NCBI GenBank assembly: GCA_005503065.1
Contig: SCOE01000041.1
Span: 1-47,474, forward strand
Direction of reading: 5' to 3'
Source of the DNA: Comamonadaceae bacterium ALPHA2B
Lineage (GTDB): Bacteria; Pseudomonadota; Gammaproteobacteria; Burkholderiales; Burkholderiaceae_C
DNA: 47,474 nucleotides
A program made the translations under genes and the position numbers. The notes below the pieces were generated by a model that worked only from the letters and a program-made list of their open reading frames with translations, was not told the origin of the DNA and made no database searches. Below are positions 1 through 47,474 of this stretch, one piece after another. The stretch's first letter is position 1; every line of letters begins with the position of its first letter.

Positions 1-3000
1 CGCGCACGCTGCGCGGCATCACCGACCTGACGCTGGCCGCACCGCTCAAGCGCGGCCTGGTCGTCGCCCCCGACGCGCGCAGCCACGAGACGCGTCTCAC
101 GCTGCTGCTGCGCAGCCTGAACACGCTGCGCTACGCCTCGCTGGAGATCGACCCGGCCTGCGCGATCCCGGACATGATCGACCGCGTGCGCGCGCTGCAG
201 TCCTTCCGCCTGGCGCTGACGGACGGCCCCGACGGCAGCCGCCAGCTGCTGCTGGCCGTGAGCTTCGACGGTGGCTGGGAGCCGTACATGCGCCGCGTGT
301 GGCGCGACCTCGGGCCGCTGCTGGACGTGATCTTCTGCAATTGCGAGGGCTACCTGCTGGCGCGCACGCACGCCTACGCGGACTACGCGCGCTGGGTGCG
401 CAGCGCGCAGCGCAACACCGAGTTCTTCTACACCGCCAGCCCGGTCACGGTGAACGACCTGCACTGGCTGCGCGAGCAGCAGCGCACACCGGCACCGCCG
501 CCGCCCCGTGCGAGCGACGCCACGCTGGCCGCGCAGGCGCTGCCCGGCCTCACGGCCCTGTACCGCCTCACCGAGCTGTACCCGTCCGGTACGGCCGACG
601 GCGACTGCCTGCTGCATGCCGCGCACCACCTGCTGCTGCCGCTGTGGGAACGGATGAGCGACACGGCATCGCCACTGCCGCCCTCGGCCATGCCGTGCCG
701 CACGCCGACCGAGGAGGCGGCCGTCGCCTGGTTCACGACGCGGGTGAAGCCATCGCCGGCGGCGCCGGTCGCCACGTGCCCCGCGCACCGCCACTGGCCC
801 CCGCCGGATGCGCAGGCCGGCATCGTCAAGGCCCTGCCGGCCACGCCGACGCACGGGGCGCTGCTGCTGATCGAGTGCGACGACGCGAACGCCATCGCCC
901 GACTGGTGCGGCAACTCGACCCGGCCACGCTCGGGGCGCGCGCCGCGCAGGCGCACGCGGGGCCCTGGCGCAACCTGTTCTTCACGCTGGCCGGCCTGAA
1001 GAAGGCCCGCGTGCCCGACGGCCTGCTCGCCTGCCTGCCGGCGGAATTCCTCGAAGGCATGGAGGCGCGCGCGGCGGTGCTGGGCGACCTGGAGGCGGAC
1101 CACCCGCAGCACTGGACGCTGCCCGAACGCAACTGGCCGCTGGACGGCGCAGGCGCGACACCGGCCCGCGTGGCGCTGGCGAGCGTGCACGTGGTGGTTC
1201 AGATCCTGGTGGCCGATACGGCAGCCCCGGGCTGGCAAGCACTGAACACCGGGCACCCGGCCTGCACGCCGATCAAGGACTTCGAGGAACAAATGCCGCC
1301 GGGTGCACGCATCCTGTCGGTACAGCCGCTGCACCGGAACATCGATGCGCACGGCCGGGCGCGCGAACACTTCGGCTTCGCCGACGGCCTGAGCAATCCC
1401 GTGCATCCGGACGACCGGCCGGCGGGCAGCCCCGCGGCCGGTGCGTGGGACCGCTGGGCGCTCGGCGACTACCTGCTCGGCTACGGCAACAGCCATGACG
1501 ACCCGCCGCTGCAGGGCCGCTTCTGGACCGACAGCACCTTCCTCGTCGTGCGCAAGCTGCGGCAGGACGTGGACGCGCTGCAGGCGATGGTCGGCGGGCC
1601 GCCCGCGCACTCGGAACTGGCGGCCCTGATGGTGGGAAGGCACCAGGACGGCCGCAACCTGGTCGACGGCACGCCGGACAACGCCTTCGACTACGCGAAC
1701 GACCCAGGCGGCGCGCAATGCCCACTGCATGCGCATGTGCGCCGCGCCAATCCACGCGGCCTTCGGCCGGACCTGCAGGTGCTGCCGCGCATCCTGCGGC
1801 GCGGCATGTCCTACGGTCCGCCGCACACGGCCCAGACGGCGCAGGACGAGCGCGGCGTCGTCTTCATGGCCTACAACGCGTCCATCGCCGAGCAGTTCGA
1901 GCTGATCCAGTCCTGGCTGTCGGGCGGCAACAGCGGCGGCGAAGGCACCTACTCGGGCCAGCGCGACCCGATCTTCGCCCGCCCGCGCCCGGGCGATCGC
2001 GACAGCTTCGTCTTCGGGCCGCACCCGCAACCGGCCCCCCTGCCGCTACCCGCCGCCGGCCCGCGGCCGGTGGCGCTGCAATGGGGCCTGTACCTCTTCG
2101 TGCCTTCGGTGCCGGCGCTGGAGGACATCGCGCGCTTCGCCGCCGAGGCCGGCTGCCCGGTGGCCGCGTCGACCGCGCCCGACCCGGCGGCGGCCGAGCG
2201 CGCCGCCGAGGCCAAGAAGGGCGCCATCGTCATCGCGAAGCTGAAGGCGGCGGAGTCGGCACTCGGCCTGGCCGCCGCGCGCGAGCAGTGGAAGCTCGTG
2301 CTCGAAGACCTGGGCGCGCGGCAGAACGGCACCAGCCAGTGGCTCTGGACGGCCGTTCGCGACCTGCACGGCGGGGTGCTGCGCACACCTTATGGCGTGC
2401 TGGTTGGCAGCCGCGACCGGGTGATGGAGGTGTTCGGCGACGACCGCAGCTTCTCGGCCACCGGCTACTGCCCGCGCATGGCTTCTTCCTTCGGGGCCAT
2501 CTACCTCGGGATGGACCAGGGGCCCGAGTACCGCGCGCTGTCGACCGTGCCCAACGAGGCGATCATGGCCGTGACCCGGCGCGACGCCTTCGATGCGGCC
2601 TTCGCCCACACGAGGACCGTGCTCGACGGCTGGCGGGCAGACGCCGGTGCGGCCGGTTTCTCGTTCGACGTGAAGGACCTCGTCGATGCGGTGCTGGCCG
2701 CGATCTGCACGCAGTTCTTCGGCCTGCCGGAAGGGCCCGGCAGCTCCATGCGCATCGGCGGCTGGCAGGCGCGCATCGGCCAGGCCGACGCCGACCAGCC
2801 GAGCTGCCCGGGGCATTTCGGGGCGCCGTCGCGCTACATGTTCCAGCCCAATCCGGGAGAGGAAGCCGTCCAGCAGGGCCAGGACCACGGCCGGGCGCTG
2901 AAGGACTATGTGGAGGCACGTCTGCACGCAGGCGGCCCCGATCTGCAGTCGACCAACGACAGCGTCATCGGCGCGAAGCTGCGCGGCATCCCCAAGACGC

Positions 3001-3512
3001 AGTACGCCAGCACGCTCATCGGCATCATGATGGGCTTCCTGCCCACGGTGGACGGCACCCTGCGCAGCGCGCTCTACGAGTGGGTGGCCGACAGCTCGCT
3101 GTGGTCCCTGCAGCTGGCGTGGGCGGCGCACGACGGCGCAGGCGCTTCGGCGGCTTTGGCGACGGCAGGGGCGGTGATCGAGCCCGCCCTGCGGCGGACG
3201 ATGCAGCTGCGCCCGGTGCCGGAACTGGTCTGGCGCACCGCGACGGCGCGGCGGATGCTGGGCGCCGTGGAGCTCGCGCCGGGCGAGCGCATCGTGGTGG
3301 GCATCGTCTCGGCCATGCAGCAGAACCTGCAGGAGGGCAGTCCCGAACTGTGGCCCGTGTTCGGCGGCCGGAGGGCCGGCGAGCAGCATCCCACGCATGC
3401 CTGTCCCGGCTATGAGATGGCGATGGGCGTGATGCTCGGCGTGCTGGCCGGGCTGCTGGGCGCCGAGTTGCGGCCGTCGCTGTCGCCGACAGTGCTTCGG
3501 CTGATGGCTTGA
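1..3512 (+). CDS. DyP-type peroxidase / cytochrome P450 fusion protein (5' partial)
   Basis: The frame is open from base 3, so the true start lies to the left; an internal ATG at 174 is probably not the start. About 1,170 residues are visible. An N-terminal region of roughly 250 residues is followed by a DyP peroxidase domain (about 800-2120) with the GFADG motif holding the catalytic Asp (1374-1388), a CPLHAHVRRANPRG block holding the proximal haem His (near 1734) and an RRGMSYG block with the expected distal Arg. After a linker, a full-length P450-like domain (about 2250-3500) ends in FGG...HACPGYEMAMG, whose Cys at 3402 is the expected haem thiolate. The frame is continuous, so this is a real fusion and not two genes. 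DyP domains use peroxide to oxidise dyes and aromatics; P450s oxygenate organic substrates. Substrate and coupling are unknown. No secretion signal can be judged. The K-helix ExxR is not canonical (E-P-A-L-R). Confidence 0.85.
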   Translation, partial: RTLRGITDLTLAAPLKRGLVVAPDARSHETRLTLLLRSLNTLRYASLEIDPACAIPDMIDRVRALQSFRLALTDGPDGSRQLLLAVSFDGGWEPYMRRVWRDLGPLLDVIFCNCEGYLLARTHAYADYARWVRSAQRNTEFFYTASPVTVNDLHWLREQQRTPAPPPPRASDATLAAQALPGLTALYRLTELYPSGTADGDCLLHAAHHLLLPLWERMSDTASPLPPSAMPCRTPTEEAAVAWFTTRVKPSPAAPVATCPAHRHWPPPDAQAGIVKALPATPTHGALLLIECDDANAIARLVRQLDPATLGARAAQAHAGPWRNLFFTLAGLKKARVPDGLLACLPAEFLEGMEARAAVLGDLEADHPQHWTLPERNWPLDGAGATPARVALASVHVVVQILVADTAAPGWQALNTGHPACTPIKDFEEQMPPGARILSVQPLHRNIDAHGRAREHFGFADGLSNPVHPDDRPAGSPAAGAWDRWALGDYLLGYGNSHDDPPLQGRFWTDSTFLVVRKLRQDVDALQAMVGGPPAHSELAALMVGRHQDGRNLVDGTPDNAFDYANDPGGAQCPLHAHVRRANPRGLRPDLQVLPRILRRGMSYGPPHTAQTAQDERGVVFMAYNASIAEQFELIQSWLSGGNSGGEGTYSGQRDPIFARPRPGDRDSFVFGPHPQPAPLPLPAAGPRPVALQWGLYLFVPSVPALEDIARFAAEAGCPVAASTAPDPAAAERAAEAKKGAIVIAKLKAAESALGLAAAREQWKLVLEDLGARQNGTSQWLWTAVRDLHGGVLRTPYGVLVGSRDRVMEVFGDDRSFSATGYCPRMASSFGAIYLGMDQGPEYRALSTVPNEAIMAVTRRDAFDAAFAHTRTVLDGWRADAGAAGFSFDVKDLVDAVLAAICTQFFGLPEGPGSSMRIGGWQARIGQADADQPSCPGHFGAPSRYMFQPNPGEEAVQQGQDHGRALKDYVEARLHAGGPDLQSTNDSVIGAKLRGIPKTQYASTLIGIMMGFLPTVDGTLRSALYEWVADSSLWSLQLAWAAHDGAGASAALATAGAVIEPALRRTMQLRPVPELVWRTATARRMLGAVELAPGERIVVGIVSAMQQNLQEGSPELWPVFGGRRAGEQHPTHACPGYEMAMGVMLGVLAGLLGAELRPSLSPTVLRLMA

Positions 3513-3593
3513 ATCGCTGCCGAAACAGTAAGATTCGTCTTAGCGATTTTGCAAATAAAAAGTGGCTATGGCGACCGAATATCCTGCGCAGAA

Positions 3594-3612
3594 TGCTCTT
3601 AAATTAAGAGCA
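3594..3612. repeat. Perfect AT-rich palindrome between convergent genes
   Basis: TGCTCTTAAATTAAGAGCA is a perfect 9-1-9 palindrome in the 118-base gap between the convergent ends of the peroxidase-P450 gene and the cyclase-like gene. The surrounding 80 bases are far more AT-rich than the flanking genes. It may form a bidirectional terminator hairpin (6-bp stem, 7-base loop), but its stem is AT-rich and there is no clear T-run on either side. No second copy was seen in the window. Confidence 0.5.
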
Positions 3613-3630
3613 AAGTGAAGTGCCGCCGCG

Positions 3631-6600
3631 TCAGGTGACGGCCCGCAGCGCGGCCGCCTGGGCGAGGTGCCAGTCCATGCGCAGGCGCTCGAAGCCTTCC
3701 GAGGCGGTGTCGAGATGGCGCTGCGCTTCGCCGCAGTCGTCGCGGCGCAACGCCAGCCGCGCGCGCAGCAGGTGGTTGGCCGCCACCTCGTGCGGCGACT
3801 GGCGCAGCGCCGCCGCCCGGTCGGCCAGGTGCAGGTGGCGCGCCAGTGCGCCGGCGTCGCCGGTCTCGGCGGCCAGCCCGGCCAGCGCCCGCCCGGCCAT
3901 GGCGGCGCCCAGCCAGTCGCGCTGGCGGGCCCGGTGCAGCACGCGCGTGGCGGCGGCCCGCGCCTCGGCCGTGTGGCCGCGCGCGGCCATCGCTTCGCAG
4001 ACCCAGCCATGGTTGAGCGAGGCGAACAGGCCCTTGTCGTGCGAATCGAGCCAGGTCGCCGATTCCTGCAGCGCCTCCAGCGCGGCCGGCTGCGGATCGA
4101 GCATCCAGCGCGCATAGGCGGCCAGGCCGTGGCTCATGGCGAACAGGTACAGGCTCTTGACGCGCTCGCCCACCCGGTGGGCGGCCTGCGCGTCGTCCAG
4201 CGCGGCCTGCCAGCGGCCCTGCCAGAGATTGACGCCCGCGCGCCAGCACAGCACCGAGCCCTCGACCTCGTGGCCGCGCCCCGGCAGCGCGGCCAGGGCC
4301 TCGTCGAAGCTGGCGTGCGCATCCTCGAAGCGCCCCAGGTCGCCCAGCACGCTGGCGCGGCAGGCCATGGCATAGGCGATGGCCGGCAGCGGCGCGCGGC
4401 TGGCGGGACGGCGCTCGCGCACGGCGCGCGCCATCTCGTCCAGCAGCTCGACGGCGCGGCCGTAGTCGGCCGCTGCGGCCGCCGCCTGGCCCAGCGTGGT
4501 GCGGGCCTGGACGATGAGCGGCATGTCCTGCACGCGGGTGGCATGGTCCAGCGCCTCCTCGCAATGCAGCAGGGCGTCCTTGGACTCGCCCAGGGCGTAG
4601 TGCAGGTAGGCGAGCCAGTACTGGGCGTAGGCCTGGCCCGTCGCGTCCCCGTGCGCGCGTGCCTTGTCCACCGCGCGGCGCAGCAGGGCCTTCTCGTCGC
4701 GCGAAGGGTCGAACACGGTGGCCAGCCCCAGCCGCCGCACCACCGAACGCCAGAGCTGGTAGCGCTCGGGCGTCGAGGGCAGGCGGTCGAGCATCTCGAG
4801 CGCGGCGCGGTACTGCGTCTTGGCGCGGTCGATGGACGAGGCCGACATCGCCTTGTCGCCGGCCATCTCAGCGTAGCGTGCGGCGGCCGCGAAGTCGGCC
4901 GCGCCCGCGTGGTGGTAGGCCAGCGGCTCGCACTGCTCGATCTCGGTCGCGCCATCGCGCGCGCGCAGCAGCCGCGCCACGCGCCCGTGCATGTCGCGGC
5001 GCTGCTGCAGGCCGAGGGTGCCGTACACCACGTCGCGCGTGATGCCGTGCTTGAAGCGCAGGGTGCCGGGCTGCTCGCCGGCGAACAGCAGGTCCTGCGC
5101 CGCCATGGTGGTGACCAGCGGATGCTGTGCATCGCAGCCGGTGAGCTCCTGCAGCAGCCAGGCCGGGACCACGTTGCCGATGACGGCCGCCGCCCCGAGC
5201 ACCGCGCCCTGCTGCGGCGCCAGGCGCGCCACGCGCGATTCGATCAGCGATTCCAGCCAGGCCGGCCCGCCGCGCAGCGCATCCAGGCCCGCGCCGGTGT
5301 CCGCCGCCAGGTGGCACAACTCCTCGAGGAAGAGCGCGTTGCCGCCGGAATGCTCGCGGATGCTGTTCACCACGAAGGGGTCGGCGTCGGGCAGCAGGGT
5401 GCGGATCGTCGTGTCGGCCTCGGCCTGCGACAGCGGCCCGAGCGCCAGCACGTCGGCCGCCGCCAGCTGTGCATCGCCCAACTCCAGCGGGCGCGTGGCC
5501 AGCAGCGCCAGCAGCGGCAGGTCGGGCTGGGCGGCCAGCGCGTAGACGACCTGGCGCGTCGCGTCGTCGGCCCACTGCCAGTCGTCGATGAAGAGCAGTT
5601 GCGGGGCCTCGCGTGCCAGTGCGCCGACCAGCCCGCCCAGCACCCGCAGCATCTGCTGGGCCTGGGCTGCGGCGGCGGCCGGCGTGTCGGCGGGCTGCCC
5701 GGGCAGCGCCAGTTCGGGATGGCGCTCGCGCAGGTCCGCAGGCAGCGCGGCGATCACACCGCCCAGCAGGGCCGGCGCGGCGAGGCCGGCGCCGGCCATC
5801 CCCAGGCGGGCGCGCAGCATCTGCAGAAAGGGCTGCAGGGGCTCGGCGCTGAGCTCGGCCTCGCAGTAGCCGCGCCACAGCGCGAAGCCGCTCGCCGAGG
5901 CGCGGCGCAGGAATTCCTCGGCCAGGCGCGTCTTGCCGACCCCCGCGGGGGCGGAAACCACCATCAGCCGGGTGCGCCCGCCACGCGCCGTGCCCAGTGC
6001 CTCCTGCAGGGCGGCGAGTTCGGCATCGCGCCCGACGAAGTCGACCAGGCCGCGGCGCGTCTGGGCCTCGAAGCGCGTGCGCAGCGCCGTGCGCGCGAGG
6101 ATGCGGTGGACTGGCAGCGGTTCGTCGCGGCCCTTGAGCGCGAGCCGGCGGGCTTCGGTCTGGAAGAGGTAGCGCGCCGGGCCCAGCGTCTCCTCGCTGA
6201 CGAGGATCTCGTCGCGCTCGGCGACGTCGCTCAAATGCTTGGCGATGCCGGGGGCGGCGCCGAAGAGCTCGAAGCGCCCGGCGATGCCGTGGGTGCCCTC
6301 GCGCACCAGCACCAGGCCCGCATGGATGCCGCTGTGCACGTCGAGCACGATGTCCTCGCGGTAGGCATGGCGTGCGCGCAGCGCGCGCACGCGCTCGTGC
6401 ACCTCCAGCGCCGCGCGGGTGGCGCGCAGCCCGTGGTCCTCGCCCGCCTCGGGATGGCCGAACAGGGCCTGGAGCCCGTCGCCCTGGTACTGGTTGATGG
6501 TGCCTCCGCTGCGCTGGACCACCTCGTCGAACGCGCGGCGCACGTCGTCCTGCAGGGACGCGAACACCTCCGCCTCCAGCAGGCCCGACAGCCGCGTGGA

Positions 6601-6687
6601 ATCCGACAGGTCGGTGAACAGCACCGTCATGTGCCGGCGCACATCGCCCGACACGCCCTGCACCATGCCCTCGACATCTCTTGCCAT
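3631..6687 (-). CDS. Class III cyclase-like domain / AAA ATPase / TPR regulatory protein
   Basis: A protein of 1,018 residues. The start at 6687 was chosen over an in-frame ATG at 6741 because GGGAGA lies just before it. Residues about 20-200 are a class III nucleotide cyclase domain (FTDLSDST with D26; QGDG with D70). Residues about 215-550 are an AAA/STAND-type ATPase with Walker A APAGVGKT (246-253) and Walker B LLFIDD. The C-terminal half is Ala-rich helical repeat of TPR type. Proteins of this build are large cytoplasmic signalling proteins. The metal-binding Asps are present, but the adenine-specifying and transition-state residues are not: the usual GDxVNxAxRL reads GAAPGIAKHL, with Gly147 at the Asn place and His151 at the Arg place. 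It may therefore be a pseudo-cyclase. The gene lies 82 bases after a Crp/Fnr-type regulator on the same strand and is probably linked to it. Confidence 0.88.
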   Translation of the reverse strand: MARDVEGMVQGVSGDVRRHMTVLFTDLSDSTRLSGLLEAEVFASLQDDVRRAFDEVVQRSGGTINQYQGDGLQALFGHPEAGEDHGLRATRAALEVHERVRALRARHAYREDIVLDVHSGIHAGLVLVREGTHGIAGRFELFGAAPGIAKHLSDVAERDEILVSEETLGPARYLFQTEARRLALKGRDEPLPVHRILARTALRTRFEAQTRRGLVDFVGRDAELAALQEALGTARGGRTRLMVVSAPAGVGKTRLAEEFLRRASASGFALWRGYCEAELSAEPLQPFLQMLRARLGMAGAGLAAPALLGGVIAALPADLRERHPELALPGQPADTPAAAAAQAQQMLRVLGGLVGALAREAPQLLFIDDWQWADDATRQVVYALAAQPDLPLLALLATRPLELGDAQLAAADVLALGPLSQAEADTTIRTLLPDADPFVVNSIREHSGGNALFLEELCHLAADTGAGLDALRGGPAWLESLIESRVARLAPQQGAVLGAAAVIGNVVPAWLLQELTGCDAQHPLVTTMAAQDLLFAGEQPGTLRFKHGITRDVVYGTLGLQQRRDMHGRVARLLRARDGATEIEQCEPLAYHHAGAADFAAAARYAEMAGDKAMSASSIDRAKTQYRAALEMLDRLPSTPERYQLWRSVVRRLGLATVFDPSRDEKALLRRAVDKARAHGDATGQAYAQYWLAYLHYALGESKDALLHCEEALDHATRVQDMPLIVQARTTLGQAAAAAADYGRAVELLDEMARAVRERRPASRAPLPAIAYAMACRASVLGDLGRFEDAHASFDEALAALPGRGHEVEGSVLCWRAGVNLWQGRWQAALDDAQAAHRVGERVKSLYLFAMSHGLAAYARWMLDPQPAALEALQESATWLDSHDKGLFASLNHGWVCEAMAARGHTAEARAAATRVLHRARQRDWLGAAMAGRALAGLAAETGDAGALARHLHLADRAAALRQSPHEVAANHLLRARLALRRDDCGEAQRHLDTASEGFERLRMDWHLAQAAALRAVT

Positions 6688-6690
6688 GAA

Positions 6691-6710
6691 TCTCCCACCT
6701 ATTTGGGAGA
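6691..6710. promoter_or_regulatory. Inverted repeat overlapping the ribosome binding site of the cyclase-like gene
   Basis: TCTCCCACCTATTTGGGAGA has perfect 7-base arms (TCTCCCA/TGGGAGA) and a 6-base spacer. One arm, read on the minus strand, is the GGGAGA Shine-Dalgarno sequence of the gene starting at 6687. It could be a protein operator or an mRNA hairpin that hides the ribosome binding site. The function is inferred; only the symmetry is seen. Confidence 0.5.
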
Positions 6711-6769
6711 CATTGTGTCCTGCGCCGGGAAAGCCCCGCAACGCGCGCGCCGAAAGCCCGAGCGCCGCC

Positions 6770-7426
6770 TCACCAGCGCGCGGGCAGGGGGCGCAGGATC
6801 GTCAGGCGGCGCTCGCGCACGGCCAGGTAGCCGCCGGTCTCGAGGTCCTTGAGCAGGCGGCTGACCATCTCGCGCGAGCAGCCGATCTCCGAGGCCAGCG
6901 CCTGGTGCGTGAGCCGCTCGGCGATGGCCTGGGCGCCGTCCGGCCCGGCCGGCGCCGCCCGTTCCTCCAGCAACCGGCGCAGGCGGCTGTAGACGTCGAG
7001 CAGCGCCATGCTGCGCGCGCTCTCGGTCGCCAGGCGCGCGCGGCGGATCAGGCGCTCGATCAGGCCACGGGTGAATTCCGGGTCTTCGGCGATGTGGCGC
7101 AGCGCGCTCTCGCGCGTGACCACCACGCACACGGTGGGCTCCACGGCTTCCACGCTGGCCGATCGCGTGCCGCCGTCCAGCGACATCTCGCCCACGTACT
7201 CGCCGGGGCCGTGGTGGCTCAGCGTCACCTCCCGTCCACGGGAATCGGACACGAAGGCGCGCAGCCGGCCCGACAGCACGATGAAGATCGTGTCGCCGCG
7301 CTCGCCTTCGTGGATCAGCAGGGCGCGGGCGCGGAAGCGCCGCTGCACGCCGCGCGCCGCCAGCCGCGCCACGTCGGCCGGCAGGCCATCGTTGGATTCG
7401 GCAGGGGCAGCGGACCGCGGCGGCAT
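6770..7426 (-). CDS. Crp/Fnr family transcriptional regulator
   Basis: The protein has 218 residues, normal for the family. Residues about 20-130 form a cyclic-nucleotide-binding beta-roll (LLIHEGERGDTIFIVLSGRLRAF...GEYVGEMSLDGGTRSASVEA), followed by a dimerisation helix and a C-terminal winged helix-turn-helix (LTHQALASEIGCSREMVSRLLKDLETGGYL), the Crp-type DNA recognition unit. No Cys cluster is seen for an Fe-S cluster, so an Fnr-type oxygen sensor is unlikely; the ligand is unknown. There is no Shine-Dalgarno sequence, and a TATAGT -10-like hexamer ends 6 bases before the ATG, suggesting a leaderless transcript. The next gene downstream is the cyclase-like protein, whose 5' region carries an inverted repeat. 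Confidence 0.92.
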   Translation of the reverse strand: MPPRSAAPAESNDGLPADVARLAARGVQRRFRARALLIHEGERGDTIFIVLSGRLRAFVSDSRGREVTLSHHGPGEYVGEMSLDGGTRSASVEAVEPTVCVVVTRESALRHIAEDPEFTRGLIERLIRRARLATESARSMALLDVYSRLRRLLEERAAPAGPDGAQAIAERLTHQALASEIGCSREMVSRLLKDLETGGYLAVRERRLTILRPLPARW

Positions 7427-7428
7427 GC

Positions 7429-7445
7429 GCGGACTATAGGTCCGC
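7429..7445. promoter_or_regulatory. Palindrome overlapping a -10-like box before the Crp/Fnr gene
   Basis: GCGGACTATAGGTCCGC is a perfect 6-5-6 inverted repeat two bases upstream of the ATG at 7426. Read on the minus strand it contains TATAGT (7438-7433), placed so that transcription would begin at or next to the start codon. This fits an autoregulatory operator over a leaderless promoter. It does not match the TGTGA-N6-TCACA Crp consensus. No good -35 element was found. Confidence 0.45.
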
Positions 7446-7510
7446 CCCCGGCCGGCCGCCGGGCCGCCCGCCTCCGGGGCGACGCCTGGGCGACGCGCCT
7501 GGCCGGCCGT

Positions 7511-8182
7511 CTATTCGTTCGCGGCCACGATGCGCAGGGTGGAGACGATCTGCGGCATGCGGGTGACGCGGTGGACGATGGCGCGAATGCTGGCGGACCC
7601 GGTCTTCACGCGCATGTTCTTGATGTGCGTGCGCACCGTGGACATGCGGATGCCCTGGCTCTCGGCGATCTCCTCGGCCGCCTTGCCGGCGCACAGCTGG
7701 CCGAGCACCGACTGCTCGGTCGGCGTCAGCCCGCGCGCGCGGGCGTACATCTGCAGGGTGAGGGGCTGCACGCCCGGCCGGCGGCTGCAGATGACCAGCA
7801 CGGCATCGGTGGCCGCACCGGAGCGGCCGGTGGCCAACGGCACGAAGGCCAGCGACAGCGACTCTTCGGGATGCTCCAGCTCGACCATGCTGCGGCAGTC
7901 GCGCTCGGCGTCGTGCAGCGCCAGCCGGATGCGCGCGTGCGCCGTGCCATTGCTGGCGCACAGCACGCCGCCCTGGCCCTCGCGCAGCACCCGCTGGCTG
8001 GCCAGCTCGCGACGAGCCGGGTGGTTGGCATGCAGGATCCGGCCGCCCAGGTCCAGCAGCAGCAGCCCGTGCTCGATCTCGTCGAGCGCGGCGGCGAACA
8101 GGGCGGGCCAGGCGGCCTCGAGCGGGGGGAGGGCGGCGGACGCCGCGTCTACGCCGGCGGCGTCGGTCTGGGGGATGGTCAT
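7511..8182 (-). CDS. LuxR-type helix-turn-helix transcriptional regulator
   Basis: The protein has 223 residues. The start at 8182 is preferred over an ATG at 8200 because AGGAAGGAG lies about 5 bases before it. Residues about 40-150 look like a PAS-type sensor module (EIEHGLLLLDLGGRILHANHPARREL), and residues about 155-215 are a LuxR/GerE helix-turn-helix (LTPTEQSVLGQLCAGKAAEEIAES with VRTHIKNMRVKTG). There is no response-regulator receiver domain and no acyl-homoserine-lactone domain, so it probably senses a small molecule or a redox cue. The gene sits 84 bases upstream of the Crp/Fnr gene on the same strand. Its own 5' region contains short repeats that could be its operator. The target genes cannot be deduced. 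Confidence 0.88.
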   Translation of the reverse strand: MTIPQTDAAGVDAASAALPPLEAAWPALFAAALDEIEHGLLLLDLGGRILHANHPARRELASQRVLREGQGGVLCASNGTAHARIRLALHDAERDCRSMVELEHPEESLSLAFVPLATGRSGAATDAVLVICSRRPGVQPLTLQMYARARGLTPTEQSVLGQLCAGKAAEEIAESQGIRMSTVRTHIKNMRVKTGSASIRAIVHRVTRMPQIVSTLRIVAANE

Positions 8183-8195
8183 CGGGCACTCCTTC

Positions 8196-8281
8196 CTCAT
8201 TTGTGATGAGGTCAGAGTGTGAAAAAACGCACGCCTCCCAAAAGGTGAGTATTACCCGTCCGTTTGTGATCCATTCACCTT
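8196..8281. promoter_or_regulatory. Repeat-rich upstream region of the LuxR-type gene
   Basis: Three symmetric elements are seen: CTCATTTGTGATGAG (8196-8210, 5-5-5 inverted repeat), the octamer TTTGTGAT twice (8200-8207 and 8263-8270, 63 bases apart, close to six helical turns), and distant arms AAGGTGA (8242-8248) and TCACCTT (8275-8281). The region between the LuxR-type gene and purC is otherwise empty. A role as an operator array is inferred. Confidence 0.3.
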
Positions 8282-8328
8282 GCGCAGCCGGCCGGGGTCG
8301 GCGGCAGCCTGGGACGGCACTCAGCCGG

Positions 8329-9237
8329 TCAGCCGGTCAGGCGCTCCAGGGCTTCCCGGTACTTCGCCGCGGTCTTGTCGATCACGTCCTTGGGCAGGCG
8401 CGGCGCCGGCGGCGTCTTGTCCCAGGGCTTGCCGTTGATGCGCACCGCCTCGAGCCAGTCGCGCACGAACTGCTTGTCGTAGCTGGGCGGGTTGCTGCCG
8501 TCGGCCAGTGCCTGCTCGTAGCCTTCGACCGGCCAGTAGCGCGAGCTGTCGGGCGTGAGCACCTCGTCCATCAGCACGAGCGTGCCCTTCTCGTCGAGGC
8601 CGAACTCGAACTTGGTGTCGGCAATGATCATGCCCTTGGTGAGGGCGATGGCCGCCGCCGTCTCGTAGATGGCGATGCTGGTCTCGCGGATCTGCTGGGC
8701 CAGCTTGGGGCCCACGATCTCGACCACGCGGTCGTAGCTGATGTTCTCGTCGTGCTCGCCCGCGGCGGCCTTGGCCGCAGGGGTGAAGATGGCGCGGGGC
8801 AGCTTGGCGGAGTTGGTCAGCCCCTCCGGCAGCGGCACGCCGCAGACCTGGCGGTTCGCCTGGTACTCCTTCCACCCGCTGCCGGCCAGGTAGCCGCGCA
8901 CCACCGCCTCGACCGGAATGGGCCTGAGGCGCTTGACCAGCATGGAGCGGCCCTGGACCTGCGCCACCTCGCCCGGCTGCACCACCGACTCGGGCGCTTC
9001 GCCGGTCAGGTGGTTGGGGCACAGGGCGCCGAGCCGGTCGAACCACCACAGGGCCATCTTCGTGAGGATCTCGCCCTTGCCCGGGATCGGCTCGCCCATG
9101 ATCACGTCGAAGGCGCTGAGCCGGTCGCTCGCCACCATCAGGATGCGGTCCTCGCCCACCGCGTAGTTGTCGCGCACCTTGCCGCGCGCGAGCAGGGGCA
9201 GGCTCTGGATGGAAGAGGTGTGGACGGTGGTGGTCAT
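8329..9237 (-). CDS. purC: Phosphoribosylaminoimidazole-succinocarboxamide synthase
   Basis: This is SAICAR synthase of de novo purine synthesis: it joins aspartate to CAIR using ATP, in the cytoplasm. The 302 residues match the longer PurC class. Recognisable blocks are [11 protein letters not shown] at the N-terminal nucleotide-binding region, [21 protein letters not shown], the [17 protein letters not shown] block and IADTKFEFG with [14 protein letters not shown] near the C-terminus. The start at 9237 ([11 protein letters not shown]) was chosen because conserved sequence begins there; an upstream ATG at 9342 would add 35 unconserved residues running through the aldolase terminator. It sits behind the aldolase gene on the same strand, but a terminator and a CACAAT box between them suggest its own promoter. 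Confidence 0.96.
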
Positions 9238-9284
9238 GGGGGGGTCGGAGCCGGGGGGAAATGATCGGGTGAGCGGCGACGAGG

Positions 9285-9290
9285 ATTGTG
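9285..9290 (-). promoter_or_regulatory. Putative -10 box for purC
   Basis: CACAAT on the minus strand lies 48 bases before the purC start and 8 bases past the aldolase terminator. Similar (T/C)ACAATC boxes precede the aldolase, pgk and yajC genes in this window. No convincing -35 was seen. Confidence 0.3.
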
Positions 9291-9297
9291 CGCGCAG

Positions 9298-9321
9298 AAA
9301 AAAGCCACCGCGAGCGGTGGC
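9298..9321 (-). terminator. Rho-independent terminator of the aldolase gene
   Basis: On the minus strand GCCACCGC-TC-GCGGTGGC forms a perfect 8-bp GC-rich stem (or a 6-bp stem with a 6-base loop), followed at once by six Ts. It lies 40 bases past the aldolase stop codon and upstream of purC, so it separates the two transcripts. Confidence 0.85.
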
Positions 9322-9360
9322 CGGTCGGGTCGGCAGGGCCACGGCCCCGCCGCTGCGGCG

Positions 9361-10248
9361 TCAGGTGATCGAGGCGCGGTAGATCGACTCCACGGCCTTG
9401 TCCAGCGCGGCGTCGAACTCGGCATCGGACTGCTGGGCCGACAGGCCCTCGGTCAGCGCGCGGCTGAAGCTGGCGATCACGCCGGGGTTCTTGGCCAGCA
9501 TGACGTTGGACTCGTCGCGGCTGTAGCCGCCCGAGAGCGCCACCACGCGCACCACCTTCGGATGCTGGACGAGTTCGCTGTAGAAGCCGTCCACCGTGGG
9601 GATGCTGAGCTTGAGCATGACGGTCTGGTCGGCGCCCAGCGCGTCCAGCTGCTTGAGGATCGCGGCCTTGAGCAGGGCCTCGGCCTCCTTCTTGTCGGTC
9701 GCCTTGATGTTGACCTCGGGCTCGATGATCGGCATCAGGCCGGCGGCCAGGATCTGCTTGCCCACTTCGAACTGCTGCGCGACCACGGCGTCGATGCCCT
9801 TGGCATTCGCGGCGTTGACCACCGAGCGCATCTTGGTGCCGAACACACCCTTGGCTACGGCGCGAGACAGCAGGCTGTCGAGGCCGGGCATCGGCTTCAT
9901 GAGCTGCACGCCGTCGGCCTCGTCGGCCAGGCCCTTGTCGACCTTGAGGAAGGGGACGACCTGCTTCTTGTCCCACAGGTAGGCGGCGGCGTCCTGGCCG
10001 TCGAACTGGCGGTCCATGGTCATCTCGAACAGGATGGCGCCGAGCACGCGCTCGCCGGTGAAGGCCGGGCTGCCCACGATGCGGGCGCGCATCGCGTGCA
10101 CCAGGTCGAACATCTCGGCTTCGTTCTTGTACGCCGACTCCTCGACGCCGTAGAGCTTGAGCGCCTTGGGCGTGCTGCCACCGCTTTGATCGAGCGCGGC
10201 GATGAAACCCTTGCCGCTTGCCACCTTGTCCAGTTGTTCCTTGTTCAC
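9361..10248 (-). CDS. fda: Fructose-bisphosphate aldolase, class I
   Basis: The 295-residue enzyme cleaves fructose 1,6-bisphosphate to two triose phosphates in glycolysis, or runs in reverse. It starts [15 protein letters not shown] with a GTG codon at 10248; the longer frame from 10341 adds an unconserved extension. The family is the short bacterial class I type, which uses a Schiff-base lysine: [18 protein letters not shown] at the N-terminus, [16 protein letters not shown], the lysine block VMLKLSIPT, and the phosphate loop [14 protein letters not shown]. It lies between purC and a lipoprotein gene, near pyk and pgk, where related bacteria often carry a class II enzyme. A terminator follows it and a TACAAT box precedes it. 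Confidence 0.95.
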
Positions 10249-10301
10249 AGCTTTTTCGCTCTCTGGTTCACCGCGCGGGCGGCGTATGGATGAATCGCAA
10301 G

Positions 10302-10307
10302 ATTGTA
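10302..10307 (-). promoter_or_regulatory. Putative -10 box for the aldolase gene
   Basis: TACAAT on the minus strand (in ATACAATC), 54 bases upstream of the GTG start. A TTGCAG hexamer lies 22 bases further upstream, too far for a standard sigma-70 spacing, so only the -10 is proposed. Confidence 0.35.
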
Positions 10308-10360
10308 TCGACCGGCCTTCTCGCCACTGCTGCAAGCCCACTTGCGGGGGTGGGGCACGC

Positions 10361-11269
10361 TCAGCGGGGCGTCGGAGGCAGGCCGATGAAGTCGAGCACC
10401 GGCGGGAGCACCGGCCCGCCGAGCCAGCGCAACGGCCTGGCGACGGCGCCGATCAGCGTGATGTGGCTGAGGTCGTCGAAGCGCTCGGTGCGCACCGGGA
10501 CACCCGCAGCCTGGAGCCGCTGCACCATCTGGCCGGTGTTGCGGTCGGGGTCGACCAGCTTGTCCTTGGATGCCGCGAGCAGCAGCGCCGGCGGCGAACC
10601 GGCGCGCGCATGCACCAGCGGCTGCGAGTCGGTGGGCGTATCGGGCCAGTTGAACGCCACCTTCGCCTGCGGGTTCTCGATGGGCAGGAAATCGTAGGGG
10701 CCGGCCAGGCCGATCCAGCCGGCCAGCCGGCGCGGGCTGGCGCCCAGCGCGCCCAGCCATCGCCCGTCCAGCGCCACCATCGCGGCGTTGTAGCCGCCGG
10801 AGCTGTGCCCCATGACGTACACGCGGGCCGGGTCGGCACCGAGGGCCGCGGCATGGTCGATGGCCCACTTCACCGCCAGCGCGCTGTCCTGGACGAAGAC
10901 CGGGTAACGCACCTGGGGCGAAAGGCGGTAGTCGGGAATGACCACGACCGCGCCGCGCGAGGCCAGCGCCTCGCCGACGAACTTGTAGTCGGCCCGTTCG
11001 CCGCTCGACCAGGTGCCGCCGTAGAAGAACACCACCAGCGGCCGCTGTCCGGCCGGCGGCGAGGTGCTCGCTCGCGGGGTGTAGATGTCCAGCCGCTGCC
11101 GCGGTTCGGGGCCATAGGCCCGGCCGGGGTCGAGCGAGAAGCTGTCGTCGGGCGTGAGGCCATTGACGATGCGCACCGGCGAGCAGGCGGCCAGGCCGAG
11201 GAGGCCGGCCAGTAACGCGAGCCAGGCAAGGCGCCGCCGCGGAAGAAACGAAGACGAAGGGGGTGGCAT
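10361..11269 (-). CDS. Lipoprotein alpha/beta hydrolase (esterase-like)
   Basis: A protein of 302 residues beginning [13 protein letters not shown], with a lipoprotein signal whose lipobox LAAC gives Cys29 as the lipidated residue; it should be anchored in the outer membrane. The longer frame from 11371 lacks a signal peptide at its N-terminus and is not used. The hydrolase fold shows the oxyanion block VVFFYGGTW (Tyr in place of the usual His of HGG), the nucleophile elbow [10 protein letters not shown], an acid block KDKLVDP and the catalytic His in [10 protein letters not shown]. It resembles the carboxylesterase/BD-FAE group. The substrate is unknown. It stands between the aldolase and pyruvate kinase genes on the same strand, with no clear functional tie. 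Confidence 0.88.
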
Positions 11270-11426
11270 GGAAGATGTACGCGCGCCGGCCGCCCCCGGA
11301 TTCGGCCCTGGCCTGCACACGAGGAGCGCTGAACCGGCGCGCCGGGAGCATCGCCTGCCCCGCGTCGCCACGCGCGTAGGACGCGCCAGCGCGCCGCTGA
11401 CGGCGGGCGCGCCCTTGCTGCGGACC

Positions 11427-12872
11427 TCAGCTCGCCCGGCAGATCTTCAGCATGTTGGTGCCGCCCGGGGCACCCATCGGCTCGCCGCAGGTGATGGCGT
11501 AGACGTCGCCGCTCTGCACGATGCCCCGCTTCTTCAGGTGGCGCTCGGCCTGGTCGAGCGCGGCGTCGCGGTCGGTCTCCGAATCCATCAGCAGCGGGCG
11601 CACGTTGCGGTACAGCGCCATCTTGCGCTGCGTCGCCAGCCGCGAAGTGAGCGCGTAGACCGGGATGTGCGCCGCGTGCCGGCTCATCCACAGCGGCGTG
11701 GAGCCGGACTCGGTCAGCGCCACGATGGCCTTGGCGCCCAGGTGGTGGGCGGTGAAGAGCGCGCCCATGGCGATCGACTGGTCGATGCGCGCGTAATGGC
11801 CGCTGAAGTCCAGGTCGCGCGTGGTGTCCTCGGCCTGCTCGGCGGCCTCGCAGATGCGGCTCATCTCCTGCACCGTCTCCAGCGGGTAGCGGCCCGAGGC
11901 GGTCTCGGCGCTGAGCATCACGGCGTCGGTGCCGTCGAGCACGGCGTTGGCCACGTCGCTCACCTCGGCGCGCGTGGGCACCGGGTTGGTGATCATCGAC
12001 TCCATCATCTGCGTGGCGGTGATGACGACCTTGTCCATCTCGCGCGCCATGCGGATCATCTTCTTCTGCAGCGCCGGCACGGCGGCATTGCCCACTTCCA
12101 CGGCCAGGTCGCCGCGCGCGACCATGATGCCGTCGCTGGCCTTGAGGATCTCTTCCAGCTTGGGGATCGCCTCGGCGCGCTCGATCTTGGCGATCATGCC
12201 GGGCTTGTGGCCGAACTCGGCCGCCGCCACGTTGCACAGCTGGCGCGCCATCTCCATGTCGGTGGCGTTCTTGGGGAAGCTCACCGCCACGTAGTCGGCC
12301 TGGAAGCTCATCGCGGTCTTGATGTCCTCCATGTCCTTGGCCGTGAGCGCCGGCGCCGTGAGGCCGCCGCCCTGCTTGTTGATGCCCTTGTTGTTCGACA
12401 GCTCGCCGCCCAGCTTCACCGTCGTGTAGACGGCCTCGCCGCGCACGGCGTCGACGGTCAGCACGATCAAGCCGTCGTTGAGCAGCAGGCGGTCACCGGG
12501 CTTCACGTCGCGCGGCAGGTCCTTGTAGTCCAGGCCCACGGCGTCGACGTCGCCCAGCTCGGTGCGCGAAGCGTCGAGCACGAACTTGGCGCCCGGCTCC
12601 AGCCAGATCTTGCCGTCGGCGAACTTGCCGACCCGGATCTTGGGGCCCTGCAGGTCGGCCATGATCGCCACCTCGCGGCCGGCCTTGCGCGCCGCTTCCC
12701 GCACCATGGCGGCGCGGGCGATGTGGTCCTGCGCCGTGCCGTGGCTGAAGTTCAGGCGCACCACGCTGACCTTGTGCGTGATCATCTGCTCGAGGATCTC
12801 CGGCGTGTTGGACGCCGGCCCCAGCGTGGCGACGATCTTGGTGGCGTGGCGGGGGAGGCGGATCGAACTCAT
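11427..12872 (-). CDS. pyk: Pyruvate kinase
   Basis: The 481-residue enzyme converts phosphoenolpyruvate and ADP to pyruvate and ATP, the last step of glycolysis. The family blocks are in order: RHATKIVATLGPAS at the N-terminus, SVVRLNFSHG, IMADLQGPKIRVG, VSFPKNATDMEMARQL, IAKIERAEAIPKLEEI (active-site Lys), GIMVARGDLAVEV, TATQMMESMITNPVPTRAEVSDVANAVLDGTDAVMLSAETASG, then the regulatory C-terminal domain. The length is normal. The start is supported by AAGGAG shortly before the ATG. It lies 131 bases downstream of pgk on the same strand, with a copy of a dispersed repeat between them. Confidence 0.97.
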   Translation of the reverse strand: MSSIRLPRHATKIVATLGPASNTPEILEQMITHKVSVVRLNFSHGTAQDHIARAAMVREAARKAGREVAIMADLQGPKIRVGKFADGKIWLEPGAKFVLDASRTELGDVDAVGLDYKDLPRDVKPGDRLLLNDGLIVLTVDAVRGEAVYTTVKLGGELSNNKGINKQGGGLTAPALTAKDMEDIKTAMSFQADYVAVSFPKNATDMEMARQLCNVAAAEFGHKPGMIAKIERAEAIPKLEEILKASDGIMVARGDLAVEVGNAAVPALQKKMIRMAREMDKVVITATQMMESMITNPVPTRAEVSDVANAVLDGTDAVMLSAETASGRYPLETVQEMSRICEAAEQAEDTTRDLDFSGHYARIDQSIAMGALFTAHHLGAKAIVALTESGSTPLWMSRHAAHIPVYALTSRLATQRKMALYRNVRPLLMDSETDRDAALDQAERHLKKRGIVQSGDVYAITCGEPMGAPGGTNMLKICRAS

Positions 12873-12898
12873 GGGGATCTCCTTGTTGTATTCCCAAC

Positions 12899-12906
12899 TG
12901 TATACA
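12899..12906. promoter_or_regulatory. TGTATACA palindrome upstream of pyk
   Basis: An 8-base perfect palindrome 27 bases before the pyk start. Read on the minus strand it contains TATACA, a plausible -10 box; the symmetry could also be a GntR-type operator half. The longer string GCAAAGTGTAT around it recurs before the Lrp gene (45017-45027 on the plus strand). Confidence 0.3.
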
Positions 12907-12942
12907 CTTTGCCGCCGTGGCGACAGTCCCCGCTGGGTTGAC

Positions 12943-13000
12943 GGCCAAACAAGGCCGAAGCGCCCGTCCCGCCTGCGCGACCAGCTATCAATTCAGTAGC
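12943..13000 (-). repeat. Dispersed palindrome-headed intergenic repeat, copy B
   Basis: Read on the minus strand, the 17-base head GCTACTGAATTGATAGC is followed by TGGTCGCGCAGGCGGGACGG, then GCGCTTC and GGCC-AAACAA-GGCC-type symmetry. It matches copies at 20862 (+) and 41157 (+). It begins three bases after the pgk stop codon, in the pgk-pyk gap. Confidence 0.7.
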
Positions 13001-13003
13001 AGA

Positions 13004-14197
<1,194 letters not shown>

Positions 14198-14295
14198 AGT
14201 GGAAAGGCTCGGAGAGCGGCTCGGATTGGACAAGCGGTGGGCGCAGCGCGCGAGCCCGCTGGGGCCTGCGGATGCGGGCTGCGCCGATCGAATCG

Positions 14296-14301
14296 ATTGT
14301 A
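14296..14301 (-). promoter_or_regulatory. Putative -10 box for pgk
   Basis: TACAAT on the minus strand (in CTACAATCG), 99 bases before the pgk start in the gap shared with the LysR gene's end. No good -35 was found. Confidence 0.35.
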
Positions 14302-14362
14302 GGGAGGCCCCCGCCGCGGCCCTGTACGCCAAGACCCCGCCGCGCATCCCTTCATGCACGCC

Positions 14363-15181
14363 TCACGCTGCGCCGGGCCGGGGCCGTTGCGCGACCAGCA
14401 ACTCGACGAAGCCGGCCGCGGCCGGCGACAGCGAGCGCCGCGCGTCGGCGTACACGCACACCTCGCGGTGGAAGTCGGGCGCGGCCAGGCGCACCATCGC
14501 CAGCCCCCAGGCGCGCACCAGCGGCGACGAGTAGGTCGGGCACACCGTGAGGCCCTGGCCGGCCGCCACCATGCCCAGCGCCGTGGTCATGTACGAAACC
14601 TCCTGCGTGCCCGGCCGCTCCAGCAGGGCGCGCGCATCGGCCGCGAGCTCGGGCGCGATGCGGCCGCGGAAGTCGCGCGTGGGCGCGATGAAGGTCCACG
14701 GCCCCAGCTCCGCCCAGCGCACCGAGCGGCGCCGGGCGAAGGGATGGTCGGGCGGGCAGATCAGCCAGTGCCGGTCGCGGAACAGCGTGCGGCGTGCGAT
14801 CGCATCGTCGACGGCGACATCCTGCCCGACCGCCAGCTCGACCTCGCCGGCCATCACCCCGTTCAGCAGCTGCTCGGGCAGCGTGTCGGCCAGCCGCAGC
14901 ACGCCCTTCTTCTTGTCGCGCAGGTCGGTCACGCCGGCCACCGCCGCCTGCAGCCCGGCGAGCAGCCGGTGCACCGAGGGCAGGAACTCGCGGCCCGCCT
15001 CCGACAGCTGCACGCGGCGCGTGTGGCGGTCCAGCAGCTGCACGCCCAGCTCGCGTTCGAGCTCGCGCACCAGCACGCTCAGCGCCGACTGGGTGAGGTG
15101 CAGCTCGCGCGCGGCCGCGGTGAAGCTGCCCGCCTGGGCGACGGCGGCAAACGCGCGCAACTGGCGCAGCGACACATTCAT
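14363..15181 (-). CDS. LysR family transcriptional regulator, with apparent internal deletion
   Basis: A protein of 272 residues; LysR regulators usually have about 300. Residues 1-60 are an intact winged helix-turn-helix (LRQLRAFAAVAQAGSFTAAARELHLTQSALSVLVRELERELG). The effector-binding domain follows, but the stretch GVLRL is joined directly to ADTLPEQLLNGVMAGEVELAVG. Family members normally have about 30 residues (first beta strand and helix) between these blocks. The junction is near 14890-14900. The rest of the domain looks normal to the C-terminus. It may still bind DNA but with altered ligand response. It is divergent from the VOC-hydrolase-monooxygenase genes, the usual position for a LysR activator of a catabolic operon. 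AAGGAT precedes the ATG. Confidence 0.88.
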   Translation of the reverse strand: MNVSLRQLRAFAAVAQAGSFTAAARELHLTQSALSVLVRELERELGVQLLDRHTRRVQLSEAGREFLPSVHRLLAGLQAAVAGVTDLRDKKKGVLRLADTLPEQLLNGVMAGEVELAVGQDVAVDDAIARRTLFRDRHWLICPPDHPFARRRSVRWAELGPWTFIAPTRDFRGRIAPELAADARALLERPGTQEVSYMTTALGMVAAGQGLTVCPTYSSPLVRAWGLAMVRLAAPDFHREVCVYADARRSLSPAAAGFVELLVAQRPRPGAA

Positions 15182-15189
15182 GGCAATCC

Positions 15190-15205
15190 TTCATCAATGG
15201 ATGAA
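15190..15205. promoter_or_regulatory. Candidate LysR-type operator in the divergent promoter region
   Basis: TTCATCAATGGATGAA is a perfect 6-4-6 inverted repeat of T-N11-A character, 9 bases from the LysR start, in the 89-base gap between the LysR gene and the VOC gene. The gap is AT-rich relative to both genes (ATTTATTTCGATTGCATCAT follows). Binding is inferred from position and symmetry. Confidence 0.5.
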
Positions 15206-15270
15206 TTTATTTCGATTGCATCATGGAACGGGTGCCCGTCCAATCGCGCTTCCCCAAGGAGACAAAGCCG

Positions 15271-15834
15271 ATGCCCGAGACCCCCGCCACGGCGGTGCCC
15301 GCGAACCCGCCCATCCGCGGGCTGCACCACTTCGCCTGGCGCTGCCGCGACAGCGAGGAAACCCGCCGCTTCTGGGAAGACCTGCTGGGCCTGCCGCTGG
15401 TGCACGTGATCAAGAGCGACCACGTGCCGAGCACGGGCGAATACTGCCCCTACGTCCACATCTTCTTCCAGATGCGCGACGGCTCCTTCATCGCCTTCTT
15501 CGACCTTGGCGACGACGTCAAGGCCGATCCCTCGCCGAACACGCCCGCGTGGGTGAACCACATCGCCCTGCGCGTGGACGGGGTGGACGACCTGCTGGCG
15601 GCCAAGGCCCGCCTGGAAGCCGCCGGCGTGCAGGTGCTGGGCATCACCGACCACCACATCATCGAGTCGATCTATTTCTTCGATCCCAACGGCATCCGCG
15701 TGGAGCTGACGACCCCCACCGCGACGAAGGCGGAGATGGATGCGCATGCGCTCAAGGCCCATGCGGACCTGGATGCGTGGACCGAGCGCAAGGCGCAGCT
15801 GCGGCAGGCGCGCGAAGGGGCCGCGCATGCCTGA
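15271..15834 (+). CDS. VOC (glyoxalase/extradiol dioxygenase) family protein
   Basis: A protein of 187 residues; the start at 15271 is supported by AAGGAG 9 bases before it, while the frame from 15223 has none. A single vicinal-oxygen-chelate domain is seen with candidate metal ligands His in GLHHFAW, His in VNHIALRVDG and Glu in GIRVELTTP. Known members are extradiol ring-cleavage dioxygenases, glyoxalases and epimerases. Placed beside a flavin monooxygenase and a hydrolase, ring cleavage is a reasonable guess but is not shown. A C-terminal helical tail (about residues 150-187) is Ala-, Glu- and Lys-rich. It overlaps the next gene by 8 bases, so the two are translationally coupled. Confidence 0.88.
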   Translation: MPETPATAVPANPPIRGLHHFAWRCRDSEETRRFWEDLLGLPLVHVIKSDHVPSTGEYCPYVHIFFQMRDGSFIAFFDLGDDVKADPSPNTPAWVNHIALRVDGVDDLLAAKARLEAAGVQVLGITDHHIIESIYFFDPNGIRVELTTPTATKAEMDAHALKAHADLDAWTERKAQLRQAREGAAHA

Positions 15835-16948
15835 GCTCCAGCTTGCGGTCATCGACGTCAAGCCCGGCGCATCGCTGGAAAGCCAGTCGGGCCTGCAGAT
15901 GCTGCGCCCGCGCATCTTCGGCGCCTTCATGGCGCCGCCCGGGCCGAAGAAGGTCGCGGCCATCGTGATGCACCCGACCAGCAACTTCATGGGCCACTAC
16001 CTCATCGGCCCGCTGGTCGAGCGCGGCATCTGCTGCATGGGCCTCAATTCACGCTACATGGGCAACGACACCCTGCTGCTCATGGAGCGCGCCATCCAGG
16101 ACCTGGGCGCGGGCGTCAAGCACCTGCGCGCGATGGGCTACGAGAAGGTGCTGCTCATCGGCAACTCGGGCGGCGCGGCGCTGTCGAGCTTCTACCAGGC
16201 GCAGGCCGAGCGCCTCACCGCTACGCATTTCCCCGACGGCGACCCGACGCACCTGCATGCCGACGACCTGCCGCCGGTGGACGGCATCGCGCTGTGCGCG
16301 GCGCACCTGGGCCGCTCGCGGCTGCTGCGCGACTGGATCGACCCGTCGGTGACCGACGAACACGACGTACTCTCGGTCGACCCGGAACTCGACATGTACG
16401 ACGCGCGCCACCGCGTGCCGTACAGCGCCGAGTTCCTGGCGCGCTTCCAGGGCGCGCAGAAGGCACGCCTGGACCGCATCGAGCAATGGGCGCTGGGCCG
16501 CCTCGAGCAGTTGCGCGCCACGCCCGGCGCGCCGCGCGACCAGGCCTTCATCGTCTACCGCACGCACGCCGACCCGCGCTGCGTGGACCTGTCGCTGGAC
16601 CCGAACGACCGCGCCCCCGGCAGCGTCTGGGGCGATGCGCGGCAGGTCAACTACTCGGCCAACGCCATGGGACGCACGACCTCGCTGACGGCCTTCCTGT
16701 CGCAGTGGTCCTCGCGCTCGCAGGCCGACGGGCCGACCAACCTCGCCCGCACGAGCTGCCCCAAGCTGCTGCTGACCTACACGGCCGACCAGTCGACCTT
16801 CCCGAGCACGCGCGACGCCTGGCTGCAGGCCGGCGGCGCCGCGATCCGCAACGTCGACATCGTGGGCGGCAATCACTACCTGGCCGGCCAGCCGCACCTG
16901 GTGCCCAAGGCGGCCGACGCGATCGCCGAGTTCGCCCACGCGCTGTGA
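15827..16948 (+). CDS. Alpha/beta hydrolase
   Basis: A 373-residue cytoplasmic hydrolase starting MPELQLAVIDVKPG at 15827, eight bases inside the end of the VOC gene. The central sheet is visible (VAAIVMHPTSNFMGHYL), then the nucleophile elbow LLIGNSGGAALSSFYQ with the expected Ser, and near the C-terminus IVGGNHYLAGQ with a candidate catalytic His. It is longer than typical meta-cleavage-product hydrolases (about 280), with an inserted helical region between residues 130 and 250. Within the cluster it could cleave a ring-fission product, an ester or a thioester. The function is not assigned. Its stop codon overlaps an ATG of the next gene (TGATG), consistent with one operon. Confidence 0.85.
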   Translation: MPELQLAVIDVKPGASLESQSGLQMLRPRIFGAFMAPPGPKKVAAIVMHPTSNFMGHYLIGPLVERGICCMGLNSRYMGNDTLLLMERAIQDLGAGVKHLRAMGYEKVLLIGNSGGAALSSFYQAQAERLTATHFPDGDPTHLHADDLPPVDGIALCAAHLGRSRLLRDWIDPSVTDEHDVLSVDPELDMYDARHRVPYSAEFLARFQGAQKARLDRIEQWALGRLEQLRATPGAPRDQAFIVYRTHADPRCVDLSLDPNDRAPGSVWGDARQVNYSANAMGRTTSLTAFLSQWSSRSQADGPTNLARTSCPKLLLTYTADQSTFPSTRDAWLQAGGAAIRNVDIVGGNHYLAGQPHLVPKAADAIAEFAHAL

Positions 16949-16998
16949 TGCAGGAGCGCCCTGCGCTCCAAGAAGAAAGACCCGAGACACGCCCCGCC

Positions 16999-18636
16999 AT
17001 GGAAAGCTTCCGATTCGCCGAGCCCTACGCCCTGCCCTGCTGGCCCTTCGTGCCGCCGCCCGAACTGAGCGGCGAGGCCACGCACCATCCCATCGTCATC
17101 GTGGGCGGCGGCCTGTCGGGCCTCACCCTGGCCTGCGACCTGGCCGTGCGCGGCATCCGCTCGGTGCTGCTGGACGAGGACGACACCGTCGGCGTGCGCG
17201 GTGCCTCCTCGCGCGGCATTTGCTACGCGCAGAAGAGCCTGGAGATCTTCGAGCGCCTGGGCATCTACGAGCGCATCGCGGCCAAGGGCATCACCTGGTC
17301 CTTCGGCAAGACCTTCTCCGGCGAGGAGGAGGTCTACAGCTTCAACCTGAAGACCGAGAGCTGCTCGGTGCAGCCGCCCTTCATCAACCTGCAGCAGTTC
17401 TATATCGAGTGGTTCCTGGTCGAGCGCATCCTCGAGCTGGGCCTGACGGACCTGCGCTGGAAGAGCCGCCTCACGCACATCGCGCCGCGCGAGGACGGCG
17501 CGACGCTGCAGGTGGAGACGCCTGCCGGCGCCTACGCGCTGGAGGCCGGCTACGTGGTCGACGCCACCGGCGCCAACAGCCCCATCCGCACGCAGCTCGC
17601 GCTGCCCGCGCACGCCTCGCGCAGCACCGACCGCTGGTGCATCAGCGACGTGCGCTTCAAGAAGCCGCTGCCCATCGAGCGCTGGACCTGGGTGGATGCG
17701 CCCTTCAACGAAGGCCGCGCCGTGTGGCAGCACCTGATGGGCGACGGCGTCTGGCGCATGGACTACCAGATGCCCGAGGACTGCGACGTGGCCGAGATCA
17801 GCAAGCCCGAAGTGGCCGGCGCGCGGCTGCGCGAGCAGCTCGGGCCCGAGGTGGAATTCGAATTCGTCTGGATCGGCCCCTACGGCTACCGCGACCACCT
17901 GCTGGAGCGCTTCCGCCATGGCCGCATCTTCTTCGTCGGCGACGCCGCCCACGTGGTGAGCCCCTTCGGCGCGCGCGGCGGCAACACGGGCATCCAGGAC
18001 GCGGCCAACCTGGCGTGGAAGTTCGCGCTGGTGCTGCAGGGCCGGGCCGACGCATCGCTGCTGGACAGCTACGACGCCGAGCGCCGCCCTGCGGCCGAGA
18101 AGAACCTCGAAGTGACCAGCCGCTCGGCCCGCTTCCTCGCGCCGCGCTCCAATGCCGAGCACGTCATGCGCAACGCCGTGGTCGCACTGGCCAAGCGGCA
18201 CGCCTTCGCGCGCGGGCTGGTCAACACCGGCCGCATGTCGGTGGCCAACGACTACCCGAGCGCGCCGCACCTGCCCGAAGGCAGCCGCACGGTGCAGAAC
18301 GTGGCGCTGCGCGCACCGGGCGGCGCGACCACGACGCTGGCGCAGCTTCTGAACGAAGGCACGCACGGCCTGGTGCTGTGGCGCGCACCCTCCGCGGCCG
18401 AGGCCGAGGCGATGTCCACGGCCCTGGCAGGCTTGCCCGTGCGGGTCGTCGCGCTGGGCGGCAACAGCGGCCTGCCGGCCTTCGAGGTCGGCGAGGCCGA
18501 ACTGGTCCACCTGGACCTCGCGGCGCCCGGCAGCCTGCTGCTGGTGCGGCCCGACGGCTATCGCGCGGCGCGCCTGGCCGCACCGACGCCCGCCGCCGCA
18601 GCCGCCGCCGTCCGCACCGCCTTCGCATTGAACTGA
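16999..18636 (+). CDS. FAD-dependent aromatic monooxygenase (UbiH/MhpA-like)
   Basis: A 545-residue flavoprotein. The FAD-binding Rossmann motif VIVGGGLSGLTLACDLA is near residue 35; the second FAD motif GRIFFVGDAAHVVSPFGARGGNTGIQDAANLAWKFALVLQG lies near residues 310-350. Proteins of this class hydroxylate phenolic or other aromatic rings with NAD(P)H and oxygen; the C-terminal thioredoxin-like extension (GLVLWRAPS...) is usual in the phenol hydroxylase/MhpA branch. The start at 16999 (MESFRFAEPY) fits the family, but an ATG at 16948 overlapping the previous stop (TGATG) would add 17 residues and cannot be excluded. It is followed within 8 bases by a DUF2783 gene, a common partner of this monooxygenase group. 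Confidence 0.9.
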   Translation: MESFRFAEPYALPCWPFVPPPELSGEATHHPIVIVGGGLSGLTLACDLAVRGIRSVLLDEDDTVGVRGASSRGICYAQKSLEIFERLGIYERIAAKGITWSFGKTFSGEEEVYSFNLKTESCSVQPPFINLQQFYIEWFLVERILELGLTDLRWKSRLTHIAPREDGATLQVETPAGAYALEAGYVVDATGANSPIRTQLALPAHASRSTDRWCISDVRFKKPLPIERWTWVDAPFNEGRAVWQHLMGDGVWRMDYQMPEDCDVAEISKPEVAGARLREQLGPEVEFEFVWIGPYGYRDHLLERFRHGRIFFVGDAAHVVSPFGARGGNTGIQDAANLAWKFALVLQGRADASLLDSYDAERRPAAEKNLEVTSRSARFLAPRSNAEHVMRNAVVALAKRHAFARGLVNTGRMSVANDYPSAPHLPEGSRTVQNVALRAPGGATTTLAQLLNEGTHGLVLWRAPSAAEAEAMSTALAGLPVRVVALGGNSGLPAFEVGEAELVHLDLAAPGSLLLVRPDGYRAARLAAPTPAAAAAAVRTAFALN

Positions 18637-18643
18637 CTGCGCC

Positions 18644-18835
18644 ATGCCCCTGATCACCGAACCCCACATCCCCGACCCCGATGGCTTCTACGCCGCATGG
18701 CTGCAGGCGCACGAGGGCCTGAGCGACGGCGCGAGCGCCGACCTCAATGTGCGCCTGGTGCTGCTGCTGGCCAACCAGTGCGGCGACCAGGCCACGCTGC
18801 TGGCCTGCATCGCGGCGGCGCGCGAAGCCGCCTGA
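18644..18835 (+). CDS. DUF2783 domain small protein
   Basis: A 63-residue protein (MPLITEPHIPDPDGFYAAWLQ...) matching the small DUF2783 family, which I know as a frequent neighbour of FAD-dependent aromatic monooxygenases. The body is helical, with SADLNVRLVLLLANQCGD in the middle. It has no signal peptide, membrane segment or metal motif. It lies 7 bases after the monooxygenase stop codon and 20 bases before the MBL-fold gene, so it is surely co-transcribed. A role as an accessory subunit of the monooxygenase is a guess. Confidence 0.85.
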   Translation: MPLITEPHIPDPDGFYAAWLQAHEGLSDGASADLNVRLVLLLANQCGDQATLLACIAAAREAA

Positions 18836-18855
18836 ACCCGACTCCACTCACCACG

Positions 18856-19818
18856 ATGAACACCCCCGTCTCCTTCGCCTCCGCCTCCGACACGCGCGAG
18901 CAGAAGCCCCAGGTGCGCGAACTCGCGCCCGGCGTCTACGGCTACATCAGCGACTTCGACCCCAACTGCGGCTTCGTGGTCGGCGACGAGCACGTGGTGC
19001 TGATCGACACCCGCCCCACGCCGCGCATGGCGCGCGACTTCCTCGCCGCCATCCGCACGGTGACCGACAAGCCGATCAAGTTCATCGTGCTCACGCACTA
19101 CCACGCGGTGCGCGTGATGGGCGCGAGCGCCTTCCCCGAGGTCGCTGCCATCGTGGCGAGCCAGGGCACGCTCGACTGGATCCGCACCCGCGGCCAGGCG
19201 GATTTCGACTCCGAGGTCGGCCGCTTCCCGCGGCTCTTCCAGGGCGTGGAGGAAATCCCCGGCCTGACGATGCCGACGATGAGCTTCGAGCGCGGGATGA
19301 GCCTGTGGCTGGGCGCGGACCGCGAGCTGCGCCTGCTGGCACTCGGGCGCGGCCATTCGAGCGGCGACACCGTCGCCTGGCTGCCCGACTGCGGCGTGTG
19401 CTTCTCGGGCGACGTGGTGGAGAACCACTGCGGCGTGTACGCCGGCGATGCCTACATCCAGGATTGGGCCGGCACGCTCGATGCCGTGAAGGCGCTGCGC
19501 TCGCGCGTGCTGGTGCCGGGCCGCGGCGCGGTGCTCCAGGATGAAGCCGCCTGCGCCGAGGCCATCGACCTCACGAAGGACTTCCTGTCCACGCTGCTGG
19601 GCGCCGTGCGTGCCGGCATCGACGCCGGCGACACGCTCAAGGGCTGCTTCGCGCGCGCCGAGGCCGCCATGACGCCGCGCTTCGGCCAGTGGCCGGTGTT
19701 CCAGCACGTGCTGCCCTTCGACGTCTCGCGTGCGTATGACGAACTCACCGGCACCGAGCACCCCGTCGTGTGGACCGCCGAGCGCGACCGCGAGCTCTGG
19801 CAGGTGCTGCGCGGCTGA
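18856..19818 (+). CDS. MBL-fold hydrolase-like protein with altered metal site
   Basis: The protein has 320 residues and a recognisable metallo-beta-lactamase fold: VVLIDTRPT, FIVLTHYHAV, LALGRGHSSGDTVAWLP and VCFSGDVVE. The hallmark HxHxDH motif reads H81-Y-H83-A-V85-R86, so the Asp and third His of metal site 2 are Val and Arg. His167 and Asp186 are kept, but the later PGHG His is Arg223 (PGRG). At most one metal site seems possible. Members act on esters, lactones, thioesters or sulfur compounds. The gene follows DUF2783 and precedes the Bug receptor, so it probably belongs to the same operon. There is no obvious Shine-Dalgarno sequence before the chosen ATG. Confidence 0.85.
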   Translation: MNTPVSFASASDTREQKPQVRELAPGVYGYISDFDPNCGFVVGDEHVVLIDTRPTPRMARDFLAAIRTVTDKPIKFIVLTHYHAVRVMGASAFPEVAAIVASQGTLDWIRTRGQADFDSEVGRFPRLFQGVEEIPGLTMPTMSFERGMSLWLGADRELRLLALGRGHSSGDTVAWLPDCGVCFSGDVVENHCGVYAGDAYIQDWAGTLDAVKALRSRVLVPGRGAVLQDEAACAEAIDLTKDFLSTLLGAVRAGIDAGDTLKGCFARAEAAMTPRFGQWPVFQHVLPFDVSRAYDELTGTEHPVVWTAERDRELWQVLRG

Positions 19819-19863
19819 CCGATTCCTTCAAGCGCAACGACAACGACCCCAGGAGACGAACCC

Positions 19864-20847
19864 ATGATCCGACACCTCGCCCGCGCCTTCGGCGCCGCCA
19901 TCGCCTGCGCCCTGGCCTTCGGCGGCCCCGCCGCCTCGGCCCAGGGCAGCTACCCCAACCAGCCCATCAAGTGGCTGGTGCCCTACGCGGCGGGCGGCGG
20001 CACCGACAACATCGCGCGCCAGCTCGCCGACGCGATGCAGCCCTCGCTCGGCCAGCCGCTGGTGATCGACAACCGCCCGGGCGCCTCGACCAACATCGCC
20101 GTCGGCGCGCTGATGCAGGCCAAGCCCGACGGCTACACCATCATGCAGGCGGAGAACGCAGCGCTGCTCTTCAACGAGCACATGTTCGCCAAGCTGCCCT
20201 ACAAGCCCGCCACCGACTTCACCTACATCGGCGCCATCGGCCGGATTCCGCTGGCGCTGGTCGTGCGGCCCGACTTCCAGGCACAGAACCTGGCGCAGTT
20301 CGTCGCCTTCGTGAAGGCCAGCGGCGACAAGGCCAGCTATGCGTCGCCGGGCATCGGCACGCCGCACCACATGGCGATGGAGCTGTTCAAGCAGAAGGCG
20401 GGGCTGACGATCACGCACGTGGCCTACAAGGGCGGCGCGCCGGCCCTGCAGGACATCATGGGCGGCCAGGTGCCGATGATGATGCTCGACCTCACCGCCG
20501 CGCTGCCCTACATCAAGACCGGCAAACTGCGCGCGCTGGCGGTGGCGCTGCCGCAGCGCGCCAAGGCGCTGCCCGACGTGCCGACCTTCGCCGAGTTGGG
20601 CTATGCCGAAGTCAATGCCTTCGCCTTCCACGGCCTGATCGGCCCGGCGGGCATGAACCCCGAAGTCGTCAACCGCCTGAACGCCGAACTGCGCAAGGCG
20701 CTGCAGACGCCGCGCATCCAGCAGGTGTTCAGCGAGTTCGGCTTCGAGGCGCTGCCGGGATCGCCGAAGGACTTCCACGACCTGGCCCGCGCCGAGAGCG
20801 CCCACTGGGGCCAGGTCATCAAGACCTCGGGCGTGAGGCTGGACTGA
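19864..20847 (+). CDS. Bug/TctC-family periplasmic solute-binding protein
   Basis: A 327-residue protein with a Sec signal peptide (MIRHLARAF, hydrophobic core, ASA cleavage near residue 25). The mature start YPNQPIKWLVPYAAGGGTDNIAR and the block PLVIDNRPGASTNIA are hallmarks of the Bug family, which binds carboxylates, aromatic acids or amides in the periplasm for tripartite tricarboxylate transporters. No TctA/TctB membrane genes are nearby, so it is an orphan receptor, a common situation in this family. A good AGGAG lies just before the ATG. It ends the first catabolic run. Confidence 0.93.
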   Translation: MIRHLARAFGAAIACALAFGGPAASAQGSYPNQPIKWLVPYAAGGGTDNIARQLADAMQPSLGQPLVIDNRPGASTNIAVGALMQAKPDGYTIMQAENAALLFNEHMFAKLPYKPATDFTYIGAIGRIPLALVVRPDFQAQNLAQFVAFVKASGDKASYASPGIGTPHHMAMELFKQKAGLTITHVAYKGGAPALQDIMGGQVPMMMLDLTAALPYIKTGKLRALAVALPQRAKALPDVPTFAELGYAEVNAFAFHGLIGPAGMNPEVVNRLNAELRKALQTPRIQQVFSEFGFEALPGSPKDFHDLARAESAHWGQVIKTSGVRLD

Positions 20848-20861
20848 TCGACACCGCCGTT

Positions 20862-20918
20862 GCTATCGAATCGATAGCTGTTCGCGAAAGCGGGACGCGC
20901 ATGACAGCCATTTTTTCC
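20862..20918 (+). repeat. Dispersed palindrome-headed intergenic repeat, copy A
   Basis: The head GCTATCGAATCGATAGC (8-1-8 perfect palindrome, 20862-20878) is followed by TGTTCGCGAAAGCGGGACGC, then GCATGACAGCC and a T-run. It lies between the Bug receptor and the AraC regulator. The core GATAGCTG-(G/T)T(C/G)GCG-(C)A(A/G)GCGGGACG is shared with copies B and C. Confidence 0.7.
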
Positions 20919-20947
20919 TTGAGAAATCAGGGGACGAGGAGCGCGCG

Positions 20948-21916
20948 GTGAACGCATCCGGATTGCAGGCGGCCGCCGGCGCGCCCACCGAACTGCAGCT
21001 GGGCAGCGTGGCGGCCTGGCAGGAGAACACCAACAGCCACTTCCTGCAGCTCGACTGCCGCGCCGACGATCCCGCGCACTTCCGCGCGACGGCGCTGGTG
21101 GCCCGCTTCGGCGACAGCCTGGCCGCCGAGCTCTCGGTGCCGGCCACGCGGGTCATCCGGCGGCGCGTGGCGGCCGAGCATTGCGACGCGCGCTACTTCA
21201 AGCTGTTCTGGCAATTGCAGGGCCACAGCCGCGTGGCGCAGGCCGGGCGCACGGGGCACCTGCAGCCGGGCCAATGGTCGGTGTACGACACGACGCGCGA
21301 GTACCAGATCGAGTCGAGCGAGCGCGCACGCTTCATGGTCCTGCTGCTGCCGCAGACCGCCTGCCCGGGCTGGGCGCCGGCGGTGCACGCGCTGGCCGGG
21401 CGCGCGCTGGACGGGCGCGGCGCGCCACGGATCGTGATGTCGGCGCTCGCGGGCATGCTGCGCGACGACGCTCGCCTGCCCGAGGACGAGCAGCGCACGC
21501 TGCAGGCCTCGGTCACGGCGCTGGCGGAGTGCGCGATCGACACCCACGCACGCGCGCACACGGTGCCGGCCGAAGCGGAAGGCGGCGCGCGGCTTCAGCG
21601 CATCGAGCGCTGGATCCTGGAGCATCTCGCCGAGCCGGGGCTCACGCCCGAGCGCGTGGCCGACGCCTTCGGCATGTCGCGCCGCAGCCTCTACAACCTC
21701 TTCCTGGGCAGCCAGCGCACGCCGCGCGCCTTCATCCAGGATGCGCGCCTGGCCCGCGCGCAGCAACTGATGGCGCAGGACGCCGGTCGCGAACTGGCGC
21801 TCGGCGTCATCGCGCAGCGCAGCGGCTTCGCCGATCCGGCGCACTTCAGCCGCGCCTTCCATGCGCGCTTCGGCATGGCGCCGTCGGCCTGGCGCGAGCG
21901 CGGCGCGCGCGGCTGA
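20948..21916 (+). CDS. AraC family transcriptional regulator (FeaR-like)
   Basis: A protein of 322 residues starting at GTG 20948 with GAGGAG 6 bases upstream. Residues about 45-190 form a cupin-like AraC-binding domain (RYFKLFWQLQGHSRVAQAGRTGHLQPGQWSVYDTTREYQIES), as in regulators of aromatic or amine breakdown such as FeaR. The C-terminal 100 residues are the double helix-turn-helix (LTPERVADAFGMSRRSLYNLF and LALGVIAQRSGFADPAHFSRAFHARFGMAPSAWR). It is directly upstream of a phenylacetaldehyde-dehydrogenase-like gene on the same strand, so it most likely activates that operon, as FeaR does for feaB. Copy A of the dispersed repeat lies in its leader. Confidence 0.92.
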   Translation: MNASGLQAAAGAPTELQLGSVAAWQENTNSHFLQLDCRADDPAHFRATALVARFGDSLAAELSVPATRVIRRRVAAEHCDARYFKLFWQLQGHSRVAQAGRTGHLQPGQWSVYDTTREYQIESSERARFMVLLLPQTACPGWAPAVHALAGRALDGRGAPRIVMSALAGMLRDDARLPEDEQRTLQASVTALAECAIDTHARAHTVPAEAEGGARLQRIERWILEHLAEPGLTPERVADAFGMSRRSLYNLFLGSQRTPRAFIQDARLARAQQLMAQDAGRELALGVIAQRSGFADPAHFSRAFHARFGMAPSAWRERGARG

Positions 21917-22057
21917 TGCTGGCACACCCTCGGTACTTTCCCGAGGCCTGCGCAACCAGACAAGCACGCTGCACGAATCGCCAAGCCGCACCATGCGGCC
22001 GGCTTTGAAGATCGCGTCTCCGGCGACAACCCGTCGCCCCCGAAGGAGACACCACCC

Positions 22058-23539
22058 ATGCCGATCCCCGCCCCCGCCGCCGCGGCGCTGCGCAGCCGCA
22101 TGTTCATCGGCGGCGATTGGCGCGATGCCGCCGATGGCCGCAAGTTCGCCGTCTACAACCCCGCGACCGGCGAAGAGATCGCCCAGGTGCCGCAGGCCAC
22201 GGCCGAGGACGTGGACGCGGCCGTGGCCGCCGCACGCGCCGCGCTCGTCGCGCCCGCCTGGGCAGGCCTGACGCCCTACGCACGCGAGCGCATCATGAGC
22301 CGTCTCGCGGACCTGATCGAGGCCCACGCCGACGAGCTGGCGCACCTGGAAACCCTCAACCAGGGCAAGCTGCTGCCCTGGTCGCATGCCATCGAGGTGG
22401 GCGGCAGCGCGCAGTGGCTGCGCTACATGGCCGGCTGGGCCACCAAGGTCGAGGGCAGCAGCTTCGAGGTGTCGATTCCCTTCCCGCCCGGCACGAAGTA
22501 CCGCACCAGTACCCAGCGCGTGCCGGTGGGCGTGGTGGGCGCCATCGTGCCGTGGAACTTCCCGCTCGCCATGGCGATGTGGAAGATCGCGCCCGCGCTG
22601 GCCACGGGCTGCACCGTGGTGCTCAAGCCGGCCGAGGAGACGCCGCTCACCGCCCTGCGCCTGGCCGAGCTGGCGCTGGAGGCGGGCCTGCCGCCGGGTG
22701 TGCTCAACGTGGTGACCGGCGACGGCGAGACCGCGGGCGCCGCGCTGGTGCGTCATCCCGGTGTCGACAAGGTCTCCTTCACCGGATCGACCGAGGTCGG
22801 CCGCCTCATCGGTGCGCAGTGCGGCCGCGACATCCGGCGCGTGGCGCTGGAGCTCGGCGGCAAGAGCCCCGTGATCGTGCTGGACGACGTGGACGTGGAA
22901 GCCGCCGTCGCCGGCGCGGCCGGCGCCATCTTCTTCAACCACGGGCAGGTGTGCACCGCCGGTTCGCGCCTGTATGTGGCCAAGAAGCTCTACGACAAGG
23001 TGGTGGACGGCCTCGCGCAGGTGGCCGACGGCACCGTGCTGGGCTCGGGCTTCGACGCGCAGGCGCAGATGGGCCCGATGGTGTCGGCCCGGCACCGCGA
23101 CCGCGTGATGACGCTGATGGCCACCGGCGCGGCCGAGGGCGGCGAAGTGGTCGCCGGCGGGCGGGCCGGCGACGGGCCGGGCTACTTCGTGCGCCCGACC
23201 GTCGTCGCCAACACGGCAAACAAGCCGCTCACGCTGGTGCGCGAAGAGGTCTTCGGCCCGGTGCTGGTGGCGATGCCCTACGACGACATGGACAGCGTGC
23301 TGCAGCAGGCCAACGACTCGGCATACGGCCTCGGGGCCAGCGTCTGGACCAACGACCTGCGGCGCGCGCAGCGCGCCATCGACGCGCTGCAGGCCGGCAC
23401 CGTGTGGGTCAACACGCACAACATGGTCGACCCGGCCATGCCCTTCGGCGGCTTCAAGTCCTCGGGCGTGGGCCGCGAGCACGGCCGCAGCGCCATCGAG
23501 GCCTACACCGAACTCAAGTCGGTGTGCATCGCCTACTGA
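22058..23539 (+). CDS. Aldehyde dehydrogenase (phenylacetaldehyde dehydrogenase-like)
   Basis: The 493-residue NAD(P)-dependent enzyme oxidises an aldehyde to the acid in the cytoplasm. Seen are VVGAIVPWNFPLAMAMWK (cofactor entry), FTGSTEVG, catalytic Glu265 in LELGGKSP, nucleophile Cys299 in FFNHGQVCTAGSRLYV, EEVFGPVL and the C-terminal PFGGFKSSGVGREHG with AYTELKSVCIAY. The C-terminal end and Cys block resemble FeaB/StyD phenylacetaldehyde dehydrogenases. AAGGAG precedes the ATG. It heads the second catabolic run behind the AraC gene. The exact aldehyde is not provable from sequence. Confidence 0.93.
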   Translation: MPIPAPAAAALRSRMFIGGDWRDAADGRKFAVYNPATGEEIAQVPQATAEDVDAAVAAARAALVAPAWAGLTPYARERIMSRLADLIEAHADELAHLETLNQGKLLPWSHAIEVGGSAQWLRYMAGWATKVEGSSFEVSIPFPPGTKYRTSTQRVPVGVVGAIVPWNFPLAMAMWKIAPALATGCTVVLKPAEETPLTALRLAELALEAGLPPGVLNVVTGDGETAGAALVRHPGVDKVSFTGSTEVGRLIGAQCGRDIRRVALELGGKSPVIVLDDVDVEAAVAGAAGAIFFNHGQVCTAGSRLYVAKKLYDKVVDGLAQVADGTVLGSGFDAQAQMGPMVSARHRDRVMTLMATGAAEGGEVVAGGRAGDGPGYFVRPTVVANTANKPLTLVREEVFGPVLVAMPYDDMDSVLQQANDSAYGLGASVWTNDLRRAQRAIDALQAGTVWVNTHNMVDPAMPFGGFKSSGVGREHGRSAIEAYTELKSVCIAY

Positions 23540-23574
23540 TTCCAACGACACCCGACGAGACGAGGAGACATCCA

Positions 23575-23970
23575 GTGAGCGACAGCAACCCCGTGTACGA
23601 CGCCGGCCTGGCCATCCGCCACGCCATGTTCGGCGCCGAGTTCACCGACAAACAGATCGCCGATGCCAGCGACTTCGTGCGCCCGATCCAGGACGTGGTG
23701 ACGCAGCAGTGCTTCGGCGAGGTCTGGAGCCGCCCCGGCCTGGACCGCCGCCTGCGCAGCCTGCTGACCATCGCGCTGCTGATCGGCATGGGCCGCTCGC
23801 ACGAGCTGCGCTGGCACGTCAAGGGCGCGCTCGCCAACGGCGTGACGGTGGAGGAGCTGCGCGAGCTGATGCGCCATGCGGCCGTGTACTGCGGCGTGCC
23901 AGCCGCGGTCGATGCGACCTACACCACCGACGCCGCGCTGCGCGAATTCGGCGCGGAGGCACAAGCATGA
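23575..23970 (+). CDS. Carboxymuconolactone decarboxylase family protein
   Basis: The protein has 131 residues, the length of PcaC-type proteins, and starts at GTG 23575 behind GAGGAG. The helical CMD fold is recognisable: RPIQDVVTQQCFGEVWSRPGLDRRLRSLLTIALLIGMGRSHELRWHVKGALANGVTVEELRELMRHAAVYCGVPAA-type spacing. PcaC decarboxylates 4-carboxymuconolactone in the protocatechuate branch, but many homologues act on other lactones or serve as peroxidase-like proteins; the CxxC pair of AhpD-type members is absent. Its stop overlaps the start of the following dehydrogenase (ATGA). Confidence 0.88.
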   Translation: MSDSNPVYDAGLAIRHAMFGAEFTDKQIADASDFVRPIQDVVTQQCFGEVWSRPGLDRRLRSLLTIALLIGMGRSHELRWHVKGALANGVTVEELRELMRHAAVYCGVPAAVDATYTTDAALREFGAEAQA

Positions 23971-24866
23971 GCGGCGTGCGCAATGTCGCCCTCATCGGCC
24001 TGGGCAACATGGGCGAGCCCATGCTGGCCAACCTGGCGAAGGCCGACTTCCAGCTGAAGGTCTTCGACGTCGACACAGCCCGTGCGCAGCGCGTGGCACA
24101 GGCGCACGGTGCACAGGCCTGCAACGACTGGCGCACGCTGGCCGAGGGTACGCAGGTGCTCGTGACCATGCTGCCGACCGGCGCCATCGTGCGCGACGTG
24201 CTGCTGGAAGCCGACGGCGGCCTCGCAGCCGTGCTGGCGCCCGGCACCACGGTGATCGACATGAGCTCGTCCGAGCCCACCGGGTCGCGGGCGCTGGCCG
24301 AATCGCTGGCGCAGCGGGGCCTGCACTTCATCGACGCACCGGTGTCGGGCGGCGTGCCCGGCGCGGTGGCCGGCACGCTGACCATCATGGCCGGCGCCGC
24401 CAGCTCCGACGAGATCGACGCCGTCATGCCGGTCTTCGAGGCGATGGGCAAGCGCGTCTTCCGCACCGGCGGACCGGGTTCGGGCCATGCGATGAAGGCG
24501 CTGAACAACTTCGTCGCCGCGGCCGCCTACACGGCCACGGCCGAGGCGCTGCAGATCGGTGCGCGCTTCGGCCTCGACGAGGCGCTGATGGTGGACATCC
24601 TCAACGTTTCCACCGGCCGCAGCTTCAACAGCGAAGTCGTGTTCGCGCCGCACGTGGTGACGCAGCGCTTTGCCACCGGCTTCGCGCTGGGCCTGCTGGC
24701 CAAGGACGTGGGCATCGCGGCCGGGCTGGGTGAGCACCTGGGCGTGGACGCGCCGGTGAGCCGGCTGGTGCAGCAGCGCTGGCAGCAGGCACGCACCGCA
24801 CTGGGCGACGGCGTCGACCAGTCGCGTGCGCTGCTGGCCTGGCGCGCGGCGCAGCCGCAGGACTGA
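23967..24866 (+). CDS. NAD(P)-dependent oxidoreductase, 3-hydroxyisobutyrate dehydrogenase family
   Basis: A 299-residue beta-hydroxyacid dehydrogenase. The N-terminal Rossmann motif GLGNMGEPMLANL, substrate block HFIDAPVSGGVPGA and the catalytic Lys in GSGHAMKALNN are all present; the C-terminal helical domain is full length. Members oxidise 3-hydroxyisobutyrate, tartronate, sulfolactaldehyde-type or similar hydroxyacids, or reduce semialdehydes. The start overlaps the previous stop by four bases (ATGA). A second member of the same family lies beyond the TRAP genes. The substrate is not assigned. Confidence 0.92.
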   Translation: MSGVRNVALIGLGNMGEPMLANLAKADFQLKVFDVDTARAQRVAQAHGAQACNDWRTLAEGTQVLVTMLPTGAIVRDVLLEADGGLAAVLAPGTTVIDMSSSEPTGSRALAESLAQRGLHFIDAPVSGGVPGAVAGTLTIMAGAASSDEIDAVMPVFEAMGKRVFRTGGPGSGHAMKALNNFVAAAAYTATAEALQIGARFGLDEALMVDILNVSTGRSFNSEVVFAPHVVTQRFATGFALGLLAKDVGIAAGLGEHLGVDAPVSRLVQQRWQQARTALGDGVDQSRALLAWRAAQPQD

Positions 24867-24926
24867 GTCAACCGCATCAACCCCCCGGTCGAGGCGCGCG
24901 CATTTCAACAACGAAGGAGACAGGAC

Positions 24927-25952
24927 ATGAACGGGATTCGGAGTTTCACTCGCCGCACTTTCGGCCTCGCCGCCATGGCGTGGCTCGTCGCCCCCGCCGC
25001 GCAGGCACAGACCACGCTCACGGTCTCGCAGTGGCTGCCTGCCGGCCACCCGGTCCACGGCGTGATGCAGGACTGGGCGCAGAAGGTGGAGCAGGCCACC
25101 CAGGGCCGCGTCAGGTTCAAGACCCTGCCGCAGCCGGTGACAAACCCGCCGGGCCACTACAACGCCGTGCGCGACGGGCTGGCCGAGGTGGCGATGACCG
25201 TCATCGGGTACACGCCGGGCCGTTTCCCGCTGTCGGAGATCGCCGAGCTGCCGCTCATGGGCGAATCCGCCGAGGCCAACTCGGTCGCCTTCCAGCAACT
25301 GGCCGAGAAGGTGCCGCCGGTGATGGCCGAGTACAAGGACGTGAAGGTGCTGGCGCTCTTCTCGCACGGCCCGGGCACCGTGTTCAACACGAAGAAGGAC
25401 ATCCAGACGCTGGCCGACCTGCAGGGGCTGAAGTTCCGCGTCGGTGGCGGCGTGGTCAACGAGGTGGGCAAGCTGCTGGGCGCCAACACCACGCTGAAGC
25501 CCGCGACCGAGTCGTACGAGCTGCTGTCCACGGGCGTGATGGATGGCGTCTGGCTGCCGTGGGAATCGCTGGTCACCTACAAGCTCGACAAGCTGGTGCG
25601 CCATGCCACGGTGTTCCCGGGCGGCCTGTACAACTCGACCTTCATCGTGATGATGAACAAGCGCGCCTACGAGGGCCTGAACGCGGCGGACAAGGCCGAG
25701 ATCGACAAGCTCTCGGGCGTGCCCTATGCACGGGAACTCGGCCGCGCCTTCGACAAGCGCGACGCCGAAGGCAAGGCCCTGGCGCAGGCCAGCGGCATCA
25801 GGACCAGCCAAGCACCCACCGCACTGGTCCAGGAGGTCGAGAGCCGCACCGCCTCGCTGAACAAGCGCTGGGCCGACCTGGCGCGCAGCAAGGGCGTGTC
25901 CAACGCCGAGCAGATCGTGCAGGACTACCGCGCCCAGGCGCGCAAGCCGTGA
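24927..25952 (+). CDS. TRAP transporter periplasmic solute-binding protein (DctP-type)
   Basis: A 341-residue periplasmic receptor with an N-terminal signal carrying a twin Arg (TRRTFGLAAMAW), so it may use the Tat route, cleaved near AQA-QTTL. The DctP fold is visible: SQWLPAGHPVHGVMQDWAQKVEQATQGRVRF, LADLQGLKFRVGGG (substrate-contact region) and DGVWLPWESL. DctP-type proteins deliver carboxylates and other organic acids to the membrane subunits encoded next. AAGGAG precedes the ATG. Its stop overlaps the start of the small permease gene (GTGA). Confidence 0.94.
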   Translation: MNGIRSFTRRTFGLAAMAWLVAPAAQAQTTLTVSQWLPAGHPVHGVMQDWAQKVEQATQGRVRFKTLPQPVTNPPGHYNAVRDGLAEVAMTVIGYTPGRFPLSEIAELPLMGESAEANSVAFQQLAEKVPPVMAEYKDVKVLALFSHGPGTVFNTKKDIQTLADLQGLKFRVGGGVVNEVGKLLGANTTLKPATESYELLSTGVMDGVWLPWESLVTYKLDKLVRHATVFPGGLYNSTFIVMMNKRAYEGLNAADKAEIDKLSGVPYARELGRAFDKRDAEGKALAQASGIRTSQAPTALVQEVESRTASLNKRWADLARSKGVSNAEQIVQDYRAQARKP

Positions 25953-26467
25953 GCGGCGCGCAGACCGCGCAGCACTGGCTGCCCCGCGCCGTGGCTGCGG
26001 TGGACGCGCTGCTGGCCGTGCTGGCCGGGTGCGCCCTCTTCGCGCTGATGCTGCTGACCTTCGTGGACGTGATGGGCCGCGAGTTCTACCGCTCCGTGCC
26101 CGGCGCCCTGGAGCTCAGCGAGATGCTGATGGTGGTGGTGCTGTTCTGCGCCCTGCCGATGGTCTCGTGGCGGGCCGAGCATGTGTGCTTCGAGCTGGCC
26201 GACGCGATCTACAAGGGCCGTGCCGAGCGCGTGTCGAAGGCCGTCATGGACCTGATCTGCGCGGCGGCCTTCGGCGGCGTGGGCTGGGCCTGCTGGGGCT
26301 ACGCACGCCGGACGCTGGAGGACGGCGACGTCAGCGCCAACCTGGGCGTGCCGGTGGGCCTCTTCGTCTACCTGATGGCCGCGATGCTGCTGCTGGCCGC
26401 CGCCATGCACCTGATGCGCTGCTTCGTGGCGCCGCCCGCACCGGCGGCCACCGAAGCCTACGAGTGA
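25949..26467 (+). CDS. TRAP transporter small permease (DctQ-type)
   Basis: A 172-residue membrane protein starting at GTG 25949, overlapping the receptor's stop codon. Four hydrophobic segments are predicted by eye (about 20-45, 58-78, 100-120 and 138-160), with the typical FVDVMGREFYRSVPGALELSEMLMVVVLF stretch in the first half. DctQ proteins hold the receptor docking site and stabilise the large permease. The length is at the usual size for the family. Confidence 0.92.
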   Translation: MSGAQTAQHWLPRAVAAVDALLAVLAGCALFALMLLTFVDVMGREFYRSVPGALELSEMLMVVVLFCALPMVSWRAEHVCFELADAIYKGRAERVSKAVMDLICAAAFGGVGWACWGYARRTLEDGDVSANLGVPVGLFVYLMAAMLLLAAAMHLMRCFVAPPAPAATEAYE

Positions 26468-26500
26468 CCTGCGCAACGACAACCAGAAGAGACAGCTCCC

Positions 26501-27793
26501 ATGCAATCCTCCCTCCTGGGCTTCGCCGCCATCATGGCGCTGATGGTGCTGCGCGTGCCCATCGCGATCGCCATGGCGATCGTCGGCTTCGTCGGCCTGG
26601 CGCTGCTGCGCTCCTGGGACGCGTCGCTCGTCAGCGTGCTCTCGGTCATCAAGAGCACCGGCTTCTCCTACACCCTGTCGGTGATCCCGCTGTTCATCCT
26701 GATGGGCAACTTCACGGCGCGCGCCGGCATGGCCAACGAGCTGTTCTCGCTGGCGCGCACCTTCCTGGGCCACCGGCGCGGCGGCATCGCGATGGCGACC
26801 ATCGGCGCCTGCGCAGGCTTCGGTGCCATCTGCGGCTCGTCGATCGCCACCACCGCCACCATGGCGAAGGTGGCCTATCCGTCGATGCGCCAGCTGGGCT
26901 ATTCGGACCGGCTGGCGGCGGGCACCATCGCGTCGGGCGGCACGCTGGGCATCCTGATCCCGCCGTCCACGGTGCTGGTGATCTACGGGATCATGACCGA
27001 GACGAGCATCGGCAAGCTGTTCGCGGCCGGCATCCTGCCCGGCCTGCTGGTGACGGTGATGCTCTGCCTGGCCGTGGCCTGGGTGGCGCGCCGCGACCCG
27101 CAGGCGGCGCCTGCGAGCGAGCGCATCGACTGGCCCGGGCGGCTGCGCGCGCTGCGCGGCATCTGGGGCGTGGTGCTGCTGTTCGCGGTGGTGATGGGCG
27201 GCATCTACGGCGGGCTGTTCACCGCGGCCGAGGGGGCGGGCTTCGGCGCGTTCGGGGCCTTCCTCTTCGCGCTGGGCCGGCGTACGCTGAGCTGGACGCT
27301 GTTCAAGCAGGTGATGAACGAGTCGACGCGGACCACGGCGATGCTGTTCACCATCCTGATCGGCGCCCTGATCTTCGGCAACTTCATGAACTTCACCGGG
27401 GCGCCCGACCAGCTCAAGGACTTCGTGCAGCAGTTCAGCATCCACCCGCTGGCGGTGGTGGCGGCCATCTGCGTGATCTACATCCTGCTGAGCAGCGTGA
27501 TGGAGGAACTGTCGATGATCCTGCTGACGGTGCCGGTGTTCTTTCCGCTGATCGTGCAGCTGGGCTTCGATCCGCACTGGTTCGGCATCCTGATCGTGAT
27601 GGTGGTGATGATCGGCATGATCAGCCCGCCCGTCGGCATGAACCTGTTCGTGCTCAACTCGCTGCTGCCCCACGTGCCTGTGCGCACGGTGTTCGCCGGC
27701 GTCATGCCCTTCCTGGGCGCGCTCATCCTCAGCCTGGCGATCCTCATGCTCTTCCCCTCGATCACGACGGTGCTGCTGCGCTGGCTGGGGTGA
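26501..27793 (+). CDS. TRAP transporter large permease (DctM-type)
   Basis: A 430-residue multi-spanning inner membrane transporter, with about 12 hydrophobic segments. Characteristic stretches are VIPLFILMGNFTARAGMA, GFGAICGSSIATTATMAKVAYPSMRQLGY and GGTLGILIPPSTVLVIYG in the N-terminal half, and MISPPVGMNLFVLNSLLP in the C-terminal half. It couples sodium entry to uptake of the receptor-bound substrate. AGAAGAGA precedes the ATG. It completes the P-Q-M set and is flanked on both sides by dehydrogenase genes of one family. Confidence 0.95.
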   Translation: MQSSLLGFAAIMALMVLRVPIAIAMAIVGFVGLALLRSWDASLVSVLSVIKSTGFSYTLSVIPLFILMGNFTARAGMANELFSLARTFLGHRRGGIAMATIGACAGFGAICGSSIATTATMAKVAYPSMRQLGYSDRLAAGTIASGGTLGILIPPSTVLVIYGIMTETSIGKLFAAGILPGLLVTVMLCLAVAWVARRDPQAAPASERIDWPGRLRALRGIWGVVLLFAVVMGGIYGGLFTAAEGAGFGAFGAFLFALGRRTLSWTLFKQVMNESTRTTAMLFTILIGALIFGNFMNFTGAPDQLKDFVQQFSIHPLAVVAAICVIYILLSSVMEELSMILLTVPVFFPLIVQLGFDPHWFGILIVMVVMIGMISPPVGMNLFVLNSLLPHVPVRTVFAGVMPFLGALILSLAILMLFPSITTVLLRWLG

Positions 27794-27843
27794 GCGACCC
27801 TCCACGACTGTTCTTTCCCTTCATCTTCCGATTCGTCTTCACC

Positions 27844-28788
27844 ATGACTGCTGCTTCATCTTCTTCGCGTCCGCGCCTGGGTTTCGTCGGCCTGGGCGTC
27901 ATGGGTGCCCCCATGGCCTCGCACCTGGCCAACGCGGGCTACCCGGTCGCCCTCTACGACGTGGCGCCGCAACTGGCCCAGCAGCTCGCGCTGACGCTGC
28001 CTCAGGCCCAGGCCTGTGCCACGCCGCGCGAGGTGGGGGCATCGAGCGACATCGTCGTGACCATGCTGCCCAACGGCCGCGTGGTGCGCGACGTGGTGTT
28101 CTCCGAGGACGGACTGGCCGCCGGACTGGCCAGCGGCTCGCTCCTGCTGGACACCTCGTCGGCCGAGCCGTGGGTGACGCGCGAGACCGCCGCCCGCCTG
28201 GGCGAACGCGGCGTGGCCATGGTCGATGCGCCGGTGTCGGGCGCCCAGTGGGGCGCGCAGGCGGCGGAACTGGTGTTCATGGTCGGCGGCGAAAAGGCCG
28301 ACGTGGCGCGCGTCGCGCCGCTGCTGGACGTGATGGGCCGCGCCACCTTCCACCTGGGAGGACTCGGGGCCGGCCACACCATGAAGTGCCTGAACAACCT
28401 GATCACCGCCCTGACGCTCACGGCCACTGCCGAAGGACTCGCGATCGGCACGCACTGCGGCCTGGACCCGGCGGTGATGACCGAGGTGCTGAACGAATCG
28501 ACGGGCGGCTCGTGGATCACGCGCACCCACATCCACCAGCGCGTGCTCAGCCGCAGCTTCGACGACCCCTTCAAGCTGGAGTTGATGCTCAAGGACATGG
28601 GCATCGCGCTCGACCTGGCGCGCGCCGAAGGCCTGCCGGCAATGCTGTCGGGCGCCGGCCAGCAAATGTGGCAGGCCGCCCACCTGGCGCGCGGCCCGGG
28701 CGTGAGCGTGAGCGAGCTGGTGCGCTGGGTCGAGACGCAGATGGGCACCGAGATCCGTTCGCCCGGCAGCCCTACCAGCGCAGCATGA
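27844..28788 (+). CDS. NAD(P)-dependent oxidoreductase, 3-hydroxyisobutyrate dehydrogenase family (second copy)
   Basis: A 314-residue paralogue of the gene at 23967. It has GLGVMGAPMASHL, MVDAPVSGAQWGA and the catalytic Lys block GAGHTMKCLNN. The two proteins differ widely, so this is not a recent duplication. No Shine-Dalgarno sequence precedes the ATG; the leader is pyrimidine-rich. Co-transcription with the TRAP genes is likely from the 50-base gap. Its 3' end overlaps the 3' end of azlD on the other strand by 17 bases, and the last residues (SPGSPTSAA) are low in complexity. Confidence 0.91.
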   Translation: MTAASSSSRPRLGFVGLGVMGAPMASHLANAGYPVALYDVAPQLAQQLALTLPQAQACATPREVGASSDIVVTMLPNGRVVRDVVFSEDGLAAGLASGSLLLDTSSAEPWVTRETAARLGERGVAMVDAPVSGAQWGAQAAELVFMVGGEKADVARVAPLLDVMGRATFHLGGLGAGHTMKCLNNLITALTLTATAEGLAIGTHCGLDPAVMTEVLNESTGGSWITRTHIHQRVLSRSFDDPFKLELMLKDMGIALDLARAEGLPAMLSGAGQQMWQAAHLARGPGVSVSELVRWVETQMGTEIRSPGSPTSAA

Positions 28789-29110
28789 GGTGCAGGGGGA
28801 GGTACACCGCCATGCCGGCCAGCATGGTGCCCAGCACGCCGCCCCGCCAGAAGTACCAGAGCACGCCGGCCAGGGCGCCGTACAGGCGCGCGTCCTGCCA
28901 GGTGTGGATGAACTGGCCGTTCGTCATCAGGATCTCCGGCGCGATGACGGCCGCCAGCGCCGCGGCCGGCGCGTAGTGCAGCGCGCGGTGCGCCCACTCG
29001 GGCAGGCCCCAGGGCCGGTCGAGGATGAAGAAGAAGCATCGCGTGAGCACCGTGACGGCGGCCAGGCCGACGATGACGGCCAGCGTCCAGAGGTCGGTCT
29101 GGCCCTTCAT
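28772..29110 (-). CDS. azlD: Branched-chain amino acid exporter, small subunit (AzlD)
   Basis: A 112-residue membrane protein with four hydrophobic segments and the AzlD-type start (LWTLAVIVGLAAVTVLTRCFFFIL). AzlC and AzlD together export branched-chain amino acids or analogues. The ATG overlaps the azlC stop (ATGA), which fixes the start. Its end overlaps the convergent dehydrogenase gene by 17 bases, so there is no room for a terminator between them. Confidence 0.92.
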   Translation of the reverse strand: MKGQTDLWTLAVIVGLAAVTVLTRCFFFILDRPWGLPEWAHRALHYAPAAALAAVIAPEILMTNGQFIHTWQDARLYGALAGVLWYFWRGGVLGTMLAGMAVYLPLHLMLRW

Positions 29111-29847
29111 CGTTCGTCCTCCGCGTCGGGGCTCAGGCCGAACTGCTTCTCGAGCCAGAAGCACAGCAGGACGGCGGCGCCGATGGCGGCCACGATGTTG
29201 AGCTTGAAGGGCAATGCGAAGGCGGCGACGGCGGTCGCGGCGGCGATCAGCACGGCCAGCATGCGCAGCGGTGTCGTCGCCATCGAGCAGGTCACGGCCA
29301 CGAGGCTCAGCACGCCGGCGAATCCCAGGCCCCACTGCGTCGGGATGAAGTTGGCCAGCGCGATGCCCAGCAGGCTCATGCCCATCCACACGCACCAGTT
29401 GATGGCGTAGCCGCCCACCAGATAGGCCTCCTCGGCGGCGCGCTGGACCGGCTCGTCGCCTGGCTGCGGGAAGCGCCGCGTGAACAGCGCGTAGCTCATG
29501 TCGGCCGTCAGGTAGCCGTGCAGGATGCGGCGCCAGCGGGGCATGTGCATCAGATAAGGCCGCAGGTGCAGGCTGAAGACGACGAAGCGCAGGTTGACGC
29601 AGAAGCCCGTGGCCAGCACCACCCAGGCCGGCGCGCCGGCGATCAGCAACGGGATGGCCGCCAGTTGAGAGCTGCCGGCGAACACCAGCAGCGTCATCGC
29701 CACGGATTCGGTCACGCTCATGCCGGCCTTGAGCATGGCCACGCCCGTCATCAGCCCCCAGGCGCCGATGCCGATGGCGATCGGGGCCATGTCGCGCCAG
29801 CCCTCGCGGAAGGCCGGGTGCCGCCGGATTGCAGGCGACAGGAACAT
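29107..29847 (-). CDS. azlC: Branched-chain amino acid exporter, large subunit (AzlC)
   Basis: A 246-residue membrane protein with AzlC hallmarks: FREGWRDMAPIAIGIGAWGLMTGVAMLKAGMS-type first helix, VFAGSSQLAAIPLL, ATGFCVNLRFVVFSLHLRPYL and GYLTADMSYAL. The ATG at 29847 shares its A with the fmt stop codon (TGATG), so the long upstream extension of the open frame inside fmt is not used. Translation is coupled to fmt, an unusual partner; amino-acid export may simply have been added to the def-fmt operon. Confidence 0.93.
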   Translation of the reverse strand: MFLSPAIRRHPAFREGWRDMAPIAIGIGAWGLMTGVAMLKAGMSVTESVAMTLLVFAGSSQLAAIPLLIAGAPAWVVLATGFCVNLRFVVFSLHLRPYLMHMPRWRRILHGYLTADMSYALFTRRFPQPGDEPVQRAAEEAYLVGGYAINWCVWMGMSLLGIALANFIPTQWGLGFAGVLSLVAVTCSMATTPLRMLAVLIAAATAVAAFALPFKLNIVAAIGAAVLLCFWLEKQFGLSPDAEDER

Positions 29848-30815
29848 CAGGCGTCGGGCAGGCCGAAGACTTGGCCGGGCTTGATGTCGAAGCCGCGCAG
29901 GAAGTCCGCCGCCGCCAGGCGCTTGCCGCCGGGGCGCTGGAGCTCGGAGAGGGTCACTACGGAATTGATAGCAGCTACCGCAATACCGGTGGGCGTTGCG
30001 GCCAGAATCGTTCCTGGAACTGCGCCGGGCGCACTGGGGGCGGCATCGGCTGCCCACAGCTTGACCGTCTCGCCATCGAGGTCGCTGCTGGCGCCGGGGA
30101 AGGGGTCGAAGGCACGAATGCGCCGCACGATGGCCTCGGCCGGCTGCGCCCAGTCGATGCGGGCTTCGGCCTTCTCGACCTTGTGGGCGTAGGTCACGCC
30201 CTCGGCAGGCTGCGGCGTGCGCACCAGCGTGCCCGCCTCGGCCTGGCGCAATGCCTGGACGACGAGGCGGCCGCCCAATGCCGCCAGGCGATCGTGCAGG
30301 CGGGCCGTGTTGTCGTCGCCGATGTCCAGCGATTCGGCGAGGAGCATGTCGCCGGTGTCCAGGCCGGCGTCCATCTGCATGATGGTGACGCCGGTCACGG
30401 CATCACCCGCCTCGATCGCACGGTGGATGGGCGCCGCGCCGCGCCAGCGCGGCAGCAGGCTGGCGTGGATGTTGATGCAGCCAAGGCGCGGCGTGTCCAG
30501 AACCCACTGCGGCAGGATGAGCCCGTAGGCCGCGACCACCATCGCGTCGGCATTGGCGGCTTCGAGGGCGGCCTTCGCCGACGCGGCATCCTCGGTGTAC
30601 TTGCCGTCCAGCCGCAGGCTGCGCGGCTGGGCCACGGGCCAGCCCTGCTCCAGCGCATAGGCCTTCACCGGCGACGCCTGCAGCTTCATGCCGCGGCCGG
30701 CCGGGCGGTCGGGCTGCGTCAGCACCAGGGCGATGTCGAAGCCCGCTTCCTTCAGGGCCTGGAGCGCGACGCGTGCGAATTCGGGCGTGCCCGCAAAGAC
30801 GAGGCGCACGCTCAA
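29847..30815 (-). CDS. fmt: Methionyl-tRNA formyltransferase
   Basis: The 322-residue enzyme formylates initiator Met-tRNA using 10-formyltetrahydrofolate. It begins [18 protein letters not shown] from a TTG at 30815 that overlaps the preceding stop (TTGA); a GTG at 30809 is the alternative. The catalytic block [21 protein letters not shown] and [11 protein letters not shown] are intact, followed by the C-terminal tRNA-binding domain. A patch of about 11 codons (GGT ATT ... GTA GTG, near 29945-29985), encoding [11 protein letters not shown], uses AT-rich codons unlike the rest of the gene and matches the head of the dispersed repeat; see findings. Confidence 0.95.
29957..29972. repeat. Possible relic of the dispersed repeat inside fmt
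   Basis: CTACGGAATTGATAGC matches 15 of 16 bases of the copy B head (CTACTGAATTGATAGC). The next 24 bases match the repeat tail at about half of the positions, so only the head is convincing. It is read as codons within fmt. Chance cannot be excluded. Confidence 0.4.
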
Positions 30816-31315
30816 TCCCGGTCGCCGCCGAGGTTGCCGGGCACGACACGCAGGTCGTCGCCCACGTGCCAGCGGCGCACCACGCCCTGCGGATCGATGT
30901 AGATGTAGAGCAGGCGCGGGCTGTTGGACTGGAGATAGCGCCACTGCCAGACATCGCCATCGAAGGAGCTCACACGGGTGATCTGCTCGGGCCGGCCGTA
31001 GGTGTAGAGAACGTCGGGCACGCGCCAGGCATCGGTGCGGATGGCCCGGGCGAACAGGCCTTCGTTCATGGCCTGGGTGACGGCCACCACGCGACCGGAG
31101 GCGTCGAGGTCAATGTCGTTGACTTCGAAACCGGCCGGCTGGCGCGAGTACTGAAGCCGCTCGCCCCCGCCCGGACGGGGATAGACCGCGGTGGGCGTAC
31201 CCAGCTGCTGCAACGCCTCGGCGCGGGAGGTGCCCAGCGGCAACCGGGCCGGGTCGCTGGCGCAGCCCGCCAGCCCGAAAAGGGTGGCGCCCAGGATCGC
31301 AACGGCACGGCGCAT
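30812..31315 (-). CDS. Small lipoprotein, SmpA/BamE-like
   Basis: A 167-residue lipoprotein. [18 protein letters not shown] has a lipobox with lipidated Cys18. Residues 24-50 ([22 protein letters not shown]) resemble the start of the SmpA/OmlA/BamE fold; a second repeat-like part follows ([25 protein letters not shown]). A GTG at 31321 overlapping the def stop would add two residues; the ATG at 31315 was chosen because it gives a standard lipoprotein signal. Its stop overlaps the fmt start by four bases, so def, this gene and fmt form one operon. True BamE function is not claimed. Confidence 0.85.
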
Positions 31316-31317
31316 GG

Positions 31318-31845
31318 TCACGCGCCGCGGCGCCCGTCGCGCTGCTCCTCGCGTTGCTGCTTCACGAGCTTGGTCTTGATCCGATTGCGCTTGAGCGGCG
31401 AAAGGTATTCGACGAACACCTTGCCGCGCAGGTGGTCGAGCTCATGCTGGACGCACACCGCCAGCAAGCCTTCGGCCTCGATCGTCCGGGCGTCGCCGTG
31501 TTCGTCGAGCGCCGTCAGCTTCACGGCGGTGGAACGCTCCACGCCGTCGTAGATGCCGGGCACCGACAGGCAGCCCTCCTCGTTGATCACCTTCTCGTCG
31601 CTGGCCCAGACGATCTCGGGGTTGATCAGCACCAGCGGCTGGTTGCGCTCTTCGGAAATGTCGATCACGACCACCCGCTCGTGCACGTCGATCTGGGTCG
31701 CGGCCAGGCCGATGCCGTTGGCCTCGTACATGGTCTCGATCATGTCGGCCACCAGGGCCTTGATGCGCGCATCGACGCCCTGCACCGGCTTGGCGACCGT
31801 GTGCAGGCGAGGATCTGGGTAGCTCAGAATGGTTCTCAGGGCCAT
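31318..31845 (-). CDS. def: Peptide deformylase
   Basis: The 175-residue metalloenzyme removes the N-formyl group from new proteins. All three motifs are present: [16 protein letters not shown] (metal Cys) and QHELDHLRG (two metal His and the catalytic Glu). The start at 31845 ([21 protein letters not shown]) matches the family; the frame from 31878 adds 11 unconserved residues. It is followed by the lipoprotein gene and fmt, so formylation and deformylation genes share an operon, a common arrangement. Confidence 0.96.
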
Positions 31846-31878
31846 GAATCGGGGAGAAGTTGTGGCTATTTTCGCCAT

Positions 31879-32018
31879 TTCCGCAACCCCACGCCCCCGT
31901 ACGGTGCGATTGACGTTGCCGTGCCGGGGGCTTCGGGCGCAAAATTCGTTGCAAATTGTGAGTATTTGTTCACCTGCCGGGGCGCGTCGATGCTGCGGCG
32001 GTGGGCGACCATCCGTCC
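31879..32018. promoter_or_regulatory. Divergent promoter region of def and the LysM gene
   Basis: The spacer is AT-rich from 31940 to 31972 compared with both genes. It contains a GTGA-N8-TCAC inverted repeat (31958-31973) and TTGCAAATTGTGAG, which may hold promoter elements for either direction. I could not fix a -10/-35 pair. Confidence 0.35.
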
Positions 32019-33353
32019 ATGAAGCAGTCCAGCCTCCGCCTTCGTCCGCACCCGCAACGTGCCGCCCTCGCCGGCGCGTTGGCCACCGCCCTGACCCTGC
32101 TCGGTGCCGGCGGTGCGGCGCAGGCCCAGACCTATCCGGTCACGCCGCAGCAACGGGCGACGGCCCAGCAGGCGGCCGCGCAGGGCGTGCCGCTGTCCGA
32201 ACTGGCGCCCAATGCGCCCGACGAATACACGGTGCGCCGCGGCGACACGCTGTGGGCCATCTCGCGCATGTACCTCAAGAGCCCGTGGCGCTGGCCCGAG
32301 CTGTGGGGCATGAACATGGGCGAGATCGCGAACCCGCACCGCATCTATCCGGGACAGGTGCTGTTCCTCGACAAGAGCGGCGGCCGTGCCCGCCTGTCGC
32401 TGCGTCGCGGCGGCGGCTTCTCCGGGGACGGCGGCACGGTCAAGCTCTCGCCGCGCACGCGCTTCGAGTCGGCCTCGGACCTCGCGCTGCCCACGTTGAA
32501 CCCCAGCCTGATCGAGCCCTTCCTCACCGAACCGGAAGTGGTCGACGAGGAAAGCACGATCACCCAGGCCCCGCGCATCGTGGCCGGCAACGACAGCCGC
32601 GTGATGATGACCCGCGGTGACCGCCTCTACGCCCGCGGCGGCCCCGGCACGCCGCTGGTCGAGACACCCGGCCCGCTCAAGACCTTCCGCGTGTTCCGCG
32701 GCGCCGTGGCGCTCAAGGACCCGGTGACCGGCGAAATCCTGGGCTACGAGGCCCAGTACCTCGGCAAGGTGCAGCTGCAGCGCGGCGAAAGCACCGAGGT
32801 CACGAGCCCGCAGGCCGCGACGGCGGCAGCGCCTGCCGCCGCCGGCACGCAGCTGGGCGTCTGTGGCGAATGCGCGGCGCCCGCACCCGTCGTCGAGGCG
32901 AATTCCGGCACGCCGCTGCCGGCCGGCACGACTGCGGTTCCGGCCACGCTGGACGTGGTCGCCGCGCGCGAGGAAATCCGAGCCGGCGACCGCCTGCTGC
33001 CCGAGCCGCCGCGCAAGCTCGTGAGTTATGTGCCGCGCGCGCCTCAGCAGGTCATCACCGACGGGCGCATCGTGTCGATCTACGGCAGCGCCGTGAGCTT
33101 CGCGGGCCAGAATCAGGTGGTGTCGATCAACAAGGGCGAGCGCGACGGGATCGAGAGCGGCCACGTGCTCGCCATCCTCAAGAACGGCGAAACCATCATC
33201 GACCGCACCGGCGGCGGCAAGGAAACGCTGAAACTGCCCAACGAGCGCATCGGCCTGCTGATGGTGTTCCGCACCTTCACCAAGGTCTCGTACGCCCTGG
33301 TGCTCGAGATCACCGACACGCCGCGCGCCGGCGACCTGCTCGCCAATCCCTGA
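32019..33353 (+). CDS. LysM peptidoglycan-binding domain protein
   Basis: A secreted or periplasmic protein of 444 residues. A Sec signal peptide ends near AQA-QTYPV (about residue 36). A single LysM domain follows at about 67-115 ([32 protein letters not shown]...IYPGQVLFL), which binds peptidoglycan. The remaining 330 residues have no named catalytic motif that I recognise, but include a [20 protein letters not shown] block. It is upstream of dprA on the same strand and divergent from def, an order common in betaproteobacteria. The ATG at 32019 was chosen; the open frame from 32001 offers nothing better. Confidence 0.9.
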
Positions 33354-33374
33354 GGCGCCGGGATCCCTGCGGCG

Positions 33375-34517
33375 GTGGAACGGGACGAGCTCGCCGGCTG
33401 GCTGCGGCTCGCCTTGACTCCGGGTGTCGGCGACGGCACGGCGCGGCGGTTGCTTGCAGCCTTCGGCCTGCCCGATGCCATCTTCGCCCAGCCGCGGGAC
33501 GCGCTGGCGCAGGTCTGCAGCACGGCCCAGGCGAAGGCCCTGGGCGACCTGCCGCCCGACTTCGATGGCGCGCTTTCGCGCGCCTGGCAATGGTTGCGTG
33601 ACGCCGACGGCGCGGCGGTCGCGCGTGCCATCGTGACGCTGGGCGACGCCGCCTATCCACCCGACCTGCTGCACACGGCCGACCCGCCGCTCATGCTGTA
33701 CGTCATGGGCAGGCCGCACGATGCCCTGGCCGATCTGGCGCCGCACGCCATTGCGATCGTCGGCAGCCGCAACCCGACGCCCCAGGGTGAGGTCGACGCA
33801 CGCCTGTTCGCCCGCAGCCTCGCAAGCAGCGGTCTCACGGTGGTTTCGGGCCTGGCGTTGGGCATCGACGGTGCCGCGCACGATGGCGCGCTCGACGGTG
33901 CGGCACCCGGGATGGCGCTTGCCACCGTGGCGGTGGTGGGCACCGGGCTGGACCGCGTGTACCCGGCTCGCCATCGAGAATTGGCGCATCGCATCGCCCA
34001 GCGTGGACTGATCGTCAGCGAGTTTCCCCTCGGCACACCGCCGCTGAGCCCCAACTTTCCCAAGCGCAACCGCCTGATCGCCGCCCTGTCCCGGGGCACG
34101 CTGGTGGTCGAGGCGGCCCTGGCATCGGGCTCGCTCGTCACCGCGCGGCTGGCCGTGGAGCAGGGCAAGGAGGTGTTCGCCATCCCGGGCTCGATCCACT
34201 CGCCGCAGTCGCGAGGTTGCCATGCGCTGATCCGGCAGGGTGCGAAGCTGGTCGAGTCGGTACAGGACATCTTCGAGGAGTTGAACCCCGGTGCAGCCGC
34301 GCAAGACAGGGCCGCGACAGCCTCGGAGGACGAAGAAGGCCCTGCGCCGCAGGGCCTGCTCGCACAGATGGGACACGACCCCGTGAGCCTCGACGCGCTT
34401 GGCGCTCGCACCGGCAAGGCCGCCGCCGACCTGCAGGTCGAGCTGCTCGAGCTCGAACTCGACGGCCAGGTGGCGCGCCTGCCGGGCGGGCTCTTCCAAC
34501 GCATGGCACGCGGCTGA
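33375..34517 (+). CDS. dprA: DNA processing protein DprA
   Basis: The 380-residue protein loads RecA on incoming single-stranded DNA during natural transformation. It begins at GTG 33375. A helix-hairpin-helix/SAM-like N-terminus (LRLALTPGVGDGTARRLLAAFG) leads into the Rossmann-type core: AIVGSRNPTPQGEVDA, VVSGLALGIDGAAHDGAL, VVGTGLDRVYPARHRELA, SEFPLGTPPLSPNFPKRNRLIAALS and EVFAIPGSIHSPQSRGCHALIRQGA. The C-terminal 60 residues form the winged-helix domain (HDPVSLDALGARTGKAAADLQVELLELEL). It is intact, suggesting capacity for transformation if the other competence genes exist. Confidence 0.95.
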   Translation: MERDELAGWLRLALTPGVGDGTARRLLAAFGLPDAIFAQPRDALAQVCSTAQAKALGDLPPDFDGALSRAWQWLRDADGAAVARAIVTLGDAAYPPDLLHTADPPLMLYVMGRPHDALADLAPHAIAIVGSRNPTPQGEVDARLFARSLASSGLTVVSGLALGIDGAAHDGALDGAAPGMALATVAVVGTGLDRVYPARHRELAHRIAQRGLIVSEFPLGTPPLSPNFPKRNRLIAALSRGTLVVEAALASGSLVTARLAVEQGKEVFAIPGSIHSPQSRGCHALIRQGAKLVESVQDIFEELNPGAAAQDRAATASEDEEGPAPQGLLAQMGHDPVSLDALGARTGKAAADLQVELLELELDGQVARLPGGLFQRMARG

Positions 34518-34571
34518 AGGGCCATTCGTGGCGCATGCGCCACGTTCGTGCCCGCCCTTACCGTGCTGGGC

Positions 34572-34577
34572 TATATT
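34572..34577 (+). promoter_or_regulatory. Putative -10 box for smg (leaderless candidate)
   Basis: TATATT ends 5 bases before the smg ATG at 34583. A start site 6-7 bases past the box would fall on the ATG itself. No Shine-Dalgarno sequence is present, which fits a leaderless mRNA. No clear -35 was found. Confidence 0.35.
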
Positions 34578-34582
34578 GGGCC

Positions 34583-35098
34583 ATGTTCGAAGTGCTCGTC
34601 TTCGTCTACGAAAACTACTGGCGTGGTGACGCATGCCCCGAACCGCAACTGCTGGGCCGCAAGCTCAGCGCGAACGGGTTCGATGCCGACGAGATCCGTG
34701 AAGCGCTCCAGTGGCTCGACGGCCTGAGCTTCGCGACGCAAGGGCTGCAGTGGACGCGCCACGAGGACGACCGCAGCGCCACGGTCACGCTGCAGATGGC
34801 CGAGGACGGCGACTTCACCGCCTCGCCTGGCACGATGCGCGTCTACTCCGCTGCCGAGCAGGCGCACCTGGGTGCCGAATGCCTGGGATTCATCAGCTTT
34901 CTCGAATCGGCCGGGCTGTTGCCGGCGCGGCTGCGCGAGATCGTCATCGACCGGGCCATGGCGGCCCCGGGCGACCCCGTGGCGCTCGACGAACTCAAGA
35001 TCATCGTGCTGATGGTCCACTGGAGCACCGGCATCGAGCCCGATGCCTTGATGCTCGACGAGCTGTGCGACGACACGCGCGACCGCGTCGCGCACTGA
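34583..35098 (+). CDS. smg: Smg family protein (DUF494)
   Basis: A 171-residue protein beginning MFEVLVFVYENYWRGDACPE, typical of Smg/DUF494, a conserved family next to dprA in many proteobacteria; its role is not established. The body is helical with an acidic C-terminus (DELKIIVLMVHWSTGIEPDALMLDELCDD). It has no signal or membrane segment. Length and start are normal. It converges on the DUF1631 gene with only 12 bases between stop codons. Confidence 0.93.
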   Translation: MFEVLVFVYENYWRGDACPEPQLLGRKLSANGFDADEIREALQWLDGLSFATQGLQWTRHEDDRSATVTLQMAEDGDFTASPGTMRVYSAAEQAHLGAECLGFISFLESAGLLPARLREIVIDRAMAAPGDPVALDELKIIVLMVHWSTGIEPDALMLDELCDDTRDRVAH

Positions 35099-35110
35099 TC
35101 GCCGACCGCG

Positions 35111-37540
35111 CTAGTTGAGCAGGCGCTCCGGATTGGCGTCGAGCTTGGCCAGGGCCTCGCGCGTGGCGCGCGCGGTCAGCGTCTCCTCTTCGGCCGGCAC
35201 CAGCAGGCCCGCCTGCAGGTAGGAGGCCAGGCGCCCGGCCTGGATGAGGAATTTGCGGCCGTCGGCGGCCGCGAACAGGTGCAGGTGCTTGCGCTCGCTG
35301 CGCCAGACGAACTGGACCTGGCTGGCGCGGCCGTTGTGGTCGAGCATGAACCAGTTGCCCACCTGCAGTTCATGCGCCCAGGTGAGCATGTCCTCGGTGA
35401 CCTTGGTGCCGGTATTGGGCACCACCTCGATCGAGTCCGCGTCGACGCCGAGCAGCAGCTCGATGCTCGCGGTGTCCAGCGGTACCTCGGCACCGCCCTC
35501 CTCGTCGCCCACGAAATCCTCGAGGTTGGTCAGGTGCGAGGCCATGGCCTCGATCTGTGCCGGCGAGATCGCGGCCGTCTTCGACATGAAGGCGTCGGAC
35601 AGGGTCTTGCCGATGGTCTTGATCTGCTCTTCCTGCGGCGCGCCGGTCACGCCCAGCAGCTCCATGCCCTGGCGCAGCCGCTGCAGCAGCTTGGGCAACT
35701 CCTGGATCACGCGCGCGCGGTCGGTGCGGCTGGGCTTGGCGCTCGCGGCCCACACGAGTTCGGAGGCGACGCGCTTGAGCATCACGGTCTGCTCGTCCTG
35801 CCCACCGTACTTGAGTGCAGCCAGGGCCAGCACCTCCGCCCAGACCTTGAACAGGAACTCGCGGATCTCCTCGCGCACCGGCATGTCGTTGAGCATCTTG
35901 CGCAGCTCGATGGTGTACTGGATCGCCATCGTCTCCTTCTGCTCGACCTGTTGCGCCACGCTCATGAGCTTCTTGGTCGCATCGCCCTGCGTCAGGTACT
36001 TGTTCAGGAAAGCCACGAACTCGTCATAGACCAGCTTGAACACGCGCTGCCCGGTCTCGGGGTACTGTTCGATGACCTGCACCACGCGACGGATCTCGTT
36101 CTCGAGCGCGCTGCCGGAGATGGCTGCGGCGTCGAAACCCATCACCACAGAGCCCATGCGGTCGATCAGCATGCGGGCGGGGTGCTGCAGGGTGCCGAAG
36201 AACTCCGGCTCGGCGATTGCCACGCGCAGCACCGGCATCTGCAGGCGGGCAAACCACACGCGGGCCGAGAAGGGAATGCGCTCCTCGGCCAGGATGGCCT
36301 GGAACATCAGCGCCACGATCTCGACCGTGGCCTTGTCGGCGGTGGTCGGCGCCTGGCGCTTGAGCTCGTTCGACCGGCGCCGCAGTTCCGCCGCGCTGCG
36401 CTGCACTGCCACCGCCCCGTCGCCGCCCATGTCCACCCCCACCACATAGGCGGAACTGCCGACCTGGTAGGCAGCCCCCGCATCGGCGATGGCCGCCATG
36501 AACGCGGGAGAGCCGCCGGGCGCGGCCCCGCCCCCGGCCGCCGGCGCACTGCCCAGGGGCGTGCCCGCCGGAACCCCGCCGGTCACCGCACCGACGAAGC
36601 GGCGAAGGCTCACCAGCACGCCCTGCGCGCGCTGCCGCGCGGCCATGAAGGGCGACATGCCGGTGGCGACCAGCGTGTCCTGGCCGAGGCTCCCCGGCGC
36701 GCCGAGCGGCCCGGACGGCCGTACGCCGATCGCGGCCGGGGCGAAGCCGGCCATGCCTGGCGGAATGCCGGCAGCGCTGCCGCCCGCGCCCTGCCAGGAT
36801 GCGGCCTGCGGCTGCGAAGCCACGGCAGTCGGGTGGTACCCCGTGCCCAGCGGCGCCGGCCCCGACGACCCCGCCCCGGCGGCCGGCTTGCGCACCAGGC
36901 GCTTGAGATCGATCTCGGGCATCACGCCCTTGCCGATCAGGAAGGCGTTCGCTTCCTTGTAGGCCTTGACGGCCGCCTCGCCCAGTTGGGCATGCAGCAG
37001 GCCCTGCACCTGGGTCCAGAGCTGGCGGCTCATGCCCGCTGCGAGCCACTGGTCCACCAGCAGCTTGGCCAGGAACTCGGGCTTGAGCACGTCGCCGGCA
37101 CGGAGCTCCTCGGTGCCTTCGAGGAACTGGATGCGCAGGCGAAGGTCGTTGAGTTCGAAATTCGCCTTGTCCTGGATTGCGAGCGCCAGGCGCGAGGACA
37201 GGATGTTGTTTTCCACCACCTCGTCGCCCACCAGCTCCAGGCGCAGCGAACTGCCGCTGCTGGGCGCGCCTTCCGCAGCGGTGACGGCACTGCCCAGGGC
37301 CTTGCGCCACTGAGATCGCGACAGCGAGACCCAGTTGGACTCGGCGCCACGGTAGGCCACGAGGTTGTCGCGGTTGTCCTGCATCACCCGCGCCGTGCTC
37401 GTTTCGTCGGCCAGCGACACCAGCCGTTCGCGCACCGCCTGCGCGGCACTGCCGATGGCGGCGTCCGTCGCCTCCACGAAACGCTTTCGCGTCTCGCGTG
37501 CGAGCTGCTGGCCGGATTCGGGCGCGGACGCGGTGCTCAT
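35111..37540 (-). CDS. DUF1631 family protein
   Basis: A large cytoplasmic protein of 809 residues matching DUF1631, sometimes mislabelled thymidine phosphorylase. The N-terminal part (about 1-210) and the C-terminal part (about 380-809) are helical and conserved in type (LTQGDATKKLMSVAQQVEQKETMAIQYTIELRKMLNDMP-type segment near the middle). Residues about 215-370 are a Gly/Pro/Ala-rich, probably disordered linker. The C-terminal 120 residues may be a PilZ-like small beta domain (LQVGNWFMLDHNGRASQVQFVWRSERKHLHLFA). The function is unknown; a link to cyclic-di-GMP is only suggested by that end. Confidence 0.88.
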   Translation of the reverse strand: MSTASAPESGQQLARETRKRFVEATDAAIGSAAQAVRERLVSLADETSTARVMQDNRDNLVAYRGAESNWVSLSRSQWRKALGSAVTAAEGAPSSGSSLRLELVGDEVVENNILSSRLALAIQDKANFELNDLRLRIQFLEGTEELRAGDVLKPEFLAKLLVDQWLAAGMSRQLWTQVQGLLHAQLGEAAVKAYKEANAFLIGKGVMPEIDLKRLVRKPAAGAGSSGPAPLGTGYHPTAVASQPQAASWQGAGGSAAGIPPGMAGFAPAAIGVRPSGPLGAPGSLGQDTLVATGMSPFMAARQRAQGVLVSLRRFVGAVTGGVPAGTPLGSAPAAGGGAAPGGSPAFMAAIADAGAAYQVGSSAYVVGVDMGGDGAVAVQRSAAELRRRSNELKRQAPTTADKATVEIVALMFQAILAEERIPFSARVWFARLQMPVLRVAIAEPEFFGTLQHPARMLIDRMGSVVMGFDAAAISGSALENEIRRVVQVIEQYPETGQRVFKLVYDEFVAFLNKYLTQGDATKKLMSVAQQVEQKETMAIQYTIELRKMLNDMPVREEIREFLFKVWAEVLALAALKYGGQDEQTVMLKRVASELVWAASAKPSRTDRARVIQELPKLLQRLRQGMELLGVTGAPQEEQIKTIGKTLSDAFMSKTAAISPAQIEAMASHLTNLEDFVGDEEGGAEVPLDTASIELLLGVDADSIEVVPNTGTKVTEDMLTWAHELQVGNWFMLDHNGRASQVQFVWRSERKHLHLFAAADGRKFLIQAGRLASYLQAGLLVPAEEETLTARATREALAKLDANPERLLN

Positions 37541-37638
37541 GGGGATGTGTCGGTATGGGAGAAAATGTTACAGCACCACAGCGTGCCGCGCGCGGCGTCC
37601 GGGCACAAGCGCCTCAACCCGGAGGCCGGACGCGAAAA

Positions 37639-37658
37639 GGCCCGGCAAGTGCCGGGCC
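37639..37658 (-). terminator. Rho-independent terminator of the yajC-secD-secF operon
   Basis: On the minus strand GGCCCGGC-ACTT-GCCGGGCC is a perfect 8-bp stem with a tetraloop (9 bp if the A-T pair closes), followed directly by TTTT. It is 20 bases past the secF stop codon and ends the operon. Confidence 0.85.
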
Positions 37659-37677
37659 CGCAGAATGAAGGAGGCGT

Positions 37678-38631
37678 TCAGACCACCGCCCCGGCGTTCG
37701 GGTCGTTCGGGTCATCCTTTTTGGGGATGGAGCCCTTGACCAGGTCCTCGCGCTTGATGCCGAGCCACATCGCGATGGCGGCGGCCACGAAGCAGGACGA
37801 GTAGATGCCGAAGCAGATGCCGATCGTCAGCGCCAGCGCGAAGTAGTGCAGCGTCGGGCCGCCGAAGAAGAACATCGACAGCACCACCAGTTGCGTGGAG
37901 CCGTGCGTGATGATGGTGCGGCTGATCGTGCCCGTGATGGCGCTGTCGATGATCTCGACGGTCGTCATCTTGCGGTAGCGCCGGAAGTTCTCGCGGATCC
38001 GGTCGAAGATCACCACCGACTCGTTCACCGAGTAGCCCAGCACGGCCAGCACAGCCGCCAGCACCGCGAGCGAGAACTCCCACTGGAAGAAGGCGAAGAA
38101 GCCCAGGATGATCACCACGTCGTGCAGGTTGGCCAGCACCGTGGCGAGGGCGAACTTCCATTCGAAGCGGAAGGCCAGGTAGATCATGATGCCGACCACC
38201 ACCATGGCCAGCGCCTTGAGGCCGTTGGTGGTGAGTTCCTCGCCCACCTGCGGGCCGACGAACTCGTTGCCGCGCAGCGTGGCAGCGGCGTCGGCGGCCT
38301 TGAGCGCGTCCATCACCTGGGCGCTCTGCTGGGCCGAGGTCTGGCCCTTCTGCACGGGCAGGCGGATCTGCACGTCGCGCGAGGAACCGTAGTTCTGCAC
38401 CAGCACGTCGGCATAGCCGAGCTTGCTGATCGTTTCGCGGACCTTGCCCACGTCCACCGGCTGTTCGTAGGCGACCTCCATCACCGTGCCGCCGGTGAAC
38501 TCCACCGACAGGTGCAGCCCGCGGTGGAAGATGAAGAACACCGCCAGCAGGAAGGTGACGATCGAGATCGCGTTCAGCACCAGCGCATGGCGCATGAACG
38601 GGATGGTCTTGTGGATGCGGAAGAATTCCAT
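37678..38631 (-). CDS. secF: Protein translocase subunit SecF
   Basis: The 317-residue inner membrane subunit works with SecD to drive late steps of protein export using the proton gradient. It starts MEFFRIHKTIPFMRHAL behind AAGGAG. The first membrane helix, a periplasmic domain (about 30-130, VEFTGGTVMEVAYEQP...VRETISKLG) and five C-terminal membrane helices are seen, with the conserved VLGYSVNESVVIFDRIRENFR and SITGTISRTIITHGSTQLVVLSMFFFGGP-type RND motifs. It is 10 bases after secD. Confidence 0.96.
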   Translation of the reverse strand: MEFFRIHKTIPFMRHALVLNAISIVTFLLAVFFIFHRGLHLSVEFTGGTVMEVAYEQPVDVGKVRETISKLGYADVLVQNYGSSRDVQIRLPVQKGQTSAQQSAQVMDALKAADAAATLRGNEFVGPQVGEELTTNGLKALAMVVVGIMIYLAFRFEWKFALATVLANLHDVVIILGFFAFFQWEFSLAVLAAVLAVLGYSVNESVVIFDRIRENFRRYRKMTTVEIIDSAITGTISRTIITHGSTQLVVLSMFFFGGPTLHYFALALTIGICFGIYSSCFVAAAIAMWLGIKREDLVKGSIPKKDDPNDPNAGAVV

Positions 38632-38641
38632 CGCGGGCTCC

Positions 38642-40525
38642 TTACTTGGCGTCGGCCGCGACGGCCGTATCGGTGGCGGGCTTCCAGACCGTGCCGATGG
38701 ACACGCTCCTGAGCTTCTTCTTGCGGCCGTACCAGAAGTTCACCAGCCCGCGCGAGAAGAACACGGCCGAGAACATCGAGGTCACGATGCCGATGCAGTG
38801 CACCACCGCGAAGCCGCGGATCGGGCCCGAGCCGAAGGCCAGCAGCGCGATGCCCGCGATGAGCGTGGTCACGTTCGAGTCGAGGATGGTGCCCCAGGCA
38901 CGGTCGTAGCCCGCATGGATGGCCGCCTGCGGCGAGGCGCCGTTGCGCAGCTCCTCGCGCACGCGCTCGTTGATCAGCACGTTCGAGTCGATGGCCACGC
39001 CGATCGCCAGCGCCATGGCCGCGATGCCCGGCAGCGTGAGGGTGGCCTGCAGCAGCGAGAGGATGGCCACGAGCAGCAGCAGGTTCACGGCCAGCGCGAT
39101 CGACGAGAACACGCCGAACAGCGCGTAGTACAGGCACATGAACACCATGATCGCCACGAAGCCGTAGAGCACGCTCTTGAAGCCCTTGTCGATGTTGTCG
39201 GCGCCCAGGCTCGGGCCGATGGTGCGCTCCTGGATGATCTCCATCGGCGCCGCCAGCGAGCCGGCGCGCAGCAGCAGCGCCAGGTCGTTGGCCTCGGTGA
39301 TGCCCATCGCGCCCGAGATCGAGAAGCGCGTGCCCAGCTCGCCGCGGATGGTGGCCACCGAGATCGCCTCGCCCTTGCCCTTCTCGAACAGGATGATGGC
39401 CATGCCCTTGTTCATGTTCTCGCGGCTGACGTCGCGCATCACCCGACCGCCCTTGGCGTCCATGGTCAGCGTCACGCCGGGTTCCTGCTTCTGCGAGTCG
39501 AAGCCGGCCTGCGCGTCGCTCAGGTTCTCGCCCGTCACCAGCACCTGCTTCTTGACGATCACCGGCTGGCCGGTACGCGTGGGGAAGCGTTCGGAGCCGA
39601 AGGGCACCGGGCCGTTGCCCAGCGCCGCCGCACGGCCCTCGGGGCTCTCGTCGACCAGGCGCATCTCAAGCGTGGCGGTGCGGCCCAGGATGTCCTTGGC
39701 CTTGGCCGTGTCCTGCACGCCGGGCAGCTGCACCACGATGCGGTCCAGACCCTGCTGCTGGATCACCGGCTCGGCCACGCCCAGCTCGTTGATCCGGTTG
39801 TGCAGCGTGGTGATGTTCTGCTTGAGCGCCTGATCCTGCAGGCGGCGCGCCGCCTCGGGCTTGATGCTGATGGCCAGCTTCCAGTCGTTGCCTTCCTGGC
39901 TCTCGACCGCCGTCAGGTCGGCGAACTGGTCGCTCAGGATGTTCTTGGCTGCGTCCTTGGCAGCCGCGTCGCGAAAGCGCGCTTCCAGCGCCTGGCCGTT
40001 GCGGGTGACCGAGCTGCCGCGCAGGTTCTTGTCGCGGAAGGCCGTGCGCAGGTCGCTGGCAAAGGTTTCGGCGCGCTTGTCGAGTGCGCCCTTCATGTCG
40101 ACCTGCAGCACGAAGTCCACGCCGCCGCGCAGGTCCAGGCCCAGGTACATCGGGAAGGCGTGCAGCGCCGTGAGCCAGGCCGGCGAACGCGAGGCGAGGT
40201 TGAGCGCCACGGTGTAGCCCGGGTCGGTGGCATCGGGCACCAGTGCGTGCTGGAGCACGTCGCGCGCCTTGAGCTGCTCGTCGGGCGTGGCGAAGCGGGC
40301 GCGCACCGAGCTGGCGTCCAGCGTCAGCAGGTCGGGCGTGAGGTTGGCGGCCTTGAGCGCCTGCTCGACGCGCGCCTGGGTGGACGCATCGACCTTGACG
40401 GTCGACTTGGCCGACGAGACCTGCACGGCCGGCGCCTCGCCGAAGAAATTGGGCAGGGCGTAGATGAGCCCCAACAGCAGCACGATCACGATGATCGCGT
40501 ACTTCCAGACCGGGTAACGGTTCAT
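38642..40525 (-). CDS. secD: Protein translocase subunit SecD
   Basis: A 627-residue inner membrane protein. The ATG at 40525 (MNRYPVWKYAIIVIVLLLGL) was chosen; a TTG at 40546 lies inside a T-run and is unlikely. The first membrane helix is followed by a long periplasmic region with the P1 base LGLDLRGGVDFVLQVDM and PGVQDTAKAKDILGRTATLEMRLV, then five membrane helices with GVAIDSNVLINERVREELRNG and the C-terminal FSAVFFSRGLVNF. The SecD/SecF pair assists SecYEG export. Expression may be lowered relative to yajC by a terminator-like hairpin just upstream. Confidence 0.96.
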   Translation of the reverse strand: MNRYPVWKYAIIVIVLLLGLIYALPNFFGEAPAVQVSSAKSTVKVDASTQARVEQALKAANLTPDLLTLDASSVRARFATPDEQLKARDVLQHALVPDATDPGYTVALNLASRSPAWLTALHAFPMYLGLDLRGGVDFVLQVDMKGALDKRAETFASDLRTAFRDKNLRGSSVTRNGQALEARFRDAAAKDAAKNILSDQFADLTAVESQEGNDWKLAISIKPEAARRLQDQALKQNITTLHNRINELGVAEPVIQQQGLDRIVVQLPGVQDTAKAKDILGRTATLEMRLVDESPEGRAAALGNGPVPFGSERFPTRTGQPVIVKKQVLVTGENLSDAQAGFDSQKQEPGVTLTMDAKGGRVMRDVSRENMNKGMAIILFEKGKGEAISVATIRGELGTRFSISGAMGITEANDLALLLRAGSLAAPMEIIQERTIGPSLGADNIDKGFKSVLYGFVAIMVFMCLYYALFGVFSSIALAVNLLLLVAILSLLQATLTLPGIAAMALAIGVAIDSNVLINERVREELRNGASPQAAIHAGYDRAWGTILDSNVTTLIAGIALLAFGSGPIRGFAVVHCIGIVTSMFSAVFFSRGLVNFWYGRKKKLRSVSIGTVWKPATDTAVAADAK

Positions 40526-40544
40526 GATCGCGCGTATTGCCTGC

Positions 40545-40578
40545 AAAAACGCACCGGCCTCAACGGCACGGAGGCCGG
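40545..40578 (-). terminator. Terminator-like hairpin between yajC and secD
   Basis: On the minus strand CCGGCCTC-CGTGCCGTT-GAGGCCGG gives an 8-bp GC-rich stem and a 9-base loop, then TGCG and five Ts. It lies after the yajC stop and 20 bases before the secD start, so it may act as a partial terminator or attenuator within the operon. Activity is inferred from structure. Confidence 0.55.
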
Positions 40579-40630
40579 CCCCACTCGCGTGGCGGCGGCC
40601 TCCGGCATGGGCGCCCGTGCGGCGTCTTCC

Positions 40631-40963
40631 TTACTTGTACGAGCCCTTGGGCAGCACCTGCACCACCGCGCTGCGCTGCACCTTGATCTCGACGCCGTTG
40701 GCGATTTCGAGCGTGAGGAACTGGTCGCCCAGCACGCTGATGCGGCCCAGCAGGCCGCCGGCGGTGGCCACCTCGTCGCCCTTGGCCAGCGCGTCGAGCA
40801 TGGCGCGGGCTTCCTTCTGGCGCTTCATCTGCGGGCGGATCATCACGAAGTACAGCACGACGAACATCAGCAGCAGCGGCAGCATGCTGGCGAGCGAGGA
40901 CATCATGTCGCCGCCGCCGGAAGCGGCCGGGGCGGTCTGGGCGAAAGCAGTGGAAATGAACAA
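40631..40963 (-). CDS. yajC: Preprotein translocase subunit YajC
   Basis: The 110-residue small membrane protein of the SecDF-YajC complex. A TTG at 40963 was chosen because GGAGA lies about 6 bases before it; the TTG at 40975 has none. The start is then MFISTAFAQ. One membrane helix (about 24-46, MLPLLLMFVVLYFVMIRPQ) is followed by the cytoplasmic RPQMKRQKEARAMLDALAKGDEVATAGGLLGRI block, the signature of the family. It is the first gene of the visible operon; tgt, often upstream, is not seen here. A TACAAT box lies 111 bases before the start. Confidence 0.92.
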   Translation of the reverse strand: MFISTAFAQTAPAASGGGDMMSSLASMLPLLLMFVVLYFVMIRPQMKRQKEARAMLDALAKGDEVATAGGLLGRISVLGDQFLTLEIANGVEIKVQRSAVVQVLPKGSYK

Positions 40964-41073
40964 GAGGGTCTCCAACGGAGGTCAGGGATGGGAGCGCAGG
41001 CACGGCCTGCGGCTCCGGGGCCGCAGGGCGCAGCCGGCACGCGCCGCCCGGTAGGCAGCGCACAACCGGGGGA

Positions 41074-41079
41074 TTGTAT
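41074..41079 (-). promoter_or_regulatory. Putative -10 box for the yajC operon
   Basis: TACAAT on the minus strand (in GCATACAATCCCCC), 111 bases upstream of the yajC start, in a GC-rich gap with no other AT-rich hexamer. No -35 was recognised. Confidence 0.35.
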
Positions 41080-41156
41080 GCGCCGGGCCCGCGGCCACCG
41101 GCACCTTTCCCGGCGGGCGCTTCAGGGCATTGGCGCCCCTTGCCACTCGCCTGTTC

Positions 41157-41207
41157 ACTATGTTTTTGATAGCTGGTGGCGCAAGCGGGACGGGCGCCAG
41201 CGCCCGG
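41157..41207 (+). repeat. Dispersed palindrome-headed intergenic repeat, copy C
   Basis: The imperfect head ACTATGTTTTTGATAGC is followed by TGGTGGCGCAAGCGGGACGG, then the hairpin GGGCGC-CA-GCGCCC and GG. The 28 bases after the head differ from copy B at only two or three places. It sits between the ferredoxin oxidoreductase gene's end and yajC. Confidence 0.7.
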
Positions 41208-41222
41208 TTCGGCTTGCAAGCT

Positions 41223-44200
41223 TCAGGCGACTGCGCGCTGCGCACCCTGAGGCGCGCGCCAGCGCGCCAGCAGGTCGTTCCAGCGGATGCGCGTGGCCGC
41301 GAGGTTGCGTTCCTTCACGTGGCCGTAGCCGCGGATCTGCTCCGGCAGGGCCGCGATCTCCACCGCCAGCGCATGGTTCCCCGGGGTCAGGCCGCGCAGC
41401 AGTTCCTCGACCGTGGCGCGGTACTCGCCGATCAGCGCACGTTCCGTCTTGCGTTCCTCGGTGCGGCCGAAGGGGTCGAGCACCGTGCCGCGCAGCCCCT
41501 TGAGCTTCGCCAGCAGCTTGAAGCCGGTGAGCATCGACGGGCCGTACTTCTTCTTGATCAGCTCGCCCTTGGCGTTCTTCTTCGCCGTCGCCGGCGGCGC
41601 CAGGTGGTAGTTGAGCGTGAAGTCGCCCTCGAACATGCCGTTGACCCTGGCCAGGAAGGCCGTGTCGCTGTGCAGGCGCGCGACCTCGTACTCGTCCTTG
41701 TAGGCCATCAGCTTGAAGAGGTAGCGCGCCACCGTCTCGGCCAGCGTGGTCTTGCCCAGCGGCGCCTCGGCCTGCTGCACCTGCTGCACGAAGGCGCGGT
41801 ACTGCTCGGCGTAGGCGGCGTTCTGGTAGGCGGTGAGGAACTCCACGCGGCGCGCCACCAGCGATTCGACGGTGTCGCGCTTCTTGAACTCGATCACCTG
41901 GCCGGGGTTCAGCCGCTTGGCCATCTCGCCCGGCCGGTGCGCGGCCTGGCGACCCCATTCGAAGGCCGCCTTGTTGGCGTCGATCGCCACGCCGTTGAGC
42001 TCGATGGCCCGCATCAGCGATTCGTGGCCCAGCGGGATCCAGCCCTTCTGCCACGCGTAGCCCAGGATCATCGGGTTGACGTAGATCGTGTCGCCCATCA
42101 GCTGCGTGGCGGCCGCGTCGGCGTCGAAGCTGCCCAGCCCCGCCTCGCCGACGGCCTTGCCGATCTGCACCGCGCAGGCGTCCTGCGGGTTCTGCCAGTT
42201 GGCGTTCTTCACGAAGCTGGCCGTGGGCGCGCTGTGGCTGTTAAGGGCCACGTGCGTGCGGCCCTCGCGCATGCGCGCCAGCGTTTCGTAGTTGACGGTG
42301 ACGATCGGGTCGCAGGCCAGGATAAGGTCGGCCGCGGCCGTCCCCACGCGGGTGGTGCGGATGTCGTTCTGCGAATCGCCGATGAGCACGTGGCTCCAGG
42401 TCGCGCCGCCCTTCTGCGCCAGGCCGGCCGCGTCCTGCGTGACGATGCCCTTGCCCTCGATGTGCGCGGCCACCCCCAGCAACTGGCCGATGGTGATGAC
42501 GCCGGTGCCGCCGACGCCGGCCACCACGATGCCCCACACCTGGCCGCCGTGCAGCGAAGGCAGCGCCGGCTCGGGCAGTTCGCCCAGCTCGGCCGGCGTC
42601 GCGGCCTTGCTCGCCTTGGCCTTCTTCTTGAGCTGCCCGCCCTCGACGGTGATGAAGCTCGGGCAGAAGCCCTTCACGCAGCTCACGTCCTTGTTGCAGG
42701 TGCTCTGGTTGATGGTGCGCTTGCGGCCGAACTCGGTCTCCAGCGGCTCGACGCTCATGCAGTTGCTCTTGACGCTGCAATCGCCGCAGCCTTCGCACAC
42801 CAGCTCGTTGATGACCACGCGCACGGCCGGATCGACGGCCTTGCCGCGCTTGCGGCGGCGGCGCTTCTCGGTGGCGCAGGTCTGGTCGTAGATGATGGCC
42901 GTGGTGCCGGCGATCTCGCGGAACTCGCGCTGGATCTCGTCGAGCTGGTCGCGATGGCGCACCTGCACCTTCTCGCCGCCATAGGTGCCCGGGATCTGCA
43001 CGCCCTCGTACTTCTGCGGCTCGTCGGTGACGATCACGACCTTCCTCGCGCCCTCGGCATGCAGGCTCTCGGCGATCTGCAGCACCGAGTGGCCCTCGGG
43101 CCGCTCGCCCACCTGCTGGCCGCCGGTCATGGCCACGGCGTCGTTGTAGAGGATCTTGTAGGTGATGTTCACGCCCGCCGCGATGCTCTGGCGGATGGCC
43201 AGCAGCCCGCTGTGGAAGTAGGTGCCGTCGCCCAGGTTGGCGAAGATGTGCTGCTCGTTGGAGAACGGCGCCTGGCCCACCCACGGCACGCCCTCGCCGC
43301 CCATCTGCGTGAAGCCGTAGGTGGCGCGGTCCATCCAGTTGGCCATGTAGTGGCAGCCGATGCCGGCCATCGCGCGCGAGCCCTCGGGCACCACCGTGCT
43401 GGTGTTGTGCGGGCAGCCGGAGCAGAACCATGGCACCCGGTCGGCGCCCTGCACGCCATCGGCCTGCAGCACCTGCATCGAGCGTTCCTTGGCCTCCAGG
43501 ACGGCCATCTGCGCCTCGACGCGCGCCACCATGTCGGCGCCGCCCGATTCGAGCACGCCGGTCTTCTTCAGCCGCTGCACCAGCGCCTTGGCGATCAGTG
43601 CCGGGTTGAGGTCGGCGTTGGCGCGCAGCAGGGTGTTGGCCGTCGGGTTGGGCATGGACCATTCGCCGCCCGAGTGGTCGTTGCCCAGCTCGTTGAACTT
43701 GCCCAGCACGTTGGGGCGCACGTCGGGCCGCCAGTTGTAGAGCTCTTCCTTGAGCTGGTACTCGATGACCTGGCGCTTTTCCTCGACCACCAGGATCTCC
43801 TGCAGGCCGGTGGCGAAGTCGCGCGTGAGTTGCGCCTCCAGCGGCCACACCACGTTGACCTTGTGCAGGCGAATGCCCAGCTGCCGGCAGGCCGCGTCGT
43901 CCAGGCCCAGGTCGATCAGCGCCTGGCGCGTGTCGTTGAAGGCCTTGCCGCTGGCCATGATGCCGTAGCGGTCGTTGGGCCCCTCGATCACGTTGTGGTT
44001 GAGCCGGTTGGCGCGGATGTAGGCCAGCGCCGCATACCACTTGTAGTGCATCAGGCGCGCCTCCTGCTCCAGGGGCGCGTCGGGCCAGCGGATGTGCAGG
44101 CCGCCGGGCGGCATCTCGAAATCGGTCGGGGTGACGATGTCGACGCGCTCGGGGTCGATCATGGCCGTGGCACTGGATTCGACGATCTCCTGGATCGTCT

Positions 44201-44834
44201 TCATGCCCGACCACACGCCCGAGAAGCGGCTCATCGCGAAGGCGTGGATGCCCAGGTCCAGGATCTCCTGCACGTTGGTGGGGAAGAACACCGGCGTGCC
44301 GCAGGCCTTGAAGATGTGGTCGCTCTGGTGCGCCGCCGTGCTGCTCTTGGAGATGTGGTCGTCGCCGGCCACCGCGATCACCCCGCCCCAGGGCGTGGTG
44401 CCGGCCATGTTGGCGTGCTTGAAGACGTCGGAGCAGCGGTCCACGCCGGGGCCCTTGCCGTACCAGATGCCGAAGACGCCGTCGAACTTCTGCGTCTCCT
44501 TCGGCGAGAAGCCCAGCATCTGCGTGCCCCACAGCGCCGTGGCCGCGAGCTCCTCGTTCACCCCGGGCTGGAAGACGATGTTCTGCGCCTTGAGGTACTT
44601 GCTCGCCTTCCACAGCGCCTGGTCGTAGCCGCCCAGCGGCGAGCCGCGGTAGCCGCTGACGAAGCCGGCCGTGTTCTTGCCCTGCTGCGCATCGCGCAGG
44701 CGCTGCAGCATCGGCAGCTTGACCAGGGCCTGCACGCCGCTCATGAAGGCGCGGCCGTAATCCAGGGAGTACTTGTCGTCGAGCGTGACCGTCTCGAGGG
44801 CCTTGCGGATGTGCTCGGGCAGGGGGGCGTTCAT
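41223..44834 (-). CDS. Fused indolepyruvate ferredoxin oxidoreductase family protein
   Basis: A 1,203-residue enzyme joining the alpha and beta/gamma parts of 2-oxoacid:ferredoxin oxidoreductases. In order: an N-terminal pyrimidine-binding domain (GFVSGYRGSPLGGYD), the thiamine-diphosphate block PWFCSGCPHN (Cys471), an Fe-S region CEGCGDC (Cys680, 683, 686) with a further Cys-rich stretch (SNC, STCNKDVSCVKGFCPSF), and a C-terminal gamma domain (VVAGVGGTGVITIGQLLG). Such enzymes convert aryl-pyruvates from Trp, Phe and Tyr to aryl-acetyl-CoA with ferredoxin. Fused forms are usual in aerobic proteobacteria. It is divergent from an Lrp/AsnC gene, its likely regulator. GGGAGG before the ATG is the ribosome binding site and lies inside an inverted repeat. 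Confidence 0.92.
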   Translation of the reverse strand: MNAPLPEHIRKALETVTLDDKYSLDYGRAFMSGVQALVKLPMLQRLRDAQQGKNTAGFVSGYRGSPLGGYDQALWKASKYLKAQNIVFQPGVNEELAATALWGTQMLGFSPKETQKFDGVFGIWYGKGPGVDRCSDVFKHANMAGTTPWGGVIAVAGDDHISKSSTAAHQSDHIFKACGTPVFFPTNVQEILDLGIHAFAMSRFSGVWSGMKTIQEIVESSATAMIDPERVDIVTPTDFEMPPGGLHIRWPDAPLEQEARLMHYKWYAALAYIRANRLNHNVIEGPNDRYGIMASGKAFNDTRQALIDLGLDDAACRQLGIRLHKVNVVWPLEAQLTRDFATGLQEILVVEEKRQVIEYQLKEELYNWRPDVRPNVLGKFNELGNDHSGGEWSMPNPTANTLLRANADLNPALIAKALVQRLKKTGVLESGGADMVARVEAQMAVLEAKERSMQVLQADGVQGADRVPWFCSGCPHNTSTVVPEGSRAMAGIGCHYMANWMDRATYGFTQMGGEGVPWVGQAPFSNEQHIFANLGDGTYFHSGLLAIRQSIAAGVNITYKILYNDAVAMTGGQQVGERPEGHSVLQIAESLHAEGARKVVIVTDEPQKYEGVQIPGTYGGEKVQVRHRDQLDEIQREFREIAGTTAIIYDQTCATEKRRRRKRGKAVDPAVRVVINELVCEGCGDCSVKSNCMSVEPLETEFGRKRTINQSTCNKDVSCVKGFCPSFITVEGGQLKKKAKASKAATPAELGELPEPALPSLHGGQVWGIVVAGVGGTGVITIGQLLGVAAHIEGKGIVTQDAAGLAQKGGATWSHVLIGDSQNDIRTTRVGTAAADLILACDPIVTVNYETLARMREGRTHVALNSHSAPTASFVKNANWQNPQDACAVQIGKAVGEAGLGSFDADAAATQLMGDTIYVNPMILGYAWQKGWIPLGHESLMRAIELNGVAIDANKAAFEWGRQAAHRPGEMAKRLNPGQVIEFKKRDTVESLVARRVEFLTAYQNAAYAEQYRAFVQQVQQAEAPLGKTTLAETVARYLFKLMAYKDEYEVARLHSDTAFLARVNGMFEGDFTLNYHLAPPATAKKNAKGELIKKKYGPSMLTGFKLLAKLKGLRGTVLDPFGRTEERKTERALIGEYRATVEELLRGLTPGNHALAVEIAALPEQIRGYGHVKERNLAATRIRWNDLLARWRAPQGAQRAVA

Positions 44835-44837
44835 GCC

Positions 44838-44919
44838 ATGCCTCCCGACGAGCCGCCTCTAGGGAGGCATGCGCCCCCTCGGGGGGCAGCGATTGCACGC
44901 AGTGAAGAGCGTGGGGGCG
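44838..44919. repeat. REP-like GC-rich inverted repeats at the 5' end of the ferredoxin oxidoreductase gene
   Basis: ATGCCTCCC (44838-44846) and GGGAGGCAT (44862-44870) are perfect 9-base arms around a 15-base spacer. GCCCCC-TCG-GGGGGC (44873-44887) follows, and a further GGGGGCG (44913-44919) can pair with 44872-44878. Strings of the type CCCCCTCGGGGGGCAG...GTGGGGGCG are, from memory, scattered repeats in Comamonadaceae genomes. The first arm holds the ribosome binding site GGGAGG of the gene starting at 44834. Confidence 0.6.
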
Positions 44920-44990
44920 TCATGTTTGTCTCCGTGTGGCTATGCCTCGTGGGCGTGGCGTGGTCGGTTGGCTCAGGCGGTCGGGTGAAC

Positions 44991-45025
44991 ACACTTGCCC
45001 CGCGGCCATGATGCTCGCAAAGTGT
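44991..45025. promoter_or_regulatory. Imperfect inverted repeat upstream of the Lrp gene
   Basis: ACACTTGC (44991-44998) and GCAAAGTGT (45017-45025) pair with one unpaired base, spaced by 18 bases, in the 274-base gap between the divergent Lrp and oxidoreductase genes. It could be a regulator site; the symmetry is weak. Confidence 0.25.
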
Positions 45026-45108
45026 ATGCCCGGCGCGCCGACAGGTGTTTGCTTTCTATGCCTCAAACTCGGCCCTTCAAGAAAGCTTCTTTCGCAAGGG
45101 TGGAAGAT

Positions 45109-45585
45109 ATGGAAAGAATAGACAAGTATGACCTCGCGATCCTGCAAGAACTGCAGGCCGACGCGCGGCTCACCAACGCCGAACTTGCCCAGCGCGTGGG
45201 ACTGTCGGCCGCGCCCTGCTGGCGACGCGTGCGCGCCCTCGAAGCGGCGGGCTACATCAAGGGCTACCACGCCGAGATCGACCGCCACCGAATCGGCCTG
45301 GGCGTGCTGGCCTTCGTGCGCGTGGACACCGAGCGCGTGACCGGCGACGCCACGCGCAAGCTCGAGGAGGCCATCCGCAAGATGCCCGAGGTGGTGAGCT
45401 GCCACTACATCAGCGGCACCGGCACCTTCGAGCTGCAGGTGGTGGCGCAGGACCTGGACGGCTTTTCCCGCTTCGCGCGCGAGCACCTGATGAACCTGCC
45501 CAACGTGAAGGACCTGCACACGAGCTTTTCGCTCGGCGAGGTGAAGACGAGCCGGGCGCTGCCGCTGGCGCACCTGAAGAGTTGA
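45109..45585 (+). CDS. Lrp/AsnC family transcriptional regulator
   Basis: A 158-residue regulator starting MERIDKYDLAILQELQADARLTNAELAQRVGLSAAPCWRRVRALEAAGYI at 45109, with GGGTGG just upstream; the open frame from 44995 adds an unconserved part. Residues 1-60 are the helix-turn-helix domain and residues about 65-145 the RAM ligand-binding domain (VLAFVRVDTERVT...EVVSCHYISGTGTFELQVVAQDLDGFSRF). Members respond to amino acids; next to an aryl-pyruvate oxidoreductase, an aromatic amino acid is a likely effector. Confidence 0.94.
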   Translation: MERIDKYDLAILQELQADARLTNAELAQRVGLSAAPCWRRVRALEAAGYIKGYHAEIDRHRIGLGVLAFVRVDTERVTGDATRKLEEAIRKMPEVVSCHYISGTGTFELQVVAQDLDGFSRFAREHLMNLPNVKDLHTSFSLGEVKTSRALPLAHLKS

Positions 45586-45718
45586 AGGCTCGTTGCAGGG
45601 CGACCCGCCGCCCTCGCACTTCCCGATGCAAAGCAGAGCCGCAGGAGCGTCGGCGCGGCAGCGCGGCCACCGCGCCGGTCGCGCGGCGACTTCGGCCCTG
45701 CGTCGAGGCATGCGGTGG

Positions 45719-46018
45719 CTACGCGACTTTCTTCAGCGAATCCAGCGCGATCTCACCGTCCCGGCTGCTGAACTTCGGCCCATCGGAACCTGCGGATTGC
45801 GCGACGCCCTCGATCCGATGCTCACCCGTGTCGTATTGCGCCACTGCGCCGTCACGCTCGACGACCAGGCGGCGCTCGGCCGCGAAGTACGCATAGCGCA
45901 TTCCATTCTGGCTGCCCGAACTCGCAGGAGAGTGCAGCCCTTCCGGCCACCAGTCCTTGGCCGCGGTCTGCATGGGCTCCATCGGCTTCATCGGTCGCAT
46001 CGGCTTCATTGGCTCCAC
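45719..46018 (-). CDS. Small Met-Pro-repeat protein
   Basis: A 99-residue protein starting at GTG 46018 with GAGGAG 7 bases upstream. Residues 1-16 are a tandem (E/K/R)PM repeat, MEPMKPMRPMKPMEPM. The rest, from about residue 23 (WWPEGLHSPASSGSQNGMRYAYFAAERRLVVERDGAVAQYDTGEHRIEGVAQ), matches the middle module of the adjacent SHOCT protein. No signal, membrane segment or known catalytic motif is seen. It follows the SHOCT gene by 15 bases, so the pair is an operon. I recall similar Met-Pro-rich hypothetical proteins in Comamonadaceae; the function is unknown. Confidence 0.85.
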   Translation of the reverse strand: MEPMKPMRPMKPMEPMQTAAKDWWPEGLHSPASSGSQNGMRYAYFAAERRLVVERDGAVAQYDTGEHRIEGVAQSAGSDGPKFSSRDGEIALDSLKKVA

Positions 46019-46033
46019 GGTGTTTCTCCTCGA

Positions 46034-46930
46034 TCAAAGACGATCCAGCAGCTGTGCCTTCTTGCTCGTGAACTCTTGATCCGTCAGCACGCCCCGCGCG
46101 TGCAGTTCGGCCAGCTTGGAGAGCAGATCCAAGGTCTGCGCCTGTGATGTCGGCGCAGCGCTGCTCGCCGGCCCGGCCTCGACGACGCTCGACCCGTCCG
46201 CAACGGACGGGGCGCTCTTCGGCCGGTCGCGCCCCTCGTCCGCCCCGGTCCCTGCGTCATCGTCCAGTGAGCGCACGTGGGTGGCGTTGGCGGGAGCGTC
46301 CACCTCCCGCAACGAAGCGAGGTCGACCGGACCATGCTGGCTGGTGAAAGTGATGGTTCCACCGGCGCTCTGTTGTTGAGCCACGCCATGGATGGCGTGG
46401 TCGGCGGTGTCGAAGACCCGGCGGCGGCCGTGCCCTTCCACCACCAGCCGTCGATGCGCAGGGAACCAGGCGTAGCGCAACCCGTTCTGCGAACCGCTGG
46501 CAGCGGGGAGGCCGAACTGCTCCTGCGCCGAAGGAGGGTGGCCAACCATGTCGAAAGGGCTCTGTCCCGCTGGCGGCACGCTCGCACCGACCAGGGGCGC
46601 CAGCTCTTCGCACAGTGCCGCGACGCGGCCCGCCAGGCGATGGTTGAACATGTCGCCCACCATCACCATGCCGTTGCGCATCCACTGCCCCGACCCCCCC
46701 AGCTCGGGATGGCTGAACTGCGCCATGGCGCCGCCCCCGGCCGATATCGCTCGTGACAGCTCGTCCAGCGCCTCGATCGAGAAACCATGCCGTGAGGCAA
46801 GAGCGGCGCGCACGGGGTCGCCGTGGCCTTCGCTTCCAGCAACGCCTCGATGCACCTTGTTCCGGGTCGCATCGATGCGCCGAGTCACATCATCTTCATC
46901 GACGCTGCGAGTGCTTGGCGGCTTGGTCAT
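46034..46930 (-). CDS. SHOCT domain protein
   Basis: A 298-residue protein from ATG 46930. Residues about 45-115 (HGFSIEALDELSRAISAGGGAMAQFSHPELGGSGQWMRNGMVMVGDMFNHRL) form a conserved N-terminal module known from other SHOCT proteins. Residues about 145-215 (SGSQNGLRYAWFPAHRRLVVEGHGRRRVFDTADHAIHGVAQQQ) are the module shared with the small gene downstream. After a disordered linker, the last 30 residues are a SHOCT motif (LDLLSKLAELHARGVLTDQEFTSKKAQLLDRL), an oligomerisation element. No signal peptide is seen. No clear Shine-Dalgarno sequence precedes the ATG. The function is unknown. Confidence 0.88.
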   Translation of the reverse strand: MTKPPSTRSVDEDDVTRRIDATRNKVHRGVAGSEGHGDPVRAALASRHGFSIEALDELSRAISAGGGAMAQFSHPELGGSGQWMRNGMVMVGDMFNHRLAGRVAALCEELAPLVGASVPPAGQSPFDMVGHPPSAQEQFGLPAASGSQNGLRYAWFPAHRRLVVEGHGRRRVFDTADHAIHGVAQQQSAGGTITFTSQHGPVDLASLREVDAPANATHVRSLDDDAGTGADEGRDRPKSAPSVADGSSVVEAGPASSAAPTSQAQTLDLLSKLAELHARGVLTDQEFTSKKAQLLDRL

Positions 46931-47063
46931 GACGCTGACTGTCGCTTCGCCCCACGCGGGCGCCATCGGCAGCGCAAGCCGTTGCCAGGTAGGCCTCGGC
47001 CTATAGCCGCCGGCCTGCCCGCCTTGACACGCAGTGGATCGGCATGTCGTCCGACGCGGCGAA

Positions 47064-47083
47064 AACTGTACGTTCATACAGTG
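47064..47083. promoter_or_regulatory. Candidate LexA (SOS) box
   Basis: CTGTACGTTCATACAG (47066-47081) has the full CTGT-N8-ACAG pattern of the LexA box used in gamma- and betaproteobacteria, with A-rich flanks. It is 25 bases before the DUF3072 start and overlaps a TACAGT -10-like hexamer, a typical repressor position. It also lies in the shared gap with the divergent SHOCT gene, 136 bases from that start. Confidence 0.6.
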
Positions 47084-47106
47084 ATTGGCTTTCAAGGAGA
47101 TTGACC

Positions 47107-47337
47107 ATGACCGACAAGGCCACCCAGAAACACGCCCGCGAGAGCAACATGGAAAAAGATCCCAGCACGTGGGTCACGGGCGACGAGCCCATGACCGGCG
47201 CCCAGCACTCCTATCTGAAGACCCTGTCGGAAGAGGCCAAGGAAGCCTTCGACGACAGCCTGACGAAGGCGCAGGCTTCGGAGCGAATCGAGGAACTCCA
47301 GGCCATGACCGGTCGAGGTGAGCCGCAGAAGGGCTGA
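47107..47337 (+). CDS. DUF3072 small protein
   Basis: A 76-residue, highly charged cytoplasmic protein (MTDKATQKHARESNMEKDPSTWVTGDEPMTGAQHSYLKTLSEEAKE-type start) matching DUF3072, a family of unknown role. The stretch GDEPMTGAQHSYL is its hallmark. AAGGAG lies 7 bases before the ATG, and a LexA-type box just upstream suggests DNA-damage control. It has no signal or membrane segment. Confidence 0.9.
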   Translation: MTDKATQKHARESNMEKDPSTWVTGDEPMTGAQHSYLKTLSEEAKEAFDDSLTKAQASERIEELQAMTGRGEPQKG

Positions 47338-47380
47338 TGCGGGCGCGAAGCGCCGGCCGGCGCGCAAGCTCGACCTCGGT

Positions 47381-47397
47381 GCTATCAATTCGATATC
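47381..47397. repeat. Head-only remnant of the dispersed repeat (copy D)
   Basis: GCTATCAATTCGATATC matches 14 of 17 bases of the copy B head, in the gap after DUF3072. The tail is not convincingly present. Chance is possible. Confidence 0.3.
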
Positions 47398-47452
47398 AAT
47401 CGATCGTCTCCGGCACGCCGCGCCCGCCAGCACGCCACAATCACCCGGCCCC

Positions 47453-47474
47453 ATGCCCCCCATTGCCCCCGAAG
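47453..47474 (+). CDS. Possible start of the next gene (3' cut by the window)
   Basis: ATG at 47453 opens a frame reading MPPIAPE to the edge. A CACAAT box ends 11 bases earlier; no Shine-Dalgarno sequence is seen. Seven residues are too few to identify anything. Confidence 0.25.

What the first reader, a model, noticed from the sequence alone, without database searches (positions are those of the whole stretch)
1..3512. One-chain fusion of a DyP-type peroxidase and a cytochrome P450
A single open frame carries the DyP catalytic Asp (GFADG), proximal His and distal Arg, and then a P450 domain with its haem Cys. Two haem enzymes that both handle peroxide chemistry in one polypeptide could pass a substrate, or share peroxide, between sites. 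I know of no characterised protein with this architecture. The N-terminal region may add further fold units.
Basis: partly seen in the sequence, partly recalled or inferred. Interest (0 to 1): 0.8.

Follow-up and report, generated by a model that had tools for sequence, protein, structure and literature searches.

The report
Two-haem peroxidase–P450 fusion enzyme family
An uncharacterised bacterial protein joins a peroxidase and a strongly altered cytochrome P450 in one chain, and relatives in which the same parts are separate neighbouring genes, or fused in the opposite order, indicate that the two haem enzymes work together, perhaps on lipids.

The parts
3..3512 (+). Fused ORF: N domain - DyP - P450-like domain (1169 residues present; about 9 N-terminal residues lie beyond the contig end)
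3..776 (+). N-terminal domain (residues 1-258): ferredoxin-like alpha/beta part (about 1-147) plus helices; no Pfam family
786..2144 (+). DyP-type peroxidase domain (residues 262-714)
1383..1385 (+). DyP distal Asp D461 of GFADG
   Evidence: 78 of 78; role recalled
1734..1736 (+). DyP proximal haem-ligand His H578
   Evidence: 78 of 78; role recalled
1797..1799 (+). DyP distal Arg R599
   Evidence: 78 of 78; R600 is also 78 of 78; assignment by spacing to the His, recalled
2223..3509 (+). P450-fold domain (about residues 741-1169)
3042..3047 (+). I-helix P1014-T1015: Pro in place of the acid of the acid-alcohol pair, Thr kept
   Evidence: P 78/78, T 75/78; 50/52 and 45/52 in the wider set, acid in 22 of 23 ordinary P450s
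3195..3206 (+). K-helix R1065-Q1068 in the aligned position of ExxR (motif lost)
   Evidence: E in 3 of 52 and R in 9 of 52 at the two columns, against E and R in 23 of 23 ordinary P450s
3402..3404 (+). Haem-thiolate Cys C1134 in HPTHACPG
   Evidence: 78 of 78, 52 of 52
3631..6741 (-). Convergent neighbour: class III cyclase - AAA_16 (STAND-like) - TPR protein
   Evidence: Pfam; next to the fusion in 59 of 74 loci; only full-length match in this genome
6770..7426 (-). Crp-family regulator next to the cyclase
   Evidence: Pfam; relatives near some loci

Best explanation
A one-chain, two-haem enzyme built from a DyP peroxidase and a divergent P450-fold domain, related to a multi-gene DyP-P450 system. 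SHOWN: both folds (by prediction and comparison), intact DyP catalytic residues, invariant P450 Cys, loss of the P450 I-helix acid and (in this lineage) ExxR, and existence of the same parts as an ordered operon and as reverse-order fusions. INFERRED: (1) DyP uses H2O2 to form compound I and oxidises the substrate (0.8). (2) The P450 half is not a classical reductase-driven monooxygenase but works by a peroxide route, taking H2O2 or an oxidised or hydroperoxide intermediate handed over from the DyP half (0.6). (3) The substrate is an acyl or lipid-derived molecule released by the patatin or SGNH hydrolase encoded beside or within the protein (0.4; lowered from 0.45 on rechecking, because no such hydrolase was matched at the split and permuted loci searched). 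(4) The product, or flux through the enzyme, is reported to the neighbouring cyclase-AAA-TPR protein and from there to cyclic-nucleotide signalling (0.4).
For: Architecture. Catalytic columns. P450 ancestry: hhalign 97.6%, E 2.9e-12 over 331 columns, four control pairings under 1%. The family P450 profile finds a true P450 (PF00067 above cut-off) at E 1.6e-9, and that gene lies 15 bp behind a DyP gene. Six of six split operons have the order N-like, N-like, DyP, P450 on one strand. N domain against the two small operon genes: hhalign 85% and 91%. Reverse-order fusions P450-N-DyP of 1471 and 1411 aa in two families. Eight DyP-linked P450s rank 1-8 of 36 scored with the family profile. The tree puts fused, split and permuted P450s (plus 3 others) on one side of a 100/97 branch against 25 others. 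Acid to Pro in 8 of 9 DyP-linked P450s, against E/D in 22 of 23 ordinary ones. CYP152 peroxygenases also lack the acid-alcohol pair (PMC5377825, two passages read). Acyl-hydrolases: patatin-like gene directly upstream in 10 of 80 loci and at the end of contig C75 in this genome; SGNH domain fused in 12 of 80 plus one probable, and as an adjacent gene in 2. Cyclase neighbour: 59 of 74; a cyclase-TPR gene also beside one reverse-order fusion.
Against: No biochemistry; haem binding and haem-haem distance not measured. Acyl-hydrolases were found in only 25 of 80 loci, and patatin and SGNH queries matched nothing at the split or permuted loci searched (L128, L144-L148, L179, L180). One DyP-linked P450 (L145) keeps the Asp-Thr pair, and one P450 with the Pro (L136) has no DyP in the 1.5 kb held. 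The six split operons gave no cyclase match in the 9-20 kb fetched, though that search was not very sensitive. Reverse-order fusion L144/L186 has a gene with a different N-terminal part upstream. Loss of ExxR could mean a degraded rather than repurposed P450. P450BioI, the top P450 match, is tied with many P450s and says nothing about substrate.
Confidence: 0.42

Rival explanations
1. The partnership oxidises an aromatic, pigment or polyketide-like compound (catabolic or biosynthetic), not a lipid; the hydrolases act on some other ester.
For: DyPs are known mainly for bulky dyes and aromatics (recalled). 55 of 80 loci showed no adjacent or fused patatin or SGNH partner, nor did the split and permuted loci searched. 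One relative lies on a plasmid whose name suggests isoprene (L063, record title).
Against: Two unrelated acyl-hydrolase superfamilies recur at the same place, next to or inside the protein. The neighbour genes that I scanned with Pfam showed no conserved aromatic-degradation set (only part of all neighbours).
Confidence: 0.27
2. The protein is a haem-based peroxide or redox sensor whose output is the neighbouring cyclase protein; its own turnover is incidental.
For: The cyclase-AAA-TPR gene is adjacent in 59 of 74 loci and is the only full-length match in this genome. A cyclase-TPR gene also lies beside one reverse-order fusion. P450 motifs are degraded.
Against: DyP catalytic residues are intact in 78 of 78. 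No cyclase was matched at the split operons. Acyl-hydrolase fusions suggest a substrate. The window's own cyclase lacks the usual Asn and Arg.
Confidence: 0.15
3. The DyP half only removes H2O2 to protect an otherwise ordinary, reductase-fed P450 monooxygenase.
For: Thr of the acid-alcohol pair is kept in 75 of 78; one DyP-linked P450 keeps Asp-Thr.
Against: The I-helix acid is Pro in 78 of 78 here and in 8 of 9 DyP-linked P450s. No ferredoxin or reductase gene appeared among the neighbours that I scanned (only part of all neighbours).
Confidence: 0.1
4. The P450-fold half of the window-type family no longer binds a working haem and is a structural or substrate-holding module.
For: ExxR lost in most members, Phe and Gly of the Cys loop not kept; Pfam misses it in 52 of 52.
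Against: Cys and HxC kept in 52 of 52. Mean identity to the window is as high for the P450 half (0.49) as for the DyP half (0.46). P450 blocks of the model have mostly high pLDDT.
Confidence: 0.08
5. Frameshift or assembly chimera.
For: The ORF touches a contig end.
Against: Colinear relatives in many genomes and metagenomes; the same genome has separate ordinary DyPs elsewhere.
Confidence: 0.01

Closest known systems
DyP peroxidases (best solved match: Deinococcus radiodurans DyP, PDB 8re2; then fungal DyPs)
   Different: The solved ones are stand-alone; here the domain sits between an N domain and a P450-fold domain
Fungal linoleate diol synthase family (DOX-CYP fusions)
   Same: One-chain peroxidase-type domain plus C-terminal P450; HxC in the Cys pocket (PMC13049297, abstract and passages read); work without a reductase (recalled)
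   Different: Fungal; the peroxidase half belongs to the cyclooxygenase superfamily, not DyP; their chemistry is known, here it is not
CYP152 fatty-acid peroxygenases (e.g. OleT)
   Same: Acid-alcohol pair replaced, peroxide-driven (PMC5377825 passages)
   Different: CYP152 has Arg-Pro; here Pro is in the acid position with Thr kept and no Arg; CYP152 enzymes stand alone
Unfused DyP-P450 operons and P450-N-DyP fusions found here (L128/L185, L146, L181-L184; L144, L179)
   Same: Same three kinds of part; their P450s are the closest relatives among those compared
   Different: Separate genes or reverse order; their P450s keep ExxR; also uncharacterised as far as searched

Membership tests
DyP-type peroxidase superfamily | DyP fold | tested here: met
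DyP-type peroxidase superfamily | GxxDG Asp, proximal His, distal Arg | tested here: met
   78 of 78 for each
DyP-type peroxidase superfamily | Curated sequence models | tested here: inconclusive
   PF20628 32.3 bits against cut-off 20; TIGR01413 90.9 against 100.5
DyP-type peroxidase superfamily | Haem binding and peroxidase activity | not testable with these tools
   needs protein
Cytochrome P450 superfamily (canonical) | P450 fold | tested here: met
Cytochrome P450 superfamily (canonical) | Haem-thiolate Cys with HxC | tested here: met
   52 of 52
Cytochrome P450 superfamily (canonical) | Full Cys motif FxxGx[RH]xCxG | tested here: not met
   Phe and Gly positions before HxC not kept in the window or the members shown
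Cytochrome P450 superfamily (canonical) | K-helix ExxR | tested here: not met
   Family E 3 of 52, R 9 of 52; ordinary P450s 23 of 23; DyP-linked 9 of 9. Hence 'P450-fold', not canonical P450
Cytochrome P450 superfamily (canonical) | Pfam PF00067 | tested here: not met
   0 of 52 at E 0.1
CYP152 peroxygenases | Arg-Pro in place of the acid-alcohol pair | tested here: not met
   Leu-Pro-Thr in the window
Fungal DOX-CYP (linoleate diol synthase) family | Cyclooxygenase-type peroxidase domain | tested here: not met
   The peroxidase half is DyP
Fungal DOX-CYP (linoleate diol synthase) family | P450 hydroperoxide isomerase activity | not testable with these tools
   needs assay

The most novel reading that the evidence does not exclude
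A bacterial, independently evolved counterpart of the fungal DOX-CYP oxylipin synthases: a phospholipase-type partner releases an acyl chain, the DyP half turns it into an oxidised (perhaps hydroperoxy) intermediate, the DyP-coupled P450 rearranges it without O2 or a reductase, and the product is a signal read by the adjacent cyclase-AAA-TPR protein. The DyP-P450 pairing would then be a new class of two-haem enzyme with its own signalling axis.
Probability: 0.16. Interest if true: 0.92.

Novelty: new variant of a known kind. Interest (0 to 1): 0.76.

Why it matters
The visible database names for these proteins are Dyp-type peroxidase, EfeB or hypothetical protein and do not mention the P450 half. 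Two haem enzymes joined in both orders, and also kept as an ordered operon, is strong evidence that they cooperate. This offers a natural partner for DyP peroxidases, whose physiological substrates are largely unknown (recalled), and a setting for a P450 branch that has lost the usual oxygen-activation acid. If the acyl and cyclase links hold, it opens a bacterial lipid-oxidation signalling pathway to direct test, and provides a possible peroxide-driven P450 with a built-in peroxidase.

Tried and rejected
Frameshift, separate genes or chimera as the explanation of the ORF: rejected. Searching the P450 half alone gave 46 proteins, many on short metagenome contigs. P0125 and P0168 lie on contigs of the same length (104,843 bases) and read like two pieces of one gene broken by a frameshift. 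P0135, P0136 and P0141 begin with Met in the linker and may be true separate P450 genes; I had no context to check.

CYP152-like Arg-Pro as the I-helix reading: hhalign puts Pro on the Thr position, but the bridging sequences (IGAVPTTS against IGAVETTS) put it on the acid, so I use the latter.

Conserved neighbours such as RecQ, UvrA, DctM and S9 peptidase were taken as local synteny of related genomes and not used.

My first neighbour count used a codon-composition filter and found the cyclase in 40 of 80 loci. The unfiltered count replaced it: of 80 loci 6 have no downstream sequence; of the other 74, 59 adjacent, 9 more within about 7 kb (3 of them upstream), 6 not found, of which L031 and L053 have under 1.4 kb downstream. 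L010 and L011 come from the same strain and were counted separately. In one search the row L147 turned out to be another P450 of that contig (not L135, which was not scored), L110 gave no listed score, and L179 was not yet in the set. Seven of the 30 P450 loci lacked my Cys pattern and were dropped, leaving 23. Four of the 52 rows of A4 are short proteins from searches (P0135, P0136, P0143, P0156). L186's upstream gene first looked like a second cyclase neighbour; one search shows a different N-terminal part, so only L179 is counted. The cyclase motif scan missed even L179's cyclase, so it is no evidence of absence; only the tblastn part is used.

Literature: (open-access PMC only) listed no DyP-P450 fusion, judged from titles and abstract openings; one search looked up CYP152 and (P450nor) returned nothing. 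Passages were read of PMC5377825, PMC13049297 (with its abstract) and PMC4420034; no other paper was opened. DyP loci were fetched for a DyP tree but the tree was not made, as most are of short unrelated types. The haem-haem distance was not computed because no coordinates were available.
Full report
OBSERVATION. The window begins at base 1 of contig C35 of a 6.0-Mb, 91-contig assembly. A frame of 1169 residues runs from base 3 to 3512 on the + strand, open at its 5' end. The 98%-identical P0001 is 1178 aa, so about 9 residues are missing. Third-position GC is high in all eleven blocks tested. Pfam sees only Dyp_perox_C (32.3 bits, cut-off 20). Nothing credible is found for the last 453 residues in Pfam, NCBIfam or the PDB by single sequence.

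THE FUSION IS A FAMILY. A search of 5.8 billion proteins gave 567 matches among the 7,995 candidates scored. Of the 120 listed, 116 are 1122-1287 aa long. In GTDB species genomes 104 relatives were confirmed and 80 kept, mostly Burkholderiales and Bradyrhizobium, with some Sphingomonas and other proteobacteria. In 76 of 80, DyP through P450 Cys lies in one ORF; L012, L070, L077 and L083 run off a contig end; L057 has a break in the N-terminal part only. In the window's own family 13 of 100 genomes (own included) have a strong match, all in frames of 1169 aa or more, and 3 more match weakly (23 bits or less), probably ordinary P450s. Across the phylum 2 of 299 (own included) have a strong match.

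CATALYTIC COLUMNS. In 78 sequences D461, H578, R599 and C1134 are invariant. For the P450 half I aligned 52 family members, nine P450s physically linked to DyP and 23 ordinary P450s. The Cys is kept in all. The I-helix acid is Glu/Asp in 22 of 23 ordinary P450s but Pro in 50 of 52 family members and 8 of 9 DyP-linked ones; the following Thr is kept in 45 of 52, 9 of 9 and 23 of 23. ExxR is intact in all ordinary and DyP-linked P450s, but at the aligned columns only 3 of 52 family members have Glu and 9 of 52 Arg. Pfam P450 matches 0 of 52. So the window's half is P450-derived but not a canonical P450.

UNFUSED AND PERMUTED RELATIVES. The family P450 profile found, in another family, a gene that Pfam calls P450. 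The gene 15 bp upstream is a DyP. The full operon is a 228-aa gene, a 342-aa gene, DyP and P450. Both small genes resemble the fusion's N domain (hhalign 91% and 85%, single-comparison E 1.3e-6 and 6.7e-6). The same order on one strand is present in six of six such operons, in two families. Two further genomes of different families encode single chains in the reverse order, P450 - N-like - DyP, 1471 and 1411 aa. A third has a P450 gene followed by an N-DyP frame. Scored with the family P450 profile, eight DyP-linked P450s rank 1-8 of 36 (30.6-53.3 bits); the other 28 reach at most 25.2. A 56-row tree puts fused, split and permuted P450s and three unlinked ones on one side of a 100/97 branch from 25 others; the fused ones form a 100/100 group on a long branch. 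The operon sample was reached through the family's own profile, so the ranking is not an unbiased survey, and the long branch is a caution.

NEIGHBOURS. Convergent with the fusion lies a 1036-aa cyclase - AAA_16 - TPR gene. It is within 500 bp downstream in 59 of 74 loci with downstream sequence (57 convergent, 2 codirectional, 21 with touching or overlapping ends), within about 7 kb in 9 more, and not found in 6. It is the only full-length match in this genome; two partial ones match its cyclase part at 28-30%. In 66 aligned sequences the two metal Asp and the P-loop Lys are invariant; the transition-state Asn is kept in 57 and Arg in 47, and the window's copy has Gly and His there (roles recalled). 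A cyclase-TPR gene also sits 109 bp upstream of one of the two reverse-order fusions. In this genome a patatin-like gene, cut by the end of contig C75, is the homologue of the gene about 20 bp upstream of the fusion in L009. A patatin-like gene is directly upstream in 10 of 80 loci (by BLAST; Pfam-confirmed in the three of them scanned), and GxSxG and DGG motifs are present in all six copies checked. An SGNH hydrolase-like domain is fused at the C-terminus in 12 of 80 (Pfam over cut-off in 3 of 4 scanned), with one more probable and cut by its contig (L022), and lies as an adjacent gene in two, of which L069 is below Pfam's cut-off and L057 was not scanned. Altogether 25 of 80 loci. Patatin and SGNH queries matched nothing at the split and permuted loci searched.

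HOW IT LIKELY WORKS. Known chemistry of DyPs (recalled) and the intact residues suggest that H2O2 drives the DyP half. Removal of the I-helix acid argues against classical O2 activation; CYP152 peroxygenases also lack the acid-alcohol pair (PMC5377825 passages), though with Arg-Pro. Fungal DOX-CYP fusions (PMC13049297 abstract and passages) show that a peroxidase-type domain and a P450 can act in sequence in one chain. With two unrelated acyl-hydrolases recurring at the locus, an acyl substrate is the most economical guess for this lineage, and the cyclase neighbour suggests a signalling role. These last steps are inference.

NOVELTY. Seven searches of open-access papers listed no such fusion; subscription journals are not covered and the listed papers were not opened except three, in passages. 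Visible database names do not mention P450 for the full-length proteins; 7 of 46 P450-half hits are named cytochrome P450. I rate it a new variant of a known kind (peroxidase-P450 fusion), built from a peroxidase superfamily that I know in no such fusion.

Noticed in passing
L128:6036-10828 (-), L146, L181-L185: Four-gene operon N-like (228 aa), N-like (342 aa), DyP, P450, six of six in the same order; no description found in the searches made
   Followed up: yes
L144:4976-9391 and L179:2602-6837: Single chains of 1471 and 1411 aa in the order P450 - hydrophobic segments - N-like - DyP
   Followed up: partly
window 3631-6741 (-): Cyclase-AAA-TPR protein whose cyclase domain, unlike most relatives, lacks the usual Asn and Arg
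   Followed up: partly
window 6770-8200 (-): Crp-family and LuxR-type regulators next to the cyclase gene
   Followed up: partly
G000 contig C46 (L188:3311-4789, -) and C36 (L150): Ordinary stand-alone DyP genes in the same genome
   Followed up: partly
G000 contig C43:21104-22453: A P450 inside a 1109-aa frame, possibly a reductase-fused P450
   Followed up: no
window 41223-44834 (-): 1203-aa protein with POR and DUF6537 domains
   Followed up: no
P0135, P0136, P0141: 470-473 aa proteins that look like separate genes for only the P450-like half
   Followed up: no
plasmid NZ_CP102385.1 (Sphingopyxis sp. DBS4), 42742-45048: A plasmid-borne relative covering residues 449-1138 at 30% identity, annotated Dyp-type peroxidase
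   Followed up: no
L017:8409-9317: Fatty acid hydroxylase-type gene upstream of a fusion; relatives near L052 and L064
   Followed up: no
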